From the NCBI RefSeq assembly GCF_005047595.1, contig NZ_SUPL01000001.1, forward strand, positions 186,001 through 250,000: a stretch of DNA of 64,000 bases, read 5' to 3'. Under the pieces are notes generated by a model. That model had not been told where the DNA came from and made no database searches. It worked only from the letters and a program-made list of their open reading frames with translations. The number at the start of each line of letters is the position of its first letter. Within the stretch, counting starts at the first letter, position 1. Shown here one piece after another: positions 1 through 64,000 of this stretch. The DNA is from Pontimicrobium aquaticum. Its GTDB lineage: Bacteria; Bacteroidota; Bacteroidia; Flavobacteriales; Flavobacteriaceae. The translations under genes were made by a program, and so were the position numbers.

Positions 1-495
1 TTGCAAGATTTAAACGCCATAGGTTATGGTGTGCCTAATAGCGATTTAAAATTAGACCTAGTTTATAACCCTTCAGGTGCTTTTTTACCAAGTGATCAAG
101 CCTCTATGGAAAAAGACTTTAAAAGAGCCTTATTAGAAGATTTCAATATTCAGTTTCACAATTTATTTGCTATTACTAATTTACCTATTTCTAGATTTTT
201 AGATTATTTGATTGCTTCCGAAAACTATGAAGATTACATGTACGCATTAGTAGAGGCCTATAATCCGATGGCTGTTGCGAATGTTATGTGCACCAATACC
301 ATTTCTGTAAGTTGGGATGGTTGGTTATACGATTGTGATTTTAATCAAATGTTAGATTTAAAAGTAGCTAGTAAAGTAAAACATATAAGTGAATATAATG
401 AAGAGGTACTCAATGACAGAAATATTGTTATTTCGCAACATTGCTATGGGTGTACAGCAGGTGCAGGTAGTAGTTGTCAAGGCTCTGTTGTATAA
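1..495 (+). CDS. arsS: Arsenosugar biosynthesis radical SAM protein ArsS (3' part, cut by window edge)
   Basis: The reading frame is open from base 1, so the gene starts outside the window and the first codon here is not a real start. The 164 visible residues match the C-terminal DUF3641 half of ArsS. ArsS is the radical SAM enzyme thought to add a 5'-deoxyadenosyl group to dimethylarsenite. Visible marks are VYNPSGAFLPSDQ near residue 22, a mid-region Cys pair, and the end motif HCYGCTAGAGSSC. Some homologues have selenocysteine in that end motif; here the codons are ordinary Cys (tgc, tgt). The N-terminal CxxxCxxC radical SAM cluster motif must lie upstream. The gene leads a tightly packed plus-strand operon that includes arsM, which supports the call. 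Confidence 0.9.
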   Translation: MQDLNAIGYGVPNSDLKLDLVYNPSGAFLPSDQASMEKDFKRALLEDFNIQFHNLFAITNLPISRFLDYLIASENYEDYMYALVEAYNPMAVANVMCTNTISVSWDGWLYDCDFNQMLDLKVASKVKHISEYNEEVLNDRNIVISQHCYGCTAGAGSSCQGSVV

Positions 496-505
496 ATTTA
501 TTTCT

Positions 506-1000
506 ATGAAACTTATAACTCAAATCTTAATTCTACTCTTTTCGATATTTAGTTTCTCACAAGAAACAATGTGTGATTTATTAAAAAACCACAATACTAA
601 AAATATTCCTTATATATCTGTACAAGAATTGGCAATGCCTAAAACAGAAGCCATTATTTTAGATGCTAGAGAACCTAAAGAATACGAAACAAGCCATATA
701 AAGAATGCTATTCATATTGGATACGATAATTTTAATATTGAAACTGTTTCAAGCATCATAAAAAACAAAGATATGCAAATTGTAGTGTATTGTTCAATTG
801 GTATTCGATCGGAAAACATTGCAAAAAAACTAAAGAAAGCTGGCTACACTAAAGTTTATAATCTCTATGGAGGTATTTTTGAATGGAAAAATAAAGATTT
901 TAATGTTTATAATTCAGAAGCAACAGAAACAGAAAGCATACATGTTTTTTCTAAAGAATGGAGCCAATGGCTAACAAAAGGAATAAAAGTATATGAGTAA
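506..1000 (+). CDS. Secreted rhodanese-like domain protein
   Basis: This is a 164-residue single-domain rhodanese. An upstream in-frame ATG at 389 lies inside arsS. The ATG at 506 is chosen because it gives a clean signal peptide (MKLITQILILLFSIFSFSQ) just after the arsS stop. The domain has LDAREPKEY near residue 52 and the catalytic loop CSIGIR with Cys96. Rhodaneses transfer sulfane sulfur or can bind oxyanions such as arsenate; the substrate here is unknown. The likely location is the periplasm. Its end overlaps the next gene by 8 bp, so translation is probably coupled within the arsenosugar operon. Confidence 0.85.
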   Translation: MKLITQILILLFSIFSFSQETMCDLLKNHNTKNIPYISVQELAMPKTEAIILDAREPKEYETSHIKNAIHIGYDNFNIETVSSIIKNKDMQIVVYCSIGIRSENIAKKLKKAGYTKVYNLYGGIFEWKNKDFNVYNSEATETESIHVFSKEWSQWLTKGIKVYE

Positions 1001-1598
1001 AAACTTGCTCATCATATTCACCCGAAATCCAGAGCTTGGTAAAGTAAAAACCCGTTTAGCAAAATCTATTGGTGAAGAAAATGCATTAACCATTTACAAA
1101 ACCCTTCTAGATAGAACTGAAAAAACAACCAGAAATTTAAAGTGCGACAAAGCTGTTTATTATTCAGTAAAAATTAGAGAGCATGATATTTGGGATACTT
1201 CAATTTATCAGAAACACCAACAACATGGAGACGATTTAGGTGTTCGCATGCACAATGCTTTTTTTGAAGCATTCAGCAATAATTATGACAAGGTTGCAAT
1301 TATAGGAAGTGACCTCTTCAATTTAAATCCAAACCATATAAATGAAGCCTTTAAAGCGTTAGGTGAAAATGATATAGTCATAGGTCCTGCTCATGATGGA
1401 GGCTACTATTTATTAGCAATGAAATCTTTATATTCACAAGTCTTTAAAAATAAAAAATGGGGAACCTCTACCGTTTTTAAAGACACTATAAAAGATTTAA
1501 AAAACAAACATCTTTATTTACTGGAAACATTAAATGATATTGATGTTTACGACGATTTAAAAAATATTCAAGCTTTTAAAAAATATTTAAATAAATGA
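993..1598 (+). CDS. DUF2064 glycosyltransferase (TIGR04282-type, arsenosugar locus)
   Basis: This 201-residue protein has a nucleotide-sugar-transferase-like fold. The N-terminal FTRNPELGKVKTRLAKSIG is the hallmark of the DUF2064 family, which is repeatedly found beside arsS and arsM. Other conserved pieces are GSDLFNLNP near residue 109 and GPAHDGGYYLLAM near 131. The length is typical. It is proposed to act late in arsenosugar formation, perhaps joining an aglycone to the arsenoribose, but the precise step is inference. It overlaps the genes on both sides (8 bp and 4 bp), so it is firmly embedded in the operon. Confidence 0.85.
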   Translation: MSKNLLIIFTRNPELGKVKTRLAKSIGEENALTIYKTLLDRTEKTTRNLKCDKAVYYSVKIREHDIWDTSIYQKHQQHGDDLGVRMHNAFFEAFSNNYDKVAIIGSDLFNLNPNHINEAFKALGENDIVIGPAHDGGYYLLAMKSLYSQVFKNKKWGTSTVFKDTIKDLKNKHLYLLETLNDIDVYDDLKNIQAFKKYLNK

Positions 1599-2407
1599 TT
1601 AAACAAATAAAAAAAACCACCGAATATTTAATAGAAAAAGGATTTGACAAACCAGAAATAGGCATTATTCTAGGTACTGGTTTAGAGCAGCTTCTTAATG
1701 AAATAGACATTATTAATGAAGTTAGTTACAACCATATTCCATACTTCCCAACAGCTACTGTAGAGTTCCATAAAGGAAAGTTAATTTATGGTGTTTTGGA
1801 AGGCAAAAAAGTAGTCGTTATGCAAGGTCGCTTTCATGTATATGAAGGCTACTCACTTCAAGATGTGACGTATCCTGTTCGTATTATGGAAAAATTAGGC
1901 ATTCATACGTTATTAGTATCTAATGCCTCAGGCGCAATTAATTTGAATTTTAACAAAGGTGAATTAATGCTTATTGATGACCATATTAATCTTCAAGGTA
2001 GTTCCCCTTTAGCTTTTAAAGGCGTTTCGCAACTAGGAGAACGGTTTACAGACATGAGCACTCCTTACGACCAAGACATTAATTCTAAGTTTGAAAACAT
2101 AGCTAAAGACAAAGGCATAAAATTGCACAAAGGTGTTTATGTAAGTGTTGTTGGACCTCAATTAGAAACAAGAGCTGAATATAGAATGCTTAAAATAATT
2201 GGCGCCGATGCTGTTGGTATGAGTACTGTTCCTGAAATAATTGTGGCCAATCATTTAAAATTAAAAGCAGCAGCAGTGTCAGTTTTAACAGATGAATGCG
2301 ACCCAGATAATCTAAAACCCATAAACATTGCTGAAATTATTGAAATGGCAGCAAAAGCAGAACCAAATATGATTACGCTTTTTAAAGAATTAATAAAACA
2401 ATTATAG
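1595..2407 (+). CDS. Purine-nucleoside phosphorylase (PNP-I, trimeric type)
   Basis: This is a 270-residue phosphorylase that splits purine nucleosides with phosphate. Visible family motifs are IILGTGLEQL near residue 24, a phosphate-binding stretch around MQGRFHVYEGY, VSNASGAIN near 110, and VGPQLETRAEYR followed by VGMSTVPE. Its start overlaps the upstream stop (ATGA). In this operon the natural substrate may be the dimethylarsenyl-deoxyadenosine made by ArsS, with loss of adenine leaving the arsenoribose. That is inference from position; ordinary purine salvage is also possible. Confidence 0.88.
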   Translation: MIKQIKKTTEYLIEKGFDKPEIGIILGTGLEQLLNEIDIINEVSYNHIPYFPTATVEFHKGKLIYGVLEGKKVVVMQGRFHVYEGYSLQDVTYPVRIMEKLGIHTLLVSNASGAINLNFNKGELMLIDDHINLQGSSPLAFKGVSQLGERFTDMSTPYDQDINSKFENIAKDKGIKLHKGVYVSVVGPQLETRAEYRMLKIIGADAVGMSTVPEIIVANHLKLKAAAVSVLTDECDPDNLKPINIAEIIEMAAKAEPNMITLFKELIKQL

Positions 2408-2820
2408 TGCATTTAAACAAACAAATAGCTGTATTAACTTTAAGATTCCTCTTAGGCTTCATATTCTTTTTTCAAGGATTTGGAAAAGTTTTTAAGTTTG
2501 GCCTAGAAAACGTTTATCAAAACTTTTTCTTGTCAAGTTATGCTGACATAATTCCTGAATTCATATTATATTTTACAGCTTATTACACCTCATTAGCAGA
2601 ATTAGTTGGAGGCGCACTCTTAATAATTGGGTTGAAAATAGATTACACACTGTATATATTAGCATCTGTATTAATAATTGTTACCATAGGCCACGGCTTA
2701 AAAGATCCTATTTGGGATTTATCACATGTTATGTTCAGAGCCATATTACTTATAAGCATTTTACTTCTCCCAAAAAAATGGGATACTATTTCTATCGATT
2801 CTTTAATGACAAAAAAATAA
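2407..2820 (+). CDS. DoxX-family membrane protein
   Basis: This small polytopic membrane protein has 137 residues and about four hydrophobic segments. The N-terminal TLRFLLGFIFFFQGFGKVF is the usual DoxX signature. It starts with GTG at 2407, which shares its G with the TAG stop of the upstream gene, so translation is coupled. DoxX-like proteins occur in redox and thiosulfate contexts but have no single known activity. One is often seen in flavobacterial arsenosugar loci, so a role linked to arsenic intermediates at the membrane is plausible but unproven. Confidence 0.8.
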   Translation: MHLNKQIAVLTLRFLLGFIFFFQGFGKVFKFGLENVYQNFFLSSYADIIPEFILYFTAYYTSLAELVGGALLIIGLKIDYTLYILASVLIIVTIGHGLKDPIWDLSHVMFRAILLISILLLPKKWDTISIDSLMTKK

Positions 2821-2838
2821 ATAAATTCGACAAAAACT

Positions 2839-3810
2839 ATGAGCAATTATTTAGAAACTACTTACGACGTATATAAAGAAGCGGCATTAACACCAGATGT
2901 AGGCTTATGTTGTACCACTAACCCTATTTGGGAATTACCAGGTTTAAAAATTCCTCGTATCATGCAGGAAATGAATTATGGTTGTGGTAGCACAGTACAT
3001 GCACGTGATTTAACCAACAACCCCAAAATGCTCTATGTTGGCGTTGGTGGTGGTATGGAACTATTGCAATTTGCTTACTTTAATCGTCAAAAAAGTGGTG
3101 TAATTGGTGTTGATGTGGTTGATGAAATGCTAGAAGCATCTCGTAAAAATTTCATTGAAGCCGAAGCGCAAAACCCTTGGTTTAAAAGTGAGTTTGTTGA
3201 TCTTAAAAAAGGCGATGCTATGAATCTTCCTGTTCAAGACAATAGTATTGATGTAGCAGCACAAAATTGCTTATTCAATATTTTTAAAGCAGACGACCTA
3301 AAAAAGGCCATTGCCGAAATGTATCGTGTATTAAAACCTCACGGACGTTTAGTAATGAGTGATCCAACCTGTGAACAACCAATGAATGATGAGCTTCGTA
3401 ATGATGAGCGTTTAAGAGCTTTATGCCTAAGTGGTAGCTTGCCAATTGCTGAATATGTAAAAGCACTAACAGATGCTGGATTTGGAACCATTGAGATTCG
3501 TGCAAGAAAACCATACAGAATCTTAGATTCTAAAAATTATCCTACGGACAAATTGATTTATATAGAATCTATTGAAGTTGCCGCAATAAAAGATCCAATG
3601 CCAAGTGATGGTCCATGTATATTTACAGGGAAAGCGGCTATCTATTTTGGTGACCAAGACTATTTTGATGACAAAGCTGGACATGTACTTTTAAAAAACC
3701 AGCCATTAGCAATTTGCGATAAAACCGCTGGAACTTTAGCAAATCTTAATCGTGATGATATTCATATTAGTGAATCTACTTATCACTATGATGGTGGAGG
3801 CTGTTGTTAA
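2839..3810 (+). CDS. arsM: Arsenosugar biosynthesis arsenite methyltransferase ArsM
   Basis: This is a 323-residue class I SAM-dependent methyltransferase that methylates As(III). The SAM-binding glycine-rich loop is LYVGVGGGMELLQFAY (about 65-80), followed by the acidic end of strand 2 (GVDVVDEML). Conserved cysteines likely to hold arsenic are Cys24/Cys25, Cys49, Cys144 (AAQNCLFNIF) and Cys196 (LRALCLSGS). The protein ends in GGGCC, an extra vicinal Cys pair. It would supply the dimethylarsenite used by ArsS. It lies 18 nt after the DoxX gene in the same operon. Confidence 0.92.
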   Translation: MSNYLETTYDVYKEAALTPDVGLCCTTNPIWELPGLKIPRIMQEMNYGCGSTVHARDLTNNPKMLYVGVGGGMELLQFAYFNRQKSGVIGVDVVDEMLEASRKNFIEAEAQNPWFKSEFVDLKKGDAMNLPVQDNSIDVAAQNCLFNIFKADDLKKAIAEMYRVLKPHGRLVMSDPTCEQPMNDELRNDERLRALCLSGSLPIAEYVKALTDAGFGTIEIRARKPYRILDSKNYPTDKLIYIESIEVAAIKDPMPSDGPCIFTGKAAIYFGDQDYFDDKAGHVLLKNQPLAICDKTAGTLANLNRDDIHISESTYHYDGGGCC

Positions 3811-3830
3811 ACACAAAAAAACATACTATA

Positions 3831-4538
3831 ATGAATCTTATAAAAAAACTATTATTTGTTCCTCTATTTATACTAGGAACTGCAGTATTTGCACAAAAAG
3901 TTAATCACGATCAATGGACTACTTTGTTAAAAACCCATGTCGATTCTAAAGGAAATGTAGATTACAAAGGGTTTAAAAAGAACGTTAATAAGTTAGATGC
4001 TTATTTAAAAACACTGTCTCAAAACAAACCAGCAAGCAACGCATCTAAAAACGAAAAATTAGCCTACTGGATAAATGTTTATAATGCCTTTACCGTAAAA
4101 TTAATTATTGATAATTACCCTATAAAAAGCATAAAAGACATTAAACAGCCTTGGGATCAAAAATTCTTTAACATTGGTGGCGAGACCATGTCCTTAAACC
4201 ATGTTGAACATGAAATACTTCGTAAAATGGCTGAACCACGCATTCACTTTGCTATTGTATGCGCTTCTTTTTCTTGTCCTAAATTACAAAACAAGGCCTT
4301 TACAGCCCATAATTTAGAGACACAATTAACAGATGCCACAAAAGAATTTTTAGCAGATACCAACCGAAATGAAATTTCAAAAAATAACATCAAGATTTCA
4401 AAAATATTCGATTGGTTTTCAAAAGACTTTACCAAAAATGGAAGCTTGATTGATTTCTTAAATCAATATTCAGACATAAATATTTCACCAAACGCTAAAA
4501 AGCGATACAAAGATTACAATTGGGACTTGAATGACTAA
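3831..4538 (+). CDS. DUF547 domain-containing secreted protein
   Basis: The ATG at 3831 is chosen over an in-frame start at 3804 that lies inside arsM. It gives a 235-residue protein with a clean signal peptide ending FAQ. The DUF547 core is easy to see: EKLAYWINVYNAFTVKLI near residue 77, then MSLNHVEHEILR and FAIVCASFSCPKL. DUF547 has no settled biochemical role, but its conserved His/Cys pattern resembles papain-like or transglutaminase-related folds. It is a frequent arsenosugar-locus neighbour. Its 3' end overlaps the next glycosyltransferase by 8 bp. Confidence 0.85.
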   Translation: MNLIKKLLFVPLFILGTAVFAQKVNHDQWTTLLKTHVDSKGNVDYKGFKKNVNKLDAYLKTLSQNKPASNASKNEKLAYWINVYNAFTVKLIIDNYPIKSIKDIKQPWDQKFFNIGGETMSLNHVEHEILRKMAEPRIHFAIVCASFSCPKLQNKAFTAHNLETQLTDATKEFLADTNRNEISKNNIKISKIFDWFSKDFTKNGSLIDFLNQYSDINISPNAKKRYKDYNWDLND

Positions 4539-5361
4539 AATTTTAATCATTATTCCAATACTTAATGAAGCAGAAACTATTAAGCATCTGTTAGAACATT
4601 TATTAAAAAATTCATCAAAAGAAAACATTGCAGAAATTATTGTTGTTGATGGTGGAAGTACTGATGCATCGAAAGATATAGTTTTACCTTTTGTCACTTC
4701 AAGTGAATCAAATGTCAGTTTGAGTGTGGTCACTGAGCAAAGTCGAAGTGCAGTCGAAAACAAATTTGATTTGTATCGAGAATCAGATAAAAAAGGGCTT
4801 GATACTTTTCCGCAAAGCGAAAACACTCGACCTGACATTCTATTAAAAAACTCAGAAAAAGGCAGAGCCAAACAAATGAATACTGGCTCAAGCTTTGCTA
4901 CAGGTGATATTTTATACTTCTTACATGCCGATTCGTTTCCTCCTAAAAATTTTGACCTATACATTATTAATGAAGTTGAAAAAGGGAATTTAGCAGGTTG
5001 TTTTCGATTACAGTTTAATCATAACCACTGGTGGTTGCGCTTAGCAAGTTGGCTTACACAGTTTCGTTGGAGAGCCTGTCGTGGTGGCGACCAAAGTCAG
5101 TTTATTACAAAAGAACTGTTTGATGAGATTGGTGGTTTTGATGAAGCTTATACAATTTATGAAGACAACATTTTAATTAACGAGCTTTATAAACGAAAGC
5201 AATTTACAGTCATTAACAAAAAGCTCATCACCTCTGCACGTCGTTACAAACAACACGGTATTTGGAAACTACAATATCACTTTTGGACTATTTACGTGAA
5301 AAAATGGCTAGGTGCTTCTGCTGAAGAGCTTTATGATTACTATAAGAAATATGTTGCTTAA
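4531..5361 (+). CDS. GT2 glycosyltransferase, arsenosugar type (TIGR04283), with an internal repeat-derived insert
   Basis: This is a 276-residue GT-A fold transferase. Motifs are PILNEAETI near residue 8, VDGGSTD near 40, EKGRAKQMN near 109, the DxD-like LHADSFPP near 131, and GGDQSQFITKELFDEIGGF. In ordinary members only a short loop separates VDGGSTD from EKGRAKQMN. Here about 50 extra residues sit there (about 54-107), encoded by a palindromic repeat element (4713-4837) that keeps the frame. The gene therefore looks intact but is longer than usual. It is the last plus-strand gene of the arsS-arsM operon. Confidence 0.87.
   Translation: MTKILIIIPILNEAETIKHLLEHLLKNSSKENIAEIIVVDGGSTDASKDIVLPFVTSSESNVSLSVVTEQSRSAVENKFDLYRESDKKGLDTFPQSENTRPDILLKNSEKGRAKQMNTGSSFATGDILYFLHADSFPPKNFDLYIINEVEKGNLAGCFRLQFNHNHWWLRLASWLTQFRWRACRGGDQSQFITKELFDEIGGFDEAYTIYEDNILINELYKRKQFTVINKKLITSARRYKQHGIWKLQYHFWTIYVKKWLGASAEELYDYYKKYVA
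4713..4837 (+). repeat. Palindromic repeat element inserted in frame within a coding sequence
   Basis: Outer arms are AATGTCAGTTTGAGTG (4711-4726) and CACTCGACCTGACATT (4824-4839), which pair at 14 of 16 positions. An inner arm GTATCGAGAA (about 4774-4783) faces CTTGATAC (about 4799-4806). The same outer and inner arms in the same order occur in the intergenic element at 46273-46391, so both belong to one repeat family. Here the element is read through without a stop and adds about 42 residues to a glycosyltransferase. Confidence 0.85.
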
Positions 5362-5366
5362 TTGCT

Positions 5367-6365
5367 TCAGTATGTTTCCTTAATTATTGCTTCAACAGGC
5401 TTATTCTGTGGTGTAAATTGGGTGTTGTTTTCACCACCACTTTTTTCATGGTTGCGAAACCATTTCCAAATAAAGCCTCCAGCAAACCAGTCTTCTTGCC
5501 AAAAGGTATCGAATAATGCCTTGGTAGTGTTTACCTGAGCTTTCATGTTTACACTGTTCATATTTCTGTCAGATTTCCAAGGTTCTTTTCCAGAATAATC
5601 CACACTTCTATATCCAAATTCAGTGAATAAGATGGGTTTGTCAAATTTATCAGAAACCTCACTTATAACTGCTTTATGTGCCTTCCAACCTTCTAAACAT
5701 TCTTCAACAGTTGGTGTTTGTGCATCGCTAACAGGAAAGTAAGCATCCACACCAATATAATCTAATTCACTCCAAAATGGTGTACGCTTAAATTCATCCC
5801 AATTGGCTGCATACGTAAGTTTGCCTTTATAAACTTTTTTAATTTTATTTATTAATTCGTGCCAATACTCTGGTCTGTGCTCAATAAATTTTTCTAATTC
5901 TGTTCCAATACAAAGTAATTCAGCATTTGTTTGTTCTGCTAATTCGGCAAAATCCAAAATAAACCTTGAATATGACGCTTCAAACTGTTGCCATTTTTCT
6001 TCCGATGTCATTGTTACATGACCAGTAAAATTACCTCTACCTATCCAAATATGAGGTTTCATCATAACTTTAACTCCTTGCGCATGCAATACTTCTATAT
6101 ACTGTTTAGCGCCTTGCTTTGATTCGCCAAACCATTGTCTCTTTGTATTATAGATAATGGTAGGACTGTTAACATCTCTAAAAAAACCAAAAGGCATAAT
6201 AGCTGCGTAGTTGGCGTTAATGTTAACTAATGGCTTTACGTGTTCAACTGAAATAGAATCTCTAGACGCTACAAAACTCACACCATTTATTTTTGGAGTT
6301 TTATACGTTGTCATACTACAAGAGCATAAAAGGAATATCAAACAAAGCCTAAAAACTATCTTCAT
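5367..6365 (-). CDS. GH113-like glycoside hydrolase lipoprotein
   Basis: This is a 332-residue TIM-barrel hydrolase. The start MKIVFRLCLIFLLCSCS suggests a lipoprotein signal with lipidated Cys16. Sequence after NGVSFVA and the pair CIGTELEKF (Glu156) and LFTEFGYRS (Glu249) fit the acid/base and nucleophile of clan A barrels of the GH113 (beta-mannanase) kind. The substrate cannot be told from sequence. It stands alone on the minus strand, convergent with the arsenosugar operon (6 bp apart) and divergent from the FAD oxidoreductase. Similar genes are common near arsenosugar clusters in this family, so a glycan-trimming role is possible. Confidence 0.75.
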   Translation of the reverse strand: MKIVFRLCLIFLLCSCSMTTYKTPKINGVSFVASRDSISVEHVKPLVNINANYAAIMPFGFFRDVNSPTIIYNTKRQWFGESKQGAKQYIEVLHAQGVKVMMKPHIWIGRGNFTGHVTMTSEEKWQQFEASYSRFILDFAELAEQTNAELLCIGTELEKFIEHRPEYWHELINKIKKVYKGKLTYAANWDEFKRTPFWSELDYIGVDAYFPVSDAQTPTVEECLEGWKAHKAVISEVSDKFDKPILFTEFGYRSVDYSGKEPWKSDRNMNSVNMKAQVNTTKALFDTFWQEDWFAGGFIWKWFRNHEKSGGENNTQFTPQNKPVEAIIKETY

Positions 6366-6459
6366 AAGTGTTAATTAATTTCTAAATTTAAACAATCTGA
6401 AATTATCTAGTTAAGGATTTAACAAAACCTTCGACAAACCTTTTAACTAAACCAAAACT

Positions 6460-7827
6460 ATGGAGCATATTGTTATTATTGGAAATGGAATTTCTGGCGT
6501 TACAGCCGCTAGACATATTCGAAAACTTTCCGATAAAAAAATTACTATTGTTTCGGCAGAATCAGATTATTTTTTCTCTCGCACTGCTCTTATGTATGTG
6601 TATATGGGACATTTAAAGTTTGAACATACACAACCTTATGAAAATTGGTTTTGGAAAAAAAATCGCATCAATTTAAAAAATGGATATGTCGAAAACGTAG
6701 ATACAGAAAACAGCACTTTACATTTTGCTAATGGCGACAGTTTACATTACGACAAGCTTATTATTGCCACTGGAAGCAAACCCAACAAGTTTGGATGGCC
6801 TGGGCAAAACTTAAATGGTGTCATGGGAATGTATCACAAACAAGATTTAGAGAAGCTAGAAACATATGCGCCTAATAATAAAGTGTGTAAACGTGCTGTA
6901 ATTGTTGGTGGTGGACTCATTGGTATTGAACTAGCAGAAATGCTACATTCTCGTCATATTCCAGTAACGTTTTTAGTTCGTGAATCTAGTTTTTGGAATG
7001 GTGTACTACCCAATGAAGAAAGTCAAATGATAAATAAAGAAATTATAAGCAACGGCATTGATTTACGTTTATCATCTAATTTAAAAGAAATAATTTCGGA
7101 TAAAAACGGAAAAGTTAAATCTGTAATTATTCAAGAAACTGGAGAAGAAATTCCTTGTAATGTTGTTGGATTAACAGCTGGTGTGTCCCCAAATATTGAT
7201 TTTTTAAAAGATTCAAATACTCGTACTGAGTCTGGTCAAAGTATTGAAACTGGTAGAGGTGTGAAAGTGAATCGCTACTTAGAAACTAACATCTCAAATA
7301 TTTATGCTATTGGTGATTGTGCAGAGCAACTTGACCCAATAGGAAATCGCAGACCAATTGAAGCAGTTTGGTACACAGGGCGTATGATGGGAGAAACCAT
7401 TGCGCAAACCATTTGTGGTAATCGTATAGAATATAAACCTGGACATTGGTTTAACTCAGCTAAGTTTTTTGACATTGAATATCAAACCTACGGTTGGGTT
7501 TGGGCACAACCTAAAGAAAATGAAGCGCGTTTTTATTGGGAACATGAAAGTGGCAAGAAATGCATTCATATTAGTTATGATAAAAACACAGGCGAATTTA
7601 TTGGAATCAACACTTTTGGCATACGAATGCGTCATGAGTTTTTTGATAAAATGCTGACTGAAAAACAATCGGTAAAATATGTGCTAGAACATTTAGCTGA
7701 CGCCAATTTTGACCCTGAATTTTATAAACTCCATGAAAAAGAGATTGTAACAAAATTCAACATTGAAAATGTCTCAAATATTCAATTAAAAAAGAAAAAC
7801 TGGAAACGAATCTTTAAAGTCAACTAA
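6460..7827 (+). CDS. NAD(P)/FAD-dependent oxidoreductase
   Basis: This is a 455-residue two-dinucleotide-fold flavoprotein. FAD-binding GNGISG is at residues 8-13, LIIATGSKP near 104, the NAD(P)-binding GGGLIG near 151, and the second FAD motif IYAIGDCAEQ near 285. It resembles the nitrite-reductase or rubredoxin-reductase branch. The gene is 2 nt upstream of a membrane polyferredoxin, so the two probably form an electron-transfer pair, with NAD(P)H electrons passed to iron-sulfur clusters. The final acceptor is unknown. Proximity to the arsenosugar operon suggests, but does not prove, reduction of an arsenical or sulfur species. Confidence 0.82.
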   Translation: MEHIVIIGNGISGVTAARHIRKLSDKKITIVSAESDYFFSRTALMYVYMGHLKFEHTQPYENWFWKKNRINLKNGYVENVDTENSTLHFANGDSLHYDKLIIATGSKPNKFGWPGQNLNGVMGMYHKQDLEKLETYAPNNKVCKRAVIVGGGLIGIELAEMLHSRHIPVTFLVRESSFWNGVLPNEESQMINKEIISNGIDLRLSSNLKEIISDKNGKVKSVIIQETGEEIPCNVVGLTAGVSPNIDFLKDSNTRTESGQSIETGRGVKVNRYLETNISNIYAIGDCAEQLDPIGNRRPIEAVWYTGRMMGETIAQTICGNRIEYKPGHWFNSAKFFDIEYQTYGWVWAQPKENEARFYWEHESGKKCIHISYDKNTGEFIGINTFGIRMRHEFFDKMLTEKQSVKYVLEHLADANFDPEFYKLHEKEIVTKFNIENVSNIQLKKKNWKRIFKVN

Positions 7828-7829
7828 CT

Positions 7830-9410
7830 ATGAAGCATATACAAAACACAGGGCTTGCTATATTTTTGGTTGGTCTTTTAACATTTACATCGCTCATCTT
7901 TATTGGAAAGTATGAAGTGACTCCTGAAATTTTAAACAACCTCATAGATAGCAAAGGCATAAAAAGTGAGCTTTTTATTGATAATATGAAAAACAATGTG
8001 GTTGGGAAAGAATTTACCAATCCGTTTTCGCTTTCTTCTAAAATTATTTCTTCTTTAGAAACAGCCAATGAAACGCATAAACAAAATAGCGAATGGGACA
8101 AAGTAATTTGGGACAAACCACATAGCTTTTCTTATGAAATAGCCAAACTATCTGGCAGTGGTATTGTTAAGGAGCATAAGTGGTTGTTTTGGTGGTTAAC
8201 TTTTGGACTTGGTATTCTTGGAGCACTCATGTACATTATTCCAAATGTGATTGTAAAAGGACCTCCAGGGATAAAAAATAATAGGGTTTGGTTTAATGCT
8301 GCAACAAATAGAGGTTGGATTGGTTGGTTTGTATTTATCTTTTTGGTTGGTTTTTATTTGCTGCTTTATTTTAGACCAGATTATATTGTTAATTGGACAT
8401 ACATTGTTGACCCTATTAGTAAAAATATTAGTGGAAATTTAGCAAGTCAGTGGTTTTTATATGGATTTTTATACTGTGTTGTTATGACAGTAATGGCAGT
8501 ACGCATGTACATTAAATACCGTCATAATAAATATCAAATATTACGAACAACCTCTGTATTATTCTTCCAAATTGTATTTGCATTTTTAATTCCTGAAATA
8601 TTAGTACGCTTTGAAAAACCTTGGTACGATTTTAAAAATGCCTTTCCGTTAGATTACGATTTCTTTTACAGTTGGAATTTAGACCAACTCATCGCCAGTG
8701 GTGGATTAGGATTGTTTATTTTAATTTGGGGAATTGTCCTTACACTCGTTATAGTTCCTATAATGGTATATTTCTTTGGGAAACGTTGGTACTGCTCTTG
8801 GGTTTGTGGTTGTGGTGGCTTAGCTGAAACACTAGGTGATCCTTACAGACAATTATCCGATAAATCTTTAAAAGCATGGAAGCTAGAGCGATGGTTAGTA
8901 CATAGTGTTTTGGCATTTGCTTTGGTTATGACAGGGTTTACGCTCTATGCCTATTTTTCTGGTGCTGATGCAGTTTTAGGCATTAAAACACAAACCATAC
9001 AAGATATTTATGGCTTCTTAATTGGTTCTATATTTGCTGGAGTAATTGGCACAGGATTCTACCCTATTTTTGGAAATCGAGTTTGGTGCAGATTTGGTTG
9101 CCCTTTAGCCGCTTATTTAGGCATCGTGCAACGTTTTAAATCACGTTTTAGGATTACCACGAATGGAGGACAATGTATTTCTTGCGGAAATTGTTCTACC
9201 TATTGCGAACAAGGTATTGATGTAAGAGCTTATGCACAAAAAGGTGAAAATATTGTACGAGCTAGTTGTGTTGGTTGTGGTATTTGTTCTGCGGTTTGCC
9301 CAAGAGGTGTTTTAAAATTAGAAAATGGACCTGAAAAAGGACGAATTAACCCAACCGAAATACTTTTAGGCAATGATGTGGATTTAATGGATTTAGTGAA
9401 TAACAAATAA
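7830..9410 (+). CDS. Membrane-bound 4Fe-4S polyferredoxin (NapH/CcoG-like)
   Basis: This is a 526-residue integral membrane protein with about six hydrophobic segments. Two membrane-side Cys motifs, YCSWVCGC (Cys322, 326, 328) and WCRFGCPL (Cys420, 424), are of the NapH/NosR/CcoG kind. Two classical 4Fe-4S motifs follow: CISCGNCSTYC (449-459) and CVGCGICSAVC (480-490). An unusual soluble stretch of about 85 residues lies between the first two membrane segments. It sits 2 nt after the flavoprotein gene and likely carries electrons across or along the membrane. The partner and the substrate are not identifiable here. Confidence 0.85.
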   Translation: MKHIQNTGLAIFLVGLLTFTSLIFIGKYEVTPEILNNLIDSKGIKSELFIDNMKNNVVGKEFTNPFSLSSKIISSLETANETHKQNSEWDKVIWDKPHSFSYEIAKLSGSGIVKEHKWLFWWLTFGLGILGALMYIIPNVIVKGPPGIKNNRVWFNAATNRGWIGWFVFIFLVGFYLLLYFRPDYIVNWTYIVDPISKNISGNLASQWFLYGFLYCVVMTVMAVRMYIKYRHNKYQILRTTSVLFFQIVFAFLIPEILVRFEKPWYDFKNAFPLDYDFFYSWNLDQLIASGGLGLFILIWGIVLTLVIVPIMVYFFGKRWYCSWVCGCGGLAETLGDPYRQLSDKSLKAWKLERWLVHSVLAFALVMTGFTLYAYFSGADAVLGIKTQTIQDIYGFLIGSIFAGVIGTGFYPIFGNRVWCRFGCPLAAYLGIVQRFKSRFRITTNGGQCISCGNCSTYCEQGIDVRAYAQKGENIVRASCVGCGICSAVCPRGVLKLENGPEKGRINPTEILLGNDVDLMDLVNNK

Positions 9411-9424
9411 CTACAAAACTATCG

Positions 9425-9432
9425 TACTTTTG
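9425..9432 (+). promoter_or_regulatory. Candidate -7 promoter element
   Basis: TACTTTTG fits the Bacteroidota -7 form TAnnTTTG and lies 22 nt before the ATG at 9454. No convincing TTG is seen at the -33 position. If real, the three glycosyltransferase genes have their own start in addition to read-through from the redox pair. Confidence 0.45.
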
Positions 9433-9453
9433 CAACTCGAAAACAAACACTAA

Positions 9454-10146
9454 ATGCCAATAATTAAAGTCATCATTCCAGCGTATAACGAAGCTGATTC
9501 AATAGCAAAGGTCATTAATGATATTCCAAATATTGTTAATGAAACTATTGTAGTGAGTAATAACTCTACAGATAACACCGAAATAAATGCTAGAAAAGCT
9601 GGAGCAACCGTTTTAACCCAACCTCGTAAAGGTTATGGTTATGCTTGTTTAAAAGGAATGGACTATGTGGCTGAGCAATCACAAAAACCAGATATCATTG
9701 TGTTTTTAGATGGTGATTATAGCGATTATCCTGAAGAATTAACCAAAATAGTACAACCAATTATTGAAAATAATATTGATTTTGTAATTGGTGCTCGCGT
9801 TAAACGACTTAGAGAACGGGGTTCTATGACCATGCCACAAATATTTGGAAATTGGTTAGCAACTAGTTTAATGCGGATTATGTTTAGATCAACATTTACC
9901 GATTTAGGCCCTTTTAGAGCAATTAAATATGATAAATTATTAGCTCTTAATATGGAAGATAAAACCTATGGCTGGACAGTAGAAATGCAATTAAAAGCCT
10001 TGAAACAAAAACTAAGTTATGTTGAAATTCCTGTAAATTATAGAAACCGTATTGGAATTTCTAAAGTTTCAGGAACAATAAAAGGCGCTATCTTTGCAGG
10101 TGTAAAAATACTTGGTTGGATTTTTAAATACAGTTTTAAACAATGA
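9454..10146 (+). CDS. GT2 glycosyltransferase, dolichyl-phosphate-mannose-synthase-like
   Basis: This is a 230-residue soluble GT-A transferase without a C-terminal membrane anchor. Motifs are PAYNEADSI near residue 9, NNSTDNT near 37, LDGDYSDYPEEL (the DxD region, near 88), GARVKRLRERG and DLGPFRAI. The family moves a sugar from a nucleotide donor to a polyprenyl phosphate. The next two genes encode a processive GT2 and a polytopic GT-C enzyme of the kind that uses polyprenyl-phosphate sugars, so it could supply their donor. It overlaps the next gene by 4 bp. Confidence 0.85.
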   Translation: MPIIKVIIPAYNEADSIAKVINDIPNIVNETIVVSNNSTDNTEINARKAGATVLTQPRKGYGYACLKGMDYVAEQSQKPDIIVFLDGDYSDYPEELTKIVQPIIENNIDFVIGARVKRLRERGSMTMPQIFGNWLATSLMRIMFRSTFTDLGPFRAIKYDKLLALNMEDKTYGWTVEMQLKALKQKLSYVEIPVNYRNRIGISKVSGTIKGAIFAGVKILGWIFKYSFKQ

Positions 10147-11633
10147 TTTTAGAAACCATTATAATCATTATATATTCTACTGCACTCATACTTATTTTTA
10201 TGTATGCATTGGCACAATTAAACCTGTTATTTAACTACTTATCTGCTCAAAAAAAGGAAGACACCTCTCCAAAATTTGATTTAACCAACCCAAATGAAGT
10301 GCCTTTTGTTACCATACAACTTCCTGTGTATAACGAATTGTATGTCATGGAACGTTTACTGGAAAATATTTCAAAAATTGACTATCCAAAAAACAAACTA
10401 GAAATACAAGTTTTAGACGATTCTACAGACGAGTCGTTTCAAGCTACCGAAAAACACATCCAACTATTACAACAAACAGGTTTAGACATACAACATGTGG
10501 TTCGTGAAGATCGAAAAAACTTTAAAGCTGGTGCTTTAAAAGAGGGATTAAAAGTGGCCAAAGGTGAATTCATAGCCATTTTTGATGCCGATTTTTTACC
10601 TAAAAAAGATTGGTTACAACGTACCATTCCATTTTTTAAAGACAAAGAAGTTGGCGTAGTGCAAACACGTTGGGGACATATTAACAGAGATTATTCAGTA
10701 CTTACTAAAATTCAAGCGTTTGCGTTGGATGCTCATTTTTCATTAGAGCAAGTAGGTAGAAATAGTAAAGGGCATTTTATTAATTTTAATGGTACTGCTG
10801 GTATTTGGAGGAAAGAATGTATTATTGATGCTGGAAATTGGGAAGGTGATACATTGACTGAAGATTTAGATTTAAGCTACAGAGCGCAGCTTAAAAACTG
10901 GAAATTTAAATACTTAGAAGATATTGAAACGCCTGCCGAATTACCTGTGGTGATTAGTGCTGCACGTTCACAACAATTTAGATGGAACAAAGGTGGTGCC
11001 GAAAACTTTAGAAAAATGCTATGGAAAGTATTAAAAAACCAAAATATTTCGGCTAAAACTAAAGTTCATGGATTGCTACATCTATTAAATAGCACCATGT
11101 TTTTAAACGTCTTGATTGTTGGCATTTTAAGTATTCCAATGCTATATATTAAAAACGAACATGAACAATTAAGCATATACTTTTATGTAATGAGTTTCTT
11201 CGTCATTAGTACGCTCATCTTTTTTATTTGCTACTGGTTTATGTTTAAAAAAACGTATGGCAGTAGTTTAAAAAGTTTTGTACAGTATATTGGAATGTTC
11301 ATTACCTTTTTCTCCATAGCCATGGGCTTTTCACTGCATAACTCCATTGCAGTGATTGAAGGGCATTTAGGAAAACGAAGTGATTTTATACGCACGCCAA
11401 AATTCAATATCAATTCGCTTAAAGATAGCTGGAAAGATAATAAATACCTTAAAAAGAATATCTCGTTAAACGTGATTTTTGAAGGCTTATTGATGCTGTA
11501 TTTTGCCTTTGGAATGTACAGCGCATTCGTAGTTGGTGATCAAGGTGGCGATTTTGGGTTGTTCCCTTTTCACTTAATGTTATTTCTTGGTTTTGGCTAT
11601 GTGTTTTTTAAGTCACTAACATCTAAGGCTTAA
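10143..11633 (+). CDS. Membrane GT2 glycosyltransferase, cellulose-synthase-like
   Basis: This is a 496-residue enzyme with one N-terminal membrane segment, a GT-A domain and about four C-terminal membrane segments. Motifs in order are QLPVYNE near residue 59, LDDSTDES near 97, FDADFLP near 152, TLTEDLDLSYRAQ near 237 and QQFRWNKGG near 278. These are the D, DxD, TED and Q(Q/R)xRW motifs of processive or ceramide-type GT2 enzymes. The product may be a polymer or a glycolipid. It overlaps both neighbours, by 4 bp and 1 bp, in a three-gene glycosyltransferase set. Confidence 0.85.
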   Translation: MILETIIIIIYSTALILIFMYALAQLNLLFNYLSAQKKEDTSPKFDLTNPNEVPFVTIQLPVYNELYVMERLLENISKIDYPKNKLEIQVLDDSTDESFQATEKHIQLLQQTGLDIQHVVREDRKNFKAGALKEGLKVAKGEFIAIFDADFLPKKDWLQRTIPFFKDKEVGVVQTRWGHINRDYSVLTKIQAFALDAHFSLEQVGRNSKGHFINFNGTAGIWRKECIIDAGNWEGDTLTEDLDLSYRAQLKNWKFKYLEDIETPAELPVVISAARSQQFRWNKGGAENFRKMLWKVLKNQNISAKTKVHGLLHLLNSTMFLNVLIVGILSIPMLYIKNEHEQLSIYFYVMSFFVISTLIFFICYWFMFKKTYGSSLKSFVQYIGMFITFFSIAMGFSLHNSIAVIEGHLGKRSDFIRTPKFNINSLKDSWKDNKYLKKNISLNVIFEGLLMLYFAFGMYSAFVVGDQGGDFGLFPFHLMLFLGFGYVFFKSLTSKA

Positions 11634-13078
11634 TGCAGTTTTGGAAGCTTCATAAAATTCTTTTACTACTTGCTGTAACGTCTATTTTATTCTATTGGTC
11701 GTTTGCTTACGATTTAGTAAGAACAGATTATATTAAGCTCTTGAGCCTGTATTCTGGTTTGTTTTTTCTGTTTTATAAACTCATTCAAATATCTAAACAC
11801 GATTTAAAATTACTCACTTGGATTGCCTTTATATTTCGAACGGTGTTTATACTTGCTATTCCAAACCTATCACAGGATTTTTACCGCTTTATCTGGGATG
11901 GTCGTATGATTTTAGAAGGTTTTAACCCTTATCTCTATACGCCAGAATCGTTTATTGCAAATGGTGAATTTCTAGTAGCTCAAGCACAAGAATTATATAC
12001 TGGAATGGGAGGCTTAAGCGCAAGTCATTTTACCAATTATCCTCCTTTAAATCAGTTGTGTTTTGTATTTGCTGGCTTATTTGCTAGTAAAAATATTCTT
12101 GGCTCTGTTGTTGTTTTAAGGCTCATTATTATTGCGGCAGATTTTGGTACGCTTTACTTTGGACAAAAATTACTTGAGAAATTAAAGTTACCAGCACACA
12201 ACATTTTCTGGTACATTTTAAATCCGTTTATTATTATTGAACTTACTGGAAATTTACATTTTGAAGGTGTGATGATTTTCTTTTTAGTATGGAGTTTGTA
12301 TTTGCTGTATTCTGGTAAATGGAAATGGGCTGCGGTGGTTTTTGCCTGTTCGGTGTCAATTAAGTTAATGCCGTTGTTGTTTTTGCCTTTGTTCTGGCAA
12401 TGGTTTACTAAAAGAAACGTCATTGCGAGAGAAACGAAGCAATCTGTTTCTATTAAAGAGATTACCACGTCGCAAGCTCCTCGTAATGACACAGATGTTT
12501 TAATTCTGCCGAACACAACAAAATTGATTGGTTTTTACGCTATAATTGGCGTAACCACTATTTTACTGTTTCTACCTTTTTTCTCACAACAATTTATAAA
12601 TAACTACACTGAAACAGTTGTATTATGGTTTCAAAACTTCGAATTTAATGCTAGCATATATTACATAATTAGAGAAGTTGGTTATTTGTTTAGAGGCTAC
12701 AACGAAATTGCCATTATTGGAAAGTTTACAGCAATAATGATTCTTATGTTTGTAATTGGCATGGCTTTTCTTAAGAAGAATAAAACCATGGTGCAACTCA
12801 TTACTACAATGCTTTTTGCTTTATCGTTTTATTATTTTACAGCAACTACTGTACACCCTTGGTATGTTGCTACATTACTTATTTTATCTGTCTTTACCAA
12901 ATACAAATTCCCGTTGGTGTGGAGTTTTGTAATCATTCTCAGTTATTTGTCGTATGTACAAATAGGAAACGCTAACAAAACAGAAAACCTATGGATCATA
13001 GCCTTAGAGTACAGTATTGTATATGCTGTATTTATTTACGAGGTTTGGTTACAACCTAAGCGCAATTTGACTTTGTGA
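11633..13078 (+). CDS. Polytopic GT-C mannosyltransferase-like protein (GT87/DUF2029-like), with an in-frame repeat
   Basis: This is a 481-residue integral membrane protein with around ten hydrophobic segments. The loop after the second or third segment has DFYRFIWDGRMILEGFNPY, a classic GT-C acceptor/donor loop with an Asp just before the Arg/Tyr pair. Such enzymes use polyprenyl-phosphate sugars, which fits the DPM-synthase-like gene two positions upstream. Residues about 262-286 are encoded by a palindromic repeat element and form a hydrophilic loop (VIARETKQS near its start, APRNDTD near its end) between membrane segments, so function may be kept. Confidence 0.78.
   Translation: MQFWKLHKILLLLAVTSILFYWSFAYDLVRTDYIKLLSLYSGLFFLFYKLIQISKHDLKLLTWIAFIFRTVFILAIPNLSQDFYRFIWDGRMILEGFNPYLYTPESFIANGEFLVAQAQELYTGMGGLSASHFTNYPPLNQLCFVFAGLFASKNILGSVVVLRLIIIAADFGTLYFGQKLLEKLKLPAHNIFWYILNPFIIIELTGNLHFEGVMIFFLVWSLYLLYSGKWKWAAVVFACSVSIKLMPLLFLPLFWQWFTKRNVIARETKQSVSIKEITTSQAPRNDTDVLILPNTTKLIGFYAIIGVTTILLFLPFFSQQFINNYTETVVLWFQNFEFNASIYYIIREVGYLFRGYNEIAIIGKFTAIMILMFVIGMAFLKKNKTMVQLITTMLFALSFYYFTATTVHPWYVATLLILSVFTKYKFPLVWSFVIILSYLSYVQIGNANKTENLWIIALEYSIVYAVFIYEVWLQPKRNLTL
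12418..12490 (+). repeat. Second palindromic repeat type, in frame within a coding sequence
   Basis: The outer arms are GTCATTGCGAG (12419-12429) and CTCGTAATGAC (12480-12490), with one mismatch. The inner arm GAAGCAATCT (12436-12445) faces AGATTACCAC (from 12459), a partly decayed partner. The element is 73 nt and unlike the 4713/46273 family. The sequence form (GTCATTGCGAG, then GAAGCAATCT) is a familiar dispersed intergenic palindrome in many bacterial genomes. Here it is translated. Confidence 0.82.
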
Positions 13079-13089
13079 GAAAAAACAAC

Positions 13090-13097
13090 TAATTTTG
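13090..13097 (+). promoter_or_regulatory. Candidate -7 promoter element
   Basis: TAATTTTG matches TAnnTTTG and lies 66 nt before the ATG of the LRR-like lipoprotein at 13164. No clear -33 TTG at the right spacing is seen, so support is moderate. Confidence 0.4.
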
Positions 13098-13163
13098 TTT
13101 AGCTGTCGATAAACTTCTAAAACTGAATTTATCTTAACATTAGCAAAAATTAAACCCTTACAT

Positions 13164-14375
13164 ATGAAGAAAATCTATTTACCAATATTGACAATCTTAT
13201 TTGTTTTTACAGCTTGTAATGACAGTGCTAATCAAGAAGAACTGGACAATAGCTCAACCGAATGTGTAGGAGATATTATTTTAACTTCTCAAAATGAAAT
13301 AAATGAATTTGGGAATAGTGGCTGTACAAAAATAAACGGCTCTTTATTAATCAAAGATAATGATGAATTTGAACCAACTGATTTGACAGATATTGTTGAC
13401 CTAACACCATTAAATAATTTATCAGAAATTACCGAGGGTTTATCTATTGTTTTCAATGATAAATTAATATCATTGAATGGTTTAAATAATTTGATTAAAG
13501 TCGGAGCTTTAAATATTTTCTCAAACAATAATCTAGTTCATATAGATGGTTTTGATAGCTTGATTTCTGTAAACAATGGAATGTCAATCGACAGTAACAT
13601 CGCATTAGAAGATATAAATAGCTTTAATAATCTAAATACTATAAATAGTTATTTACATATTGACTTCAATCATAACTTGGACAAAATAAGTGGTTTTAAT
13701 AATCTTCAAGAATTAAATGGATTTTTAAGCTTAAGGTCAAACCTTGAACTAACAGAAATTGATGGATTTAGTGAATTGCAAGTAATAAAAGGTTATTTAT
13801 ATATTGGTGGTAATACGCTATTAAATAACATAAATGGCTTTTCTAATTTAAATGATATACAAGGTCATCTTAACATAGACACAAATAACTCTTTAACAAA
13901 CCTTGATGGTTTAGAAAACTTGACTAGTATTAGTGGAGATTTAACAATCGGTAAATTTTCAGGAAATGATTTACTAATAAACATCACTGGTTTAGGTAAT
14001 TTATCTAACGTCGGTGGTAATATTTATATTGGACAAAATGATAGTTTATTAAGCCTCAATGGATTAAATAATTTGACTTCTACAAATGAATTTGAAATAC
14101 AATATAATGACAGTCTAATTAGTTTAGATGGATTAAACAATTTAATTTCAGTCAATGGAAATTTAAATATTGGTAGTAATAACAATCTGACTGACATAAA
14201 CGGCCTTTCTAGTCTAGAAGTAGTTTCAGAAAATTTGGGTTTCCATTGGAATTTATCATTAAAAAACTTCTGTCCCTTAACAGGTTTTATACTAAATGGT
14301 AATATATTTGGCACACACGGAAATGGATATAACCCTAGTTTTAATGATATTGTGAATGGGAACTGTTCAATATAA
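13164..14375 (+). CDS. Leucine-rich, receptor-L-domain-like repeat lipoprotein
   Basis: This is a 403-residue protein with a lipoprotein signal (FVFTACND). The body is made of about a dozen repeats of 20-24 residues with the pattern LNGLNNL, then a short beta strand such as LNIFSNNNLVHIDGF. This resembles the right-handed repeat solenoid of receptor L domains and LRR proteins. Two Cys residues near the N-terminus (Cys34, Cys54) and two near the C-terminus (NFCPL, GNCSI) could form capping disulfides. No T9SS tail is visible. It is probably a cell-surface binding protein; the ligand is unknown. It is monocistronic, convergent with the RMD1 gene. Confidence 0.75.
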   Translation: MKKIYLPILTILFVFTACNDSANQEELDNSSTECVGDIILTSQNEINEFGNSGCTKINGSLLIKDNDEFEPTDLTDIVDLTPLNNLSEITEGLSIVFNDKLISLNGLNNLIKVGALNIFSNNNLVHIDGFDSLISVNNGMSIDSNIALEDINSFNNLNTINSYLHIDFNHNLDKISGFNNLQELNGFLSLRSNLELTEIDGFSELQVIKGYLYIGGNTLLNNINGFSNLNDIQGHLNIDTNNSLTNLDGLENLTSISGDLTIGKFSGNDLLINITGLGNLSNVGGNIYIGQNDSLLSLNGLNNLTSTNEFEIQYNDSLISLDGLNNLISVNGNLNIGSNNNLTDINGLSSLEVVSENLGFHWNLSLKNFCPLTGFILNGNIFGTHGNGYNPSFNDIVNGNCSI

Positions 14376-14436
14376 CTTTTGCTAACAATGCATATAAAAA
14401 ATTACTTAATCAACTAAATAGAATGATTGACCCGTC

Positions 14437-15216
14437 CTAAAATAACAACTTTCCCACAAACATATCCACCACTTCCACTAGGATTAAAATAATAATGATC
14501 CATTCCAGTTTGCTACTCTCTTTATGATCCATAATATCTTTAAAGAGCTCTAGGTTTTCTTTAATAATATCTATACGGTCGTGAATGAGGTGGTAACGAT
14601 CTTTTAAATCGAAGGTTTTTTTAAGCTCTATGTTCAATCGATTCAATTGAGCATCTTCCCAAGTAATATCTGGCGAATCGAAAATATACAAGTTCTCCGA
14701 AATTTTGTTTTTAATATTAAGTATCTTACCAATAAAGCGTTTAAGCTTATTCCCTGAAATATCGAGTTTTCCTCTATTTTCAAGATATTTTGTATGCTCA
14801 TTGGTTTCAATTAACAAAGCTTCAGTAATTTCTGAAAAACGGTTTAACGCCACCGATTGTGATGCGTTGAGCATTACTAACCTTATCATTTCAGAATCTA
14901 GCTTAGGTAACACCACATGTTCAAACTGAACTTTTAACGTATGGTCTTGAACCACTACATTGATTTCTTCTAAAATTCTTTCAGAAAAATAATTATCGCA
15001 ATAGGGTTTTATTTGTTTTAAAATTGCGTCTATTTCATTATTGGTCATGTTGAAAAAACTCACCATACCATAATGAAAAATATATACAAACTTATCTTTT
15101 GAACTGCTATAAAACAGTTCGTCACTATCTTGAAACAGTAATTGCAACTGCAACTGCTGTTTACTTGCCTTAATATTGATAGTGTTGGCTACGTGATACG
15201 CAACAACAGGATACAT
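14437..15216 (-). CDS. RMD1/YagE family (DUF155) protein
   Basis: This is a 259-residue protein with the family core near the C-terminus, ENLYIFDSPDITWEDAQL, followed by a helical FDLKDRYHLIHDRIDIIKEN stretch. The last membrane helix follows LEW (IIIILILVEVVDMFVG). Eukaryotic relatives act in sporulation and mitochondrial translation; the bacterial role is unknown. It is the last gene of the minus-strand run that begins with speA, 38 nt after a small hypothetical gene, so it may be co-transcribed with the polyamine genes. Confidence 0.82.
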   Translation of the reverse strand: MYPVVAYHVANTINIKASKQQLQLQLLFQDSDELFYSSSKDKFVYIFHYGMVSFFNMTNNEIDAILKQIKPYCDNYFSERILEEINVVVQDHTLKVQFEHVVLPKLDSEMIRLVMLNASQSVALNRFSEITEALLIETNEHTKYLENRGKLDISGNKLKRFIGKILNIKNKISENLYIFDSPDITWEDAQLNRLNIELKKTFDLKDRYHLIHDRIDIIKENLELFKDIMDHKESSKLEWIIIILILVEVVDMFVGKLLF

Positions 15217-15254
15217 TGCTAGTTTAACATAATACTAAATGTGTAATAAAATAG

Positions 15255-15488
15255 TTATAAAGGAAGTTTCATACTTTCTATACGATAGGCTAAATAATCT
15301 TCGTCTAAATCGTCATAAACCTCAACAAACGATACTCTAAAGGTTTGGTCAATAAGCGTGTCATCATTTTGAAGGTCAAATTGTTTTAACACTCTTGGAT
15401 GTACCTCTTCAAAAACCATTTCTCCTCCATTATTAAACAAAAACGTGTAAAAACCGTTTTCGTAAGACTTAAAAACAGCTGTTTGCAT
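15255..15488 (-). CDS. Small hypothetical protein
   Basis: This is a 77-residue soluble, acidic protein that I do not recognise. It starts MQTAVFKSYENGFYTFLFNNG and ends ESMKLPL, has mixed hydrophobic and charged residues, and has no membrane segment or Cys. It lies 11 nt downstream of another small acidic gene and 38 nt upstream of the RMD1 gene. The close spacing argues that it is a real gene expressed with the polyamine operon. Confidence 0.65.
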   Translation of the reverse strand: MQTAVFKSYENGFYTFLFNNGGEMVFEEVHPRVLKQFDLQNDDTLIDQTFRVSFVEVYDDLDEDYLAYRIESMKLPL

Positions 15489-15499
15489 GTTATAATTTT

Positions 15500-15826
15500 T
15501 TAATCGTAATTTTCTGGTTCGTCTGATGCTTCTAAATCTGGATCTTGTACAGCTGTAGGGTCATCATCATCATAATCTTCATAATCATCCTCATCGTAAT
15601 TTTCCATAGTTTTCACTAATTTGGTACTTACTTTTACCAAATACCTAGTATCATCAGTATCTACTTGTACTGCTTCAACAACTTCATTTTTTGCATTCCT
15701 AAAAGAAATAATATGATCTTCATCATATCCATCAGGATACTTCTCAACTAACAAGCCTAATATTTCAGGTGTTAATTTCTTAAAATCTACGATAATACGT
15801 TTACGATTGTCGTCTGCTCTTTTCAT
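15500..15826 (-). CDS. Small hypothetical protein with acidic tail
   Basis: This is a 108-residue soluble protein with a compact N-terminal domain (KRIIVDFKKLTPEILGLLVE, then EKYPDGYDEDHII) and an intrinsically acidic tail rich in Asp, Glu and Tyr (YDEDDYEDYDDDDPTA). It has no known motif. Position: 54 nt downstream of the deoxyhypusine-synthase-like gene and 11 nt upstream of another small gene. The acidic tail could bind a cation such as a polyamine or a basic surface; that is only a guess from charge and context. Confidence 0.7.
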   Translation of the reverse strand: MKRADDNRKRIIVDFKKLTPEILGLLVEKYPDGYDEDHIISFRNAKNEVVEAVQVDTDDTRYLVKVSTKLVKTMENYDEDDYEDYDDDDPTAVQDPDLEASDEPENYD

Positions 15827-15880
15827 GAGTTAAAAATTATGCTCTATTTGAGGTTTCTTGTAAATTTAACAACAATAACC

Positions 15881-16858
15881 TTACAAATCCAAAAGATATG
15901 CAAAAATTAAAGGTGCAACTATCGTTGCATCACTTTCAATAATAAATTTTGGTGTATCAATATCTAATTTTCCCCAAGTAATTTTCTCGTTTGGCACAGC
16001 TCCAGAATACGAACCATAGCTAGTAGTTGAATCACTTATTTGGCAAAAATAACTCCAGAATGGTGTGTCTGTACGTTCCATATCTTGATATAACATTGGC
16101 ACGACACAAATAGGGAAATCACCTGCAATTCCGCCTCCTATTTGAAAAAAACCAATGCCTTTTTTAGAATTATCTGTGTACCAATTGGCTAAAAAAGTCA
16201 TGTATTCAATTCCAGATTTCATAGTGCTAGCTTTGAGTTCGCCTTTAAGCACATAGCTTGCAAAAATATTCCCCATAGTACTGTCTTCCCAACCTGGACA
16301 TACAATGGATAAGTTTTTCTCTGCAGCAGCATACATCCAAGAATCTTTTAAGTCGATTTCATAATATTGCTCAAGCACTCCAGACAACAACATTTTGTAC
16401 ATATATTCGTGTGGTAAATAGCGTTCGCCATTAGCTTCAGCATCTTTCCATATTTTATAAATATGTTCTTGTAATCTTCGGAAAGCTTCTTCTTCTGGAA
16501 TACACGTATCGGTTACTCTATTTAATCCTTTTTCCAATAATTCCCACTCTTCTTGAGGTGTTAAATCGCGATAGTTAGGTACGCGTTTATAATGCGAATG
16601 TGCTACCAAATTCATGATGTCTTCCTCTAGGTTAGCTCCTGTACATGAAATAATGTGTACTTTGTCTTGACGAATCATTTCAGCAAAACTTTTACCAAGT
16701 TCTGCAGTACTCATAGCACCTGCTAATGATACTAGCATTTTTGAACCAGACTCTAATTGTGCCTCGTAACCTTTTGCTGCATCAACTAAAGCAGCAGCGT
16801 TAAAGTGCAAATAATGTTTTTCTATAAATTGCGAAATTGGGCCTTTAGTAGTCGTCAT
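15881..16858 (-). CDS. Deoxyhypusine-synthase-like protein (probable homospermidine-type polyamine synthase)
   Basis: The ATG at 16858 (MTTTKGPISQF) is chosen; an upstream TTG at 16867 is less likely. The product has 325 residues. NAD-binding-type features are LVSLAGAMSTAELG, ISCTGANLEED and FQIGGGIAGDFP. The C-terminal TWGKLDIDTPKFIIESDAT contains a WGK lysine (about 297) matching the catalytic Lys of deoxyhypusine synthase. Bacteria lack eIF5A, so the acceptor is likely putrescine or another amine; homospermidine is common in flavobacteria. It starts inside the 3' end of the agmatinase gene, with a 14-bp overlap. Confidence 0.85.
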   Translation of the reverse strand: MTTTKGPISQFIEKHYLHFNAAALVDAAKGYEAQLESGSKMLVSLAGAMSTAELGKSFAEMIRQDKVHIISCTGANLEEDIMNLVAHSHYKRVPNYRDLTPQEEWELLEKGLNRVTDTCIPEEEAFRRLQEHIYKIWKDAEANGERYLPHEYMYKMLLSGVLEQYYEIDLKDSWMYAAAEKNLSIVCPGWEDSTMGNIFASYVLKGELKASTMKSGIEYMTFLANWYTDNSKKGIGFFQIGGGIAGDFPICVVPMLYQDMERTDTPFWSYFCQISDSTTSYGSYSGAVPNEKITWGKLDIDTPKFIIESDATIVAPLIFAYLLDL

Positions 16859-17786
16859 CTTCAACAAATTTTAGTGTGTTATTTTTATTTACGTAAGTAC
16901 TTTCAAATGAATTATCATAATCATCATCAGCATCTTCATTTTGGAACTTATAACTTAACATTTTATAATATAGTTTCGCCGCCAGAAAATCAGATGATTT
17001 TTCTTTTGCATTAGGACAAAGCTCTACTATATCAAAACCAACTACATTTTTTTCTTCAAACACTTGTTTTAAGAACTCAAGAGTTTCATACCATAACAAA
17101 CCTCCTGGTTCTGGTGTTCCTGTACTTGGTAAAATTGATGGATCAAACGCATCTAAATCAATGGTGATAAATACATTATCTGTCATTTGGTCAATAGCAG
17201 AGTCCATCCAAGTATCGTCTGTTACCATGTCATGAGCAAAATAGGTTTTTTCCTCATCCATAACTGTTTTTTCAATAGCATCCATAGAACGAATTCCCAC
17301 TTGAATTAAGTTAGTAGTTTGGCTTGCTTCATATACAGCACAAGCGTGATTGCAGGTAGAACCTTCATAGCTTTCACGTAAATCGGCATGTGCATCAAGT
17401 TGTAATACAGTTAAATCTGGAAACATTTCGTTAAAAGCTCTAATAGTACCAATAGAAACAGAGTGCTCGCCGCCAAAAATGGTCACAAATTTGTTCTTTT
17501 TAATATACTTCTTTGTGGTTTGGTGTACTGCATCAACCATAGCTTCTGGCGAGCTATTTTCAGTTACTGCATCAGCAAGATATATACCTTGTTTATACAC
17601 TTCGGTATCTGTTTCAATGTCGTAAAGCTCCATGTTTTCAGACGCATTTAAAAATGCTTCAGGACCTTTATCGGCTCCTTTTTGCCATGTGCTTGTACCA
17701 TCGTAAGGCACAGGAATTAATACAATTTTTGCTTGCTCTAATTTTGCAAGTTCTGCCGGAATTCCAGCATAAGTTTTAGTTTTCAT
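16845..17786 (-). CDS. speB: Agmatinase
   Basis: This is a 313-residue ureohydrolase that converts agmatine to putrescine and urea. Manganese ligands are visible in FGGEHSVSIG near residue 105, LDAHADLRESYEGS near 130 and TIDLDAFDPSILPSTGTPEP near 213. The C-terminal 40 residues are an acidic, Asn-rich extension with EDADDDYDNS that is outside the core fold. It lies 4 nt after speA and overlaps the deoxyhypusine-synthase-like gene, so the three form one pathway unit: arginine, agmatine, putrescine, then a larger polyamine. Confidence 0.93.
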   Translation of the reverse strand: MKTKTYAGIPAELAKLEQAKIVLIPVPYDGTSTWQKGADKGPEAFLNASENMELYDIETDTEVYKQGIYLADAVTENSSPEAMVDAVHQTTKKYIKKNKFVTIFGGEHSVSIGTIRAFNEMFPDLTVLQLDAHADLRESYEGSTCNHACAVYEASQTTNLIQVGIRSMDAIEKTVMDEEKTYFAHDMVTDDTWMDSAIDQMTDNVFITIDLDAFDPSILPSTGTPEPGGLLWYETLEFLKQVFEEKNVVGFDIVELCPNAKEKSSDFLAAKLYYKMLSYKFQNEDADDDYDNSFESTYVNKNNTLKFVEDDDY

Positions 17787-17790
17787 TTTT

Positions 17791-19251
17791 TTATTTATCA
17801 GCTAACACTATGTTAGCATTTTTGTTTATTGTTTGTGTTGTGTTAATATCAGGTTTTGGATCGTAACCCAAAATTTTAAGTAAGTCTTCGCTTTTTTGTT
17901 GCTCACAAAAAAGCTCAGTCGTTATATTTCCTTCAGCATCTTTGTTAATTAAAACATGCTTTGGTGTTGGAATTAAGCAGTGTTGCAACCCTCCAAAACC
18001 TCCAATGGTTTCTTGATAAGCTCCTGTATTAAAAAAGCCTATATACAATGGTTTTTCTTTATTATACTTTGGCAAATAAATAGCATTCATATGTTGCTCA
18101 CTATTATAATAATCGTCGCTATCGCAGGTTAAACCACCAAGTAACACACGCTCGTAACTATCATTCCAACGGTTTATAGGCAACATAATAAAGCGCTTAT
18201 TAATAGCCCAAGTATCAGGAAGTGTTGTGATAAACGACGAGTTAATCATGTTCCATTTTTCACGGTCGTTTTGTTGCTTTTGGTATAGCACTTCGTAAAT
18301 CGCGCCACCACTTTCACCTACTGTAAAACTTCCAAACTCTGTAAAAATATTTGGCACTTCAACACCTTCTTCTTCACAAGTAATATTGATTTGATTTACA
18401 ATTTCATCTACAAGATATTCGTAATCAAAATCGAATGCTAATGAGTTTTTAATTGGAAATCCTCCTCCAATATTTAAGCTATCTAAACTTGGACAAATCT
18501 TTTTTAAGCTCGTATAAACCTTTAAACATTTTAATAATTCGTTCCAATAGTATGCATTATCTCGAATTCCTGTATTAATGAAAAAGTGAAGCATTTTAAG
18601 TTCAACTTTTTCATTATTTTGAATTTGATTTTTGTAAAAAGGTACGATGTTTTTGTAGCCAATTCCTAAGCGAGACGTATAGAATTCAAATTTTGGTTCT
18701 TCTTCAGATGCTATTCGTATTCCTATATTGAAGTTGCCATTGATTTCTTGTGATAACAAATCGATTTCCTCATAATTATCAATGATTGGAATACAGTTTT
18801 TATGTCCTTCATTAATAAGTCTTGCAATATTAGTAACATATTGCGCGCGCTTAAAACCGTTGCTAATAATATAGGTATTATTGTCAATTTTACCTTCACG
18901 CTTTAGATTTTCAACGATATCAATATCAAAAGCCGAAGAGGTTTCAATATGGATATCATTTTTTAACGCTTCATGCAACACATGCTTAAAATGCGAACTT
19001 TTAGTACAATAGCAATAGTTGTATTTACCTTTATAGTCATACTTTTCAATAGCAGCAGTAAACCATTGTTTTGCTCGTTGAATATTATTTGATATTTGTG
19101 GTAAATACGTGAATTTTAAAGGTGCTCCATACTGTTCAACCAATTGCATTAGGTTAACATTATGAAAGCGTAGTTTGTGTTCCGCAAGTTTAAATTCATC
19201 TTGTGGAAAATCGAATGTTTGATTGATTAGATCAATATATTTAGTATTCAT
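17791..19251 (-). CDS. speA: Arginine decarboxylase (fold III, PLP-dependent)
   Basis: This is a 486-residue decarboxylase making agmatine. PLP lysine is Lys84 in YCYCTKSSHFKHVL. The barrel pieces include HIETSSAFDIDIV, LHFFINTGIRDN, LNIGGGFP, FGSFTVGESGG and the active-site Cys of LLGGLTCDSDDYY. It is shorter than the E. coli enzyme and is the form typical of Bacteroidota. The ATG at 19251 follows a roughly 270-nt leader with a good promoter, hairpins and a 50-codon ORF, so expression is probably controlled at the leader. Confidence 0.92.
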   Translation of the reverse strand: MNTKYIDLINQTFDFPQDEFKLAEHKLRFHNVNLMQLVEQYGAPLKFTYLPQISNNIQRAKQWFTAAIEKYDYKGKYNYCYCTKSSHFKHVLHEALKNDIHIETSSAFDIDIVENLKREGKIDNNTYIISNGFKRAQYVTNIARLINEGHKNCIPIIDNYEEIDLLSQEINGNFNIGIRIASEEEPKFEFYTSRLGIGYKNIVPFYKNQIQNNEKVELKMLHFFINTGIRDNAYYWNELLKCLKVYTSLKKICPSLDSLNIGGGFPIKNSLAFDFDYEYLVDEIVNQINITCEEEGVEVPNIFTEFGSFTVGESGGAIYEVLYQKQQNDREKWNMINSSFITTLPDTWAINKRFIMLPINRWNDSYERVLLGGLTCDSDDYYNSEQHMNAIYLPKYNKEKPLYIGFFNTGAYQETIGGFGGLQHCLIPTPKHVLINKDAEGNITTELFCEQQKSEDLLKILGYDPKPDINTTQTINKNANIVLADK

Positions 19252-19520
19252 TATTAGTTTAAAAAACGTGATTAATTAAAAATTGAAATAAGAAACGCTA
19301 CGTTTCAAAAAAAACGGAAATAATAATGATGATATATCAAACCTGAAGTGGATTTTGTGTTGTTGGCACAAAACCATACATATGCTGACTAGCAGCGATT
19401 GGAGTAACGGAAGTTAGCTTTAAAATTCGGTCGCTTATCCTATAAGCTGCTTTTGAATATGACTTCCTAATTTTCAAAAGCCCGAACATAGAAACAGGTT
19501 TCAATTTGTTCAGCTAAATG
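19252..19520 (-). promoter_or_regulatory. Structured leader RNA of the speA operon
   Basis: Read on the minus strand, the leader carries several simple hairpins: GAAACCTGTTTC just before the small ORF, GCTTATAGGATAAGC (six perfect pairs), GCTGCTAGTCAGC, GGTTTTGTG facing CACAAAATCC, and GAAACGTAGCGTTTC about 45 nt before speA. A run of eight T lies just before the last hairpin. This density of local stems, together with an ORF of 50 codons, points to attenuation or translational control by arginine or polyamines. I cannot assign it to a named riboswitch class. Confidence 0.6.
19337..19489 (-). CDS. 50-residue ORF in the speA leader (possible leader peptide)
   Basis: The ORF starts with ATG at 19489 and ends with TGA at 19337-19339. 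The product begins MFGLLKIRKSYSKAAYRISD and ends MYGFVPTTQNPLQV. It is basic in the first 25 residues and uncharged near the end. The ATG is about 30 nt after the predicted transcription start, and the stop is 85 nt before speA. It is a good candidate for a regulatory leader peptide that senses arginine or a polyamine, or a small real protein. The alternative is chance within a structured RNA. Confidence 0.55.
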   Translation of the reverse strand: MFGLLKIRKSYSKAAYRISDRILKLTSVTPIAASQHMYGFVPTTQNPLQV

Positions 19521-19525
19521 CGTAG

Positions 19526-19553
19526 CAAATGTAATTTATTTTTTAATACGCAA
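19526..19553 (-). promoter_or_regulatory. Promoter of the speA operon
   Basis: On the minus strand TTG (19551-19553) is followed by a 17-nt spacer and TACATTTG (19526-19533). This matches the Bacteroidota -33/-7 promoter form well. The predicted start is near 19520, giving a leader of about 270 nt. Confidence 0.75.
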
Positions 19554-19596
19554 TACTTTTTTGTGATTTTTTTTGTTGCCTTTGAAAACCCTCTAC

Positions 19597-19629
19597 TAAA
19601 ATCTCCTTTTCAACAAAAAGGAGATTTTA
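19597..19629. repeat. Inverted repeat downstream of the cold-shock gene
   Basis: TAAAATCTCCTTTT (from 19597) pairs with AAAAGGAGATTTTA (to 19629) across a short loop. The stem is perfect over about 13 bp. It lies just beyond the terminator at 19635-19669 and could be a back-up terminator or RNA-stabilising stem for the cold-shock transcript. Confidence 0.6.
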
Positions 19630-19634
19630 AATTA

Positions 19635-19669
19635 TAAAAAAAGACCGTTTGAAAAAACGGTCTTTTTTT
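19635..19669 (-). terminator. Rho-independent terminator of the cold-shock gene
   Basis: AAGACCGTTT and AAACGGTCTT form a GC-containing stem flanked by seven A on one side and seven T on the other, so it can work in both directions. It lies 45 nt after the stop of the cold-shock gene on the minus strand. Confidence 0.85.
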
Positions 19670-19713
19670 ATACATAATGCATTTCTTTATAAGACAAACA
19701 TTATTTTTAGGGT

Positions 19714-19908
19714 TTAACTTATAACTTCAACGTTTATTGCGTTTAAACCTTTTCTACCTTGCTCAGTGTTATACTGAACTTTGTCATCTTCTCTAATTTC
19801 ATCTGTTAAACCAGAATTATGTACGAAAATATCTTCACCTGTTTCTGATGATTTAATAAATCCAAATCCCTTGATATTGTCAAAAAATTTTACTGTGCCT
19901 TCTTGCAT
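19714..19908 (-). CDS. Cold-shock protein, CspA family
   Basis: This is a 64-residue single cold-shock domain. RNP1 is KGFGFI and RNP2 is DIFVH. The sequence starts MQEGTVKFFDNIKGFGFIKS, the standard family start. It binds single-stranded RNA or DNA and acts as an RNA chaperone. It has its own promoter about 230 nt upstream and its own terminator, so it is monocistronic. The long untranslated leader is a feature shared with cold-inducible csp genes. Confidence 0.95.
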   Translation of the reverse strand: MQEGTVKFFDNIKGFGFIKSSETGEDIFVHNSGLTDEIREDDKVQYNTEQGRKGLNAINVEVIS

Positions 19909-20128
19909 CTTTACTTAATTTTATAAATTATTAATTGTTATTTTCACAATAAAGAACATCCTAATTAAGAAAAGCATACTAAAAAATTATTAATGAAATT
20001 GAAAACAATTCATATAATTTAAAACACTATTGAAAAAGTAATTGTAAAATAAAATTGGAAAGAAGAGAAAAACTCGTAAAACTAATTGTACTATATACTA
20101 CCTTAAAACTCTATAGGTATCTTTTATT
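19909..20128 (-). promoter_or_regulatory. Long 5' UTR of the cold-shock gene
   Basis: About 220 nt separate the predicted start (near 20128) from the csp ATG. The stretch is very AT-rich and holds no ORF of note. Long leaders that refold in the cold are known for cspA mRNAs; a similar role is inferred here. The rest of the gap up to 20220 holds the promoter and the tail of the upstream gene. Confidence 0.5.
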
Positions 20129-20134
20129 GTGATG

Positions 20135-20142
20135 CAAAAATA
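20135..20142 (-). promoter_or_regulatory. Candidate -7 element of the cold-shock gene
   Basis: Minus-strand TATTTTTG matches TAnnTTTG exactly and is followed by CATC, a common start context. A -33 TTG is not obvious. Confidence 0.55.
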
Positions 20143-20220
20143 CAACATTTAACTTGCTCTATCTAATATTTTGACATAAATGTTGTTTTGCATATAAACG
20201 TTAAACAAAACTAAAAAACC

Positions 20221-21060
20221 TTAAAGCATCTTCAAGTTATTAACTTCTAGCTCGGTTAGGTGTTTCCAGTGACCACGAGGAATATCTTTTTTAGTAAGTT
20301 CAGCTATCATGACACAATCCACTTTAATAATGTCGTATTTAAAGTGTTCAAAAATGGTTCTAATAATGGTGTTTCCAGTGTTTTTAATTTTTAACCCTAT
20401 TTCTCTTTTAGGAGCACCATCAATATAGCTTATATCTTCAACAGCAATTTCTTTTCCAGCTATTTTAAACCCTTCTTTTATTTGCTTAAGGTCTTCGTAT
20501 TTTAAGTTTTTATCCAACTCGACATGAAATAATCTTGCCACTCCATTTTTAGAGTTGGTAAATTTATTATGCACAGCATCATCATTAGTAAATAATAATA
20601 ATCCCGTAGAATTTCTACCTAATCGTCCTATTGGTTTTATACGCGAAGTGGTTGCGTTGGCCACTAAATCCATTACTGTTCTACCTTTACCTTCACTGGT
20701 AGTAGTAGCAAAACCTTTGGGTTTATTTAATAGTACATATGCTTTTTTCTCAGGGCTAATACGCGCACCATCATAACGAACTTCATCATCCAGTTTTACC
20801 TTATAACCCATTTCGGTAATTACTTTACCGTTTACAGTTACCAAACCAATAGCTATATGCTCATCGGCTTCACGACGTGAACACATGCCTGAATTAGCAA
20901 TGTATTTATTTAATCTAATTTCGTTAGGATTAGGCGTGCTTTTTTGTTGAGGCTTTTTCTTTATTGGAGCATTTCCTCTTGCATAACTTTCCTTACGTGT
21001 GTGATTTGCACCACGTCCAGAAGGTTTTCCTTTTCTTTTATTATCTCGCTGTTTAGCCAT
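20221..21060 (-). CDS. RsuA/RluB-family pseudouridine synthase paralogue lacking the catalytic Asp
   Basis: This is a 279-residue protein: a basic N-terminal tail (1-45), an S4 RNA-binding domain (IRLNKYIANSGMCSRREADE, 48-67) and a synthase domain. The family motif GRLDxxTxGLLL reads GRLGRNSTGLLL here (145-156), with Gly148 in place of the catalytic Asp. The usual KNRIVRRIFE site is also altered (NTIIRTIFEH). It may be an RNA-binding protein without pseudouridylation activity, perhaps beside a normal paralogue elsewhere. Its own -7 element sits 16 nt before the ATG. Confidence 0.8.
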   Translation of the reverse strand: MAKQRDNKRKGKPSGRGANHTRKESYARGNAPIKKKPQQKSTPNPNEIRLNKYIANSGMCSRREADEHIAIGLVTVNGKVITEMGYKVKLDDEVRYDGARISPEKKAYVLLNKPKGFATTTSEGKGRTVMDLVANATTSRIKPIGRLGRNSTGLLLFTNDDAVHNKFTNSKNGVARLFHVELDKNLKYEDLKQIKEGFKIAGKEIAVEDISYIDGAPKREIGLKIKNTGNTIIRTIFEHFKYDIIKVDCVMIAELTKKDIPRGHWKHLTELEVNNLKML

Positions 21061-21075
21061 TGCTTAAAATTTTTG

Positions 21076-21083
21076 CAAAGATA
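21076..21083 (-). promoter_or_regulatory. Candidate -7 element of the pseudouridine-synthase-like gene
   Basis: Minus-strand TATCTTTG followed by CAAAAA fits TAnnTTTG and is in the 38-nt gap before the ATG at 21060. The transcript would have a very short leader of about 10 nt. Confidence 0.55.
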
Positions 21084-21098
21084 CTACAATAGTTTGCA

Positions 21099-22049
21099 TT
21101 AACTATTAAAATCTACGGTAGATTGACGCTCTCTATTCACACTTAGTTTTGTAACATCAGGACGTGAATAATGCCCAACAGGATCAAAGTTTTGACGCTC
21201 TTCATAGACACGATTAAAGTCAATGGTTTGCATAATTAACCCTTCTTTTTCTAGTACAGGTTCCATAATCCATTCGCCATCTGGTCCTGCAATACAACTA
21301 CCACCATTAGCTAAGGTTTCAGGAGCATTTTGAAGTATTTGATTTAAATGAGGAGTGGCTCGTGGAAAATCACTTTTACTCATTAAACTAGACACAGACA
21401 CCACGTATGAACGTGATTCTCGTGCTATAAAACGCGTAATATCTTTAGTGTTATGGTCGCTTCCAGGCCATACTGCGATATGCAAGTTTTCACCTAAGCC
21501 ATAGAGCGCTGCTCTTGGTAATGGCATCCAGTTTTCCCAACAGTTTAATCCTCCAACGGTAAATTGTTTAAGAGGGTGTACCTGCAAACCATTGCCATCT
21601 CCAGGTGACCATGTTAAACGTTCATCGTAAGTTGGCTGTAGTTTTCTATGTACCGATTTTATCTCTCCTTTTTGATTGATATACACTAACGAGGCATACA
21701 CACTATGTCCTCCTCTATCTAACGGACGTTCAATTACACCTAAGTAAATCGCCATTTTATGTTCTTTTGCTAATTGGCAAATACTATCTAAATCGCCATT
21801 TTCGATGGTAATAGAATTAGCAACATAATGTCTGTGTAATTCTTTATTAACTTTTTTATCCCATTCGGCGCCTCCTGTTAACGCTAACCAAAATGGATAC
21901 CCAGGAATTAAACCTTCACCAAATACTATTAGCTCACATTGCTCTTTAGCAGCATCATTAATTGACTGCTCTACTTTTTTAATAGTTTCTTGCTTGTTTA
22001 ACCATACAGGTGCAATTTGAGCCATGGCTATCTTTAAGGTGTTCTCCAT
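21099..22049 (-). CDS. Nitrilase-type carbon-nitrogen hydrolase
   Basis: This is a 316-residue member of the nitrilase superfamily, with the Glu-Lys-Cys triad in GEGLIPGYP (near residue 45), HRKLQPTYDERL (near 134) and GGLNCWENWMPL (Cys near 169). The CWEN form and PTYDER fit the true nitrilase branch rather than amidases. It would hydrolyse a nitrile to an acid and ammonia, but the natural substrate is unknown. Its start shares one base with the end of the UbiA prenyltransferase gene. It is the last gene of the mevalonate-containing operon. Confidence 0.85.
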   Translation of the reverse strand: MENTLKIAMAQIAPVWLNKQETIKKVEQSINDAAKEQCELIVFGEGLIPGYPFWLALTGGAEWDKKVNKELHRHYVANSITIENGDLDSICQLAKEHKMAIYLGVIERPLDRGGHSVYASLVYINQKGEIKSVHRKLQPTYDERLTWSPGDGNGLQVHPLKQFTVGGLNCWENWMPLPRAALYGLGENLHIAVWPGSDHNTKDITRFIARESRSYVVSVSSLMSKSDFPRATPHLNQILQNAPETLANGGSCIAGPDGEWIMEPVLEKEGLIMQTIDFNRVYEERQNFDPVGHYSRPDVTKLSVNRERQSTVDFNS

Positions 22050-22954
22050 TATAAAATTCGGTTTAAAACAACATTTATGTCAATTAATACTATGCTAAAT
22101 ACGCCAGCAACAATTATAAATTTCAATATGTTATGCAATAATAAATAATGTGATTTGCTGTTTGATTTCCATACTAAAATTAGAAAAATTAAAAGTAACA
22201 CTACACTTAAATAAAAGAAATACGTCATGCGTCCTACTTGAAAATTGTAAATTAGTAAATAAGCTGGAATAAGTGTTAATATAGCTAAAATGGTAAGCAT
22301 TACTTTAGACGTCTTCTCACCATAAACTATTGGTATGGTCTTATAACCTAGTGCTAAATCGCCTTTAATATTTTCGAGGTCTTTAGTGAGTTCTCTCATA
22401 GACAAAATTAAAAACAAAAACATGGCATGTACAAAAATGACAGATTCAAAATTCTTATAATAAATAAATACTGCAAAAAAGGGTGTAATAGTTAGTATTG
22501 CTGATGTTACATTACCAATAATTGGCATTTTCTTTAGTTTGTGCGAATAAAACCAGATACCAAAAATGTAAAACGAAAAGAAAATAACTGCCCTAAATGA
22601 CACATAACTTGCAAAAATGACTGCGATAAAATTCAACACAAAATAAAACACTAGTTTGGTGTTTTGACTTACCAATCTGTCTAACATAGATTTTTGAGGA
22701 CGATTGATTAGGTCTTTCTCTGAATCGTAAAAATTATTAATAATATAACCACTTGCAATAGTTGTTGCTGAGGCGAGAATAATCATAAGTAAATTCAAAT
22801 CGAAAACGACAGATTTTATTGGTTTGTCGTGAGCAAGTATATATATTGCTGATAAATACTGTGCTATAATAACGATGAGTACATTGTAACCTCTAACGAC
22901 AGAAAACATACTGAAAAACTTCAGTAAAACGTGTTTTTGTTGTCTAGAAAACAT
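22049..22954 (-). CDS. UbiA-family prenyltransferase, geranylgeranylglycerol-phosphate-type
   Basis: This is a 301-residue integral membrane protein with about eight membrane segments. The two Asp-rich substrate loops are NNFYDSEKD (near residue 75) and KDLENIKGD (near 188), the signature of UbiA enzymes. The second motif with ENIKGD and IPIVYG resembles the branch annotated as digeranylgeranylglyceryl-phosphate synthase. It lies directly after mevalonate-pathway genes, which would supply isoprenoid. The acceptor (quinone head group or glycerol-phosphate ether) is uncertain. Confidence 0.82.
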   Translation of the reverse strand: MFSRQQKHVLLKFFSMFSVVRGYNVLIVIIAQYLSAIYILAHDKPIKSVVFDLNLLMIILASATTIASGYIINNFYDSEKDLINRPQKSMLDRLVSQNTKLVFYFVLNFIAVIFASYVSFRAVIFFSFYIFGIWFYSHKLKKMPIIGNVTSAILTITPFFAVFIYYKNFESVIFVHAMFLFLILSMRELTKDLENIKGDLALGYKTIPIVYGEKTSKVMLTILAILTLIPAYLLIYNFQVGRMTYFFYLSVVLLLIFLILVWKSNSKSHYLLLHNILKFIIVAGVFSIVLIDINVVLNRIL

Positions 22955-22964
22955 ATGAAGGTAT

Positions 22965-23894
22965 TTAGAAGTTATAGACTACTTCTAATTTATAATCGGA
23001 TAATGATTTTTGGGCTTTATCAAAGTCTTCAGTGAAACCTAAAATATAACCTCCTCCTCCAGAACCACAGAGTTTTAAATAATAGTCGTTGGTTTCAAGT
23101 CCCTTTTTCCATAACTCATGAAATTGTTTAGGAATCATAGGTTTAAAATGGTTCAATACGACTTTAGATAGTTGCTTTGTATTACTAAATAACGATTTAA
23201 TATCGCCTTTCAAGAAGTCTTCAACACAAGCATCTGTATGTTTTATAAATTGATCTTTAAGCATTTTTCGGAAACCTTCTTGCTTCATGTTTTCCATAAA
23301 AATACCAACCATTGGTGCTGTTTCTCCAATAATGCCACTATCTAATAAAAACACAGCTCCTTTTCCATTACTTTGCTGTGATGGAATTCCAGTGGCTTCA
23401 ATATTATCTTTGGAGTTGATAAGAATTGGAATACTTAAATAACTATTTAAAGGATCTAGACCAGAAGATTTTCCATGGAAAAAAGATTCCATTTCAGAAA
23501 ATATAGTCTTTAATTTTAATAGCTTTTCACGAGTTAAGTTCTCTAAAACCGTTATTTTATCTTGAGCGTATTTATCGTAAATAGCTGCTACTAAAGCACC
23601 ACTACTACCAACACCATATCCTTGTGGAATTGAGGAATCAAAATACATTCCAGAATTCACATCGGCTTTAAGCGATTTAAAATCAAAAGACACTAAATCA
23701 ACATCTATGGTTTCTAAATAGTTGACAAATGATTTTAGGTTTTTATTAGAAATAATTGCATGTTCTGATGGGTTATCGTCTTTCTTCAATGCACCATTGT
23801 AGAAACTATAAGGAATAGAAAGTCCCTTAGAATCTTTAATGATTCCGTACTCTCCAAAGAGTAATATTTTTGAATAAAATAAGGGTCCTTTCAT
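22965..23894 (-). CDS. GHMP kinase, mevalonate-kinase-like
   Basis: This is a 309-residue GHMP kinase. It starts GPLFYSKILLFGEYGII, as expected for substrate-binding strand 1. The phosphate-binding loop is IPQGYGVGSSGALVAAIYDK near residue 89, and the C-terminal motif is LCGSGGGGYILGF. It is 57 nt after mvaD, so mevalonate or phosphomevalonate is the likely substrate. I cannot separate mevalonate kinase from phosphomevalonate kinase from sequence alone. Confidence 0.82.
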   Translation of the reverse strand: MKGPLFYSKILLFGEYGIIKDSKGLSIPYSFYNGALKKDDNPSEHAIISNKNLKSFVNYLETIDVDLVSFDFKSLKADVNSGMYFDSSIPQGYGVGSSGALVAAIYDKYAQDKITVLENLTREKLLKLKTIFSEMESFFHGKSSGLDPLNSYLSIPILINSKDNIEATGIPSQQSNGKGAVFLLDSGIIGETAPMVGIFMENMKQEGFRKMLKDQFIKHTDACVEDFLKGDIKSLFSNTKQLSKVVLNHFKPMIPKQFHELWKKGLETNDYYLKLCGSGGGGYILGFTEDFDKAQKSLSDYKLEVVYNF

Positions 23895-23951
23895 AAGTGT
23901 TATACTATTTTGTTTAACAATATAGTAATATTTTTAAACATTTATACAAAT

Positions 23952-25034
23952 CTAACTAATTTTTTTAGCACCAAAGCCAATTCTGTCACAAATATAATGA
24001 CCATTTTGGCAATACACAACTAACTCATTATTAATGAATTCATAAATCTCTTTCGCCTCCTTTTCTGGATATAAAATATGTACGTTTGCTCCTGCATCTA
24101 AAGTAAAGCAAATATGCAAACCTGTGTCTTGTCTAAAACGCCAAATTTTATTGATTATTTCAAGTGTATTAGGCTTCATTAAAATAAAATATGGCATACT
24201 TGTCATCATCATTCCATGGAGCGTTAGAGCCTCGCTTTCAACAATTTTAATAAACGATTTTAAATCTCCTTCTTTAAATATGCTTACCAACTTAGAGAGA
24301 TTTTCATGAGCTTGTGCAAAACGCTGTTCAGCAAAAGGATGGTTATGCATTAAGTTATGGCCTACTGTACTACTTACTTGCTTTTCGCCTTTATCAACCA
24401 ACAAAATCGTATCATGATAGTTTTTAAAATTCTCGTGAACTTCAAAAGGATATTTTACACCAAATAAATCGGAACTATTAGGAATCTCTTTATGATTCCC
24501 CCAAACTATTAAATCACCCTCAATACTTCTGCAAGCACTACCAGAACCTAATCGCGCTAAAAATGATGCCTTTTGGTTGAAAAACTCGTCAGATATTTCA
24601 GGGTTTAACGCTTTTTCCATACTCATTAAACAAAGTGACAATGCACTCATTCCTGATGCCGAAGATGCAATACCTGAACTGTGGGGGAATGTGTTTTTTG
24701 TATCTATTACAAAATGATAGTCTCTTAAAAAAGGTACATATACTTCAATTCGCTCTAAAAAAGTTTGGATTTTTGGTTTAAAATCATCCTTTTTTTCTCC
24801 ATCTAGGAATATTTCAAAAGAAAAGTCAGTATTATTTTCTTTTTTCGAACATGTTAAAGTTGTAGTTGTCTTACATGCGTCAAGTGTAAAACTAATGGAA
24901 GGATTTGCTGGAATTTGCTGTTTCTTTTTTCCCCAATATTTTACTAGAGCTATATTACTAGGTGAAGACCAAGAGTATTTATCTCCTACAAAATTTTTAT
25001 TATAATTTTTTAATATAAAGTCTTTCTCTGCCAT
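23952..25034 (-). CDS. mvaD: Diphosphomevalonate decarboxylase
   Basis: This is a 360-residue GHMP-fold enzyme making isopentenyl diphosphate. The N-terminal SSPSNIALVKYWGKK near residue 23 is the family hallmark. FPHSSGIASSASGMSAL is the ATP loop, and ACRSIEGDLIVWG holds the conserved Ser/Arg region. The C-terminal TLDAGANVHIL has the catalytic Asp. With the adjoining GHMP kinase and UbiA genes it indicates a mevalonate route to isoprenoids in this organism. Confidence 0.93.
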   Translation of the reverse strand: MAEKDFILKNYNKNFVGDKYSWSSPSNIALVKYWGKKKQQIPANPSISFTLDACKTTTTLTCSKKENNTDFSFEIFLDGEKKDDFKPKIQTFLERIEVYVPFLRDYHFVIDTKNTFPHSSGIASSASGMSALSLCLMSMEKALNPEISDEFFNQKASFLARLGSGSACRSIEGDLIVWGNHKEIPNSSDLFGVKYPFEVHENFKNYHDTILLVDKGEKQVSSTVGHNLMHNHPFAEQRFAQAHENLSKLVSIFKEGDLKSFIKIVESEALTLHGMMMTSMPYFILMKPNTLEIINKIWRFRQDTGLHICFTLDAGANVHILYPEKEAKEIYEFINNELVVYCQNGHYICDRIGFGAKKIS

Positions 25035-25040
25035 TATTTA

Positions 25041-25574
25041 TTAATCTACTGACAAAGATAACAACTTTAACATTGTGTTGTAATTTCTTGCTGTGGCATA
25101 TGTGTTGAGTTTTCGTTCAAAAAATTTGGCATCAAATTTTGACTGACCAAAACCATTCGCCGAATAATAATAAATAAAATCTTCAATAATTTGATACGCT
25201 TCTCCTTCGTAAATCTTTTCTGAAGTAATTTTTACTAACTCTTTATCTGGAGTATTGTGCAACATTATAAAGTAACTAGCCTTTTTTTCGTCTTCTGAAA
25301 ATGGAGAATTATTAAAAATACGTTGTAAATCTTGTCTGGTTTTAACTAAAACAGACACTTCAAATCCAAAATAATTTGTAATAGCCTCCTTAACTGTTTT
25401 TTCAATTTTTAGATTACTTTTTTCTGAAGATTGTAAAATCACATTACCGCTTTGAATATAGGTGCGTACATTTTTAAATCCAGATTGAGAAAACAATTCA
25501 CGCAACTCTGCCATTGGCACTTTTTTATGCCCTCCAACATTAATTCCTTTTAAAAGCGCAATGTATGTACTCAT
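25041..25574 (-). CDS. DUF1697 domain-containing protein
   Basis: The start at 25574 (MSTYIALLKGINVGGHKKV) is chosen over an in-frame start at 25613, because the ATG overlaps the upstream stop as ATGA and matches the family start. The product has 177 residues. TYIALLRGINVGG-like starts and a central RTYIQSGNVIL are the DUF1697 hallmarks. No biochemical role is known for the family. It is in the middle of a compact operon between an HI0933 flavoprotein and mvaD. Confidence 0.88.
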   Translation of the reverse strand: MSTYIALLKGINVGGHKKVPMAELRELFSQSGFKNVRTYIQSGNVILQSSEKSNLKIEKTVKEAITNYFGFEVSVLVKTRQDLQRIFNNSPFSEDEKKASYFIMLHNTPDKELVKITSEKIYEGEAYQIIEDFIYYYSANGFGQSKFDAKFFERKLNTYATARNYNTMLKLLSLSVD

Positions 25575-26782
25575 TTTGACATGGCTTTGGCTGCAATATA
25601 AGCTCCTGTCCAAGCATTTTGAAAGTTAAAACCTCCAGTTATAGCATCGATATTAATAACCTCTCCAGCAAAATATAAATTGTTATGTAATTTACTCTCA
25701 AAGGTTCTAAAATTGATTTCTTTTAAATTCACTCCTCCAGCTGTTACAAACTCTTCTTTAAAAGTACTTTTTCCATCTACACTAAAAACAGCTTGAGTAA
25801 GTTGCGAAGCTAAATTTTCTAATTGCCCTTTGTTTAAATCTGCCCAACGAGTTTCTCGATTCATATTGGAAGCTAAAACCAGTTTTTGCCATAGGCGCTT
25901 TGGCAGCTCAAACTGTGTAGATTTATAAACTGTTTTCTTTGCAAATTCCTGTTTAAACTCTTTCAAATTATCTAAACAATCTTCAAGTGATTGTCTTATA
26001 AAATTGACTTCTATTTTGAATTTATAATTGCGTTTAGCTAGCTCTATCGCTCCAAATGCAGACAGCTTTAAAATTGAAGGCGCGCTCATTCCAACATGTG
26101 TAATTAGCAAAGGACCTTCGCTCCAAAGATTAGTTTCTAGGACTTTAACCTCAACATTTTGAGCGACTACACCAGGAATATCTTTAATGCGCTCATCCTT
26201 AATATCGAATGTAAAAAGTGATGGAACAGGTTGCAAAATAGTGTGACCTAATCCTTCAAGTAATTGCCAAATCTTAGTATTGCTTCCTGTTGCAATTAAT
26301 AATTTTTTAGAAAAAAAATTTCCTTGAGACGTTTCTAATTGCCAATAGTTTTCTTCTTTTTGAATTGACTTTACCGAATGATTATATAAAACTTCTACTT
26401 GATGCTTTTTTGCTTCATTTAAGAAGCAATCTATAATGGTTTGAGAAGAATCTGTAATAGGAAACATACGTCCATCTTCCTCAATTTTTAATTCTACGCC
26501 ACGCTTTTCAAACCACTCTATAGTATCACCTGTCATGAATTGATGAAAAGGTCCCAACAATTCTTTTTCTCCACGAGGATAATTGAGTACTAACTCTGAA
26601 GGAATAAACTCGGCATGTGTGACATTGCATCGACCACCACCTGAAACTCTAACTTTATGCAAACCTTCTTTTCCGCGTTCAAGAATGGTAACTTTTAATT
26701 TAGGGTTTTGTTCAGCAATATTGATAGCTGCAAAAAAACCTGCGGCTCCACCACCAACTATAATAACATCGTAATGTTTCAT
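25571..26782 (-). CDS. HI0933-family NAD(P)/FAD-dependent oxidoreductase
   Basis: This is a 403-residue flavoprotein. FAD-binding is VIIVGGGAAGFFAAI at the N-terminus, followed by KVRVSGGGRCNVTH near residue 44 and a C-terminal FVTAGGVNLKEI and FAGEVINIDAITGGFNFQ. These are the classical HI0933/YhiN marks. Substrate unknown. It shares one base with tesB upstream and overlaps DUF1697 by 4 bp. Confidence 0.9.
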   Translation of the reverse strand: MKHYDVIIVGGGAAGFFAAINIAEQNPKLKVTILERGKEGLHKVRVSGGGRCNVTHAEFIPSELVLNYPRGEKELLGPFHQFMTGDTIEWFEKRGVELKIEEDGRMFPITDSSQTIIDCFLNEAKKHQVEVLYNHSVKSIQKEENYWQLETSQGNFFSKKLLIATGSNTKIWQLLEGLGHTILQPVPSLFTFDIKDERIKDIPGVVAQNVEVKVLETNLWSEGPLLITHVGMSAPSILKLSAFGAIELAKRNYKFKIEVNFIRQSLEDCLDNLKEFKQEFAKKTVYKSTQFELPKRLWQKLVLASNMNRETRWADLNKGQLENLASQLTQAVFSVDGKSTFKEEFVTAGGVNLKEINFRTFESKLHNNLYFAGEVINIDAITGGFNFQNAWTGAYIAAKAMSK

Positions 26783-27648
26783 TATTTATGTATTGGTCTC
26801 ATTAATCCTTCTTGAGCTACTGAAGCAATTAATTTTCCTTCTCTAGAAAAAATATTGCCTTTTGCAAATCCTCTAGCATTAGATGTGTTAGGTGATTCAA
26901 TAGAATATAGTAACCAATCATCAAAATCAAAGTCTCTAAAATACCACATCGAGTGGTCTAAACTTGCTGTTTGTGTATTTCCCCAATGAGCTTTACTGGC
27001 ATGACGATTCATAGCTGCTGCTAAAATATTATAATCGGAAATATAGGTAAGTATTTGTTGCTTTACTGCTAAATCTAGTTGTGTTGGATTTCCTTTTAAT
27101 TTAAACCACACATTCGTGAATGGTGGTAAATCTTCTTTATTAAAAGGGTTAACAACCTCAACAGGTTTAAACTCTACAGGTCTGTCAACCTGCAAAAACT
27201 CTTTGGTTCTTGGAGGGATTACTTCGCCAAACTGCTCTAACATATCTGTCCAACTCAACAACTCTTCTGGTTGTTTAATAGTATTATTCATTTCTATTTG
27301 ATGATTATAACCCTCTTCTTTTTTATGAAATGAAGCTGATAAAATAAATATAGTTGTTTCTTTTTGATGTGCTGTTACTCTACGTACTGAGAAGCTTCCA
27401 CCATCTCTAACAATACTAACATTATAAGTTATGGGCAACTCTAAATTTCCAGCTTCCAAAAAATAAGAATGCATAGAGTGTAATATTCTACCATTAGTAA
27501 TCGTTCTACAAGCTGCATTTATTGCTTGCGCCAAAACCTGACCTCCAAACACATTTGGACTCCCAACGGTTTTACTTATACCATTATATTCATTATTGCC
27601 TACCTTTTTTAAGGTTAAGATGTTTAGTAAATCATCAACAGTCGTCAT
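26782..27648 (-). CDS. tesB: Acyl-CoA thioesterase II
   Basis: This is a 288-residue double hot-dog thioesterase. Visible marks are VFGGQVLAQAINAACRT near residue 29, LHSMHSYFLEAGN near 56, GGSFSVRRVTAHQ near 83, and the C-terminal SLDHSMWYFRDFDFDDWLLY with ISREGKLIAS-like ending (FSREGKLIASVAQEGLMR). It hydrolyses acyl-CoA to free acid and CoA. It is the second gene of the eight-gene operon, 15 nt after the TonB/TPR-like gene. Confidence 0.9.
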   Translation of the reverse strand: MTTVDDLLNILTLKKVGNNEYNGISKTVGSPNVFGGQVLAQAINAACRTITNGRILHSMHSYFLEAGNLELPITYNVSIVRDGGSFSVRRVTAHQKETTIFILSASFHKKEEGYNHQIEMNNTIKQPEELLSWTDMLEQFGEVIPPRTKEFLQVDRPVEFKPVEVVNPFNKEDLPPFTNVWFKLKGNPTQLDLAVKQQILTYISDYNILAAAMNRHASKAHWGNTQTASLDHSMWYFRDFDFDDWLLYSIESPNTSNARGFAKGNIFSREGKLIASVAQEGLMRPIHK

Positions 27649-27663
27649 TATTAATCATTTTTA

Positions 27664-28362
27664 TTAATTCTTTATTGCCTTTTTAAGCTCCCTATCAGTT
27701 AAAGGTCTTGTTAATTCATTTCTGACTCTTATTTTTTTATACATCATTCTTCTACGCTCAACACCAAAAAAACCGACCTTTATATGTGCTAAAAAAATCT
27801 TATCTAATTCGTTAAACTTTTTTAAATCAAATTCGGCTCCTTTATCATCTCCCAAGACCTTTTTAATTGCTGCCCTTTCAAAATAAAACCTAGCCTCATC
27901 TTTATATTTTTCAACAAATTTATTGTACATTTTTAAAGCTTTTTCATATTTTCCCTTTTCATTTAATCGCTTTGCTTTACTATAATCATCATTAAATGTA
28001 CCCTTCTTATTTATAAAGTGAAATTTAATTTTATAGGTATAACTTGCTTCTTTTCCATGAATTAAAGTTGGGTTCCATAAACCATCCGTTTTTTGCACTG
28101 CCAACATAGCGTTTAATCCATTGGTTTTACTGCTATTAATTTCAGGAACAACATCTATTACTTCACCTTTTTCATTAATTGTAAAAGAAATTATTACTGT
28201 ACCATCGCCTGTTTCTTTATTCCCATTAAACATGAAGAATTTTGATGTAATAAATTCACTAACATCTTCTTCCTTGAAAGTAGCTCGGGTAAATTCTTCT
28301 TGAGAAACTATACTAGCACAATACATTAAAAGTATTATAAATAAAAAAGTGTAGTGTTTCAT
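27664..28362 (-). CDS. Secreted protein with TonB-C-like domain and TPR repeats
   Basis: This is a 232-residue protein with a signal peptide (MKHYTFLFIILLMYCASIVS). Residues about 45-118 resemble a TonB C-terminal fold: GTVIISFTINEKGEVIDVVP, WNPTLIHGKEASYTYKIKF. Residues about 125-190 form two TPR-like helical hairpins (AKRLNEKGKYEKALKMYNKF). No membrane helix is present, so it is not an energising TonB. It is probably periplasmic and heads the operon. Confidence 0.65.
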   Translation of the reverse strand: MKHYTFLFIILLMYCASIVSQEEFTRATFKEEDVSEFITSKFFMFNGNKETGDGTVIISFTINEKGEVIDVVPEINSSKTNGLNAMLAVQKTDGLWNPTLIHGKEASYTYKIKFHFINKKGTFNDDYSKAKRLNEKGKYEKALKMYNKFVEKYKDEARFYFERAAIKKVLGDDKGAEFDLKKFNELDKIFLAHIKVGFFGVERRRMMYKKIRVRNELTRPLTDRELKKAIKN

Positions 28363-28535
28363 AACTAGTAGCGCTTTTATTGCTCTTAAAAGTAAGAAAA
28401 CTATATAGTTTTTTGTGAATGTATTATGTAGTTTTAATAAAAAGATTCACTTAGATATAAATTTATAAATAGTTTAGCATTTTAAATTTTATATTACCTT
28501 ATTATCTCAATATATTGATATTAAACCCAATATTT

Positions 28536-29345
28536 ATGATGTTGCAAATTCATCAACTAATTATCTTTTTTCTTTTTTTTACCTCTTGCGATACAGGAGA
28601 GCTTACTGTAATTGCTGATTTACCTAACGATTTAAAAGAAATTTCTGCAACTGAAACTTTACCAAACTCCAATTTAATTTGGGTTATTGAAGATGCAGGA
28701 AACAAAAACAATATTTATGGTTTAAATACTAAAGGAAAGATTATAAAAGATATTGATGTCAATAACGCTAGTAATATAGATTGGGAAGATTTAACCTCAG
28801 ATAGTTTTGGCAATTTATACATTGGTGATTTTGGAAATAACAGTAAAAACAGAGATGATTTTACTATTTATAAAATTGCAAATACAAATACTGCTGAAAA
28901 TAAAATTACTGCAGAGAGGATCAATTTTATACTTCCAAAGGACATGAAATCTAAAGATTTTGAAGCCTTTTTTCTTTTAAATAATCACTTTTATATTTTC
29001 AGTAAAGAAAATAAATCTAGTGTGCTTATAAAAGTTCCTAATAAAATAGGAAAGCATACTGCAGAATTAGTGATTGATTTTAATTTAGATGGCAAACACC
29101 ACAAAATAACTTCGGCTGATGTTAGTGATGATGGTAAAACCATTATACTTTTAAACCATGACAAACTATGGAAAATTACCGATTTTAAAGATGATGCTTT
29201 TTTTAAAGGCACTATTGAAGAATTACCCTTTGAGCACGACTCACAAAAAGAAGGTGTTTGTTTTTTAAGTAAGACGGAAGTTTACATTACAGATGAAAAA
29301 AACAAAGGTGAAGGTGGTAACTTATATCTTTTTAATATGAATTAA
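28536..29345 (+). CDS. Predicted beta-propeller-like lipoprotein, unknown function
   Basis: The ATG at 28536 (or the next one at 28539) is chosen because it gives a lipoprotein signal with FFTSCD; the earlier ATG at 28515 adds a poor extension. The product is about 269 residues. Internal repeats of the type WVIEDAGN, LYIGDFGNN and VYITDEKN are spaced like propeller blades. DLTSDSFGNLYIGDFG suggests a surface ligand-binding or calcium-binding propeller. I do not recognise a specific family. It is convergent with the next large gene, overlapping it by 4 bp. Confidence 0.65.
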   Translation: MMLQIHQLIIFFLFFTSCDTGELTVIADLPNDLKEISATETLPNSNLIWVIEDAGNKNNIYGLNTKGKIIKDIDVNNASNIDWEDLTSDSFGNLYIGDFGNNSKNRDDFTIYKIANTNTAENKITAERINFILPKDMKSKDFEAFFLLNNHFYIFSKENKSSVLIKVPNKIGKHTAELVIDFNLDGKHHKITSADVSDDGKTIILLNHDKLWKITDFKDDAFFKGTIEELPFEHDSQKEGVCFLSKTEVYITDEKNKGEGGNLYLFNMN

Positions 29346-32300
29346 AAACTTAACCCAAACCCAAAAGAAAATCGAAATCCTTCAGCACTATTAAAGAAAT
29401 TAAAAGTACCTGATAAACTTTCGGCTGCTGTTATCCACAAACCACCACCATAATCGTTGTGCCATTTGTTTGAGTTTTTACCTCTTAACCAAACCCTACC
29501 AACATCAGCTCCTCCAAAAACACCTATTTGTAATGGTAATATATTAGTTTTAAATGATGGAAAACTATACCTAAGATCTGCACTTCCAACAAACGAGCTT
29601 TTACCTGTAAAACGCTCAGTTCTATAACCTCTTAACCCATTATTACCTCCAATATTAGCAGCTTGATAAAACACAAGTTCATCACCAAATCTTACTTGGG
29701 TTCTTACATCTGTTTTTAGTACCAGTTTTTTATTTTTTGATAACGCATTATAAAACCCTAGATCAGAATTAATAAAGCCGTAGGTGTTTTTAGTATCCTT
29801 AAATTCGGTTTTACCACCAATATTCAACATGAAGTTCATCCCTCTCGAAGGGTTTATAGTATTATCAAAACTTTTGTAGTTATATTCTATTTCTACACCT
29901 CCAAATAAGCGTCTTTTGTAAAATTCGGTATTAATTTCAGGAGCAAATTCTGATATAAATCGATCTTTGGTTTCTTCAATTTCTATACCTTCAAAAATCG
30001 TTCTAATTCCAAAGTCGCTACCAAAACCACCTTTTTTCACAACGCCTATTTTAGTGGCAATAATGCCTGTTTTAACCCTATTAAAGTCTAAATCATCTTC
30101 ATTGTTTTCTGTTTCATTACCATAGCCAAAAAAGTTATTAGTAAAATTCTCTGAAGTAAATGTTCCAGATACATTTAAATTCCAATCTTGAAATATATTT
30201 GCAAACTCTCCATTATAATTGAGAGCAAAACCTTTAGTTGCAAAAAAGTAACCACCTTTAAAGCGATGTTGTTGTGAAAAAGGGTTTCGCTGAAAGCCCT
30301 TAACCGTTTTTACAAACGAGACACCTAATTGAAACCCATCATCTGGGTTATAACCCATATTTGGGGTGATGATTGATGCTTTTGTAATGTTTTTATTAAA
30401 ATCAAAAAGATTTAGAGTATAGATATCGGTAAATTTTATTTGCCCTCCCTTATTTTCTTGTATTGTGTTTTCTTTATATTTATGGTCATACACTTTAATA
30501 CGCCTGCCATTTTTTATAATATAAGTGTCATTTCCTTGACCTCCAATAAGTCTTGTATAGATTAAATTATTTGCTTTTCCTGTAACTTTAAAAACATCTT
30601 TATCATCTAAACCGTAAATCCAAATCTCTTTAGTAATATCCCTATGGAATGTTTTATCAACCAAAACCTCACCTTTTTCACCATCAATAATTCTTGAGAT
30701 TTTTATGTGAGTTTCTTTATTGCCTGTTCGGGTTACTTCAATATAATCGTCCTTATCTGTACCTTTAAGAATCACTAATTCGCTTAAATAATTGTAATAT
30801 CGTATTGCAATATCTTGCAGGTTAGCATGTCTTCCTTTAAATTTTTGCTTGATATCTTTTAATGTTTCATCCTGCACTGATTCTGGTACTTTTGAGAACG
30901 CTAAATCAATAACCTCATCTGTAATATTGTCTTGTAAAAATTTAGCTTGTTCTAACCACTTATTTTTATTTGCTTGTTGAATAAGAACTCGGTCTAATTT
31001 AATTCCTGCACTATTCATCCACTCAATATCTCTTAATTCTTCGTCATACACCTGAAGTTGCTTTGTAGGCCCCGAAATAATTTTCATAACCCCTAATAAT
31101 GCACCATCAAAATTTGAAAACACCTGATCCCTATCCCTTGGAATTGGTTTAAAGTAGGTATCGCCATTTTCCAAATCAAATTGTGCCCATTGCCATTGGT
31201 CTTGGTGCCTATCCCAATCGCCAATTAGCATATCAAAAAGGCGTGCTCTTACAAAAGCATCTTCATCTATTTTATACTTTTCGTCTTTACGGATTTTTTT
31301 TATAATATCATATGTGCTTTTAACATCATTAACATACCCAAAGTTTTTTTCTTTAGCATAATTTTTTTCCGGACGCTCCTCAATAGTATATAATTCTCCT
31401 CCAAATTCTTCATTATATATTCCTAAGGCTTCATGCTTAGGAATATAATATAGTTGTGGATTGGTATGATAGACTTTTGCTGCTTCTGACAAATCTGGCA
31501 CTACAGTAAACGCATAAGGATGTGCAGCTGTATAAAAATCTAGAACAAGATTTTCTACTGTTGTTTTCTCAAACTCATCTTGTATATATGTGTCTTTAAA
31601 AAGTACTGTTTGTAAATATTGTGTTGCGCTTTTACGAAGTGCTCTCATATTAAGTTCTTTTCCATCTTTGGCTCTTAATCGGAGTGAACGTGTTTGATGA
31701 CCCCCACCTTTCCTTACAACTTCTAACCCTCCATAAAGCGTGTCGAGAGTAGCTACCTTAGCTTTAATTTTTGTGCTATAAATATCACGATAATGGTTTC
31801 CCCAAAGCGATTTAAAGAACCCTGTTTTATCGGTTTCTTCTTTGGTGTAAATAGACACTTCTATTTCTTGAGGGAAGCTTTTTGGTAGCTTAAATTTAGA
31901 AACATCAAACTCTTTTCTTGGTTTAAACACTTCTTTTTGATAGAGTAGCTTAGCTTTTCCATTTTCCACTCCATGAAATTTCACCCAACTACTTCCATCC
32001 TTAAAAACGGTTAACTCAGCAAAGCCTTGTTTGCCATATGAGAACAATCCGTTTTTACCCAATGAGGCTACAGATTCTTTAGACCCTGAACCAGATACTA
32101 TTTGTTTTATAGATTTATTTTCTATGTACTGTAATGAATGCTCATGACCTGAAACAAAAACCACATTTTTGGCATTTAAAGTCATTGTTTCCAACCTATT
32201 CATTAACTTATTGTAACGTTCATTATAACGATCTTGTATTGAAACGCCTCCTTGGGTTCTTACTTGTGCTAAAAGTGATGCTATAATTGGAACAGGAATT

Positions 32301-33049
32301 TTCTTTTGCGTTGGAAAAATATGCTTTGAAGCATTATAATAACCTCCATGAATGCCATTGGTGTACATTGGATGGTGCATTGCAAAAATCACCGTTTTAT
32401 TTTGTGCCTTTTTTAATTCACCTTCAATTTCTTCAAATAATCGTTCTCTAGTTTTAATTTCACAATCGTCATTAATGGTTGGGTTATCGTTCCAGTTTTC
32501 TAGATACCACTGAGTATCTATAATAATTAATTGAATTGTTTCACCTATATCTACACTTTTTAAGGGGCAACCATCTTCTGGCAAAAAGGTATTTTTACCT
32601 AATGCTTCTTCTATATACTTTTCTTCGCGTTTTAAACCTTTAAGTTTGTTTGAATACCAATCATGATTCCCAGGGATAAAAATGGTAGTTCCTTTAAAAT
32701 TCTCAACAGCATTTATTTGTGCATTTAATGCGTTTTCGGCACTTGCTCTTCCTTTTTGATTTTTATCAGGTAACCCTGACGGATAAATGTTGTCTCCCAA
32801 AAAAATGGTATAGTCTCCCTTTGTTTCCTTATCTGAAATATACGATTGAAACGTTTTTAAACCATCCGAAAGATTGTTTTTTGGAGACAAACCAGCATCT
32901 CCAATAAGGTAAAATGTTTTATCTATTTCTTTATCTGGAAAATTGTTTTGAAACTTATCTGCATTTGCATATTGTACTTTATGAGTTGCACATGCATTGA
33001 ATAACAACGATAAAAAAAAGACAGCTATTATTTTAGCATTTAATTTCAT
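29342..33049 (-). CDS. Metallophosphoesterase - kinase-like domain - outer-membrane beta-barrel protein
   Basis: This is a 1235-residue lipoprotein-type protein (lipid Cys20 in FNACAT). Residues 45-360 are a calcineurin-type phosphoesterase with all metal motifs: GDAG (50-53), GDN (85-87), GNHD (127-130), HH (225-226) and GHEH (301-304). Residues about 440-690 hold a Gly-rich KGGGHQTRSLRL, a Lys/Arg-rich strand, LIGDWDRHQDQW (608-619) and PIPRDRDQVF (635-644), an order like that of CotH/HipA/FAM20 kinases. Residues about 895-1235 look like an Omp85-type barrel ending in Phe. The protein spans the outer membrane; the substrate is unknown. Confidence 0.78.
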   Translation of the reverse strand: MKLNAKIIAVFFLSLLFNACATHKVQYANADKFQNNFPDKEIDKTFYLIGDAGLSPKNNLSDGLKTFQSYISDKETKGDYTIFLGDNIYPSGLPDKNQKGRASAENALNAQINAVENFKGTTIFIPGNHDWYSNKLKGLKREEKYIEEALGKNTFLPEDGCPLKSVDIGETIQLIIIDTQWYLENWNDNPTINDDCEIKTRERLFEEIEGELKKAQNKTVIFAMHHPMYTNGIHGGYYNASKHIFPTQKKIPVPIIASLLAQVRTQGGVSIQDRYNERYNKLMNRLETMTLNAKNVVFVSGHEHSLQYIENKSIKQIVSGSGSKESVASLGKNGLFSYGKQGFAELTVFKDGSSWVKFHGVENGKAKLLYQKEVFKPRKEFDVSKFKLPKSFPQEIEVSIYTKEETDKTGFFKSLWGNHYRDIYSTKIKAKVATLDTLYGGLEVVRKGGGHQTRSLRLRAKDGKELNMRALRKSATQYLQTVLFKDTYIQDEFEKTTVENLVLDFYTAAHPYAFTVVPDLSEAAKVYHTNPQLYYIPKHEALGIYNEEFGGELYTIEERPEKNYAKEKNFGYVNDVKSTYDIIKKIRKDEKYKIDEDAFVRARLFDMLIGDWDRHQDQWQWAQFDLENGDTYFKPIPRDRDQVFSNFDGALLGVMKIISGPTKQLQVYDEELRDIEWMNSAGIKLDRVLIQQANKNKWLEQAKFLQDNITDEVIDLAFSKVPESVQDETLKDIKQKFKGRHANLQDIAIRYYNYLSELVILKGTDKDDYIEVTRTGNKETHIKISRIIDGEKGEVLVDKTFHRDITKEIWIYGLDDKDVFKVTGKANNLIYTRLIGGQGNDTYIIKNGRRIKVYDHKYKENTIQENKGGQIKFTDIYTLNLFDFNKNITKASIITPNMGYNPDDGFQLGVSFVKTVKGFQRNPFSQQHRFKGGYFFATKGFALNYNGEFANIFQDWNLNVSGTFTSENFTNNFFGYGNETENNEDDLDFNRVKTGIIATKIGVVKKGGFGSDFGIRTIFEGIEIEETKDRFISEFAPEINTEFYKRRLFGGVEIEYNYKSFDNTINPSRGMNFMLNIGGKTEFKDTKNTYGFINSDLGFYNALSKNKKLVLKTDVRTQVRFGDELVFYQAANIGGNNGLRGYRTERFTGKSSFVGSADLRYSFPSFKTNILPLQIGVFGGADVGRVWLRGKNSNKWHNDYGGGLWITAAESLSGTFNFFNSAEGFRFSFGFGLSF

Positions 33050-33067
33050 TAAGGATTGATTAAAAAT

Positions 33068-33337
33068 CTAAGGTTTAAATTTCATGTTACATGTTTCACA
33101 AAGATAAGTATCTGCTTTTAAAGTTATTTTGTCTAAACTACGAACAACCTCGTTTATAAAATGTGAATAAGCATCAGTATTTGGTGATACATTCTTAGAG
33201 CTAATTTTTTTATAGAACTCCCCATCCCATTCCTGACTTCCCCAACAATTAGGGCAAATACCTTCAGGTGCTTTACCTGTTTCTTTTTTTTCTAACTTTT
33301 TCCCAAAATAGCTTTTAACATTGTTTATTAAATTCAT
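33068..33337 (-). CDS. Small zinc-ribbon-like protein
   Basis: This is an 89-residue soluble protein with two Cys pairs, CPNCWG (near residue 28) and CETCNMKF (near 81), spaced like a split zinc ribbon. Lys-rich N-terminus. No known function. It lies between the barrel protein and msrA on the minus strand, with 18 nt and 42 nt gaps, so it may be co-transcribed with msrB and msrA. Confidence 0.72.
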   Translation of the reverse strand: MNLINNVKSYFGKKLEKKETGKAPEGICPNCWGSQEWDGEFYKKISSKNVSPNTDAYSHFINEVVRSLDKITLKADTYLCETCNMKFKP

Positions 33338-33379
33338 TTTTCTTAATCTTTTTCTAATTATAATAGTTTGTTATATACA

Positions 33380-33919
33380 TTATTTTAATTTTTTAGCATG
33401 AAGCTTTCTAAATTTGGCTAGCTTTGGTGTAATAACAAAGCTGCAATATCCTTGTTCTTGATTGTTTTTATAGTAATCTTGATGTTCTTTTTCTGCTTCA
33501 TAAAAGATACTGAAAGAACTAATTTCGGTTACTATTGGATTTTCATAATAAGATGCCATTTCTTTAAAAACAACTTCGGCTATTTCTTTTTGAGCTTCAT
33601 TATGATAATAAATCACGGAGCGATACTGCGTACCTCTATCAGCACCTTGACGGTTTAATGTTGTTGGATCGTGGGTAGTCATGAAAATACTTAAAATGTC
33701 ATAATAAGAAATAATGTTGGCATCAAAAGTAATTTGAACGACTTCGGCATGACCTGTTAAACCAGAACACACCTCACGGTAAGTAGGGCGACCTGGAGCA
33801 TTCCCTCCAGAATATCCAGACACCACTTTCTCAACACCCTTAACCTCTATAAACACAGCTTCGGTACACCAAAAGCAGCCTCCTCCAAGGGTTGCCAATT
33901 GCAAATTTTTAGTTGTCAT
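33380..33919 (-). CDS. msrA: Peptide-methionine (S)-S-oxide reductase
   Basis: This is a 179-residue MsrA. The catalytic motif GGCFWCTEAVF is at the N-terminus. YSGGNAPGRPTYREVCSGLTGHAEV and HDPTTLNRQGADRGTQYRS follow as in the family. It has no signal peptide, so it is cytoplasmic. It overlaps msrB by 11 bp, so the pair repairs both stereoisomers of oxidised methionine. Confidence 0.95.
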   Translation of the reverse strand: MTTKNLQLATLGGGCFWCTEAVFIEVKGVEKVVSGYSGGNAPGRPTYREVCSGLTGHAEVVQITFDANIISYYDILSIFMTTHDPTTLNRQGADRGTQYRSVIYYHNEAQKEIAEVVFKEMASYYENPIVTEISSFSIFYEAEKEHQDYYKNNQEQGYCSFVITPKLAKFRKLHAKKLK

Positions 33920-34370
33920 TTACTCTCTCTTTATCTAATTTTATGGCTTGTGAGTTAATACAATAACGCAACCCACTAGGTTCTGGTCCATCTGGAAACA
34001 CGTGTCCTAAGTGTGCGTCGCATGTGTTACACATTACCTCTACACGCACCATACCAAAGCTTGAATCTTTTTTATACTTAATGGCATTTTCTTTTATAGG
34101 CTGTGTAAAACTTGGCCAACCTGTTCCTGAACTAAACTTAATTGAAGAGTCAAACAAAGGTGTGTTACAACAAATACAATTGTATTGTCCTTCGTCATAA
34201 ACACTACAAAGAGCTCCGCTATGAGCTGCTTCAGTTCCCTTTTTTCGGGTAATTCTATATTGTTCAGGAGTTAATTGAGCTTGCCATTGTGCTTCTGTTT
34301 TATCAACACGTCTATCTGGCTTTGCATTTCCGTTAACTGCGAAATTAATTACGTTTTTCCAAGTGAGCAT
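33909..34370 (-). CDS. msrB: Peptide-methionine (R)-S-oxide reductase
   Basis: This is a 153-residue MsrB. Zinc Cys pairs are CICCNTPLF and CNTCDAHLGH, and the catalytic Cys is in GLRYCINSQAI. SSGTGWPSFTQP and the GTE-AHSGAL start are standard. No signal peptide is seen. It is the first gene of the msrB-msrA pair and is divergent from the HD-PycTM gene, with a 168-nt shared gap in which no strong promoter is obvious. Confidence 0.95.
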   Translation of the reverse strand: MLTWKNVINFAVNGNAKPDRRVDKTEAQWQAQLTPEQYRITRKKGTEAAHSGALCSVYDEGQYNCICCNTPLFDSSIKFSSGTGWPSFTQPIKENAIKYKKDSSFGMVRVEVMCNTCDAHLGHVFPDGPEPSGLRYCINSQAIKLDKERVNDN

Positions 34371-34538
34371 ATTCTTTAATTCTAATTAGTAGCCATATAA
34401 TATTCTAAGCTTAGTCTAAAATATATAAATATCCTTACAGTTGCTTTTGTTAGCATTAAAAAATAAAAGCGACCAATATGCCACTTTGCTTTACATTAAT
34501 TAAAGTTTAGTATTTTTACTTAAAATCATTGTATTCGC

Positions 34539-35732
34539 ATGGATAATATTCTTGTTGAAACTGAAAAATTTGTCACTCAGTTATTAAACAACCATCTTGA
34601 CAATAAATTTGTTTATCACAATTTAGCTCATACACAACGTGTTGTTGAAAAAGGAACTGAGCTTGCCGAACTTGCTGAACTAAACGACATTGAAAAAGAG
34701 CACCTTTTACTTTGTGCTTGGTTACACGATACAGGTTACACAAAAACCATTGAAGATCATGAAGATGAAAGCATTAAAATAGCTTCTAGTTTTTTAAAGA
34801 AACAAGGCTATAATAATGAAGGTATCGACATTGTAAATGGTTTGATTTTATCAACCAAAATAACTCACGAACCAACAAATAACCTAGAAAAATTGATTCG
34901 TGATGCAGATTGCTCTCATATTGGTAGCAAAAGCTACCTAAACACCTCGGAGTTGCTAAGAAAAGAATGGGAATTAACTTGTAACAAGACATTAACCGAA
35001 CATGAGTGGTTAAACGAGAATATTGATTTTTTAACTAACAGGCATCGTTTTTACAGTGATGAAGCTTCATCTATTTGGGATAAAGCAAAAGGGAGAAATT
35101 TATCACAATTACTAAAAATGCAAAAAAAATTAGTATTGGAGCGTTCTAAATTAAAGCAAAAGAAAGAAGAGCTAAAGTTAAAAAAGAACAGGGTTAAATT
35201 ACCTGAACGCGGTATTGAAACCATGTTTAGAGTCACTTTAAAAAACCATATGCATTTAAGTAATATTGCCGATACGAAAGCAAATATTTTGCTGTCTGTA
35301 AACGCCATAATTATTTCGTTAGTGCTTTCTAATTTAGTTTCTAAGCTAGACAATCCATCAAACAGTTATTTAATTTGGCCTACAGTAATTTTTGTCGCTT
35401 TTACGGTTGTTTCTATTGTACTATCTATTATTGCAACACGTCCTAATGTGACTAGTGGTAAGTTTACAAAAGATGATGTTGCAAATAAAAAAGTAAATCT
35501 TTTATTTTTTGGAAACTTTCACAAAATGAGCTTAAACGATTTTGAATGGGCTATGGGAGAGATGATGCAAGACAGAGATTATTTATATTCTTCAATGAAA
35601 AAGGATCTTTATTTTTTAGGAAAAGTTTTAGACAGAAAGTATAAAATATTACGCCTTACTTATACTGTTTTTATGATTGGCATCATAGTTTCTGTAATTA
35701 CCTTTGGAATTGCATTTAGTTCTATTGGGTAA
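34539..35732 (+). CDS. HD-domain phosphohydrolase fused to a Pycsar effector-like membrane domain
   Basis: This is a 397-residue protein. Residues 1-180 are an HD domain with His27/His31 (YHNLAHT), His63-Asp64 (AWLHDTGY), His74 and Asp122-Asp124 (IRDADCSH). A basic coiled coil follows (about 190-222). The C-terminal half has LSNIADTKANILLSVNAIII (240-259) and three membrane segments, as in PycTM effectors of cyclic-pyrimidine (Pycsar) defence. No cyclase gene is nearby. HD domains hydrolyse phosphate esters or cyclic nucleotides, so the protein could sense and degrade a nucleotide. Physiological role unknown. Confidence 0.82.
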   Translation: MDNILVETEKFVTQLLNNHLDNKFVYHNLAHTQRVVEKGTELAELAELNDIEKEHLLLCAWLHDTGYTKTIEDHEDESIKIASSFLKKQGYNNEGIDIVNGLILSTKITHEPTNNLEKLIRDADCSHIGSKSYLNTSELLRKEWELTCNKTLTEHEWLNENIDFLTNRHRFYSDEASSIWDKAKGRNLSQLLKMQKKLVLERSKLKQKKEELKLKKNRVKLPERGIETMFRVTLKNHMHLSNIADTKANILLSVNAIIISLVLSNLVSKLDNPSNSYLIWPTVIFVAFTVVSIVLSIIATRPNVTSGKFTKDDVANKKVNLLFFGNFHKMSLNDFEWAMGEMMQDRDYLYSSMKKDLYFLGKVLDRKYKILRLTYTVFMIGIIVSVITFGIAFSSIG

Positions 35733-35776
35733 ACCAAAGCTTCAACAACATGTTTTAGATTTTTTAAGATTTAACG

Positions 35777-38158
35777 TTATTTTTTAATTTCTTTCATTAA
35801 ATCATTATAGGTATAGAAGGCTTTGTCGTTGTCTTTTTTATGATATAGCACACTTACCCTTATGGCTTTTAAACCTGTAACACCTTGCAAATCTTGCAAT
35901 TCTAATATTTCTATATCACAATCAAGAATAGATTTTGATTGTAAAAAGTTAATGTATCTTAAGTATTCTGCTTCATCTTCTTTTTGTGAATACACAATAG
36001 CTATTTTACCAGATTGCGTAACACGTTCGTTTGTGCCTTTTATAAGTGCCTTATCAACGCGTTTTTTAACAACTTCATATCTTGCGTTATAGGTGCCATC
36101 TACATCAAAGCGCTTTTCATCCATTCTAAATCGTATAGATAAAGGCTGGTTAAATACTAAAATCATTGATGCAACATCTAGTGATAGTGGGTACTCACTT
36201 TGGCTATTGTAAAACTCTCTTTCCATTTCACACATTACCTGTAACTGCCATAATCGCAAATTATAAAGGTAAACAACATTAAAGCTATCTTCTTTTGTAA
36301 TGGATTCGCCAATATACATATTGTGCTCAACACCATCTGTTTTATAACGCTCGAAAAAGTGAGGATACATTTGTTGTGCATCTACTTGCTTTTGATCTAA
36401 AAGGTTAGACATTTTTTTATTAATTAAAGCAATAGTATCGTCATACTTTTTTCTGTAATAATAAACTACTCCTAGGTCTTTATTTATTTTACCAAAATAG
36501 TCTTCTATGTCTTTAGAATAAGCTTTATCTTTTTTCTGAAGAAACCTAAATAACGGCTCTATTTCTCTTTTAAAAAATCCAGATATTTGTTGCTCGCTAT
36601 CAACTTTAAAATCTACATTAATCTCTTTTGTGTAAGATTGTATTTGAAATTTTATTTGCTCATAAATTGGCATGTGTTCTTTCTCAGGAAGCTTTTTAAA
36701 TATTTTTTCAGCTAACGACAATTGCAGAATTAAATCTTTTTTTGTGGCATTGTTTCTAGAGTGTGATGATCCTTTTACATCCATTTGCCCAAACAAAGGA
36801 TATACTTTTTTAAAGCTTATATTTTTGAATGTTGCATTGGCTGCGAAACGTTGTTTATCTATTAAAAACTGCTTAGCAGCACTTTTAAATTTCCAAGACA
36901 CGCTTGGGTGAATAGAGGTACACTCTTGTTGTATTATTGCTTCAATTAAATTTTCTTCATCATTTTTAGAGCGCTCAACTGCCGACACAATAAATGGCAT
37001 TACATCTTCTAATTTATTAGCATTAATACTATTTAACGCTAGTGGTTCATTTGATGCTATTTCTAAAACACCCATTAACCCATCGTCATTTGCTATTGGA
37101 GCAAAAATAGCACTTTTAATACCCTGCTCATGAAGTGCATCTATATGTGGCGTTTTTCTCTTAGAAGCCTTAAACATCTTATCAACATCTGATACTGAAA
37201 AATATTTATTGTCTTGTAACAACCTTTTGTATGACCATTTACACAATGCATCTGAACATTTTAATTTTTCTGCTTTATTTAACAGAAAACTTTTTCCTCC
37301 TACATCATAAATACGCTCAAAAGTACTTTCTTCCTTATTATAAATTGAAAAGCCTATTTGAATATCATTAACTCCTAAAAGAGATCTAAAAATTTTGCTA
37401 AAATCTTCTACGATATTCTCATCACTACATTTTTCATCGCCAATAAGTGCTGACTTTACGTTTGAAATGGATTGATCATCAGTAACATCAAAAATATTTG
37501 AAATTACAAATCCCTTGAAAGTGTAGCTATTTGGCGGGAATTTTTCTTTCCACAAATCGATATTCTCAAAACTATCCAAAAGTATTTCATAATCTTCTTG
37601 GGTAATTTTGGGCGCACTCTTTTTAGGGGTTATTTCAATAAAATCTGCATTATACAGTATTTTATAATAACGCATAACGCCGTTAACATCTGGAATTTCG
37701 TAATAAAATGGACGCTTAAAATTTAAACTATAACCATAACAAAAAGCTAATATAATAGTACATGCCATAATGTAGGTATCATCTTTTGGCATGTTCTTAA
37801 TTTTTAATTCAAAGTCATCACCTGCAGTGCTAATAATGTTTTTAAATCGATCTGAAGAATTAAAAATTAAATTATGAAATGGTACAGATGCTGTCTTAAT
37901 CTCATTTTTTGTTAACACAGGACTAAAAGAATCTTGAAGAATTACACTAATTTCTTTTTTTCTTTTCTTTAATATACTAGTCTCACTAAATCCTTTTCTT
38001 AGCTCAGGGTACGTCTCAGCTATTTTTAGTATTCGTTTAGCTTTTTCTAAAATCAATTCGTCGTCACTCTCAGCTAAAACCTCATAATGCTTAAGCAGTT
38101 TATCAAAGCTTACTTTAAGCTCTAAGGGAGATTCAATATTTTCATTAATATCATGCAT
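35777..38158 (-). CDS. GAF-domain protein with long C-terminal region of unknown function
   Basis: This is a 793-residue soluble protein. Residues about 245-400 are a GAF domain (IYDVGGKSFLLN, then IKSAIFAPIANDDGLMGVLE). The C-terminal half is helical, with a conserved-looking piece FGQMDVKGSSHSRNNATKKD near residue 465. No histidine kinase, GGDEF or cyclase motif is visible, so its output is unknown. It is convergent with the HD-PycTM gene (44 nt apart) and has its own -7 element upstream. Confidence 0.75.
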   Translation of the reverse strand: MHDINENIESPLELKVSFDKLLKHYEVLAESDDELILEKAKRILKIAETYPELRKGFSETSILKKRKKEISVILQDSFSPVLTKNEIKTASVPFHNLIFNSSDRFKNIISTAGDDFELKIKNMPKDDTYIMACTIILAFCYGYSLNFKRPFYYEIPDVNGVMRYYKILYNADFIEITPKKSAPKITQEDYEILLDSFENIDLWKEKFPPNSYTFKGFVISNIFDVTDDQSISNVKSALIGDEKCSDENIVEDFSKIFRSLLGVNDIQIGFSIYNKEESTFERIYDVGGKSFLLNKAEKLKCSDALCKWSYKRLLQDNKYFSVSDVDKMFKASKRKTPHIDALHEQGIKSAIFAPIANDDGLMGVLEIASNEPLALNSINANKLEDVMPFIVSAVERSKNDEENLIEAIIQQECTSIHPSVSWKFKSAAKQFLIDKQRFAANATFKNISFKKVYPLFGQMDVKGSSHSRNNATKKDLILQLSLAEKIFKKLPEKEHMPIYEQIKFQIQSYTKEINVDFKVDSEQQISGFFKREIEPLFRFLQKKDKAYSKDIEDYFGKINKDLGVVYYYRKKYDDTIALINKKMSNLLDQKQVDAQQMYPHFFERYKTDGVEHNMYIGESITKEDSFNVVYLYNLRLWQLQVMCEMEREFYNSQSEYPLSLDVASMILVFNQPLSIRFRMDEKRFDVDGTYNARYEVVKKRVDKALIKGTNERVTQSGKIAIVYSQKEDEAEYLRYINFLQSKSILDCDIEILELQDLQGVTGLKAIRVSVLYHKKDNDKAFYTYNDLMKEIKK

Positions 38159-38178
38159 AATCTCATAAATACTTTAAG

Positions 38179-38186
38179 CAAATTTA
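38179..38186 (-). promoter_or_regulatory. Candidate -7 element of the GAF-protein gene
   Basis: Minus-strand TAAATTTG fits TAnnTTTG and lies 20 nt before the ATG at 38158. The -33 TTG is not clear. Confidence 0.45.
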
Positions 38187-38252
38187 CGAATATTTAGCTT
38201 TAGTCGTGTATTAAGTAAGTTCATAACATATTATTTAATTGATAGGCAAAAG

Positions 38253-38927
38253 CTAGCTAATTATCTCTCCATCACTCATAGTAATGATTCGATCTGTTTT
38301 TTTGGCAAAATCTTCATCATGGGTTACAATAAGAAGTGATAGTCCTTGTTCATCGCAAAGTTGTTTGAAAATATTAAAAACATTTTCAGAGTTATGGCTA
38401 TCAAGGTTTCCTGTTGGCTCGTCTCCCATAATTATTGATGGGTTATTAATTAAGGCTCTGGCAATAGCTACTCTTTGCTTCTCTCCTCCAGAAATTCTTG
38501 ATGCTCTTTTTAACGCTAAATGTTCAATGCCAAGAATTTTTAATTTTTGCATGGCTTCGTGCTCAATTTCTTCAAACGATTTTTCGCCTAATTTTTTTGC
38601 TGGTAGCATCACATTTTCTAAAACTGAAAATTCAGATAACAGATAATGAAACTGAAAAACAAAACCAATATGTTTATTCCTTATACAGGAAAGCTTGTTG
38701 TGGTTCTGACCAGTAAGCAACTCATTATTTAAATATAGTTGTCCTTCATAATCTGTATCCATTGTTGAAAGAATATATAGCAATGTTGACTTACCACAAC
38801 CTGATTTTCCCATAATTGAGGCAAATTCACCTTTTTTTATTGAGATATTGATGTTCTTGAGCACATGAAACAACACAGGTTTCCTGAAATATTTATTAAT
38901 GTTTTTTGTTTGAAGAACGATACTCAT
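38253..38927 (-). CDS. ABC transporter ATP-binding protein (LolD/MacB type)
   Basis: This is a 224-residue ATPase. Walker A is GKSGCGKST near residue 41, Q-loop FVFQFHYLLSEF, signature ISGGEKQRVAIARAL and Walker B IIMGDEPTGNLD. The last match to LolD/MacB is the GNLDSHNSENV. It shares one base with the permease gene upstream, so the two are co-translated. It powers a mechanotransmission-type transporter in the inner membrane. Confidence 0.93.
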   Translation of the reverse strand: MSIVLQTKNINKYFRKPVLFHVLKNINISIKKGEFASIMGKSGCGKSTLLYILSTMDTDYEGQLYLNNELLTGQNHNKLSCIRNKHIGFVFQFHYLLSEFSVLENVMLPAKKLGEKSFEEIEHEAMQKLKILGIEHLALKRASRISGGEKQRVAIARALINNPSIIMGDEPTGNLDSHNSENVFNIFKQLCDEQGLSLLIVTHDEDFAKKTDRIITMSDGEIIS

Positions 38928-40189
38928 TATTGCCCTCTAATTATGTTAACTGGATCTATTTTTTTAGCTTTTTTGGATGGTAAATACCCTGCAAAAAAAG
39001 TAGAAATTAATGCAAAGGTGATTCCTATAACATAAAACCAAGGATCAAAGTTTACAGGAAAGGTTTTAATGGTTGGCAACGCCTCTGTTTCAAAAGGTAA
39101 ATTATTAATCAAACTTGTAAGTCCGAAACCTATTAACAACCCTAAAACACCTCCAACAACACCAATGATTAGTGCTTGACTCATAAAAATGTATTGCACA
39201 TCTTTTCCTGAAAACCCTGTAGCTTTTAAAATAGCTATATCGTTCATCTTCTCATAAATAAACATGTTAAGAATGTTATAAATACCAAATCCAGCCACAA
39301 TTAATAAGGTAATTGAAACCGCATATGTAATTAAGTTTCTAATGGTAGTTCCGGTTTCAAATTGTGCATTGGCTGTTTTAATATCAATTGCTTTTAGCTT
39401 AAACTGAGTTTCTATTTCTTGAGCCATGTTGTAAGCAACTTCAATATCAAAAAGTTTTACATTAACATCTGTTATATAATTCTCTGCTTCGCCTAAAATT
39501 CGTTGTACTGTTTTAATATTTGCAAAACTTTGTATGGCATCTAAATCGGCTAAACCACTTTGATAGATCCCAACAATTTTAAGAGGAAAAATATCACCTT
39601 TAATAGTACTTATTTGAACTCTATCGCCTACATCTAGCGACATTTTACTAGCAACTCCAGACCCAAGCAAAATACCATTTTCTGTTTTTTGTAAATCTTC
39701 ATGGCTTCCTTTTACAATGTAATTTTGAAAGTTGAATAAGCGTGCTTCTTCTAGTGGTTGTATGCCTGTTAAGTTACCTCCCAATTCTATAGAACCTGCT
39801 ATATAAAATATTTGTGTTTTTATTTGCGGAATGGCTCCTTTAACTCGCTTATCTTTTTTTAAATATTTAACTATTGGCAATGCATTATGAATCTTTTTCT
39901 GACTTTGCTTTGGCTTTATGGAGTGTACTACCTTAAAACTGTTTTTAACTTCTTCATATAATGCTATAGGCTGTTTTTTGGAAGGCTCAATTTCGTTGTA
40001 AATATGTATATGAGGTGTTTGATTCAATATTAAACCGTCTAACATTTTATTCAATCCTGTCATAAAGCACACCAAAGTAATATATGCACCTATACCAAAC
40101 GTTACACCAAGTGCAGCAACCGACGTTTGTTTGAGTTTACTCAACAAGTGTGTTTTTGCAATGGTTAATATGATTTTCCAATTAATCAC
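38927..40189 (-). CDS. ABC transporter permease (FtsX/LolC-like)
   Basis: This is a 420-residue permease with one N-terminal membrane helix, a periplasmic MacB_PCD-like domain of about 230 residues and three C-terminal helices. The C-terminal AILKATGFSGKDVQYIFMSQALIIG is the family coupling-helix region. It works with the ATPase encoded next and the lipoprotein adaptor encoded before it (8-bp overlap). It could export a lipid, peptide or drug; substrate not predictable. Confidence 0.88.
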   Translation of the reverse strand: MINWKIILTIAKTHLLSKLKQTSVAALGVTFGIGAYITLVCFMTGLNKMLDGLILNQTPHIHIYNEIEPSKKQPIALYEEVKNSFKVVHSIKPKQSQKKIHNALPIVKYLKKDKRVKGAIPQIKTQIFYIAGSIELGGNLTGIQPLEEARLFNFQNYIVKGSHEDLQKTENGILLGSGVASKMSLDVGDRVQISTIKGDIFPLKIVGIYQSGLADLDAIQSFANIKTVQRILGEAENYITDVNVKLFDIEVAYNMAQEIETQFKLKAIDIKTANAQFETGTTIRNLITYAVSITLLIVAGFGIYNILNMFIYEKMNDIAILKATGFSGKDVQYIFMSQALIIGVVGGVLGLLIGFGLTSLINNLPFETEALPTIKTFPVNFDPWFYVIGITFALISTFFAGYLPSKKAKKIDPVNIIRGQ

Positions 40190-41267
40190 TTTTTGGCTTA
40201 TATATATAGGTTTCAGAATCTATGCCTTCAAGAATTTCAACAAACTCGAGGTTTTCTAATCCAGTTTTAACAGTAACCAAACCATCTTCTGTTTGTACTT
40301 GATTGCTTGAAGTTAAATACGCCTTAGGAATTGTAAGCACTTTTTCTTTTTCACTTACTATAATATTTGCTTCTCCTGATAGCCCTGAATACAACTTATT
40401 AGGAGTGTCAATAAATACAGCTTCTATCGTAAATGTTTGATTTCGTAAATCTTTTTTGGGTAATATTTTAGAAACTTTTGCTAAAAATATGTCATCTTTA
40501 TAAGCATCTAAACTAACCACGACTTTTTGGTCTAATTCAATTTTTATAATATCAACTTCGTCAATAAGCATTTCAATAATAAAATTATTAGAACTTCCAA
40601 CCGCTGCTATTGGTTCCATTGTAGTAATAAGTTCACCCTTACTCTTATAAAGTGCATAAACCACACCATTTATCTTACTTTTGATGGTAAAGTCGGTTGT
40701 ATTAATTAATGATGCCTTATAACTATTTTCAGCTTGTTTAATGGCTGTACTAAGTTCATTTTTAGTACGCTCATATCTACTACGTAACAATTGCAAATTG
40801 TTTTTAGAAAGTCTGTAATTAAGTTCTTTTGTATCGTATTCTATTTTTGAACCAATGTTTTGCTCCCAAAGGTTTTTTTGTCTGTAAAAATTAATGGAAT
40901 CATTTTTATATTTTAAAGAAGCGGCTTCAATTTCATCTTGTACGCCTTTTAAAATAGCAGCACTTCCATTATAATTATCTCTTGCTAAATCGAGAGCTAA
41001 TTTTGCGTTTTGTGTATTTAATTTTGGTGTGCTATTTGTTATTTGAATGATGGGATCCTCTTTTTCGACCTCCTGACCTTCTTCAACTAAATTAGCTTCT
41101 AAAATACCTGATACTACCGAATATACCTGGTATAGACTATCAGGTTGTATTATTGCAGATGAATAAACAGACTCCGTTAGGTTTTGTATTTGAGGTAAAA
41201 TTTTGTCTTCATCATTTTTACATGATACCATTAAAATAAAGAGTAGTACCCAAATTATATGTTTCAT
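40182..41267 (-). CDS. HlyD/MacA-type periplasmic adaptor lipoprotein
   Basis: This is a 361-residue adaptor with a lipoprotein signal (LFILMVSCKND). A lipoyl/barrel half (VSGILEANLVEEGQEVEKED) is followed by a coiled-coil hairpin (about 95-190) and the second lipoyl half (IKSKINGVVYALYKSKGELI). With the ABC permease and ATPase it forms a MacAB-like exporter; no TolC-type gene is in the window. It is first in the three-gene operon, with a promoter match upstream. Confidence 0.88.
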   Translation of the reverse strand: MKHIIWVLLFILMVSCKNDEDKILPQIQNLTESVYSSAIIQPDSLYQVYSVVSGILEANLVEEGQEVEKEDPIIQITNSTPKLNTQNAKLALDLARDNYNGSAAILKGVQDEIEAASLKYKNDSINFYRQKNLWEQNIGSKIEYDTKELNYRLSKNNLQLLRSRYERTKNELSTAIKQAENSYKASLINTTDFTIKSKINGVVYALYKSKGELITTMEPIAAVGSSNNFIIEMLIDEVDIIKIELDQKVVVSLDAYKDDIFLAKVSKILPKKDLRNQTFTIEAVFIDTPNKLYSGLSGEANIIVSEKEKVLTIPKAYLTSSNQVQTEDGLVTVKTGLENLEFVEILEGIDSETYIYKPKSD

Positions 41268-41300
41268 TATTTTTACAATAAGTAGTAAATATATCTACAT

Positions 41301-41329
41301 TAAAGATACTATAAAATGACTTTGGTCAA
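41301..41329 (-). promoter_or_regulatory. Candidate promoter of the MacAB-like operon
   Basis: On the minus strand TTGACC (41324-41329) is followed by an 18-nt spacer from TTG and TATCTTTA (41301-41308), close to TAnnTTTG. It lies between the tRNA terminator and the adaptor ATG at 41267. Confidence 0.5.
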
Positions 41330-41339
41330 GAAAATGAAA

Positions 41340-41372
41340 TAAAAAAAGCCTCTCAATTCGAGAAGCTTTTTG
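41340..41372 (-). terminator. Terminator downstream of tRNA-Leu
   Basis: On the minus strand AAAAAGCTTCTC pairs with GAGAGGCTTTTT, with one G-T wobble, across a GAATT loop, and a run of T follows. It lies just after the 3' end of the tRNA. Confidence 0.85.
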
Positions 41373-41377
41373 TTTCG

Positions 41378-41459
41378 TGCGGATGAAGGGAGTCGAACCC
41401 CCACGCCTCGCGGCACTAGATCCTAAGTCTAGCGTGTCTACCAATTCCACCACATCCGC
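41378..41459 (-). tRNA. tRNA-Leu (anticodon UAG)
   Basis: The 82-nt cloverleaf has acceptor arms GCGGATG and CATCCGC with discriminator A, a D-arm with GGTAGAC, anticodon stem CTAGA/TCTAG around the loop CTTAGGA (anticodon UAG, reading CUN codons), a long variable arm as in class II tRNAs, and the T-loop GGTTCGACTCC. The CCA end is not encoded. An ORF spanning this region is not real. Confidence 0.96.
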
Positions 41460-41563
41460 AAAATTGTGCGTGCAAATATAAGCATTACTTTGAATAATCA
41501 AATGCATCTACTATAAATTTCTAGTTCTTTTTGTTACTTTTATAATCCTTTAAAATTACTTTA

Positions 41564-42955
41564 ATGAATAACATAACATCTTACGTTTCTAAAAACAAAG
41601 AACGCTTTCTAAGCGAACTACTAGAATTATTGAAAATTCCTTCCATAAGCGCCGATTCTGCTTATAAAAATGACGTTTTATTAACTGCTGAATTTGTTTC
41701 AGAAAGTTTAAAAAAAGCTGGCTGTGACAATGTCGAAATATGCAAGACAGAAGGGTATCCTATTGTTTATGCAGATAAAATTATTGATTCTAATTTACCA
41801 ACCGTTTTGGTTTATGGACATTATGATGTACAACCACCAGACCCATTAAATTTATGGAATTCTCCTCCTTTTGAGCCTGTTATTAAGAACACCGATTTAC
41901 ACCCTGAAGGCGCTATTTTTGCAAGAGGAGCTTGTGATGACAAAGGGCAATTCTACATGCATGTAAAAGCCATAGAGTTTTTAATATCGACAAACCAATT
42001 ACCATGTAATGTGAAGTTTATGATTGAAGGCGAAGAAGAAGTCGGAAGCACAAGTCTAGCTGGATTTGTAAAAAACAACCACGAAAAATTGGCCAATGAT
42101 GTCATTTTGATTTCTGATACAGGCATGATTGCCAAAGATGTGCCTTCTATCACTACTGGACTTAGAGGTTTAAGTTATGTTGAAGTAGAAATAACTGGCC
42201 CAAATCGCGATTTACATTCTGGCTTATATGGTGGCGCAGTCGCAAACCCAATCAATGTTTTAACAAAAATGATTGCATCACTACACGATGAAAACAACCA
42301 TATTACTATTCCTGGGTTTTATGATAAAGTGGAAGAATTATCACTTGAAGAACGAGCTGAAATGGCAAAAGCACCTTTTTCATTAGAAGCATATAAAAAA
42401 GCATTGGATATTGATGTGGTTTATGGCGAAGAAGGTTATACAACCAATGAGCGTAATTCAATCCGACCAACACTTGACGTCAACGGAATTTGGGGAGGCT
42501 ACATTGGTGAAGGTGCAAAAACGGTCATTGCTAGTAAAGCCTATGCCAAAATTTCTATGCGCTTAGTACCAGATCAGGATTGGTTAGAAATTACCAATTT
42601 ATTTAAAACACATTTCGAAAGTATTGCGCCTAAAGGTGTTAAAGTAAAAGTCACACCGCATCATGGTGGTCAAGCATATGTAACACCAATTAATAGTATA
42701 GGTTACCAAGCAGCATCTAAAGCCTATGAAGACACTTTTGGAAAAACACCAATACCACAACGAAGTGGTGGAAGTATTCCAATTGTGGCATTATTTGAAA
42801 AAGAATTAAAAAGTAAAACCATATTAATGGGATTTGGTCTAGATAGTGATGCTATTCATTCGCCTAATGAGCATTTTGGACTTTTCAACTACTACAAAGG
42901 CATCGAAACCATTCCTTTGTTCTATAAATATTTTACCGAGTTAAAAATGAAATAG
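41564..42955 (+). CDS. M20-family dipeptidase/metallopeptidase
   Basis: This is a 463-residue cytoplasmic peptidase. Metal ligands are in VYGHYDVQPPDP (His), GACDDKGQFY (bridging Asp), EGEEEVGST (catalytic Glu and ligand) and the C-terminal DAIHSPNEHFGL (His). This pattern is the carnosinase-like or PepV branch of M20. It would cleave dipeptides. It is followed 45 nt later by an S9 peptidase on the same strand, so both may serve protein degradation. Confidence 0.93.
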   Translation: MNNITSYVSKNKERFLSELLELLKIPSISADSAYKNDVLLTAEFVSESLKKAGCDNVEICKTEGYPIVYADKIIDSNLPTVLVYGHYDVQPPDPLNLWNSPPFEPVIKNTDLHPEGAIFARGACDDKGQFYMHVKAIEFLISTNQLPCNVKFMIEGEEEVGSTSLAGFVKNNHEKLANDVILISDTGMIAKDVPSITTGLRGLSYVEVEITGPNRDLHSGLYGGAVANPINVLTKMIASLHDENNHITIPGFYDKVEELSLEERAEMAKAPFSLEAYKKALDIDVVYGEEGYTTNERNSIRPTLDVNGIWGGYIGEGAKTVIASKAYAKISMRLVPDQDWLEITNLFKTHFESIAPKGVKVKVTPHHGGQAYVTPINSIGYQAASKAYEDTFGKTPIPQRSGGSIPIVALFEKELKSKTILMGFGLDSDAIHSPNEHFGLFNYYKGIETIPLFYKYFTELKMK

Positions 42956-43000
42956 TTCCAAATTCCTTACATTTATACATCCAACTAAAACATAATTCTC

Positions 43001-45328
43001 ATGAAATCTAAATTTGTACAATTAATTGTAATAGTTTTTACAATTTCAACGGTTTTCAGCTGTTCAAATTCAACCTCTTCTGAAAAAAAACAACTTACCG
43101 AAGCCGACTATAAAAAAGCTACTGCTCATATGAGTAGTGATTTAAATAAGCTTATTTCTAATCAAATTACAAGTCAAAAATGGCTAGACGATGGTTCTTT
43201 TTTATATTCAAAGCAAACTGAAAATGGTAACGAATACATTCTTGTAAATCCTACTTCCAAAGAAAAAACAATGGCTTTTGATATTGAAAAACTGGCTTCT
43301 AGTTTATCATCAAAACTAGATGAAACCATTGATGCAAAAGATTTATCATTAAGAAATGTTGATTATTCAAAAAATTCAAACAGCCTTACATTCTCTTATG
43401 ATGGGAATAATTATTCTTGTAATCTTGCTGATTTTTCAATTTCAGATTTTAAAGATACTTCGCCAGAAGTAGGTCGCATTGAACATCTATCTCCTAACGG
43501 AAAATTAGCTGCTTATATAGACAATTTCAACCTTTGGGTAAGAGATGTAAATACTAATAAAAAAACACAGTTAACATTTGATGGTATTGAAGATTACAGC
43601 TATGCGATTAACAACGCAGGATGGACCAAAGGGGATAATGCCGTTTTAAAATGGTCACCTAATTCTGATAAAATTGCCACTTTCAGGCAAGATGCACGAG
43701 GTGTTGGCGAAATGTATTTAACCTCCACAAATGTTGGTCATCCTAGACTGGAAGCTTGGAAACACCCTTTACCTGGAGATTTAAAAGTATTTAAAATTGA
43801 GCGTGTTATTATTCATTTAGATGGTACACCAAGAATGACACAACTAAAAATGGAATCGGATTTTCAACGTTCCACAACAACCGATCATATTGCTGGAAGA
43901 GGTGGTGAGTTTTTGGATGTAGAATGGAGTGAAGATGGGTCTCAATTGTCTTTTGTATCATCTTCAAGAGATCATAAAATTGCACATTTAAGAATTGCCA
44001 ATTCAAATACTGGTGATGTTCGCTCAGTTTTAAAAGAAGAAACTGAAACCTATTTCGAATCTGGTGTGAGAATGAGAAACTGGCATTTATTAGAGAAAAG
44101 CAATGAAGTGATTTGGTTTTCCGAAAGAGATAATTGGGGACATTTATACTTATACGATTTAGCAACTGGAAATTTAAAACAGCAAATAACTAAAGGTGAA
44201 TGGGCTGTTCAGCAATTAATACATATTGATGAAGACAGTAGAGAATTATTTTTTACAGCAGGTGGAAAAGAAGACGGAAACCCATATCATCAATACTTAT
44301 ACAAAGTAGATTTTGATGGTAATAATTTGACTAATTTAACACCAGATGCTGGAACACATAGCATCAATTTTTCACCTAATTACGATTATTTTGTTGACAC
44401 CTATTCTACAGTCGAAAATCCTCCTATAGCTGTGTTAAGAAATAGAAATGGAGAAAAAATAGTTGACTTAGAAACCGCTGATATTACTAGATTAAAAGCC
44501 AACAACTGGCAGCAACCAATCGAGTTTAATGTAAAGGCAAGAGATAATAAAACCGATTTATACGGTATTATGTACTTACCTAGTCATTACTCAGAAACAG
44601 GCTCATATCCTGTGTTAAATTACATTTATCCTGGTCCACAATCTGGCAGTGTTCGTGGTTTTGGTTTTAGCGCAGTAAGTAGAGATTATCAAGCCGTGGC
44701 AGAATTAGGTTTTGTAGTAGTCGCTGTAAATGCTATGGGAACTCCGGGACGTTCTAAATCTTTCCACGATTTTTATTACGGAAATATGGGCGACAATGGT
44801 ATTCCTGATAATATAGCAACTATTAAGCAATTAGCTGAACAATATAAAGGAATGGATCTTGATCGCGTTGGTATTTGGGGACATTCTGGTGGTGGTTTTG
44901 CATCAACAAGAGCATTATTTGCTTACCCAGATTTTTATAAAGTAGCTGTTTCTGGTGCAGGAAATCACGATAACAGAAATTACGAAGCAGATTGGGGCGA
45001 AAAATGGCAAGGGCTTTTAGTTACCGATAAAGAAAGTGGCACAACAAATTATGACAATCAAGCAAACCAGTTGATAGCTGAAAACTTAAAGGGAAAACTT
45101 CTTATAACTCATGGCTCAATGGATAATAATGTACCTCCATCAAACACGATGTTGGTTGTTGAAGCCTTAATTAAAGCCAATAAAGATTTTGATTTTATTT
45201 TATTCCCAAATAAAAGACATGGTTATGGTGACATGACTGACTACATGACAAGAAGGCGTTGGGATTATTGGGTAAAACATTTATTGAATATGGAACCTCC
45301 TAAAGAGTTTTCATTAGATAATTTTTAA
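43001..45328 (+). CDS. S9-family prolyl peptidase (DPP-IV-like) lipoprotein
   Basis: This is a 775-residue protein with a lipoprotein signal (TVFSCSNST). The N-terminal part is a beta-propeller. The C-terminal alpha/beta hydrolase has nucleophile Ser in WGHSGGGFAS, Asp in MDNNVPPSN and His in KRHGYGD. It removes X-Pro dipeptides or similar from peptides outside the inner membrane. It is 26 nt upstream of the EamA transporter gene. A second S9 gene (57644-59902) has a different motif (FGHSAGGYDTG). Confidence 0.92.
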   Translation: MKSKFVQLIVIVFTISTVFSCSNSTSSEKKQLTEADYKKATAHMSSDLNKLISNQITSQKWLDDGSFLYSKQTENGNEYILVNPTSKEKTMAFDIEKLASSLSSKLDETIDAKDLSLRNVDYSKNSNSLTFSYDGNNYSCNLADFSISDFKDTSPEVGRIEHLSPNGKLAAYIDNFNLWVRDVNTNKKTQLTFDGIEDYSYAINNAGWTKGDNAVLKWSPNSDKIATFRQDARGVGEMYLTSTNVGHPRLEAWKHPLPGDLKVFKIERVIIHLDGTPRMTQLKMESDFQRSTTTDHIAGRGGEFLDVEWSEDGSQLSFVSSSRDHKIAHLRIANSNTGDVRSVLKEETETYFESGVRMRNWHLLEKSNEVIWFSERDNWGHLYLYDLATGNLKQQITKGEWAVQQLIHIDEDSRELFFTAGGKEDGNPYHQYLYKVDFDGNNLTNLTPDAGTHSINFSPNYDYFVDTYSTVENPPIAVLRNRNGEKIVDLETADITRLKANNWQQPIEFNVKARDNKTDLYGIMYLPSHYSETGSYPVLNYIYPGPQSGSVRGFGFSAVSRDYQAVAELGFVVVAVNAMGTPGRSKSFHDFYYGNMGDNGIPDNIATIKQLAEQYKGMDLDRVGIWGHSGGGFASTRALFAYPDFYKVAVSGAGNHDNRNYEADWGEKWQGLLVTDKESGTTNYDNQANQLIAENLKGKLLITHGSMDNNVPPSNTMLVVEALIKANKDFDFILFPNKRHGYGDMTDYMTRRRWDYWVKHLLNMEPPKEFSLDNF

Positions 45329-45354
45329 TCAAATTACTGCTTAATAAAGCATGA

Positions 45355-46227
45355 ATGAAGAATGACCATTTAGTTCGACTGTTAGAACTAAGTTTAGCCA
45401 CATTATTTATTAGCACCTCAGGTGCTTTGGGTAAATTTATTGCAATGCCAACGCCAGTTATTGTATGGTGGCGTTGTGCATTGGCTTTGGTGCTTTTGTT
45501 TATTTTTTCTAAAATTGTTAGAATTCGTTTAGCTCCTAAATCGAAAAAAGATTTACCAACCATAATTATTAGTGCGTTGTTTCTCGGCGCGCATTGGATA
45601 ACCTATTTTTATTCGCTGAAACTATCCAATGTAGCTATAGGCATGTTGTCGTTATATACATTTCCTGTAATTACTGCGTTGTTAGAACCTTTTTTTACAA
45701 AAATAAAACTCGAAATAAGTCATGTGTTTTTAGGGTTACTCATTTTAGCAGGTATTTATATTTTATCGCCTGAGTTAAATCTTGAAAACTCGCAAGTTAA
45801 AGGATTGCTATTAGGAATACTTTCGGCTGTTTGCTATGCTTTACGAATTTTGATTTTAAAGAAGCACGCCAAAAATTATCATGGTACAACATTAATGATT
45901 TATCAGCTGATTGTGTTAACCATTGTATTAGTACCTTTTATATTTGTTATGGATACCAGCGGAATTAAAACTCAGTATCCTTATGTGATTTTGTTAGCAC
46001 TACTCACAACTGCCATTGGACATTCTCTATTTGTACACAGTTTAAAATATTTCTCAGCAAGTTCAGCAAGTATTATTAGCAGCTTTTTGCCTATTTATGG
46101 GATTATTATTGCTTACTTTTTCTTAGGAGAGGTTCCTAAACTAAACACCGTTATTGGTGGCAGTTTAATTATGTTAACCGTAATTATTGAAAGTGTGTTG
46201 TCTAAAAAAAGGATGGTTAACAAATAG
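45355..46227 (+). CDS. EamA/DMT-family transporter
   Basis: This is a 290-residue membrane protein with ten membrane segments in two EamA halves (TSGALGKFIAMPTPVIVWWR in the first; ATLIYQ-like LMIYQLIVL in the second). The family exports amino acids or metabolites. Start MKNDHLVRLLELSL. The gene is 26 nt after the S9 peptidase and before a palindromic repeat, and probably ends the operon. The substrate is unknown. Confidence 0.88.
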   Translation: MKNDHLVRLLELSLATLFISTSGALGKFIAMPTPVIVWWRCALALVLLFIFSKIVRIRLAPKSKKDLPTIIISALFLGAHWITYFYSLKLSNVAIGMLSLYTFPVITALLEPFFTKIKLEISHVFLGLLILAGIYILSPELNLENSQVKGLLLGILSAVCYALRILILKKHAKNYHGTTLMIYQLIVLTIVLVPFIFVMDTSGIKTQYPYVILLALLTTAIGHSLFVHSLKYFSASSASIISSFLPIYGIIIAYFFLGEVPKLNTVIGGSLIMLTVIIESVLSKKRMVNK

Positions 46228-46272
46228 CATTCCTACCTATTGTACATTTTGACTCATTAAACATTATTTTAT

Positions 46273-46391
46273 GTCAGTTCGAGTCATTTTCAATAGAAAA
46301 TTGTATCGAGAACTCTTCGTTTGAAACAAAAATTTGATTCTCGATACTAATTTCACTCATTTTCGATCGTGAAATTCACTCGAATTGACAA
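46273..46391. repeat. Intergenic palindromic repeat, same family as the in-gene element at 4713
   Basis: The outer arms TGTCAGTTCGAGT (46273-46285) and ACTCGAATTGACA (46379-46391) pair at 12 of 13 positions. The inner arms GTATCGAGAA (46304-46313) and TTCTCGATAC (46339-46348) are exact partners. It fills most of the 189-nt gap between convergent genes and may act as a terminator as well as a mobile repeat. Confidence 0.88.
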
Positions 46392-46416
46392 ATTTTAATC
46401 AAAATGCATAATGGGT

Positions 46417-47802
46417 TTATTCCTTTACAACTTTATAGGATAACGTTCGTCCTTCGTTTTCAATATTCACAAAATAAATACCATTAGAAAATGGTGAAAA
46501 ATCGACTTCAATATATTGTTTATCAATAGGCTTTTTTAAAACCTCTTTTCCTTCAATCGACACTATAGATAGCATTGCTTTATGTATGTTTTCAGGGATT
46601 TTAATATTCAATTTTGAGGTTACTGGGTTTGGAAACACTTCAATACTTTCCTTGTTAAACCCATCAATATCAAGTGTATTAAAGTTTACACAGCTACTAA
46701 CTTCTACGCAGGAACCTACAGTTACTTCTACGGCATAATTACCATTGGATGATGGTGTAAAGGTTTGTCCTGTTTCAGAAGGAATTACAGTCATATTATT
46801 ATCACAATCTAACCATTGGTATGTTGCTCCAGGTTGATTTGCAGAAATATTAGATACTGTTGCTGTCACTGTATTATCAATAGGTTGCAAGCTTCCTTTT
46901 GTCGCTATATAGTATAATGACAACTTTGTTAAATCTGTAAAATAGTCCATATCTAAATCGGAAAATCTATCATTAGCAGTATGGTAATTTGGTGTTTCAT
47001 CATTATTAAACCACGATTCTCCCATTAACACAGCTGGATACCCATTACTCCAAAACCATGCATGATCAGATGCAGCTGTTCCAGGATTTACCACATTGAC
47101 ATTTAAATTTAGCCCTGAATTTGTCAATGCTGTTAATATATCGTCCTTTACAGTTAAAGAACCTGCAATGTTTCTAACATCAATGTCAAAGTCGTTATCA
47201 CCATCACTATCGTGAGCCATCATATCCAAATTTAAAACACCTAAAATAGTATCGCCATTAGCTCCTGCTGCATTAGCATAATATCTAGAGCCTACCAATC
47301 CATCTTCTTCTTCATCCCAAAGGGCATAAACAATAGTATTATCAAAACATTGCGTCGATAGTATTCTGGCAATTTCCAATATAGCTGTGGTTCCGCTGGC
47401 ATTATCATCGGCACAGTAATCGGCTACAGTGTCGTAATGTGCACAAATAATGTAGATATTGTCTGGATTGGTTTTACCTAATTGTGTAGCAATAATGTTT
47501 CGTCCATTATAAGTTGTAGAACCATATGTAACTGTATAAGCTTGATCGTTAATGGTTAAATTATTGTATTTAGATAGTTTTTCTATTAAATAATTAGCAG
47601 CTAAATCGTTATTAGCACTCTGTCTGTTTAAAATAGTAACAGTACTTCCATTGACAGTAGCTTGATCTTCACCAGAAAATTCGCGAATAGTTTTCGTCAA
47701 CGTATCTTGACTCACCTTATTCATTAAGTCTGAAACTGTTTGAGCAGACATTGCAAACGACATTAAGAATGTCATTACAATAAAAGTCGTAAGCTTATTC
47801 AT
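46417..47802 (-). CDS. M28-family aminopeptidase with T9SS sorting domain
   Basis: This is a 461-residue secreted peptidase with a signal peptide (FLMSFAMSAQT). M28 metal ligands are in CAHYDTVADYCADDNASGT, EEEDGLVGS and DHAWFWSNG. An Ig/PKD-like linker follows (about 310-375). The C-terminal 75 residues are a type A T9SS sorting domain (VFPNPVTSKLNIKI, then NGIYFVNIENEGRTLSYKVVK), which directs export through the type IX system and surface attachment. It lies alone on the minus strand. A hairpin sits 44 nt upstream, perhaps in its 5' UTR. Confidence 0.93.
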   Translation of the reverse strand: MNKLTTFIVMTFLMSFAMSAQTVSDLMNKVSQDTLTKTIREFSGEDQATVNGSTVTILNRQSANNDLAANYLIEKLSKYNNLTINDQAYTVTYGSTTYNGRNIIATQLGKTNPDNIYIICAHYDTVADYCADDNASGTTAILEIARILSTQCFDNTIVYALWDEEEDGLVGSRYYANAAGANGDTILGVLNLDMMAHDSDGDNDFDIDVRNIAGSLTVKDDILTALTNSGLNLNVNVVNPGTAASDHAWFWSNGYPAVLMGESWFNNDETPNYHTANDRFSDLDMDYFTDLTKLSLYYIATKGSLQPIDNTVTATVSNISANQPGATYQWLDCDNNMTVIPSETGQTFTPSSNGNYAVEVTVGSCVEVSSCVNFNTLDIDGFNKESIEVFPNPVTSKLNIKIPENIHKAMLSIVSIEGKEVLKKPIDKQYIEVDFSPFSNGIYFVNIENEGRTLSYKVVKE

Positions 47803-47845
47803 TTTGGGTTTGTTAAGTATTCCTTATCAAATATAAGTCATTTAT

Positions 47846-47882
47846 AAAAAAAGGCTCGTTTTAAACTTAACGAACCTTTTTT
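47846..47882. terminator. Terminator-like hairpin between divergent genes
   Basis: AGGCTCGTT and AACGAACCT pair with one mismatch, flanked by A and T runs, so it could terminate in either direction. No gene ends here: the M28 gene starts at 47802 on one side and BlaI starts at 48108 on the other. It may be an attenuator in the M28 leader or the end of a small minus-strand RNA. The rest of the 305-nt gap (47883-48049) shows no ORF or clear signal. Confidence 0.6.
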
Positions 47883-48049
47883 ATTGTCTATAAAATCAAA
47901 CATTAAAATCAACAAATAAAGCCAACTAACTAAACTTTTATTGCTCTAAATGTTTTGTAAATGTAGTGCATAACTTTAAGCTACACAGTAACATTTGTTA
48001 CAGAAACCTCTATTTACTTGTTAAAATTGTTCCTATTTTAAAATAAATA

Positions 48050-48080
48050 TTTGGTTTTTATTTTTTTTATTCTACATTTG
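48050..48080 (+). promoter_or_regulatory. Promoter of the BlaI-M56 operon
   Basis: TTTG (48050-48053) is followed by 19 nt and TACATTTG (48073-48080), an excellent match to the Bacteroidota promoter form. The predicted start is near 48086. The -7 box overlaps the first BlaI-type operator. Confidence 0.8.
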
Positions 48081-48104
48081 TAGAGTTAATTCTAATTTTG
48101 TAGA
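48071..48104 (+). promoter_or_regulatory. Two BlaI-type operators
   Basis: Operator 1 is TCTACATTTGTAGA (48071-48084), a palindrome with TCTACA/TGTAGA arms, overlapping the -7 box. Operator 2 is TCTAATTTTGTAGA (48091-48104), an imperfect copy 20 bp downstream. The TACAnnTGTA core is that of BlaI/MecI sites, so the regulator likely represses its own operon. Confidence 0.85.
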
Positions 48105-48107
48105 GCT

Positions 48108-48473
48108 ATGCAGTTATCTAAAACCGAAGAGCAGTTAATGCAACATTTATGGCGACTTGAAAAGGCATTTATGAAAGATATTTTAGAGGCTTATGACGAC
48201 CCTAAACCTGCAACCACAACAATTGCCACCTTATTAAAACGTATGGCTGGAAAAGGATTTGTTGCTTATAATCTTTACGGAAAATCTAGGGAATACTATC
48301 CGCTTGTAAAAAAGAAAGATTACTTTTCCAAGCATGTAAACGGACTTATAAAAAACTTTTTTAATGATAGTGCCACACAATTTGCATCGTTCTTTACCAA
48401 AGAAACGAACTTGAGTAAAGATGAACTGGAAAGTCTAAAAGAGCTAATAGACAGTGAAATTAAAAAGAAATAA
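48108..48473 (+). CDS. BlaI/MecI/CopY-family transcriptional repressor
   Basis: This is a 121-residue winged-helix repressor. The start MQLSKTEEQLMQHLWRLEKA and TTIATLLKRMAGKGFVAY are the recognition-helix and wing region. The C-terminal part is the dimer domain, cleaved in BlaI by the metallopeptidase BlaR. Two operator palindromes lie upstream. It is 2 nt before the M56 peptidase gene, so the two form a sensor-repressor pair. Confidence 0.92.
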   Translation: MQLSKTEEQLMQHLWRLEKAFMKDILEAYDDPKPATTTIATLLKRMAGKGFVAYNLYGKSREYYPLVKKKDYFSKHVNGLIKNFFNDSATQFASFFTKETNLSKDELESLKELIDSEIKKK

Positions 48474-48475
48474 AA

Positions 48476-51202
48476 ATGGGGTTGTATCTTTTAAAATTTT
48501 CGGCATGCTTGCTTATATTATTAGTGTTTTATAAGCTCGTTCTTGAAAAGGAAAATATGCATATGTTTAAACGCTTCTATCTTTTAGGAGCCTTAGTTTT
48601 AGCCATTGTTATTCCTTTAGTAACTTTTACACAATATGTTGAGCCATTAGATCAAACTATTAGTTTATCTACTCAAGATGCACTTATCACTAATAGCATT
48701 GCTGTTACTGAAACAAATACCAACTATTTGCCTTACATCATTTGGTTAATTTATACAATTGGCGTATTGCTATTTGGCTTTAAGTTCTTTAGAAATTTGT
48801 ACCTATTAAATCATAAAATCAAACACAACCCTAAGCAACATTATAATAAATTTACGCATGTATTATTAAAAGATTTAATTGTCCCACACACTTTTTTTAA
48901 TTATATCTTTTTTAATAAATCTAAGTTTGAGGCCAACGATATTCCTGAGGAAGTTTTTTGGCACGAACAAACACATGCTAATCAAAAACACAGTATAGAT
49001 GTTGTGTTTATTGAAGCTTTACAGGTGCTGCTTTGGTTTAACCCGTTAATCTATATTATTAAGCACGCCATTAAATTAAACCACGAGTTTTTAGCAGACC
49101 AAAGCGTCTTACAAAAAGGCATCAAAACAAACAGATATCAAGAAATTATTTTAGCATTCTCATCAAGTGCTGCACAACCACAATTGGCAAACGCCATAAA
49201 TTATTCATTAATTAAAAAACGATTTACAGTTATGAAAACTCAAACCACAACACGAGGTATTTGGCTCAGAAGCCTCATACTATTACCATTACTAGCATTA
49301 ATGCTATATAGCTTTAGTGATACTAAAGTTGTTGAAAAAACAAGTATTAAGTCTATTGATAAATATCCATCAGCTAGTTCTCAAGAAACAATAACCAACA
49401 AGATAAACAAAAACTGGTTTATTACCATAGATGGTATAAAGTACTACTATACTTTTAATAACAAAGTATCTAAATATTACAACGAAAAAGGAGAAGAAAT
49501 AAAATTAGATATTGTTAAAGAGTACAATAAGAAGTATGCAAGTTATATTGATTTAAAAGACAGTGGAAATCATTATGTTCATAAGGCTAAAGAAGAAAAA
49601 CAGGCTATTGATGTTGTTTTCTCTGATTTAGGAGGCATGTACTTTAGAATGTCTTCAAAAGACAAAGCTAAAGTTAAACGTCCTATTTCACCAATTAAAC
49701 CTTATATAAAAATTACATATAAAAACGGTAAAGTTGTTTATAAAAAAAGGAGTGAGCTTACAGAAAAGGACAAAGAAAACATGATCGTTCCACCTCCCCC
49801 AGCAAAACAACAAAAAGTCACAAAATCTCAGCTCAAGGAATATAATAAACTTGCTAAAAAATACAACAACATGTCTAAAGATGAGATGCGTGTTAAAAAA
49901 AGTGATGTGGAGCGTTTAAAGTACCTTTACAGCATCATGAACGATGCGCAAAAAAAGGATGCAGAGCCATTCCCTAGTATTCCGCCGCCACCTCCAGCAC
50001 CAAAAGCTCCTATGGCGGATAAAGAAGTAGAAGCAGCAATGCCTCCTCCACCACCAATTCCAGCAGATGCTACACCTGAGCAAAAAGCCAAGTATAAAAA
50101 AGTAATTGCTAAATATGCCAAAAAATATCCTAAAAGTGTGTCTAGACGTAAATCTAAGTCTGGTGAAATGATTGAAGAAGTAGAAGTTCCTATAAGCATG
50201 TTTCCACCTCCACCACCTATGCCTAAAAATGCAACGCCTGAGCAAAAAAGAAAATACGAAGAAAGTATAAAAAAATATAAACTAGCAGTGGCAGAGTCTA
50301 AACAAAAAATGGCTAGAGTGAGAGAAGCAAGAAGTACTGAAAGAGCTCAACTTAAAGAAGTAAAAGAACAATACGCTGCCCAAAGAAAAGCATCACAAGA
50401 AGTGAAGCTTGCAAGAGTTGCCGAAATGAAGCAGCGACAAGAAAATCTAAAACAAGAAAAATTACAACGTGTTGTTGAAAGGGGAGCTATTAGTGAAGAA
50501 CGCAGAAAAGAACTAGCAAAAGAAAAGCTAAGGCGTGTGGAATTAAGACAAGTTGAAATGGAACAACGCCAAGAAAAGCTAAAACAGGAAAAAATGCAAC
50601 ATGTAGTTGAAAGACAAGCCATTAGTGAAGAACGAAAAGCGCAATTAGCAAGTGTGAAGCTAATGGAAGTAAAAGAACGGCAAATTGAAAAAGAAAAACG
50701 ACAGGTAGCTCTTCTTAAAGAAAAACTTAAACACGTTGAAGAACGCAAGGCAATGTCAGAACAAAAGAGGGAATATGCTGCGCAACAAAAAGCATCGCAA
50801 GAAGAAAAACCGTATAAGTTATCTTTAGTTGACAAATCACCAGTGTATAATGGTTGTAACAATTCCAGTTCTGAATTTGAAATTAGAAAATGTCTCTCAG
50901 AAAGTTTTACTAATCACTTTGAAAAAAACCTTAATTTAGAAATTATTAATAAAGTAAGATCAAAGGCAGATAGAAAGTTTGTTTTGGTAATGTTCAACAT
51001 AGACAAAAACGGTCATCTCTCTTCGGTACGCAGCTCATCTAAAAATGAAGACCTAAAAAAAGAATTAGGGCGAATAATAGAACTTGTTCCAAAATTAAAA
51101 CCTGGAATAAGAAAGGGTGAAGTTGTGAAAACCAAATATAGTGTATCTATTAATTTTGAAACGGACAACATTATAATTAAAGGGACATCTTCAGTTTACT
51201 AA
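48476..51202 (+). CDS. M56 (BlaR1-like) membrane metallopeptidase with repeat-rich and TonB-C-like C-terminus
   Basis: This is a 908-residue protein. The N-terminal 280 residues have four membrane helices and the HEQTH motif (163-167) with Glu180 as the third zinc ligand. After about residue 280 the chain is periplasmic. Two Pro-rich blocks with PPPPxPxxATPEQK (near 533 and 575) precede about 160 residues of charged coiled coil made of three imperfect copies of about 37 residues (one repeat reads KQEKLQRVVERGAISEER). The last about 100 residues resemble a TonB C-terminal domain. It probably signals by cleaving BlaI. Confidence 0.85.
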   Translation: MGLYLLKFSACLLILLVFYKLVLEKENMHMFKRFYLLGALVLAIVIPLVTFTQYVEPLDQTISLSTQDALITNSIAVTETNTNYLPYIIWLIYTIGVLLFGFKFFRNLYLLNHKIKHNPKQHYNKFTHVLLKDLIVPHTFFNYIFFNKSKFEANDIPEEVFWHEQTHANQKHSIDVVFIEALQVLLWFNPLIYIIKHAIKLNHEFLADQSVLQKGIKTNRYQEIILAFSSSAAQPQLANAINYSLIKKRFTVMKTQTTTRGIWLRSLILLPLLALMLYSFSDTKVVEKTSIKSIDKYPSASSQETITNKINKNWFITIDGIKYYYTFNNKVSKYYNEKGEEIKLDIVKEYNKKYASYIDLKDSGNHYVHKAKEEKQAIDVVFSDLGGMYFRMSSKDKAKVKRPISPIKPYIKITYKNGKVVYKKRSELTEKDKENMIVPPPPAKQQKVTKSQLKEYNKLAKKYNNMSKDEMRVKKSDVERLKYLYSIMNDAQKKDAEPFPSIPPPPPAPKAPMADKEVEAAMPPPPPIPADATPEQKAKYKKVIAKYAKKYPKSVSRRKSKSGEMIEEVEVPISMFPPPPPMPKNATPEQKRKYEESIKKYKLAVAESKQKMARVREARSTERAQLKEVKEQYAAQRKASQEVKLARVAEMKQRQENLKQEKLQRVVERGAISEERRKELAKEKLRRVELRQVEMEQRQEKLKQEKMQHVVERQAISEERKAQLASVKLMEVKERQIEKEKRQVALLKEKLKHVEERKAMSEQKREYAAQQKASQEEKPYKLSLVDKSPVYNGCNNSSSEFEIRKCLSESFTNHFEKNLNLEIINKVRSKADRKFVLVMFNIDKNGHLSSVRSSSKNEDLKKELGRIIELVPKLKPGIRKGEVVKTKYSVSINFETDNIIIKGTSSVY

Positions 51203-51205
51203 AAC

Positions 51206-51232
51206 AAAAGCCTCGATTTTCGAGGCTTTTTT
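51206..51232 (+). terminator. Terminator after the M56 gene
   Basis: AAAAGCCTCG and CGAGGCTTTT form a perfect 10-bp stem with a five-base loop and a T-run. It lies just after the stop codon. Confidence 0.9.
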
Positions 51233-51270
51233 GTAACAAATAGTAAAAAAAAGCGTTCTAATAGACAAAC

Positions 51271-51292
51271 TTGTCCTGAGCTTGTCGAAGGA
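51271..51292 (+). repeat. Short dispersed repeat remnant
   Basis: The 22-nt tract TTGTCCTGAGCTTGTCGAAG plus GA is the form often seen as one arm of dispersed palindromes in bacterial genomes. The matching arm is missing here. A weak partial match (CCTTCGACAAACCTTTT) lies near 6429, before the FAD oxidoreductase gene. Confidence 0.5.
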
Positions 51293-51312
51293 TCAATCAA
51301 AACTACGACACT

Positions 51313-52413
51313 ATGTTACAGCAATTTTTCATCATCTGCTCAGGTTCCGACACCGATATTTTAAAAAACTGCTCCAAAGGTGAGCAAAACAAATATGCAG
51401 GCATTGGCGCAACCGTGTTTTTTACAGCATTTATGGCCTTTATAGCTGCTAGCTATGCCCTTTATACCGTTTTTGACAATTTGTTTACAGCTATAGGATT
51501 TGGTCTTGTTTGGGGATTACTTATCTTTAATTTAGATAGATATATCGTTTCTACTATCAAGAAAACTGGCAACATTATTGATGAACTCATACAAGCCTCT
51601 CCTAGAATTATTTTAGCAATCATTATTGCTGTGGTGATTTCAAAACCATTAGAGTTAAAGATTTTCGAAAAAGAAATTAATCAAGTCTTATTGGAACAAA
51701 AAAACGAATTTACACTGGCCAATAAAGAACAGATTGCACAACAATACACGCCAACGGTTGAATCTTTGACTAGTGATATTAAAGCACTTCAAGATGAAAT
51801 TGACACCAAAGAAGCCGAAGTAAACAATTACTACAACACATATATCGCTGAAGCCGAAGGACGTGAAGGCACCATGCTTTTAGGCAAAGGGCCTGTATAT
51901 AAAGAAAAGCGTGATAAACATGATGCCGAATTAGCCACTTTACAAGAATTAAAAGAAACCAATAAAGCTAAAATCATAGCTGCTGAAGCACAAATAGCAC
52001 AATTAAATGCCGATTACGAATCGGCCGTAACAACCTCGCAACCTATAATTGATAATTTTGATGGTTTAATGGCGCGTGTCAATGCTCTAGGTGAATTGCC
52101 TTGGTTGCCTTCTTTCTTTATTTTCTTATTGTTTTTAGTGATTGAAACATCACCAATTTTTGCAAAACTATTATCTCCAAAGGGTGAGTATGACATTAAG
52201 TTTTTAGAAAACGAGTCGAAACTTAAAACGTGGGCAGAACAACAAGAGCATCAACGAAAAGCCGTTTTAAATACTGACAACATCATTAATGACCGAGTAT
52301 ATGGTGATATTAGTGAAGAAGAAGAATTGTATGCATACAAGAAAAAAATTGCTCGTGAACTCATGAAAAAACAGCAAGAAGCTTTTTATAAGAAACAGAC
52401 TAAAATGCTATAA
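51313..52413 (+). CDS. DUF4407 domain-containing membrane protein
   Basis: This is a 366-residue membrane protein with the DUF4407 core: two N-terminal helices, then WGLLIFNLDRYIVSTIKK near residue 73 and a third helix (ASPRIILAIIIAVVISKPLELK). A coiled coil follows (about 125-245), then a C-terminal helix (LPSFFIFLLFLVIETSPIF). Function unknown; DUF4407 proteins are frequent in Bacteroidota and may act as coiled-coil envelope proteins. Monocistronic, after a terminator. Confidence 0.85.
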   Translation: MLQQFFIICSGSDTDILKNCSKGEQNKYAGIGATVFFTAFMAFIAASYALYTVFDNLFTAIGFGLVWGLLIFNLDRYIVSTIKKTGNIIDELIQASPRIILAIIIAVVISKPLELKIFEKEINQVLLEQKNEFTLANKEQIAQQYTPTVESLTSDIKALQDEIDTKEAEVNNYYNTYIAEAEGREGTMLLGKGPVYKEKRDKHDAELATLQELKETNKAKIIAAEAQIAQLNADYESAVTTSQPIIDNFDGLMARVNALGELPWLPSFFIFLLFLVIETSPIFAKLLSPKGEYDIKFLENESKLKTWAEQQEHQRKAVLNTDNIINDRVYGDISEEEELYAYKKKIARELMKKQQEAFYKKQTKML

Positions 52414-52437
52414 ATCTCAATTAGATTTTTCTATTTT

Positions 52438-52465
52438 TAGCTAATCTTAACCATCAGATTAGCTA
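52438..52465 (+). promoter_or_regulatory. Perfect palindrome just before the fusion-gene start
   Basis: TAGCTAATCT (52438-52447) and AGATTAGCTA (52456-52465) are exact inverted copies with an 8-nt spacer. The left arm overlaps a -7-like box TATTTTTA (52432-52439). It ends 2 nt before the TTG start. It could be an operator or an mRNA hairpin controlling translation. Confidence 0.65.
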
Positions 52466-52467
52466 CA

Positions 52468-55400
52468 TTGAAAAAAAGTACTATATACTCAACTCAAGAA
52501 GCCGAAGACATCCTTTTTCAGCTTTATAATATTAAAGGGAAAGCGTTTGAGCTTCCAGGAGAAATTGATTTTAATTTTAGAATTAAAACTGAGAGTCATG
52601 ACGACTATATTCTAAAAATTTCCCGTCCGAACGAGAATAAAAACTATTTAGATTTTCAACAGCAATTATTGCAACATATTGAAAAAAATGAGGAAAAAAT
52701 TGTCGCACCTAAAGTCATTAAAAATTTTGACAATGAGTCCATTTCTTCAATAACTGATGATGCTGAAAATATAATCTTTGTAAGATTATTAACGTGGATT
52801 CCTGGACGGCTTTGGAGTCAAGTAAATCCGCAATTAGATAATTTGCGTTTTAGTTTAGGTGAGCAATGTGGTTTATTAACCAACGCTTTACAAACATTTG
52901 ACCACAAAGAAGCCCATCGTAAATTTGCGTGGGATACCGCACAATCACTTTGGACTAAAGAACACCTTCATTTATTTGAAGTTGATGAGCAAATAATTCT
53001 TCTTTCATTTCAACAAGAATTTGAGTTATCACTAAGTGATTACGACAAACTTCGAAAAGGTGTCGTTCACAATGATGCTAATGATAATAACATTGTTGTT
53101 TCAACAGAGCTTATCAACCCTAAAGTAAAAGCATGTATCGATTATGGCGATGCAGTTTATACACAAATCATTAATGATGTTGCCATTACTTGCGCTTATG
53201 CTATCATGCATCATAACGACCCTTTAGATGCAGCTTTATCTATTGTAAAAGGGTATCATGAGTCGTTTCCTTTGCTAGAAGAAGAACTAAAACATCTTTA
53301 CAATTGCATTGCCATGCGTTTGGTTATTTCGGTTACTAAATCTGCTATAAACAAGTTTAAAGAACCCAATAATGAATATTTACTTATAAGTGAAAAACCA
53401 GCTTGGGAGGTTTTAAAAAAATGGCATCAAATAAGTTCGGATTTTGCACATTATAGCTTTCGAGTAGCTTGTGGTTTTCCAGCGCATCCTGATACTGAAA
53501 AATTTAACAATTGGGCTTTAAAAAACATATTTAAAGTATCTGATTTATTTCCTAATGCCTCAAGTGATGACTTTCATCATATTGATTTGAGTGTGTCCAG
53601 CACTTGGATAGGGCATGAAAAAGAATTTAATGATTTAGATTTATTTCAGTTTAAAATTGACAGGCTACAAACAAAACATGCTAACAAGGTCATAGCAGGA
53701 GGTTATTTAGAACCTCGACCTATTTATACCTCAACCGCTTATGATAAAGTTGGAAATAATGGTCGTGAAAGTAGAACCATTCACTTAGGTATTGATTTTT
53801 GGTTTCATGCCAACACTCCTGTGCATGCCTTGTTTGATGGCGAAGTTGTTACAGCTTGTAATGATGCTGGCGATAAAGAATATGGTGGCTTAGTGATTCT
53901 TAAACATTGTGTTGAAAATTTCGAATTCTTCACCTTGTATGGACATAATACCGTTGAAAGTGCTAAAAAACATCAACTTGGAGACATCATTAAAAAAGGC
54001 GATAAAATAGCCGAATTAGGTAATTATCCAGAAAACGGTAATTGGGCACCTCACCTACATTTTCAGATTATGATGAGTATGCTAGATTATGAAGTAGATT
54101 TTCCAGGTGTTGCTTATTTCAAACAGCTCAATGTTTGGGAAGGACTTTGTCCAGACCCAAATTTGCTGTTTAAATCTGATGCTCTTAAGAGTTCAAATAC
54201 ATCAACAAATGATGAGCTTATTACTTACAGAAAACAACATTTAGGTAAAAGTTTGAGCCTACAATACAAAACACCCATTAAAATGGTGAGAGGTGCTGGT
54301 GTGTATTTGATGGATCAATTTGCTCAAAAATATCTCGATACAGTAAATAATGTGGCTCATGTTGGCCATGAACATTTTAGGGTTGTAAAGGCTGGACAGG
54401 ATCAAATGGCTTTACTAAATACCAATTCACGCTATTTGCACGACAATATCAATGCACTTGCTAAAGAACTTATTGAAACCTTACCGCCTGAATTAAATGT
54501 GCTTCATTTTGTGAATTCAGGAAGTGAAGCCAATGAATTGGCCATTAGAATGGCTAAGGTCTATTCTGGAGAAAAAGACTTTATTGTTAGTGAATTTGGT
54601 TATCATGGCAATACCAATTTGTGTGTCGATATATCGTCTTATAAATTTGATGGAAAAGGTGGCAAAGGTGCTCCTGAATACACACATATATTTCCAATCC
54701 CAAATACATTTAGAGGAAAATATCGAGGAGAAAATACAGCAGACAATTATGCTAAAGAAGTACAACATTGCATTGATAATATAAAAAGCAAAAAACGTAA
54801 TGTTGCAGCCTTTATCATTGAGCCTATTATAAGTTGTGGTGGACAAGTAGAATTACCTGAAGGTTTTTTATCAAAAGCTTATAGCATGGTTCGAAAAGCA
54901 GGAGGTGTTTGTATTTCTGACGAAGTTCAAACAGGTTGTGGTCGAATGGGAAAAACGTTTTGGGGGTTTCAACTTCATGACGTTGTTCCAGATATTGTAA
55001 CCATTGGTAAGCCTCTTGGTAATGGTCATCCAGTTGCTGCTGTGGCTTGCACACAAAAAGTTGCCGATGCATTTGCTAATGGCATGGAGTATTTTAACAC
55101 CTTTGGTGGTAACCCTGTTTCATGTGCTATTGCTTCAGAAGTTTTACGAACTGTAAAAACAGAACAATTGCAACAAAATGCTTTAGAGGTAGGTGAGTTT
55201 TTAAAAGCTGAGCTAAAAAAGCTATCGAAAAAATTTCCAATAATTGGTGATGTACGTGGTCAAGGTTTGTTTTTAGGTATTGAGCTGGTTGATGATAGTT
55301 TGAATCCTTTAGCATCACAAACAGATTATCTCTCAAATAGAATGAAAGATCATGGTATTTTAATGAGTATTGATGGCCCAGACCATAATGTCTTGAAAAT

Positions 55401-55494
55401 TAAACCTCCTATTGTGTTTAGTAAAGAAAATGCTAAAGAATTATTATTCTATTTAAGAAAAATTCTAACTGAAGATTTCATGACGACTTATTAA
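52468..55494 (+). CDS. Three-domain protein: APH-type kinase - M23 peptidase-like - class III aminotransferase
   Basis: This is a 1008-residue protein with a TTG start (no suitable ATG nearby). Residues about 15-345 are an aminoglycoside-phosphotransferase-like kinase with the catalytic HNDANDNN (201-208) and IDYGD (224-228). Residues about 430-545 are an M23-type domain with all ligands, HLGID (439-443) and HLHF (529-532). Residues about 585-1008 are a PLP-dependent aminotransferase (phosphoethanolamine phospho-lyase-like), with the PLP Lys in TIGKPLGNG. No signal peptide is seen. The function may be amino-alcohol phosphorylation and lyase action; the role of M23 is unclear. Confidence 0.88.
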   Translation: MKKSTIYSTQEAEDILFQLYNIKGKAFELPGEIDFNFRIKTESHDDYILKISRPNENKNYLDFQQQLLQHIEKNEEKIVAPKVIKNFDNESISSITDDAENIIFVRLLTWIPGRLWSQVNPQLDNLRFSLGEQCGLLTNALQTFDHKEAHRKFAWDTAQSLWTKEHLHLFEVDEQIILLSFQQEFELSLSDYDKLRKGVVHNDANDNNIVVSTELINPKVKACIDYGDAVYTQIINDVAITCAYAIMHHNDPLDAALSIVKGYHESFPLLEEELKHLYNCIAMRLVISVTKSAINKFKEPNNEYLLISEKPAWEVLKKWHQISSDFAHYSFRVACGFPAHPDTEKFNNWALKNIFKVSDLFPNASSDDFHHIDLSVSSTWIGHEKEFNDLDLFQFKIDRLQTKHANKVIAGGYLEPRPIYTSTAYDKVGNNGRESRTIHLGIDFWFHANTPVHALFDGEVVTACNDAGDKEYGGLVILKHCVENFEFFTLYGHNTVESAKKHQLGDIIKKGDKIAELGNYPENGNWAPHLHFQIMMSMLDYEVDFPGVAYFKQLNVWEGLCPDPNLLFKSDALKSSNTSTNDELITYRKQHLGKSLSLQYKTPIKMVRGAGVYLMDQFAQKYLDTVNNVAHVGHEHFRVVKAGQDQMALLNTNSRYLHDNINALAKELIETLPPELNVLHFVNSGSEANELAIRMAKVYSGEKDFIVSEFGYHGNTNLCVDISSYKFDGKGGKGAPEYTHIFPIPNTFRGKYRGENTADNYAKEVQHCIDNIKSKKRNVAAFIIEPIISCGGQVELPEGFLSKAYSMVRKAGGVCISDEVQTGCGRMGKTFWGFQLHDVVPDIVTIGKPLGNGHPVAAVACTQKVADAFANGMEYFNTFGGNPVSCAIASEVLRTVKTEQLQQNALEVGEFLKAELKKLSKKFPIIGDVRGQGLFLGIELVDDSLNPLASQTDYLSNRMKDHGILMSIDGPDHNVLKIKPPIVFSKENAKELLFYLRKILTEDFMTTY

Positions 55495-55502
55495 ACCTAA
55501 TA

Positions 55503-55781
55503 TTAAGCAGCACTATGCGTTTTAATATGCTCATAAAGTTCTTTACAACCCAAACCAATAATTGTGAGTTTTTTGTTTTTAGAAATAGCTCTGTTGTGAA
55601 GTTTGGTAATAGCACTTACTCCATCTCTGTCAATACTGTCCAATCCTTCAATATTGATTTTAAGCTCATCAACTTTAGAGAAAATATTTTTAAAAGTATG
55701 TTGAAAAATACTAAGATTTTCTTTGGTAAGATTACCTTTTATCTTGTAACAATTATCGCAATTAGAAATTTCCAGAACCAT
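55503..55781 (-). CDS. STAS-domain protein with Asp at the phosphorylation-site position
   Basis: This is a 92-residue single STAS domain (anti-anti-sigma type). The conserved loop DSSG appears as DRDG (residues 51-54, in LDSIDRDGVSAI), so the Ser normally phosphorylated is replaced by Asp53. It is likely cytoplasmic. No anti-sigma kinase gene is adjacent. It may be locked in one state or regulate by another partner. It is convergent with the fusion gene. Confidence 0.8.
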   Translation of the reverse strand: MVLEISNCDNCYKIKGNLTKENLSIFQHTFKNIFSKVDELKINIEGLDSIDRDGVSAITKLHNRAISKNKKLTIIGLGCKELYEHIKTHSAA

Positions 55782-55886
55782 AGGTTAGTGTTTTATAGGT
55801 GTATAGCTGCTGAAAATCAAATATTTAATCTAATTTCTGAAAAATAATCCTATATCTATATATTTTTCGATAAACGGAATAAATTT

Positions 55887-55894
55887 TAGATTTG
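55887..55894 (+). promoter_or_regulatory. Candidate -7 element of the GNAT gene
   Basis: TAGATTTG matches TAnnTTTG and lies 40 nt before the ATG at 55935. No clear -33 TTG is seen. Confidence 0.45.
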
Positions 55895-55934
55895 AAAACT
55901 ATTATAAATCAACTAATATCATCTACTAAGAAAT

Positions 55935-56399
55935 ATGACTCCAATTGTTAGAAAAGCAACTCTAGAAGACCTCCCTGTTTTGATGGAATTTATGGATGGG
56001 CTAGTTAACGCCGAAAGACCAATGGATCCAACTATTAAGGACGGAAAAGTAATATATTATGACCTTACTGAAATCATGGCGAATAAAGAATCTGATTTAT
56101 ATGTTGTTGAATTAAACAACGAATTAGTGGCTTCAGGTTATGCTAAAATAAAAGACGACAGACCCTATTTAAAACATAAAAAACAGGGTTATTTAGGTTT
56201 TATGTTTGTTCCAGAAAAGCATCGTGGCAATGGTTATAACAAACTCATTATGGATGCTTTACTAAAGTGGTGCAAAGAACGAAACGTTTTTGAAATACGT
56301 TTAGATGTTTATGAAGATAACCCTTCAGCCATTAGAGCTTATGAAAAAGCTGGCTTAAAAAAGCATCTTATTACAATGCGAATGAATTTAAAAGATTAA
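55935..56399 (+). CDS. GNAT-family N-acetyltransferase
   Basis: This is a 154-residue acetyltransferase. The acetyl-CoA motif is in FMFVPEKHRGNGYNKLIMDA (motif A), followed by VYEDNPSAIRAYEKAGLKKH (motif B). The substrate is unknown. It is convergent with the hydroxyproline oxidase gene, overlapping it by 4 bp. It could acetylate an amino acid or a small amine. Confidence 0.9.
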   Translation: MTPIVRKATLEDLPVLMEFMDGLVNAERPMDPTIKDGKVIYYDLTEIMANKESDLYVVELNNELVASGYAKIKDDRPYLKHKKQGYLGFMFVPEKHRGNGYNKLIMDALLKWCKERNVFEIRLDVYEDNPSAIRAYEKAGLKKHLITMRMNLKD

Positions 56400-57643
56400 A
56401 ACTTTCTATCTGGATGAAAAGGGTTTATATCTAAAGATAGTTTTTTATCTGAAATTATCTCTGAAACCAACTTTCCTGTGGCAGTAGCCATACTCCAACC
56501 CATCATGGCATGTCCTGCTGCTATGGTTAAATTATTGCATTTTTTAGACTTCCCAATGTAAGGCAATCCATCTGGTGATACAGGGCGTAATCCGCAAGCT
56601 GCATTGTTTTTTTCTTCTTCGGTTAGTTCAACATTTGGGTAATATTTTTTTGCCGCGTTTGCAATGGCTTCTACTCGTACTTTATTAATATTTTGATTGA
56701 TTCCTGCTATTTCCATAGTCCCCGCAAATCTTGTAAACCCGTTCATTGGTGTTATGGCTACCTTAGCCTCAGCTAAGATTGCTGGAATAGTTATTCCTGT
56801 ATCCCTCTCAGAATTAACACGATAGCCTTTTCCTGCTTGCAAAAGGAGTTTAATCCCCAATTTTTTACTCAACATGCTACTCCACGATCCTGCTGCAAGT
56901 ACAAATTCATCAGCTTCAATTGTCTGCTTATCTGTTTTAATGGATTTTATACTATTATTATTAACCTCTAAATCAATGACTCTTTCATTGGTATAAAATT
57001 GCACATCCTTGTTTTTAAGAGCAGCTTTTAACCCAGTCATAAATTCATGTGGTGTTGTATGGTGGTCACATTTAAAATAAGCGGCTCCAATAGCATTTAT
57101 CTCAACATTAGGCTCTAATTCTTTAATTTCAGCAGCACTAACTTCTCTAGCTTCTAAACCTAATCTATTAGCGTAATGCGCAATGTTTACTTCTGTTTCA
57201 AGCGCCTTCTCTGTTTGGCATAGCATAAACAATCCTTTAGTTACATAATGGGAATCTATATTTTCAGTCTTAGAAATGTCCCTGTAGAGTTCTTGACTTA
57301 AAACTGCAATATCTTTAATAACTGGTGCAGCCTTTTCAACATGTCTAGGATTACAAGATTTATTAAAAGCCCAAGTCCATCTTAAAAAATCTGACTCTAA
57401 TCGTGGTTTTATATATAGAGGACTCGATTTATCAAACATCCATTTTATACCTTTTCTCATCACTCCAGGAGCAGACAATGGTATAATATGACTTGGCGAT
57501 AAATAGCCTGCATTCACATAAGAGGCTCCAGCATCCATGTTTGATTGATCTATAACTGTAACCTGATATCCTTGATTTTGAAGGTAATACGCAGATGATA
57601 AACCCATTATCCCTCCGCCAATAACTACAACTTTTTTACTCAT
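56396..57643 (-). CDS. D-amino-acid dehydrogenase-like flavoprotein (probable cis-4-hydroxy-D-proline oxidase)
   Basis: This is a 415-residue DadA-like FAD enzyme with VVVIGGGIMGLSSAYYLQ at the N-terminus and a C-terminal CGLRPVSPDGLPYIG and AAGHAMMGWSMATATG. In the operon with hydroxyproline epimerase and an alpha-ketoglutarate-semialdehyde-type dehydrogenase, it most likely oxidises cis-4-hydroxy-D-proline to pyrroline-4-hydroxy-2-carboxylate. Its start directly abuts the end of the S9 gene. It is the last gene of this operon. Confidence 0.85.
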   Translation of the reverse strand: MSKKVVVIGGGIMGLSSAYYLQNQGYQVTVIDQSNMDAGASYVNAGYLSPSHIIPLSAPGVMRKGIKWMFDKSSPLYIKPRLESDFLRWTWAFNKSCNPRHVEKAAPVIKDIAVLSQELYRDISKTENIDSHYVTKGLFMLCQTEKALETEVNIAHYANRLGLEAREVSAAEIKELEPNVEINAIGAAYFKCDHHTTPHEFMTGLKAALKNKDVQFYTNERVIDLEVNNNSIKSIKTDKQTIEADEFVLAAGSWSSMLSKKLGIKLLLQAGKGYRVNSERDTGITIPAILAEAKVAITPMNGFTRFAGTMEIAGINQNINKVRVEAIANAAKKYYPNVELTEEEKNNAACGLRPVSPDGLPYIGKSKKCNNLTIAAGHAMMGWSMATATGKLVSEIISDKKLSLDINPFHPDRKF

Positions 57644-59902
57644 TTAATCCCATTTAAAATCCCATATTGGTTTTACCTCCAATAGGTGTTCAATAAAATA
57701 ATTCCAACGTTTTTTAATAAAATATTTTCGAGCTTTGCCTTCATAACCATGTCGCTGACTTGGAAAAATTAATAAATCAAAATCCTTATCTGCATTGACC
57801 AAAGCTTCAGCTAATTTAAAGGTTGCTGATGGATTTACGTTATCATCAATACCACCATGAACCAATAACAATTTTCCTTTTAATTTTTTAGCATTTGTAA
57901 TGTTTGACACTTTTTCATAAGTCTCATCAACTGGCCAACCTTGATACATTTCTGGCCACCACGCTTTCTCCATTCTAAAATCATGGTCTCCAGAACTCGC
58001 GACACCAACTTTATAAAAATCCGAAAAACCTAACATAGCTCTTCCTGTATCATAACCACCAGCTGAGTGACCAAAAATACCAACTTTTTCTATATTAATC
58101 CATGAATATTTTTGAGCCAGATGTTTTATTGCTAATACATGGTCTTCTAAATTATTTTCCATGTTTTTATAGGAATGGTTGTGAAATTCTTTAGAGCGTC
58201 CTGACGTTCCTAAACCATCAATTCCAACAACAATAAAACCAAACTCTGCTAAAGATTGATTACTTAAACCTCTATCAAACGATTTTGGAAACACTTGCGT
58301 ATGTGGTCCTGTATATGTGGCATCAATGATTGGGTAGAACTTAGAAGCATCAAAATTTGTTGGTTTCCAGATTGCACCATAAATGGTGGTTTTTCCATCT
58401 TTGGCAGTTAGTTCAAAAACTTCTGGTGATTTCCAGCCTTTAGAAACGACTTCAGAAACATCAGCTTTTGTTAATTCTGCTAGAATTTTTCCGTTTTTAG
58501 AGTCTCTTAAAACTGTTCTTGTCGGAATGTTTATGGTTGAATAGTTATCTGTGAAATACTTTCCATCTTCTGAAAAACTAACAATATGATGTGTATTCTC
58601 AGGCGTCAACAATGTGACTTTACCTTCAAAATTAACTCTATAAAGTTTTTGATGATAAGGGTTTGCATTAGGTTCTTTCCCTGAAGCTAAAAAGTAGATG
58701 TTTTCTTTATCTTCATCAGTATGTTCTACGGAATTTATATAATAATTCCCAGTAGTTAAAGGCTTTGTTTCTTTGGTTTTTATGTCAACCATGTATAATT
58801 GTCGCCAACCGCTTCGCTCTGATAAAAAGACGATTTTTTGTTTGTCATCAAGCTTTCTAAACCAAAAATTATCAATATTTGTTTCGCTGGTTTTCTCAAT
58901 TAATGTTAGCTCTTTACCATCATGTAAATTAATATGTTTAAGGATTTCTTTCTTATAACCTCGTATAGGGTAATTAGCTAATAATTCTCCCGGATTTTCC
59001 ATCCATTCAACAGCAACCGAATTAATATGTGTTCCCGTTGGCAAGCTTGTTTTTACTTCTTTTTTGTTTGAAATATCATAAAAAACAGGAGTTATATGTA
59101 CCATTGTAGTATCTCCTGGTGAGCCTCGATAATAGGATAATAGTTTTGGTTTATAAAGCGAGTCGATGCTATGATCTAACATATACATTTTCTCAGCATT
59201 TCGAGTATCTACAATACTTGTTGCAATCCATTTTGAATCTGGAGACCAGTTAACAAAAAACCGTTTTGGTCGCTCACCATTTTCTCCTTCCATTTTGTCA
59301 TACCAACCATACCATGATGCATATTCATAGCCTTTTTCCCCTTTTGAGCTCAATTGGTATTCTTGATTATTCTCGGTTGATTTTATGAATAGATTATAAT
59401 CTTTGGTAAAGGCAATCCATTTACCATTAGGTGATTTAGATTCAAATTCGTTGTTTTCTTCTTGCTTTTTTTCTTCTTTCAGTTGAAGTTCATAGGATTT
59501 AAGATTTAAAGTATAGGTCTTTCCATCAAAACTCAAATCCAAATTTCCATACTTTAGTCTTTCAATATTGGAAATAGAGATATTATTTGCTTCAACAGTT
59601 TTATCATTCAATTTGCTTAATGCTGTAGCCAACTTTACGTGATCAAACAAATCAACAACTTTATAGTTTTTGAAGTCAACTGTTTTATAAGATTTGTTGT
59701 TGTTACTATAATCATTAAACCAAAGTCCCGAACCATCTTTAAACCAATTAATAGTTGTATAAAGGTTGAAAGCTGTTTTGTTATTATAATTGTCGTACAT
59801 AAAACTGACAGCTCTTTTATAATCTTCTTTTGTAACCTCTTGCGCTTGAAAAGGCATTGAAATTAACATTAACGCTACAAACAAAATTGAAATCTGCTTC
59901 AT
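57644..59902 (-). CDS. S9-family prolyl peptidase (DPP-IV-like)
   Basis: This is a 752-residue secreted peptidase (signal ISMPFQAQE). It has an N-terminal propeller and a C-terminal alpha/beta hydrolase, with Ser in FGHSAGGYDTG, Asp in IDDNVNPSAT and His in QRHGYEG. It differs in the serine loop from the S9 protein at 43001-45328. Being between the epimerase and oxidase genes of the hydroxyproline set, it likely releases proline- or hydroxyproline-containing dipeptides from peptides such as collagen fragments. It is 60 nt from the epimerase gene. Confidence 0.9.
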   Translation of the reverse strand: MKQISILFVALMLISMPFQAQEVTKEDYKRAVSFMYDNYNNKTAFNLYTTINWFKDGSGLWFNDYSNNNKSYKTVDFKNYKVVDLFDHVKLATALSKLNDKTVEANNISISNIERLKYGNLDLSFDGKTYTLNLKSYELQLKEEKKQEENNEFESKSPNGKWIAFTKDYNLFIKSTENNQEYQLSSKGEKGYEYASWYGWYDKMEGENGERPKRFFVNWSPDSKWIATSIVDTRNAEKMYMLDHSIDSLYKPKLLSYYRGSPGDTTMVHITPVFYDISNKKEVKTSLPTGTHINSVAVEWMENPGELLANYPIRGYKKEILKHINLHDGKELTLIEKTSETNIDNFWFRKLDDKQKIVFLSERSGWRQLYMVDIKTKETKPLTTGNYYINSVEHTDEDKENIYFLASGKEPNANPYHQKLYRVNFEGKVTLLTPENTHHIVSFSEDGKYFTDNYSTINIPTRTVLRDSKNGKILAELTKADVSEVVSKGWKSPEVFELTAKDGKTTIYGAIWKPTNFDASKFYPIIDATYTGPHTQVFPKSFDRGLSNQSLAEFGFIVVGIDGLGTSGRSKEFHNHSYKNMENNLEDHVLAIKHLAQKYSWINIEKVGIFGHSAGGYDTGRAMLGFSDFYKVGVASSGDHDFRMEKAWWPEMYQGWPVDETYEKVSNITNAKKLKGKLLLVHGGIDDNVNPSATFKLAEALVNADKDFDLLIFPSQRHGYEGKARKYFIKKRWNYFIEHLLEVKPIWDFKWD

Positions 59903-59962
59903 GTTTTATTATTTTATAATTACTACAATCCCAAAACAAGTTTGAGAAGATTTGATTCAAAA

Positions 59963-60973
59963 TTAAATCACTTGAAACCCATGTGCATAAGGATCGTCTT
60001 CATCATCAATAAAAATGGTATTGTACCCATACACTTTTGCCCAACCTTGGATACTTGGTACAATGGCTAATTTACTGTCTAAAATAGTTTCTTTTTCAAC
60101 ACGACCAATAAATTTACTACCAATAAAACTTTCATGAATAAATGGTTCTCCAACTTTTAGTTTTCCTTTAGCGTATAATTGTGCTAATCTTGCAGAAGTT
60201 CCTGTTCCGCAAGGCGAACGATCAATAGCTTTGTCTCCATAAAATACTGCATTTCTACCTGAAGATGTTGGATCGATAGGATTTCCTGTCCACAACATGT
60301 GTGTGACATCACGAATGGTTTCATTTTCTGGATGAATAAATAGATTTGGGTATTTTTTATTGATGCGTTCTCTAACCACTTGTGAATACTGTACAATTTT
60401 ACTCGCTGTAAAATCATGCACTCCTGAAAAATTTTGCTGAGGATCTACAATAGCGTAATAATTTCCGCCATAAGCCACATCAAATGTAATTTCGCCTAGT
60501 TCAGGACATTCAACGGTTAAATTTTCGGCAGCTAAATAACTTTTTACATTAGTGAGTTTCACCCAATCTACTTTTCCATTGGTTTGCTGATACTCAATTT
60601 CAACCAAACCAGCAGGTGCTTCCATTCTAATTTTTCCAGGAATTTTTGGCATTACTAAGCCTTCCTCAATGGCAACAGTAATGGTTCCAATAGTACCATG
60701 CCCACACATTGGCAAACAGCCTGAAGTTTCTATAAACAAAATAGCAAAATCGTTTTCTGGATTGTGAGGTGGAAATAAAAAACTGCCACTCATCATGTCG
60801 TGACCTCGAGGTTCAAACATGAGTCCTTTACGAATCCAATCGAACTCTTTTAAAAAATGTTGGCGTTTTTCGCTCATAGTTGCACCAACCAAATTTGGAT
60901 GCCCTTCGGTTACCACACGAACTGGATTTCCACAAGTGTGAGCATCAATGCAAACAAACTTTGTTCTACTCAT
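59963..60973 (-). CDS. 4-hydroxyproline epimerase
   Basis: This is a 336-residue proline-racemase-family enzyme. The two catalytic cysteines are Cys90 in MCGHGTIGT and Cys255 in DRSPCGTGTS. Both being Cys marks an epimerase or racemase rather than a trans-3-hydroxyproline dehydratase (Cys/Thr). It interconverts trans-4-hydroxy-L-proline and cis-4-hydroxy-D-proline, the first step of hydroxyproline breakdown. It overlaps the DUF885 gene by 8 bp. Confidence 0.92.
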   Translation of the reverse strand: MSRTKFVCIDAHTCGNPVRVVTEGHPNLVGATMSEKRQHFLKEFDWIRKGLMFEPRGHDMMSGSFLFPPHNPENDFAILFIETSGCLPMCGHGTIGTITVAIEEGLVMPKIPGKIRMEAPAGLVEIEYQQTNGKVDWVKLTNVKSYLAAENLTVECPELGEITFDVAYGGNYYAIVDPQQNFSGVHDFTASKIVQYSQVVRERINKKYPNLFIHPENETIRDVTHMLWTGNPIDPTSSGRNAVFYGDKAIDRSPCGTGTSARLAQLYAKGKLKVGEPFIHESFIGSKFIGRVEKETILDSKLAIVPSIQGWAKVYGYNTIFIDDEDDPYAHGFQVI

Positions 60974-62687
60974 TTAATTTATTCTGAATATAATCATCCA
61001 TTCGCTTTTCCATAATAGAAAGTGTTACCGTTCCTTCTTCAAGAATTACTTCATGAAATTCACGAATGTTAAATTTTTCTCCAAGAGCTTCTTCAGCTTT
61101 TTTACGGAGTTCTCTTATTTTTATTTCTCCTATTTTATACGATAATGCTTGTCCAGGCCACGAAATATAACGATCAGTTTCGGTAGTTACTTCATGAATG
61201 GATAGGGCTGTATTTTCAGCCATATAATTAAGCATTTGTTGTCTTGTCCACCCTTTTGCATGAACACCTGTATCTACTACCAATCTGCAAGCTCGCCACA
61301 TTTCGTAGGTTAATTGTCCAAATTTTTCATAAGGTGTTGTATAGATGCCCATTTCCTCAGCTAAATATTCAGAGTACAATCCCCAACCTTCACCATAGGC
61401 AGATAAATATAGGTTTCTTCTAAATTGTGGAATAGTTTCTGGTAATTCGTTGTTCAAAGACATTTGTAAATGGTGTCCTGGAACTGCTTCGTGAGCTGTT
61501 AATGCTGGAATTGTATAAAGTGTTCTACTCGGTAAATTGTAGGTGTTTACCCAATAAAATCCAGCAGTTGCATCACTATATGACCCTGAATATCTTCCGC
61601 CTGTATAATTTGGTGCAATTGCTGCTGGAACTGGAACAACACCATATGGTTTCCTTGGTAATGTGATGAAGTATTTTGGTAGTTCAGCATCAATTCTTTT
61701 TGAGATATCACGAGCGAACATTAATAGTTCTTTAGCTGTTTTTGGATAAAATTGTTCGTCTGTACGCAAAAATTTTAAAAAGTCTGCAAAGCTTCCTTCA
61801 AACCCTAAATCATCAATAATTTTTTGCATTTCTGCTTTAATTCTTGCCACTTCATTTAATCCAATTTGATGAATATCATCTGCTGTATACTTCGTGCTTG
61901 TAGTATAATAATTGATCCTATTTTGATAAAATGCTTCTCCATTAGGTGTCGAAGAAACCCCTAATCCTTTTCGGGTATTTGGAAAATAGTCATTCTCAAA
62001 ATAGCTTTTAATCTTCTTATATTGATTGACTGCGTTTTTTTGCACACTCACCTTGGCAACTTTAATGATTGAATCTTTTAGTGCTTTTGAAAACGAGTCT
62101 GGTAGGTTTTGGAATGGCTTATAAAATTCGCTTTTAGTAACATCTGAAACGATGTGCTTATCATACGTAATTTCATAATTATTAAACACTGCTTTTGGTT
62201 GTGAAATACCTTCTTTAACTCCTGCTCTTAATAAATCTAAATTATAATCAACTCGTTGTGGCAACTCTTCAAGCTGCTCTAAATATTTAATGACTTGCTC
62301 TTTGTTTTTGAATGTCCTATTAGCCATTCTACTTAAATTCAAATGAAAAGCTCTCTCATTTGTAATAGGATTCAAGTACATCTTAAACGTATGCGTATCT
62401 ATTTTATCCTGTAATACAAACAGTAGTAACTCTCTTGAAATTTGCTCAGATTCTGATAAGCCTTCAACACTAACTTTTTCTAATTCTGCTTTGAGTGATT
62501 TTGCAAAATCCGATTCTTCTTGATAGTATTTAATAGTGTTTTCAACAGATTCATTGCGCTTGAAATCGTAATTTCTATCTGCTTCATATTTTGCAATAAT
62601 GTCATTCAATTTATCGGAATTCGAAGAAGCTTTAAAAGCTAAAATTCCAAATAAAACGAAGACAACTAAATACTTGAGCAATTTCAT
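60966..62687 (-). CDS. DUF885 secreted metallopeptidase-like protein
   Basis: This is a 573-residue protein with a signal peptide (MKLLKYLVVFVLFGILAFKA). The zinc site is in LTAHEAVPGHHLQMSL (HExxxxHH form), followed by a Glu-containing helix (AYGEGWGLYSEYLAEEMG). DUF885 is a peptidase-like family with carboxypeptidase members. With the S9 peptidase in the same operon it fits breakdown of proline-rich peptides outside the cytoplasm. It lies 11 nt after the aldehyde dehydrogenase gene. Confidence 0.88.
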   Translation of the reverse strand: MKLLKYLVVFVLFGILAFKASSNSDKLNDIIAKYEADRNYDFKRNESVENTIKYYQEESDFAKSLKAELEKVSVEGLSESEQISRELLLFVLQDKIDTHTFKMYLNPITNERAFHLNLSRMANRTFKNKEQVIKYLEQLEELPQRVDYNLDLLRAGVKEGISQPKAVFNNYEITYDKHIVSDVTKSEFYKPFQNLPDSFSKALKDSIIKVAKVSVQKNAVNQYKKIKSYFENDYFPNTRKGLGVSSTPNGEAFYQNRINYYTTSTKYTADDIHQIGLNEVARIKAEMQKIIDDLGFEGSFADFLKFLRTDEQFYPKTAKELLMFARDISKRIDAELPKYFITLPRKPYGVVPVPAAIAPNYTGGRYSGSYSDATAGFYWVNTYNLPSRTLYTIPALTAHEAVPGHHLQMSLNNELPETIPQFRRNLYLSAYGEGWGLYSEYLAEEMGIYTTPYEKFGQLTYEMWRACRLVVDTGVHAKGWTRQQMLNYMAENTALSIHEVTTETDRYISWPGQALSYKIGEIKIRELRKKAEEALGEKFNIREFHEVILEEGTVTLSIMEKRMDDYIQNKLNE

Positions 62688-62698
62688 AATTATTCTTT

Positions 62699-64000
62699 TT
62701 AAATTTTTTGGCTAGTTAGTTTGCCATTAACATTTCGAATAATTCCTAATGGGTTTTCATTTTTTAACTCATCTGGAAGTAAGTCATTTGGCCAATCTTG
62801 AAAGCTAAATGGTCTTACAAATCGTTTAATCGAATCTACACCAACCGCTGTAAATCTCGAATCTGTTGATGCTGGATAAGGTCCTCCATGTAGCATTGAA
62901 GGACACACCTCAACACCAGTTGGAACTCCATTGAATATAATGCGTCCAACTCTATTTTGAAGCGCATTAACAACGTTAGAGTATTCTGCTACTTCATTAT
63001 CATCTGAAATAATAGTTCCAGTAAGTTGTCCTTCTAAATTAGAAATAATATCTTCTAATTGTTGTTTGTCTTCACACTGTACAACTAACGAAAATGGTCC
63101 AAATACTTCGTGATGTAATGTTGGATTATTTAAAAAAGTATCTCCTTCAACAGTTGTCACAACTTGTCTGGCATAATTAGGTTCTACATCATTTTCATAA
63201 CCAGCTAATACTTTTATTCCGCTTTGTGATAATGCTTTAGATTTATTGGTTTCATATGCTCCAGCAATATTTGGATGCAACATACAAGACGGTTCAACTT
63301 TTACGATTTCTTCAGCTAAAGTATTCACAAAACTGGTCAACCCTGCAGATTTCACACCAATAATCAAACCTGGATTTGTACAAAACTGCCCTGTTCCTAA
63401 AGTAATTGAGCCTGCATACGTTTTAGCAATTGTTTCAGCTCTATTATTTAATGCTTGTGGCAAAATAACAACTGGATTAATACTTCCCATTTCAGCAAAT
63501 ACTGGAATTGGTTCATCTCGTTTTGCAGCTAAATCGTATAATGCGCGACCACCATGAATACTGCCTGTAAAACCAACTGCCTTCACTTTAGGATGCTGTA
63601 CTAATTGTTGTCCAACTTCTATTCCGCTAGAATTAAGGTTAGAAAATACACCATTAGGCATACCAGTTTTTTCTGCAGCCTTAATCACTGCACTACTAAC
63701 CATTTCGCCTGTTGCTGCATGCATTGGATGCGATTTTACAATTACAGGGCATCCTGATGCAATGGCTGCTGCTGTATCTCCTCCTGCTGTTGAAAATGCG
63801 AATGGAAAGTTGGATGCTCCAAAAACAACAACTGGTCCTAAAGGCACATTCATTTTTCGTAAATCTACTTTGGGTAGTGGTTTTCTATCTGGTTGTGCAG
63901 TATCTATAGATGCATCTACCCAATTACCTTCTTCTACATGATTCGCAAAAGCACGTAATTGCCCAAGTGTTCTTCCTCTTTCTCCCTTGGCTCTTCCATT
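62699..64000 (-). CDS. Aldehyde dehydrogenase, alpha-ketoglutaric-semialdehyde type (5' end outside window)
   Basis: The frame is open through the right edge (residues NGRAKGERGRTLGQLRAF at the edge), so the ATG at 63853 is not the start. The 433 visible residues include GASNFPFAFS, general-base Glu in VFAEMGSINP and nucleophile Cys in GTGQFCTNPG. The long-loop form and MxGGPYPASTDSRFTAVG are those of 2,5-dioxopentanoate dehydrogenases. It would finish hydroxyproline breakdown to alpha-ketoglutarate. It is the first visible gene of the operon. Confidence 0.9.
   Translation of the reverse strand, partial: NGRAKGERGRTLGQLRAFANHVEEGNWVDASIDTAQPDRKPLPKVDLRKMNVPLGPVVVFGASNFPFAFSTAGGDTAAAIASGCPVIVKSHPMHAATGEMVSSAVIKAAEKTGMPNGVFSNLNSSGIEVGQQLVQHPKVKAVGFTGSIHGGRALYDLAAKRDEPIPVFAEMGSINPVVILPQALNNRAETIAKTYAGSITLGTGQFCTNPGLIIGVKSAGLTSFVNTLAEEIVKVEPSCMLHPNIAGAYETNKSKALSQSGIKVLAGYENDVEPNYARQVVTTVEGDTFLNNPTLHHEVFGPFSLVVQCEDKQQLEDIISNLEGQLTGTIISDDNEVAEYSNVVNALQNRVGRIIFNGVPTGVEVCPSMLHGGPYPASTDSRFTAVGVDSIKRFVRPFSFQDWPNDLLPDELKNENPLGIIRNVNGKLTSQKI

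Follow-up and report, generated by a model that had tools for sequence, protein, structure and literature searches.

A REP-like palindromic repeat in frame in a flavobacterial arsenosugar glycosyltransferase, and related repeats in other protein loops

The glycosyltransferase gene and its in-frame element

The window, a stretch of 64,000 nucleotides from Pontimicrobium aquaticum, contains an open reading frame of 276 aa encoding a glycosyltransferase of arsenosugar biosynthesis. The arsM gene of the same pathway lies two genes upstream on the same strand, with one further open frame in between (Table 1). The protein matches NCBIfam TIGR04283 with 220 bits (cut-off 182, E 2.4e-65) as well as Pfam PF00535, and its closest solved structures are GT2 enzymes, e.g. 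the GT2 fucosyltransferase WrtF. It is ~45 residues longer than insert-free orthologues (~230 aa), with all of the excess located between VDGGSTD and EKGRAKQMN. A first-pass annotation of this DNA had placed about 50 extra residues there.

An AlphaFold2 model, based on 56 orthologues, reaches a mean pLDDT of 87, and 214 of the 276 residues score 90 or higher. The whole element encodes residues about 54-102, and residues 65-96 fall below a pLDDT of 50, between a helix (47-56) and a strand (102-107). The model predicts the insert to be a disordered loop of the enzyme. In the usual GT-A topology, the loop that links helix 2 to strand 3 faces away from the nucleotide site.

The element was delimited with covariance model R1, built from 24 half-copies, none of which was taken from the glycosyltransferase gene. 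R1 finds the left half at 4692-4782 (E 7e-7) and the right half at 4796-4837 on the minus strand (E 1.4e-4), while the next matches within the window after the true halves have an E of about 3. Because both halves are found separately, the true element spans 4692-4837. The insert site had been located correctly before, but not its extent of 4711-4839: the outer left arm already lies at 4692, and 4711 is the start of the nested repeat. Similarly, the palindrome and its nested inner arms were recognised, but the palindrome is not near-perfect, since nested repeats interrupt its left half. In the window copy, the nesting is three deep. The type B-like repeat in the side-hairpin loop is common to the inserts of G005 and HKST-UBA71 and absent from those of G001 and G003, and the 24-bp piece is missing at the same place in the related G005 and HKST-UBA71 inserts.

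When folding was compared with shuffled sequences, the insert DNA reached a z of -3.4 and the second copy in the window a z of -4.8. This second copy is not inside any ORF and carries the same arms in the same order, with both halves matched by R1, as had been noted for a non-coding gap. The central claim of the first-pass annotation, i.e. a dispersed palindromic repeat in frame and without a stop in an arsenosugar glycosyltransferase, is upheld by the R1 matches to both halves, the TIGR04283 match and the insert-free orthologues. Elsewhere in the window, at 50423-50686, a tandem pair of 132-nt units was observed that are 73% identical.

Table 1. Features of the in-frame element, its host gene and its surroundings (positions in the window)
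Feature	Position	Strand	Evidence
arsM of arsenosugar biosynthesis (context)	2839..3810	+	NCBIfam NF038099, 575 bits
Arsenosugar biosynthesis glycosyltransferase (GT2 fold, TIGR04283), host of the insert	4531..5361	+	TIGR04283, PF00535, WrtF fold
Whole in-frame palindromic REP-like element, two inverted halves	4692..4837	+	R1 matches to both halves
Left outer arm: TGTCA tag and first strand of side hairpin (TGTCACTTCAAGTGAATCAAA)	4692..4712	+	R1, arm coordinates
Second repeat, type B-like (TGTCAGTTTGAG...CAGTCGAAAACA), nested in side-hairpin loop	4713..4762	+	Comparison of relatives' inserts
Third nested piece, 24 bp (TGTGGTCACTGAGCAAAGTCGAAG)	4725..4748	+	Present in window copy only
Side-hairpin return strand and left inner arm (TTTGATTTGTATCGAGAA)	4765..4782	+	R1, arm coordinates
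Right inner arm (GGGCTTGATAC)	4795..4805	-	R1, arm coordinates
Right side hairpin (TTTTCCGCAAAGCGAAAA)	4806..4823	-	Arm coordinates
Right outer arm with tag (CACTCGACCTGACA)	4824..4837	-	R1, arm coordinates
Intergenic copy of the same element	46272..46390	halves 46272-46312 plus, 46338-46390 minus	R1, E 3.7e-13 and 1.4e-9

Hairpin architecture, dispersed copies and the search for a mobiliser

The half-elements are mostly 39-54 nt long and follow the pattern TGTCA-NNN-CGAG-loop-TCGAG-N'N'N', in which the stem triplets NNN/N'N'N' covary (GTT/AAC, CTT/AAG, ATT/AAT, CAT/ATG, GGT/ACC). Of the 79 halves examined from four genomes, 74 have complementary triplets, whereas 10,000 shuffles gave 25.4 on average and 44 at most. 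Therefore, each half is a separate hairpin with the AG bulge that is typical of REPs, and the palindrome consists of two such hairpins in inverted orientation. Type A carries an additional side hairpin and type B the short loop GCGCAG. Both occur in the glycosyltransferase loop, together with types C (CTGAATCAAGTTCAG) and D (AGGTTTTTAAAACCT); a fifth palindrome, the GTCATTGCGA type, is seen in PurL and HemW. Types A, B and this fifth type start with GTCA or a close variant.

A census by model and pattern searches yielded 54 R1 half-sites at ~33 loci in the 3.3-Mb genome of P. aquaticum, ~29 of them intergenic, and the sole full palindrome within a CDS is the glycosyltransferase copy. The arms thus do recur in the genome, as the repeat reading of the first-pass annotation had implied. 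Half-sites are mostly paired, inverted and within about 150 bp of each other, with singles occurring too. In C. lentus, G001 and W. thalassocola, the sampled full elements are likewise intergenic except for the glycosyltransferase copy (with one doubtful short-frame overlap in G001). In P. aquaticum, type A elements cluster within ~6 kb at one locus (L194, C19:258148-264457), far more densely than elsewhere in the genome.

As with REPs and REPINs (PMC3116915, PMC8266576, PMC2817692), the element is a short, imperfect single-strand palindrome, a tagged and bulged hairpin that is dispersed, mostly intergenic and often arranged in inverted pairs. In contrast to these, its conserved 5' tag is TGTCA rather than CGTC or the usual REP tetranucleotide GTAG, type A has the extra side hairpin, and no cognate RAYT flanked by the same repeat was found.

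Y1 transposases were searched, using PF01797, because REPs are linked to RAYTs. The REP anatomy with its tag, bulge and inverted pairs would suit a REPIN moved by a host RAYT (TnpA-REP), as would a single half-element in G001 that lies 77 bp from a RAYT-like gene. However, the RAYTs here are flanked by other palindromes (CCGCGCGAA..., TGCGAAGTT...). The sole RAYT of P. aquaticum (L081 1250-1910, C17:256574) is bordered by another, CCGCGCGAATCTTTCGCGTGG-like inverted repeat, which should be the REP family of that RAYT itself, and the G001 RAYT by its own palindromes TGCGAAGTT...AACTTCGCA. R1 gave no match near the RAYT at 30 RAYT homologues, and PF01797 gave none in C. lentus, G003 and G002, which have 62, 22 and 13 half-sites, respectively. 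The neighbouring half in G001 was consequently rejected as support for a RAYT mobiliser, given that this RAYT has palindromes of its own and no other RAYT locus carries the element. Mobilisation by a RAYT is thus considered quite improbable. Since no cognate RAYT was found, the repeat is described as REP-like in form and not filed as a RAYT-linked REP. A separate observation from this survey is a RAYT-like Y1 domain fused in one frame to the coproporphyrinogen III oxidase HemF (505-527 aa; L233, L236, L240 and L241) in four genomes of Winogradskyella and Mariniflexile; Pfam finds both domains in L236, the one that was scanned.

Turnover of the glycosyltransferase loop

Among 86 glycosyltransferase orthologues, mostly from named Flavobacteriaceae genome records, the loop ranges from 18 to 76 residues. 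A recognisable repeat is present in 36 of them (fuzzy matches, a few weak), the loop palindrome has a z below -3 against codon shuffles in 20, and 17 beat all 200 shuffles. More than half carry no typed repeat, and 30 of these loops are long nonetheless, as might be the case in a plain indel-rich loop with a palindrome produced by chance or composition. This explanation has a negligible probability in view of the independent R1 matches to both halves, the perfect or near-perfect palindromes in this loop and the same repeats in intergenic DNA. Some orthologues carry no insert. Among the orthologues compared, an empty allele in a very close relative was not found, nor was a target duplication evident at the insert junctions read, both of which the first-pass annotation had suggested looking for. 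It had also named palindrome-free orthologues with the same insertion as evidence against a repeat. These are found in part: Algibacter and Hyunsoonleella have in common a ~50-residue loop without a palindrome, which probably represents decayed insertions.

Repeat states mapped on a gene tree made without the loop require 29 changes, a count that is blind to gain versus loss. Sister pairs with gene bodies 92-97% identical have loops that are unrelated or half-replaced (Winogradskyella BWSM122/UBA93, Hanstruepera neustonica/6_bin19, W. pacifica/W. thalassocola), and the loops of Hanstruepera ponticola and 6_bin19 resemble half-deleted elements. Type B occurs in two tag registers and both orientations, in three combinations in all; therefore, at least two type B insertions took place, and probably three. 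A single simple insertion, as first proposed, does not account for the nested insertions, nor for sister species that carry different families in this loop.

Across genera, the type A inserts of the glycosyltransferase all share one register and one left-arm type; purely independent type A insertions are therefore not supported. A glycosyltransferase-specific right-arm subtype is moreover common to Gaetbulibacter and Confluentibacter. Part of the type A inserts may therefore descend from one insertion, and for these shared features one ancestral insertion fits better than many.

The age of the insert was then compared with that of the gene at silent sites. In three non-overlapping pairs, pS is 0.14 in the insert and 0.61 in the remaining gene (bootstrap difference by codon 0.35-0.58; the insert is short, with 31 codons compared), so at silent sites the insert is diverged about a quarter as much as the flanking gene. 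Therefore, the insert DNA is younger than the gene lineages, or has been refreshed. The pN/pS of the insert is 0.81-3.05 in these pairs and, over 18 overlapping pairs, 1.05 versus 0.24 elsewhere in the gene. With a ratio near 1, the peptide is not conserved for its sequence: it is tolerated, while the DNA that encodes it turns over. The term 'exapted', used in the first-pass annotation, is not supported for a peptide that is predicted to be disordered, and the lack of protein-level constraint argues against exaptation at that level.

The low silent divergence, the common type A register and left arm, and the fact that some type A inserts are closer to each other than to sampled intergenic copies of their own genome could also be explained by a single ancient insertion that passed vertically to every type A carrier. 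Selection on a hairpin in the DNA or mRNA would then maintain the palindrome, an exaptation in the true sense but at the level of nucleic acid, with types B and D as minor, separate events. This is unlikely: some carriers have lost their palindromicity (z near 0 in Confluentibacter sediminis), types change between sister species, as they also do in PurL and HemW, several orthologues are insert-free, and nonsynonymous change is unrestrained. A stronger candidate, possible at clearly less than even probability, is one old insertion whose DNA was repeatedly overwritten by gene conversion from dispersed copies instead of by fresh insertions. The need for the outer arms to align would keep the register constant, as is seen in type A, silent divergence would stay low, and donors are plentiful, with 35-63 half-sites in five genomes that also carry inserts. 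The right-arm subtype of the C. lentus insert, however, is absent from 18 sampled intergenic elements of that genome, and the two registers and both orientations of type B, as well as the GTCATTGCGA-type repeats at HemW and PurL, need new insertions. The silent-site result is compatible with both fresh insertion and conversion.

Other coding hosts and comparison with known palindromic elements

A search with the type A peptide across 299 genomes of the family returned ten clear matches in long open frames, all in the glycosyltransferase loop. The other long frames with the type A peptide that were read (DinB-like, acetolactate synthase-like and SPFH-like as judged by eye) were rejected as insertions, being stop-to-stop extensions upstream of likely start codons. 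The glycosyltransferase is the only coding host for type A in one register, but as a general statement this is overturned by PurL, HisA and HemW. The first two were reached with the type B peptide search, HisA being listed as a coding host from its peptide match.

The inter-domain linker of PurL is 7-8 residues when empty, e.g. in P. aquaticum. Depending on the species, it otherwise holds one of four repeat forms: a type B copy, a single half of type A or of type B, or a GTCATTGCGA-type palindrome. At one locus (L375), a nested repeat in turn splits the type B copy, and in several species the tags of different families begin at the same nucleotide. The proportion of repeat-bearing PurL loci is not a frequency, since the loci were best matches to an insert-bearing query. 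In HemW, named from its sequence, as was the pyruvate dehydrogenase E2 subunit below, the C-terminal loop contains a type A half in the four Gaetbulibacter-group genomes G000-G003, and at the same loop G005 and G011 have a GTCATTGCGA-type palindrome. In P. aquaticum, one perfect half on its own is located in frame close to the HemW C-terminus (C1:256396). G011 belongs to another genus, and its HemW tail (L408) closely resembles that of the Gaetbulibacter group, palindrome included, which hints at gene transfer. Two further coding repeats may be present in the pyruvate dehydrogenase E2 subunit of P. aquaticum (L193, C16:421207), whose linkers include a GTCATTCCGAACGAAGGTGAGGAATCT stretch as well as a weaker, type B-like half (VTSSPVEKS).

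Palindromes that lie in frame in genes have been described in Rickettsia (Ogata et al. 2000, 2002, cited after PMC10969869 and PMC3733652), and intragenic REPs in several other bacteria (PMC3733652). The Rickettsia palindromic elements (RPEs) are repeats of ~100-150 bp in several families per genome, located between genes and in frame in otherwise normal enzymes, with a peptide compatible with the host protein. The flavobacterial repeats are alike in these respects, and a dispersed palindrome in frame in a functional gene and absent from orthologues is found in the glycosyltransferase, PurL and HemW. The likeness is one of kind. As for differences, the phylum is another one, the hairpin architecture is built on TGTCA-tagged halves, the sampled full type A elements are mostly intergenic, and one protein loop is hit by several families in different flavobacteria, with nesting.

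Intragenic GTAG and CGTC REPs also occur as dimers and clusters (PMC3733652, 2013). In recB, X. campestris and X. oryzae have REPs at roughly matching positions, while REPs in genes of one functional category otherwise lie at different sites (PMC3733652). Unlike these, the flavobacterial case combines a single loop with many families across genera and a silent-site test of turnover. Bacterial MITEs such as ERIC, Correia/NEMIS and Nezha (PMC10969869) are also small, non-autonomous and sometimes in frame, but for the present element no parental transposase (PF01797 survey), terminal repeat match or target duplication was identified. The glycosyltransferase insert is an in-frame, selfish-DNA variant of the known kind of coding palindrome. 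In a literature search of incomplete coverage, no report of in-frame palindromes was found for Flavobacteriaceae, in agreement with the first-pass remark that they are known in a few bacteria and little described in flavobacteria; coding palindromic elements seem undescribed in this phylum.

In sum, a dispersed REP-like element lies in frame in a loop where repeats recur and nest and where the peptide shows no constraint. Very probably, this loop is a recurrent landing site, subject to nesting, deletion and replacement by other families, as are the loops of PurL, HemW and HisA. A copy of the palindrome would have landed in frame between helix 2 and strand 3, either by a transposition-like insertion or by conversion from dispersed copies. 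Exposure and disorder of the loop, together with the open frame of the repeat in the register used, would explain why the insert is tolerated, and this tolerance is probably the reason for the site. Selection would then retain only frame-preserving insertions and deletions. Entry of repeats, nesting, partial deletion and exchange for other families would proceed at a higher pace than the divergence of the gene around the loop, and very probably do so as well in the PurL inter-domain linker, the HemW C-terminal loop and HisA. As a tentative and rather doubtful extension, a non-RAYT mobile system of Bacteroidota might move families of GTCA...TGAC-ended palindromes that prefer fixed points in a few protein loops, i.e. 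those of the glycosyltransferase, PurL, HemW and perhaps HisA and pyruvate dehydrogenase E2, as exchangeable docking sites.

In-frame palindromic selfish DNA, best known from Rickettsia and from scattered proteobacterial REPs, is here widespread in a free-living family of another phylum. As the repeats at a given loop differ or are nested from one species of these marine flavobacteria to another, selfish DNA of the Rickettsia type is also active in this phylum. For annotation, repeat-bearing loops should not be read as functional domains. The silent-site test separates the age of an insert from that of its gene, and since related species show the loop empty, filled, nested and half-deleted, the route from repeat to protein, its rate and its cost become testable.

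Follow-up and report, generated by a model that had tools for sequence, protein, structure and literature searches.

The window analyzed here is a stretch of 64,000 nucleotides of DNA from Pontimicrobium aquaticum. On its minus strand, a short leader ORF is followed by a speA-like gene, a speB-like gene, and a deoxyhypusine-synthase-like (DHS-like) gene (Table 1). The SpeA-like product matches the NCBIfam model for biosynthetic arginine decarboxylase with E = 1.6e-51, a partial match that falls under the family cut-off, and its Pfam match is Orn_Arg_deC_N. A preliminary description of the locus had proposed a TTG-N17-TACATTTG promoter, and we find it on the minus strand, from 19553 to 19526. 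The leader ORF of the window begins within about 20 nt of this promoter. Among the relatives, 69% have a -7-like element (score of at least 5/6) on the 5' side of the ORF, versus 45% of mononucleotide shuffles, and its commonest spacing is 28–30 nt ahead of the start codon.

Two other features of the region are recorded here. Between the speA promoter and the neighboring cold-shock-like gene (19714-19908, minus strand), there are two strong hairpins with U/A tracts (19594-19672), which are probably terminators. Also, a few codons into speA (19223-19243, minus strand) lies the palindrome AUUGAU-CUA-AUCAAU. Many relatives have a similar one, and it may be protein-driven.

Table 1. Features of the speA leader and operon, in window positions, listed from 5' to 3' on the minus strand.
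Feature	Positions	Strand	Basis or remark
Promoter: TTG (19553-19551), 17-nt spacer, TACATTTG (19533-19526)	19526..19553	-	Read directly
Helix P0, 5' strand (UAGCU), upstream of the start codon	19512..19516	-	92.3% of cells paired
Leader ORF, 55 codons, TTG start at 19504	19340..19504	-	NUG at the homologous position, 131 leaders
Helix P1, 5' strand (UUCGG)	19482..19486	-	98.0% paired; double changes at 3 pairs
Helix P2, 5' strand (GCUUUUGAA)	19473..19481	-	92.0% paired; all 9 pairs with double changes
Pseudoknot, 5' strand, in the P2 loop (GGAAGU)	19462..19467	-	98.7% paired
Helix P2, 3' strand (UUCAAAAGC)	19449..19457	-	Covariation
Helix P3, 5' strand (GCUUAU)	19442..19447	-	82.6% paired; all 6 pairs with double changes
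Helix P3, 3' strand (AUAAGC)	19433..19438	-	Covariation
Helix P1, 3' strand (CCGAA)	19426..19430	-	Covariation
Helix P0, 3' strand (AGCUA)	19415..19419	-	Covariation
Pseudoknot, 3' strand, directly after P0 (ACUUCC)	19409..19414	-	Covariation
C-terminal peptide TPIAASQHMYGFVPTTQNPLQV, proposed arrest domain	19340..19405	-	pN/pS in frame
Leader stop codon, UGA	19337..19339	-	UGA in 123/131 leaders
Anti-start arm UCAUUAUUA, 8-16 nt past the leader stop	19321..19329	-	9-bp pairing with 19256-19248
Inner hairpin GAAACG-UAG-CGUUUC then UUAUUU, weak, terminator-like	19292..19306	-	
speA start region UAAUAAUGA, to which the anti-start arm pairs	19248..19256	-	Pairing
speA-like arginine decarboxylase, 486 aa, gene under putative control	17791..19251	-	ATG at 19251
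speB-like agmatinase, gene after speA	16845..17786	-	TIGR01230, over cut-off
Deoxyhypusine-synthase-like (homospermidine synthase-like) gene	15881..16867	-	Pfam DS, E = 2.7e-42

The leader ORF had been reported at 19337-19489. Its end stands, with the stop at 19337 and 85 nt between the stop and the speA ATG at 19251. Its start, at the ATG at 19489, has to be moved: across 131 leaders, the homologous start codon corresponds to the TTG at 19504, so the ORF has 55 codons. At this position, the 131 leaders use TTG (86), ATG (34), or GTG (11), and none uses CTG. Their lengths are mostly 54–57 codons, and internal stops are absent.

With blastn, we found a match to the leader in 25 of 60 related genomes, mostly upstream of speA. 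A profile built from 19 leader peptides identified the leader in 166 of 349 genomes of Flavobacteriaceae (124 of 237 genera), and none of the profile matches listed has an internal stop. Genera that were named in a search with a single peptide include Gaetbulibacter, Tamlana, Winogradskyella, Algibacter, Psychroserpens, Bizionia, and Olleya, with others alike. A speA gene lies downstream of nearly all of the 131 leaders and in all 80 of the named loci. In a set of 70 family genomes that have no leader match, 44 lack a match to SpeA as well. Draws from the order, the class, and the phylum yielded matches in Flavobacteriaceae alone; in 247 genomes of the class and 198 of the phylum, the only matches to the leader's RNA model (described below) came from Flavobacteriaceae. 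No match was found on the plasmids searched, and the leader is absent from Rfam, Pfam, and NCBIfam.

Two loci carry unusual copies. On the minus strand of L138 (G207:C3), at 853-1011, there is a further leader-like copy (MSYMYDFGLLEIRKSNPITAF...), divergent from the speA leader, which stands upstream of an unrelated ORF of 100 amino acids. In L014 (G024:C7; 1357-1599, minus strand), a locus without a speA match, there is a relic of the leader: its first half is intact, and its C-terminus and stop have eroded into a frame of 80 codons. The next gene in L014 resembles the gene that follows the DHS-like gene of the window.

The preliminary description suggested that related genomes be compared for synonymous-substitution bias, as a sign of coding, or for compensatory pairs, as a sign of structured RNA. 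Both signals are present, the compensatory pairs in the first half of the leader and the synonymous bias in the second, and throughout the family, stems and peptide alike are conserved ahead of speA. In the first half (codons 2-33 of 130 leaders), pN/pS is 0.79 in frame versus 0.84 and 0.77 in the other frames. Because these values are the same in all three frames, the conservation of the first half is at the level of nucleotides, with no coding signal. The basic residues at the start of the peptide had been singled out as a feature, and they are indeed conserved, but this is explained by RNA structure and not by the peptide. The equal pN/pS values also rule out the first-half residues (FGLLKIRKSYSKA...) as an arrest domain.

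Judging from comparative sequence analysis, what is conserved in the first half is an RNA fold: a three-way junction with an outer helix (P0) and a loop pseudoknot. We aligned 89 leaders with MAFFT. For a structure that was drawn by eye from these same sequences before counting, 92.5% of the cells in P0, P1, P2, P3, and the pseudoknot were paired, as compared to at most 52% if the structure was slid by one column. There were 172 cells with double changes versus 49 in shuffled alignments, and none of 500 shuffles, which take no account of phylogeny, reached the observed value for any measure. For example, 11 sequences have a double change from U-A to C-G in P0, and the first pair of the pseudoknot has 15 double changes, from G-C to A-U or U-A. 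RNAalifold recovered P1, P2, and P3 unaided. The fold encloses the start codon of the leader ORF. No covariance model in Rfam 15 matched 19337-19522, even at E values of up to 5. The minimum free energy of the window's leader by itself does not go beyond that of shuffled sequences (z = -0.89), so we left single-sequence stems out of the evidence. The five local stems that had been proposed are thus unremarkable as free-energy hairpins in this sequence; the relevant helices are those identified by covariation in the 89 relatives.

The second half behaves differently. In 90 leaders of the main classes, pN/pS over the last 18 codons is 0.36 in frame versus 1.63 and 1.66 out of frame. The main class ends in SQHxYGFVPTTQxQIQ(V/I) just before the stop codon, and other classes end in QYQIMI, FRI, or PIRI. 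As the preliminary description noted, the end of the window's peptide is uncharged. Of the 131 leaders, 126 end in I or V, 96 have Q or R as the penultimate residue, and 124 have I, F, or L in third-last place. The stop codon is conserved as well. It is UGA in all 80 of the named loci, and the speA genes of these loci end in TAA (65) or TAG (15) and never in TGA. UGA is seldom used in long frames of the same loci (7 of 208). Arrest of the ribosome at termination would leave constraint on the last residues and on the stop codon, as observed.

A leader with arginine codons (AGG, AGG, and CGA in the window) might instead work by codon-based attenuation, with the ribosome pausing at these codons for charged tRNA-Arg. 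In Salmonella orf34, two arginine codons mediate the control of speF by arginine (PMC6386406). But the arginine codons of the speA leader sit in the half that is conserved as RNA, and this position disfavors such a mechanism. Furthermore, the second half of main-class leaders has few arginine codons, and what it preserves is a set of varied residues and the stop, not a run of a single codon. We consider codon-based attenuation to be very unlikely.

The sequence past the stop codon links the leader to speA. Across 129 genomes, the 26 nt that directly follow the leader's stop codon are predicted to pair more strongly with the genome's own speA start (-7.67 kcal/mol) than with swapped ones (-5.64 kcal/mol; z = -11.9), in a permutation test that ignores phylogeny and in which relatedness should make the own-versus-swapped comparison conservative. 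For control segments, z was +1.3, +0.4, and +2.7. A further control, the end of the ORF against the speA start, was also below the swapped values (z = -5.2), but its pairing was only -3.6 kcal/mol. In a replicate with 55 new, closely related leaders, the effect was weaker (z = -2.7), and in about a third of genomes, the pairing is individually weak. In many genomes, the pairing takes in the speA start codon itself. The proposal of the preliminary description that the peptide could stall ribosomes is partly supported by these comparisons: a stalling leader peptide is in keeping with the conservation of the C-terminus, the nearly invariant UGA, and the post-stop pairing with the speA start.

The same results bear on another account of the ORF, that it encodes a small functional protein whose placement before speA is incidental. 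The frame is open and its second half is conserved at the protein level, as expected for a protein. On the other hand, the first half has no coding signal, the ORF is almost always directly upstream of speA, and the bases after its stop pair with the speA start. Also, in L014, where the operon is missing, the C-terminus has eroded. A small protein is extremely improbable.

The gap between the leader and speA might act on transcription. In this scenario, the stalled or translating ribosome would keep a terminator in the gap, either intrinsic or Rho-dependent, from acting, instead of freeing the speA start. A terminator-like hairpin with a U-rich stretch is found in 26% of the gaps, versus 5.8% of shuffles. 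The window has such a hairpin (GAAACG-UAG-CGUUUC-UUAUUU), and in the gaps of L120 and L127, a longer stem is followed by about U6. Control by Rho is known for orf34/speF (PMC6386406). Nevertheless, the hairpin is missing from 74% of the gaps, which rules out a universal intrinsic terminator ahead of speA, and the genome-specific pairing extends to the speA start region and often to the start codon. Overall, transcription attenuation seems unlikely.

We also inspected by eye about forty speA loci from the family that have no match to the profile. In 25 of these, there is a short ORF before speA whose product has an ending such as NIRV, LRI, or IQI, directly followed by the stop. A stricter pattern, [ILFMV][RQ][IV] and then a stop, is matched by 5 of the window's 873 frames; because the 25 loci were chosen by inspection, this contrast is indicative and not a formal test. 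In these 25 loci, which lack the RNA domain, the bases after the stop pair with the genome's own speA start (z = -5.3). Relatives without the RNA domain often terminate the leader with UAA or UAG, which implies that release factor 2 (RF2) is not strictly required. Because the C-terminal motif and the pairing persist without the RNA domain, both appear to form a wider core, and the pseudoknot domain appears to have been gained or lost relative to it. In genus g147, loci L235, L236, L238, L240, and L243 have a different leader peptide before speA, with 57-59 codons and an ending of ANIRV or SNIRV. The RNA model did not convincingly match any of the g147 leaders; only L235 gave a match, which was weak and partial.

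These relatives are informative about another alternative, that the leader is first of all a riboswitch. The pseudoknotted domain would bind a small molecule and gate the translation of the leader, and the peptide would merely relay this to speA. The three-way junction and pseudoknot are conserved, as are unpaired stretches near the start codon of the leader, and the fold encloses the site of initiation. But a pseudoknot does not prove that there is a ligand pocket. Also, the relatives without a detectable RNA domain retain the ORF, the C-terminal motif, and the post-stop pairing, which implies that the peptide half works without the RNA domain. We view a riboswitch of this kind as somewhat unlikely.

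The reading that we consider likely is that the leader encodes a cis-acting peptide that stalls at its stop codon, exposes the speA start, and so controls translation of the speA-speB-DHS-like operon. Comparison supports the ORF with its coding signal and biased stop codon, the fold of the RNA, and the pairing of the anti-start arm; from these, we infer that the ribosome stalls, that speA is switched on by the stall, and that arginine or a polyamine serves as the signal. In this model, a ribosome would translate the 55 codons of the leader, and the last ~20 residues, with their ending of hydrophobic-(Q/R)-(I/V), would slow or block release at the UGA. While waiting there, the ribosome would cover the anti-start arm just past the stop. 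Because the post-stop bases would otherwise pair with the speA start region, stalling would uncover the start codon, and speA would be translated. If release was fast, then the hairpin would close and speA would be off. The signal might be the substrate arginine, inducing the stall, or the product polyamine, relieving it; either would make sense. The three-way-junction pseudoknot probably controls the frequency of initiation at the leader, or else the timing of RNA polymerase and the ribosome. It is rather doubtful that the pseudoknot is a metabolite-binding aptamer around the start codon, within the coding sequence of the arrest peptide, which would make this a two-sensor leader. If so, one short ORF would read both an RNA signal and a nascent-peptide signal before polyamine synthesis starts. 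In any case, the leader offers a direct route to testing how Flavobacteriaceae might sense arginine or polyamines, and its C-terminal motif is new material for studying how peptide release can be inhibited at UGA.

It is in the gamma-proteobacteria that arrest leader peptides sensing polyamine precursors are best known; the stalling of SpeFL, for instance, is induced by ornithine. By analogy, Salmonella orf34/speF is the closest precedent for the speA leader: when orf34 is translated, a structure that masks the start site of speF is unfolded (PMC6386406). In both systems, a short ORF precedes the gene for a basic amino acid decarboxylase of polyamine synthesis (PMC6386406). SpeFL is described as arresting at its stop codon (PMC8429421), and the speA leader is proposed to do so. 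The two differ in that the speA leader has 55 codons instead of about 34, ends in UGA (an RF2 stop) instead of an RF1 stop, precedes an arginine decarboxylase, has a pseudoknotted RNA in its first half, and is from Bacteroidota; here, we compared the systems by their descriptions. By pairing with the speA start region, the post-stop bases of the speA leader recall the erm leaders. In ErmBL and ErmCL, a macrolide-induced stall inside the ORF changes the hairpins downstream and frees the start site that follows, whereas the stall that we propose is at the stop codon and ahead of a metabolic gene. Another relevant system is TnaC, the leader of the tryptophanase operon, which acts on Rho termination. 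TnaC stalls at a UGA and has a basic penultimate residue (R23), and the speA leader has Q or R at that position and a UGA stop. The penultimate arginine of TnaC, before Pro-UGA, interferes with RF2 (PMC8429421). In contrast to TnaC, which has another sequence and another signal, the pairing in the speA leader implicates the start codon of speA. Within Flavobacteriaceae, a study of Flavobacterium psychrophilum describes structured 5' elements that are family-specific and outside Rfam, some with clues of leader-peptide attenuation (PMC9723704); the elements named in its main text are those of pheA, hisG, ftsY, acsA, alaS, and rimP, and the speA leader is not among these. In the open-licence literature, we found no description of the present leader, nor of an arrest leader peptide for an arginine decarboxylase or for speA of Bacteroidota. 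Set beside these systems, the speA leader combines, within a single frame of 55 codons, a pseudoknot supported by covariation and a conserved C-terminus that resembles an arrest domain, and it is widespread in Flavobacteriaceae.

Follow-up and report, generated by a model that had tools for sequence, protein, structure and literature searches.

In the 64,000-nucleotide stretch of the Pontimicrobium aquaticum genome analyzed here (assembly GCF_005047595.1, contig NZ_SUPL01000001.1, positions 186,001 to 250,000; hereafter, the window), one gene encodes a chain that starts with a phosphoesterase domain and ends in an outer-membrane barrel. This raises two questions: what is the long segment between these domains, and what would a protein built in this way do at the outer membrane?

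One chain with two recognizable ends

The gene is a single uninterrupted open reading frame on the minus strand (29342-33049, ATG start, 1235 aa). The first-pass annotation of this DNA had given exactly these coordinates, without a strand, and had read from the sequence a complete calcineurin-type phosphoesterase and an Omp85-like barrel; both are recognized by profile searches, the former as Pfam Metallophos (PF00149, E 5.4e-11, residues 46-240) and the latter by Pfam ShlB (E 7.1e-7, above the Pfam cut-off) and NCBIfam Omp85 (E 1.7e-17, yet under that model's own cut-off). Residues 370-930 received no label from Pfam, NCBIfam, or PDB sequence searches, and a phmmer search of the PDB returned only weak purple acid phosphatase matches, for the N-terminal part. 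An AlphaFold2 (AF2) run on residues 36-1235 (mean pLDDT 79.6, pTM 0.76) and the analyses below delimit the following features:

29342-33049, minus strand: whole gene, 1235 aa; lipoprotein signal, predicted purple-acid-phosphatase domain, CotH-like kinase-fold domain (predicted), small beta domain, Omp85 barrel
32990-33049, minus strand: signal peptide with a lipobox ending in Cys20 (LLFNAC-AT); sequence read by eye, Cys conservation
31940-32932, minus strand: predicted purple-acid-phosphatase (TRAP)-like metallophosphoesterase domain, residues 40-370; PF00149, AF2 model, conserved ligand residues
30782-31765, minus strand: domain with a predicted kinase fold, residues 429-756, unlabeled by Pfam and NCBIfam; AF2, VIA-align, hhalign to CotH, hmmsearch of PDB sequences
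31676-31711, minus strand: glycine-rich loop KGGGHQTRSLRL, residues 447-458, predicted turn joining two N-lobe strands; sequence, AF2
31631-31645, minus strand: candidate nucleotide- or phosphate-binding residues R469 and K473, both on a predicted strand of the N-lobe; conservation, DSSP
31193-31222, minus strand: putative catalytic-loop motif GDWDRHQDQW, residues 610-619; aligned to CotH GNWDNY and CtkA GNFDRHNGNW
31118-31141, minus strand: putative metal-binding motif PRDRDQVF, residues 637-644, with D639 and D641 matching CotH P-Y-D-Y-D; profile alignments
30392-30781, minus strand: small beta-rich domain, residues 757-886, with the kinase fold on one side and the barrel on the other; AF2 secondary structure
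29345-30385, minus strand: 16-stranded Omp85-type outer-membrane barrel, residues 889-1235; Pfam and NCBIfam, AF2, TamA match
29624-29638, minus strand: Omp85 L6-type RGY motif GLRGY, residues 1138-1142, between barrel strands 11 and 12; model position, sequence

The AF2 model of the N-terminal domain aligns with pig purple acid phosphatase (1ute) at Z 28.3 over 269 residues, and D51, D86, Y89, N128, H226, H302, and H304, whose counterparts in that family serve as metal ligands, are each kept in 62 to 68 of 68 full-length representatives. Modeled with a purple acid phosphatase fold and carrying the expected ligand residues, tyrosine included, this domain is a predicted phosphatase. Purple acid phosphatases such as 1ute and 1kbp have this fold and these metal ligands, among them the tyrosine found in the purple enzymes; the domain differs from them in being part of a larger membrane-anchored chain, with about 20% identity and an activity that is predicted.

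At the other end of the chain, the barrel model matches TamA (4c00) with Z 24.3 over 291 residues, and the GLRGY motif linking strands 11 and 12 presumably corresponds to the L6 loop of Omp85 proteins. Pfam matched no POTRA domain, and the part preceding the barrel is filled by two other domains plus the small beta domain. The lipobox cysteine is aligned in 62/68 full-length representatives, and we infer lipidation at Cys20. In solved Omp85 proteins, the part preceding strand 1 is periplasmic; therefore, both soluble domains would be expected to lie in the periplasm. A lipidated N-terminus joined to an Omp85 barrel is also found within the same phylum in TamL, a TamA-like lipoprotein of Bacteroidota (PMC12045153). 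However, TamL is a relative of the POTRA-bearing TamA with a role in outer-membrane homeostasis (PMC12045153), whereas the barrel of the present chain follows two enzyme-like domains.

A barrel of this type, complete with an RGY motif, could mainly serve secretion or assembly in the manner of PlpD or TamA, carrying the enzyme domains to the surface or helping to insert proteins, and both surface passage and a periplasmic role were proposed for the PF00149-Omp85 group in a 2014 survey (PMC4104836). However, the lipid-anchored N-terminus (Cys in 62/68) speaks against passage of the chain through the barrel, POTRA domains gave no match, and the phosphate-metabolism neighbors described below would be left unexplained. 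We consider a role mainly in secretion or assembly improbable and prefer to see in the barrel an anchor for enzyme domains that are probably periplasmic.

The middle of the chain is predicted to have an atypical kinase fold

Residues 385-935 were modeled with AF2 from an alignment of 78 sequences (mean pLDDT 77.8, pTM 0.80). The model is weak at model residues 91-124, 178-190, and 262-281, and its N-lobe is partly of low confidence; since three stretches fall below pLDDT 50, the pocket is poorly resolved. Foldseek alone gave nothing below E 0.001 for this model, with weak kinase matches mixed with noise, and its candidates were scored with VIA-align as a second look. Ranked first was Bacillus cereus CotH (PDB 5jd9; Z 13.7, rmsd 3.7, 250 residues, 14% identity), followed by PI4K-II alpha (Z 13.4), CtkA (11.7), HipA (10.2), PI3K gamma (10.1), and the FAM20-type Golgi casein kinase FAM20C (10.0), and the kinase matches cover model residues 45-370, which are protein residues 429-754. 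The top matches of this predicted model are all atypical kinases of one clade, a pattern more telling than any one score, and it is very probable that residues 429-754 have an atypical kinase fold of the CotH/FAM20/HipA/PI3-4K clade. A CotH/HipA/FAM20-like kinase is what the first-pass annotation had suspected between the phosphoesterase and the barrel, and the structural comparison with CotH, HipA, and FAM20C that it had set as a test bears out that suspicion as to fold, these families heading the list of matches. A fusion of a phosphoesterase with an Omp85 barrel had by itself been reported before (PMC4104836).

Profile comparisons point the same way. Profile A3 was built from 38 diverse members, hand-picked from 49 with the exclusion of truncated sequences and of those with visibly altered motifs; therefore, its invariant columns were not used as evidence of conservation. 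Compared by hhalign with 30 CotH domains, it gave P 2.3e-5 over 296 columns under one setting and P 2.2e-4 (score 39.2) under another, the program's own probability being only 45-51%; the control scores reached at most 18.2 with 30 column-shuffled CotH profiles and 23.9 with unrelated or reversed profiles. In this alignment, GDWDRH falls over CotH GNWDNY and PIPRDRDQ over VIPYDYDN. An hmmsearch of PDB sequences with A3 had CtkA as its best match (E 0.017), placing GDWDRHxxxW over GNFDRHNGNW, and a shallower profile (A1) found no match in the PDB. The CotH match argues, at the level of sequence, for a kinase fold independently of structure. Only 13 of 30 CotH sequences fit a strict regular expression written for the CotH motifs, so the motif comparison rests on profile alignment.

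Profile comparison led to CotH through hhalign and to CtkA through hmmsearch but not to HipA: the whole protein has no Pfam match to HipA_C (PF07804), and hhalign gave P 0.38, which is no profile match. A single-sequence Pfam search of the middle domain returned nothing, or sub-threshold noise (p25-alpha, EnY2, P450). As for CotH (PF08757), the whole protein has no Pfam match to it and no member reaches the gathering score, the best of the 38 members having E 0.014; by these measures, the kinase-fold domain reads as a remote relative of PF08757, not as a member. It has in common with CotH, its best fold match, the order of the motifs, a G-x-W-D catalytic loop, and P-x-D-x-D, but identity in the structural alignment is 14% and family members stay under the CotH score. 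With FAM20C, HipA, and CtkA it shares the fold class, and with CtkA also a DRH-type catalytic loop aligned by sequence, but the structural scores are lower (10 to 11.7) and HipA is without a profile match.

PI4K-II shares the top place among the fold matches with CotH (Z 13.4 vs 13.7), which favors the idea that the fold is used for another chemistry or acceptor, such as AMPylation, glutamylation, or the phosphorylation of a lipid or glycan, in which case "protein kinase" would be a misnomer. Kinase-like folds, 72 families of which are listed in KINtaro, are known to AMPylate (PMC10870513) or glutamylate (SidJ, PMC6858067), and at a membrane the acceptor could plausibly be a lipid or glycan. 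Nothing specific speaks against this explanation, acceptors not being separable by fold and motifs, and it overlaps with the reading that we prefer, in which the domain transfers a group and the acceptor stays open; by itself we rate it as possible, if somewhat unlikely.

Candidate catalytic residues are kept in most relatives

The three motifs that had suggested a kinase in the first-pass annotation (KGGGHQTRSLRL, GDWDRHQDQW, and PRDRDQVF) do occur in the expected order, and D613 is the putative catalytic base. Conservation was counted without any selection of members. Weighted over 157 sequences, it is 0.95 for K473, 1.00 for D606, 0.97 for D611, 0.92 for D613, 0.95 for R614, 0.85 for D639, and 0.89 for D641. 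Among 94 representatives at 80% identity, the residue is kept in 87 at R469, 91 at K473, 94 at D606, 92 at D611, 88 at D613, 84 at D639, and 87 at D641, and R469, K473, D613, D639, and D641 are all present together in 81, with at least one missing in the other 13. Since the motifs are kept in homologues down to about 25-30% identity, they are not due to chance. Both R469 and K473 lie on DSSP strand 465-473 of the predicted model, and either may face the pocket as the contact for the ATP phosphates. W619 and W621 are highly conserved among relatives. In CotH itself, residues equivalent to PKA D166, N171, and D184 are retained, and the adenine is packed between Tyr142 and Trp245 (PMC12189002). 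Judged by its sequence, the kinase-fold domain has all the candidate catalytic residues, and our estimate leans slightly toward a catalytically active group transferase.

The family occurs in several forms. Of 296 genomes surveyed across the phylum, 148 gave matches at E 0.001, with partial ones (phosphoesterase or barrel only) counted; scanning genome contigs yielded 80 close relatives (L033-L112), full-length homologues among them. In a HMMER search of a plasmid collection, relatives were found only in Bacteroidota, within the scope of that collection. Besides the full-length form of about 1240 aa, there are proteins with the middle domain and barrel but without the phosphoesterase (about 860 aa), phosphoesterases alone (about 400 aa), and middle domains alone (429-502 aa). 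At one locus (L125:2449-6594), three adjacent genes encode, in order, a kinase-like protein of 579 aa, a phosphoesterase of 411 aa, and a barrel of 402 aa; therefore, the fusion joins parts that are also found side by side as separate genes. Tandem pairs of full-length genes are present in L106, L112, L107, and L057, the second copy having N at the D639 position in L106 and L112. Another tandem pair (L117:1952-7187) consists of one copy with degenerate kinase motifs and one intact copy. In genome G019, a Pfam CotH gene (C15:16534-17403) lies about 1.4 kb from a middle-plus-barrel gene.

The 13/94 representatives with altered motifs may be pseudokinases, which raises the possibility that the domain in general is a pseudokinase or binding module, a sensor of a nucleotide or phosphate compound through which the phosphatase, then the sole working enzyme, would be controlled. 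The degenerate and intact pair of L117 is reminiscent of FAM20A and FAM20C, in which the pseudokinase FAM20A pairs with FAM20C, and the periplasm is not known to contain ATP, which would also suit such a role. However, all five candidate residues are kept in 81/94 representatives and are not obviously needed for mere binding, and many family genes have no phosphoesterase domain to control. We therefore see a pseudokinase as unlikely and keep to the reading of an active kinase-fold domain. A seemingly intact, conserved kinase fold at the outer membrane, probably on the side of the periplasm, which is not known to contain ATP, raises the question of the donor.

A second PPK1 is a recurrent neighbor in relatives

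Three genes near the family gene in the window are members of a block conserved in relatives, or related to one:

28515-29345, plus strand: secreted protein resembling a beta-propeller, with kinship to the SdiA-regulated family of the conserved block; hhalign probability 96.4, P 1.3e-9, controls null
34539-35732, plus strand: HD domain plus PycTM membrane protein, member of the conserved block; Pfam
35777-38158, minus strand: 793-aa GAF-like protein, member of the conserved block; sub-threshold Pfam GAF match

The propeller gene is convergent with the kinase-phosphatase-barrel gene, their ends overlapping by 4 bases, and it neighbors the family gene in 51 of 80 close loci; it has no Pfam match, its kinship to the SdiA-regulated family being seen by profile comparison. 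An HD-PycTM gene is near the family gene in 60 of the 80 close loci. Eighteen bases upstream of the family gene, an 89-aa open reading frame (33068-33337) without a Pfam match carries two CxxC pairs, resembling a zinc ribbon.

When the neighbors of 40 distant family loci were grouped by single-linkage BLAST clusters, the HD-domain family recurred at 18 loci (PycTM by Pfam in 11 proteins) and an SdiA-regulated/phytase-like propeller at 12, often adjacent to the family gene; PPK1, SixA-like histidine phosphatases, Ppx/GppA, and a guanylate cyclase-TPR protein recurred as well. The fullest block consists of HD-PycTM, SixA, PPK1, the propeller, the family gene, and the GAF protein, with varying subsets elsewhere; the GAF-like protein belongs to it in L203-L206, L208, and L213. 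In the window, the GAF protein and HD-PycTM accompany the family gene, together with a propeller related to that of the block. Because the HD-PycTM family recurs beside family genes and PPK1, PycTM-type membrane domains, which are those of Pycsar effectors, may reach beyond anti-phage systems.

The position of PPK1 was then compared with expectation in 80 genomes that carry a family gene. Most of them lie outside the window's own family, and they were chosen regardless of where PPK1 lies; since the idea had come from distant loci whose genomes are also among these 80, the test lacks full independence. PPK1 is present in 75 of the 80. It lies within 5 kb of the family gene in 16 genomes, spanning nine families, against 0.5 expected, and within 20 kb in 35, against 1.5 expected (both for 4-Mb genomes). 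Most of the further 17 to 19 cases within 20 kb belong to a single family, in which PPK1 is about 11 kb distant; these cases may go back to one arrangement in an ancestor. Where a genome has two PPK1 genes, the linked copy is usually the lower-scoring one. On a tree of 39 PPK1 proteins, 13/17 linked copies fall in one 17-row group (support 87/94) apart from the main copies, and the linked label needs 5 changes, compared with 13 in shuffles; with 5 changes needed, a single strict clade of linked copies was rejected even though 13/17 share one group.

In the window's own genome, no PPK1 was found; it encodes three PPK2 and one Ppx/GppA. Dependence of the window gene on a PPK1 of its own genome was accordingly rejected. 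Two of the PPK2 genes are adjacent (C1:364368-365896, L220 and L221). In three other genomes of the window's family that were checked, PPK1 is not within 5 kb of the family gene. The PPK1 linkage is an association, not a mechanism, and it is the best lead to function; we put a functional link of the family to polyphosphate at slightly below an even chance. Searches of the literature brought up nothing useful on CotH with VTC, PPK with SixA in Bacteroidetes, SdiA-regulated proteins with PPK or Pycsar, or periplasmic kinases.

Proposed function and relation to known proteins

We propose an outer-membrane lipoprotein in which the Omp85 barrel and the N-terminal lipid would anchor two phosphate-handling domains on one chain, both facing the periplasm if Omp85 topology holds. 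The kinase-fold domain would most likely transfer phosphate, or else an adenylyl or polyphosphate group, onto a protein, glycan, or lipid of the envelope. The purple-acid-phosphatase domain would either (i) strip phosphate from the same substrate or (ii) hydrolyze the donor or product. The second PPK1, a conserved partner in relatives, suggests that polyphosphate could be the donor or the regulated quantity. The anchored writer and eraser as a whole, donor identity aside, seems to us an even bet. Its most specific version, polyphosphate-linked phosphorylation at the outer membrane by an anchored CotH-clade kinase that uses polyphosphate, not ATP, with the purple acid phosphatase reversing the reaction and a PPK1 paralogue of its own co-inherited in many relatives, is a long shot.

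The architecture has a precedent in the "Metallo" group, PF00149 joined to an Omp85 barrel, one of ten bacterial Omp85/TpsB subfamilies in the main text of Heinz and Lithgow 2014 (PMC4104836). That text calls PF00149 a metalloprotease domain, describes conservation at genus level only, and does not contain the word kinase (PMC4104836). Set against it, PF00149 is Metallophos, a phosphoesterase family in Pfam, matches here extend (partial ones counted) to half of the phylum genomes surveyed, and the middle of the chain has a predicted kinase fold. In open-licence papers, we found no description of a kinase fold in PF00149-Omp85 proteins. The fusion was already reported in 2014; the kinase-like domain and the PPK1 linkage are the new part.

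These findings would give a domain with a wide distribution in Bacteroidota its first structural label, based on predicted models, and they correct the view of the PF00149-Omp85 subfamily as carrying a metalloprotease. The PPK1 linkage suggests a testable answer to the question of which donor an outer-membrane protein with a kinase fold might use, and it hints at a phosphate chemistry of the envelope.
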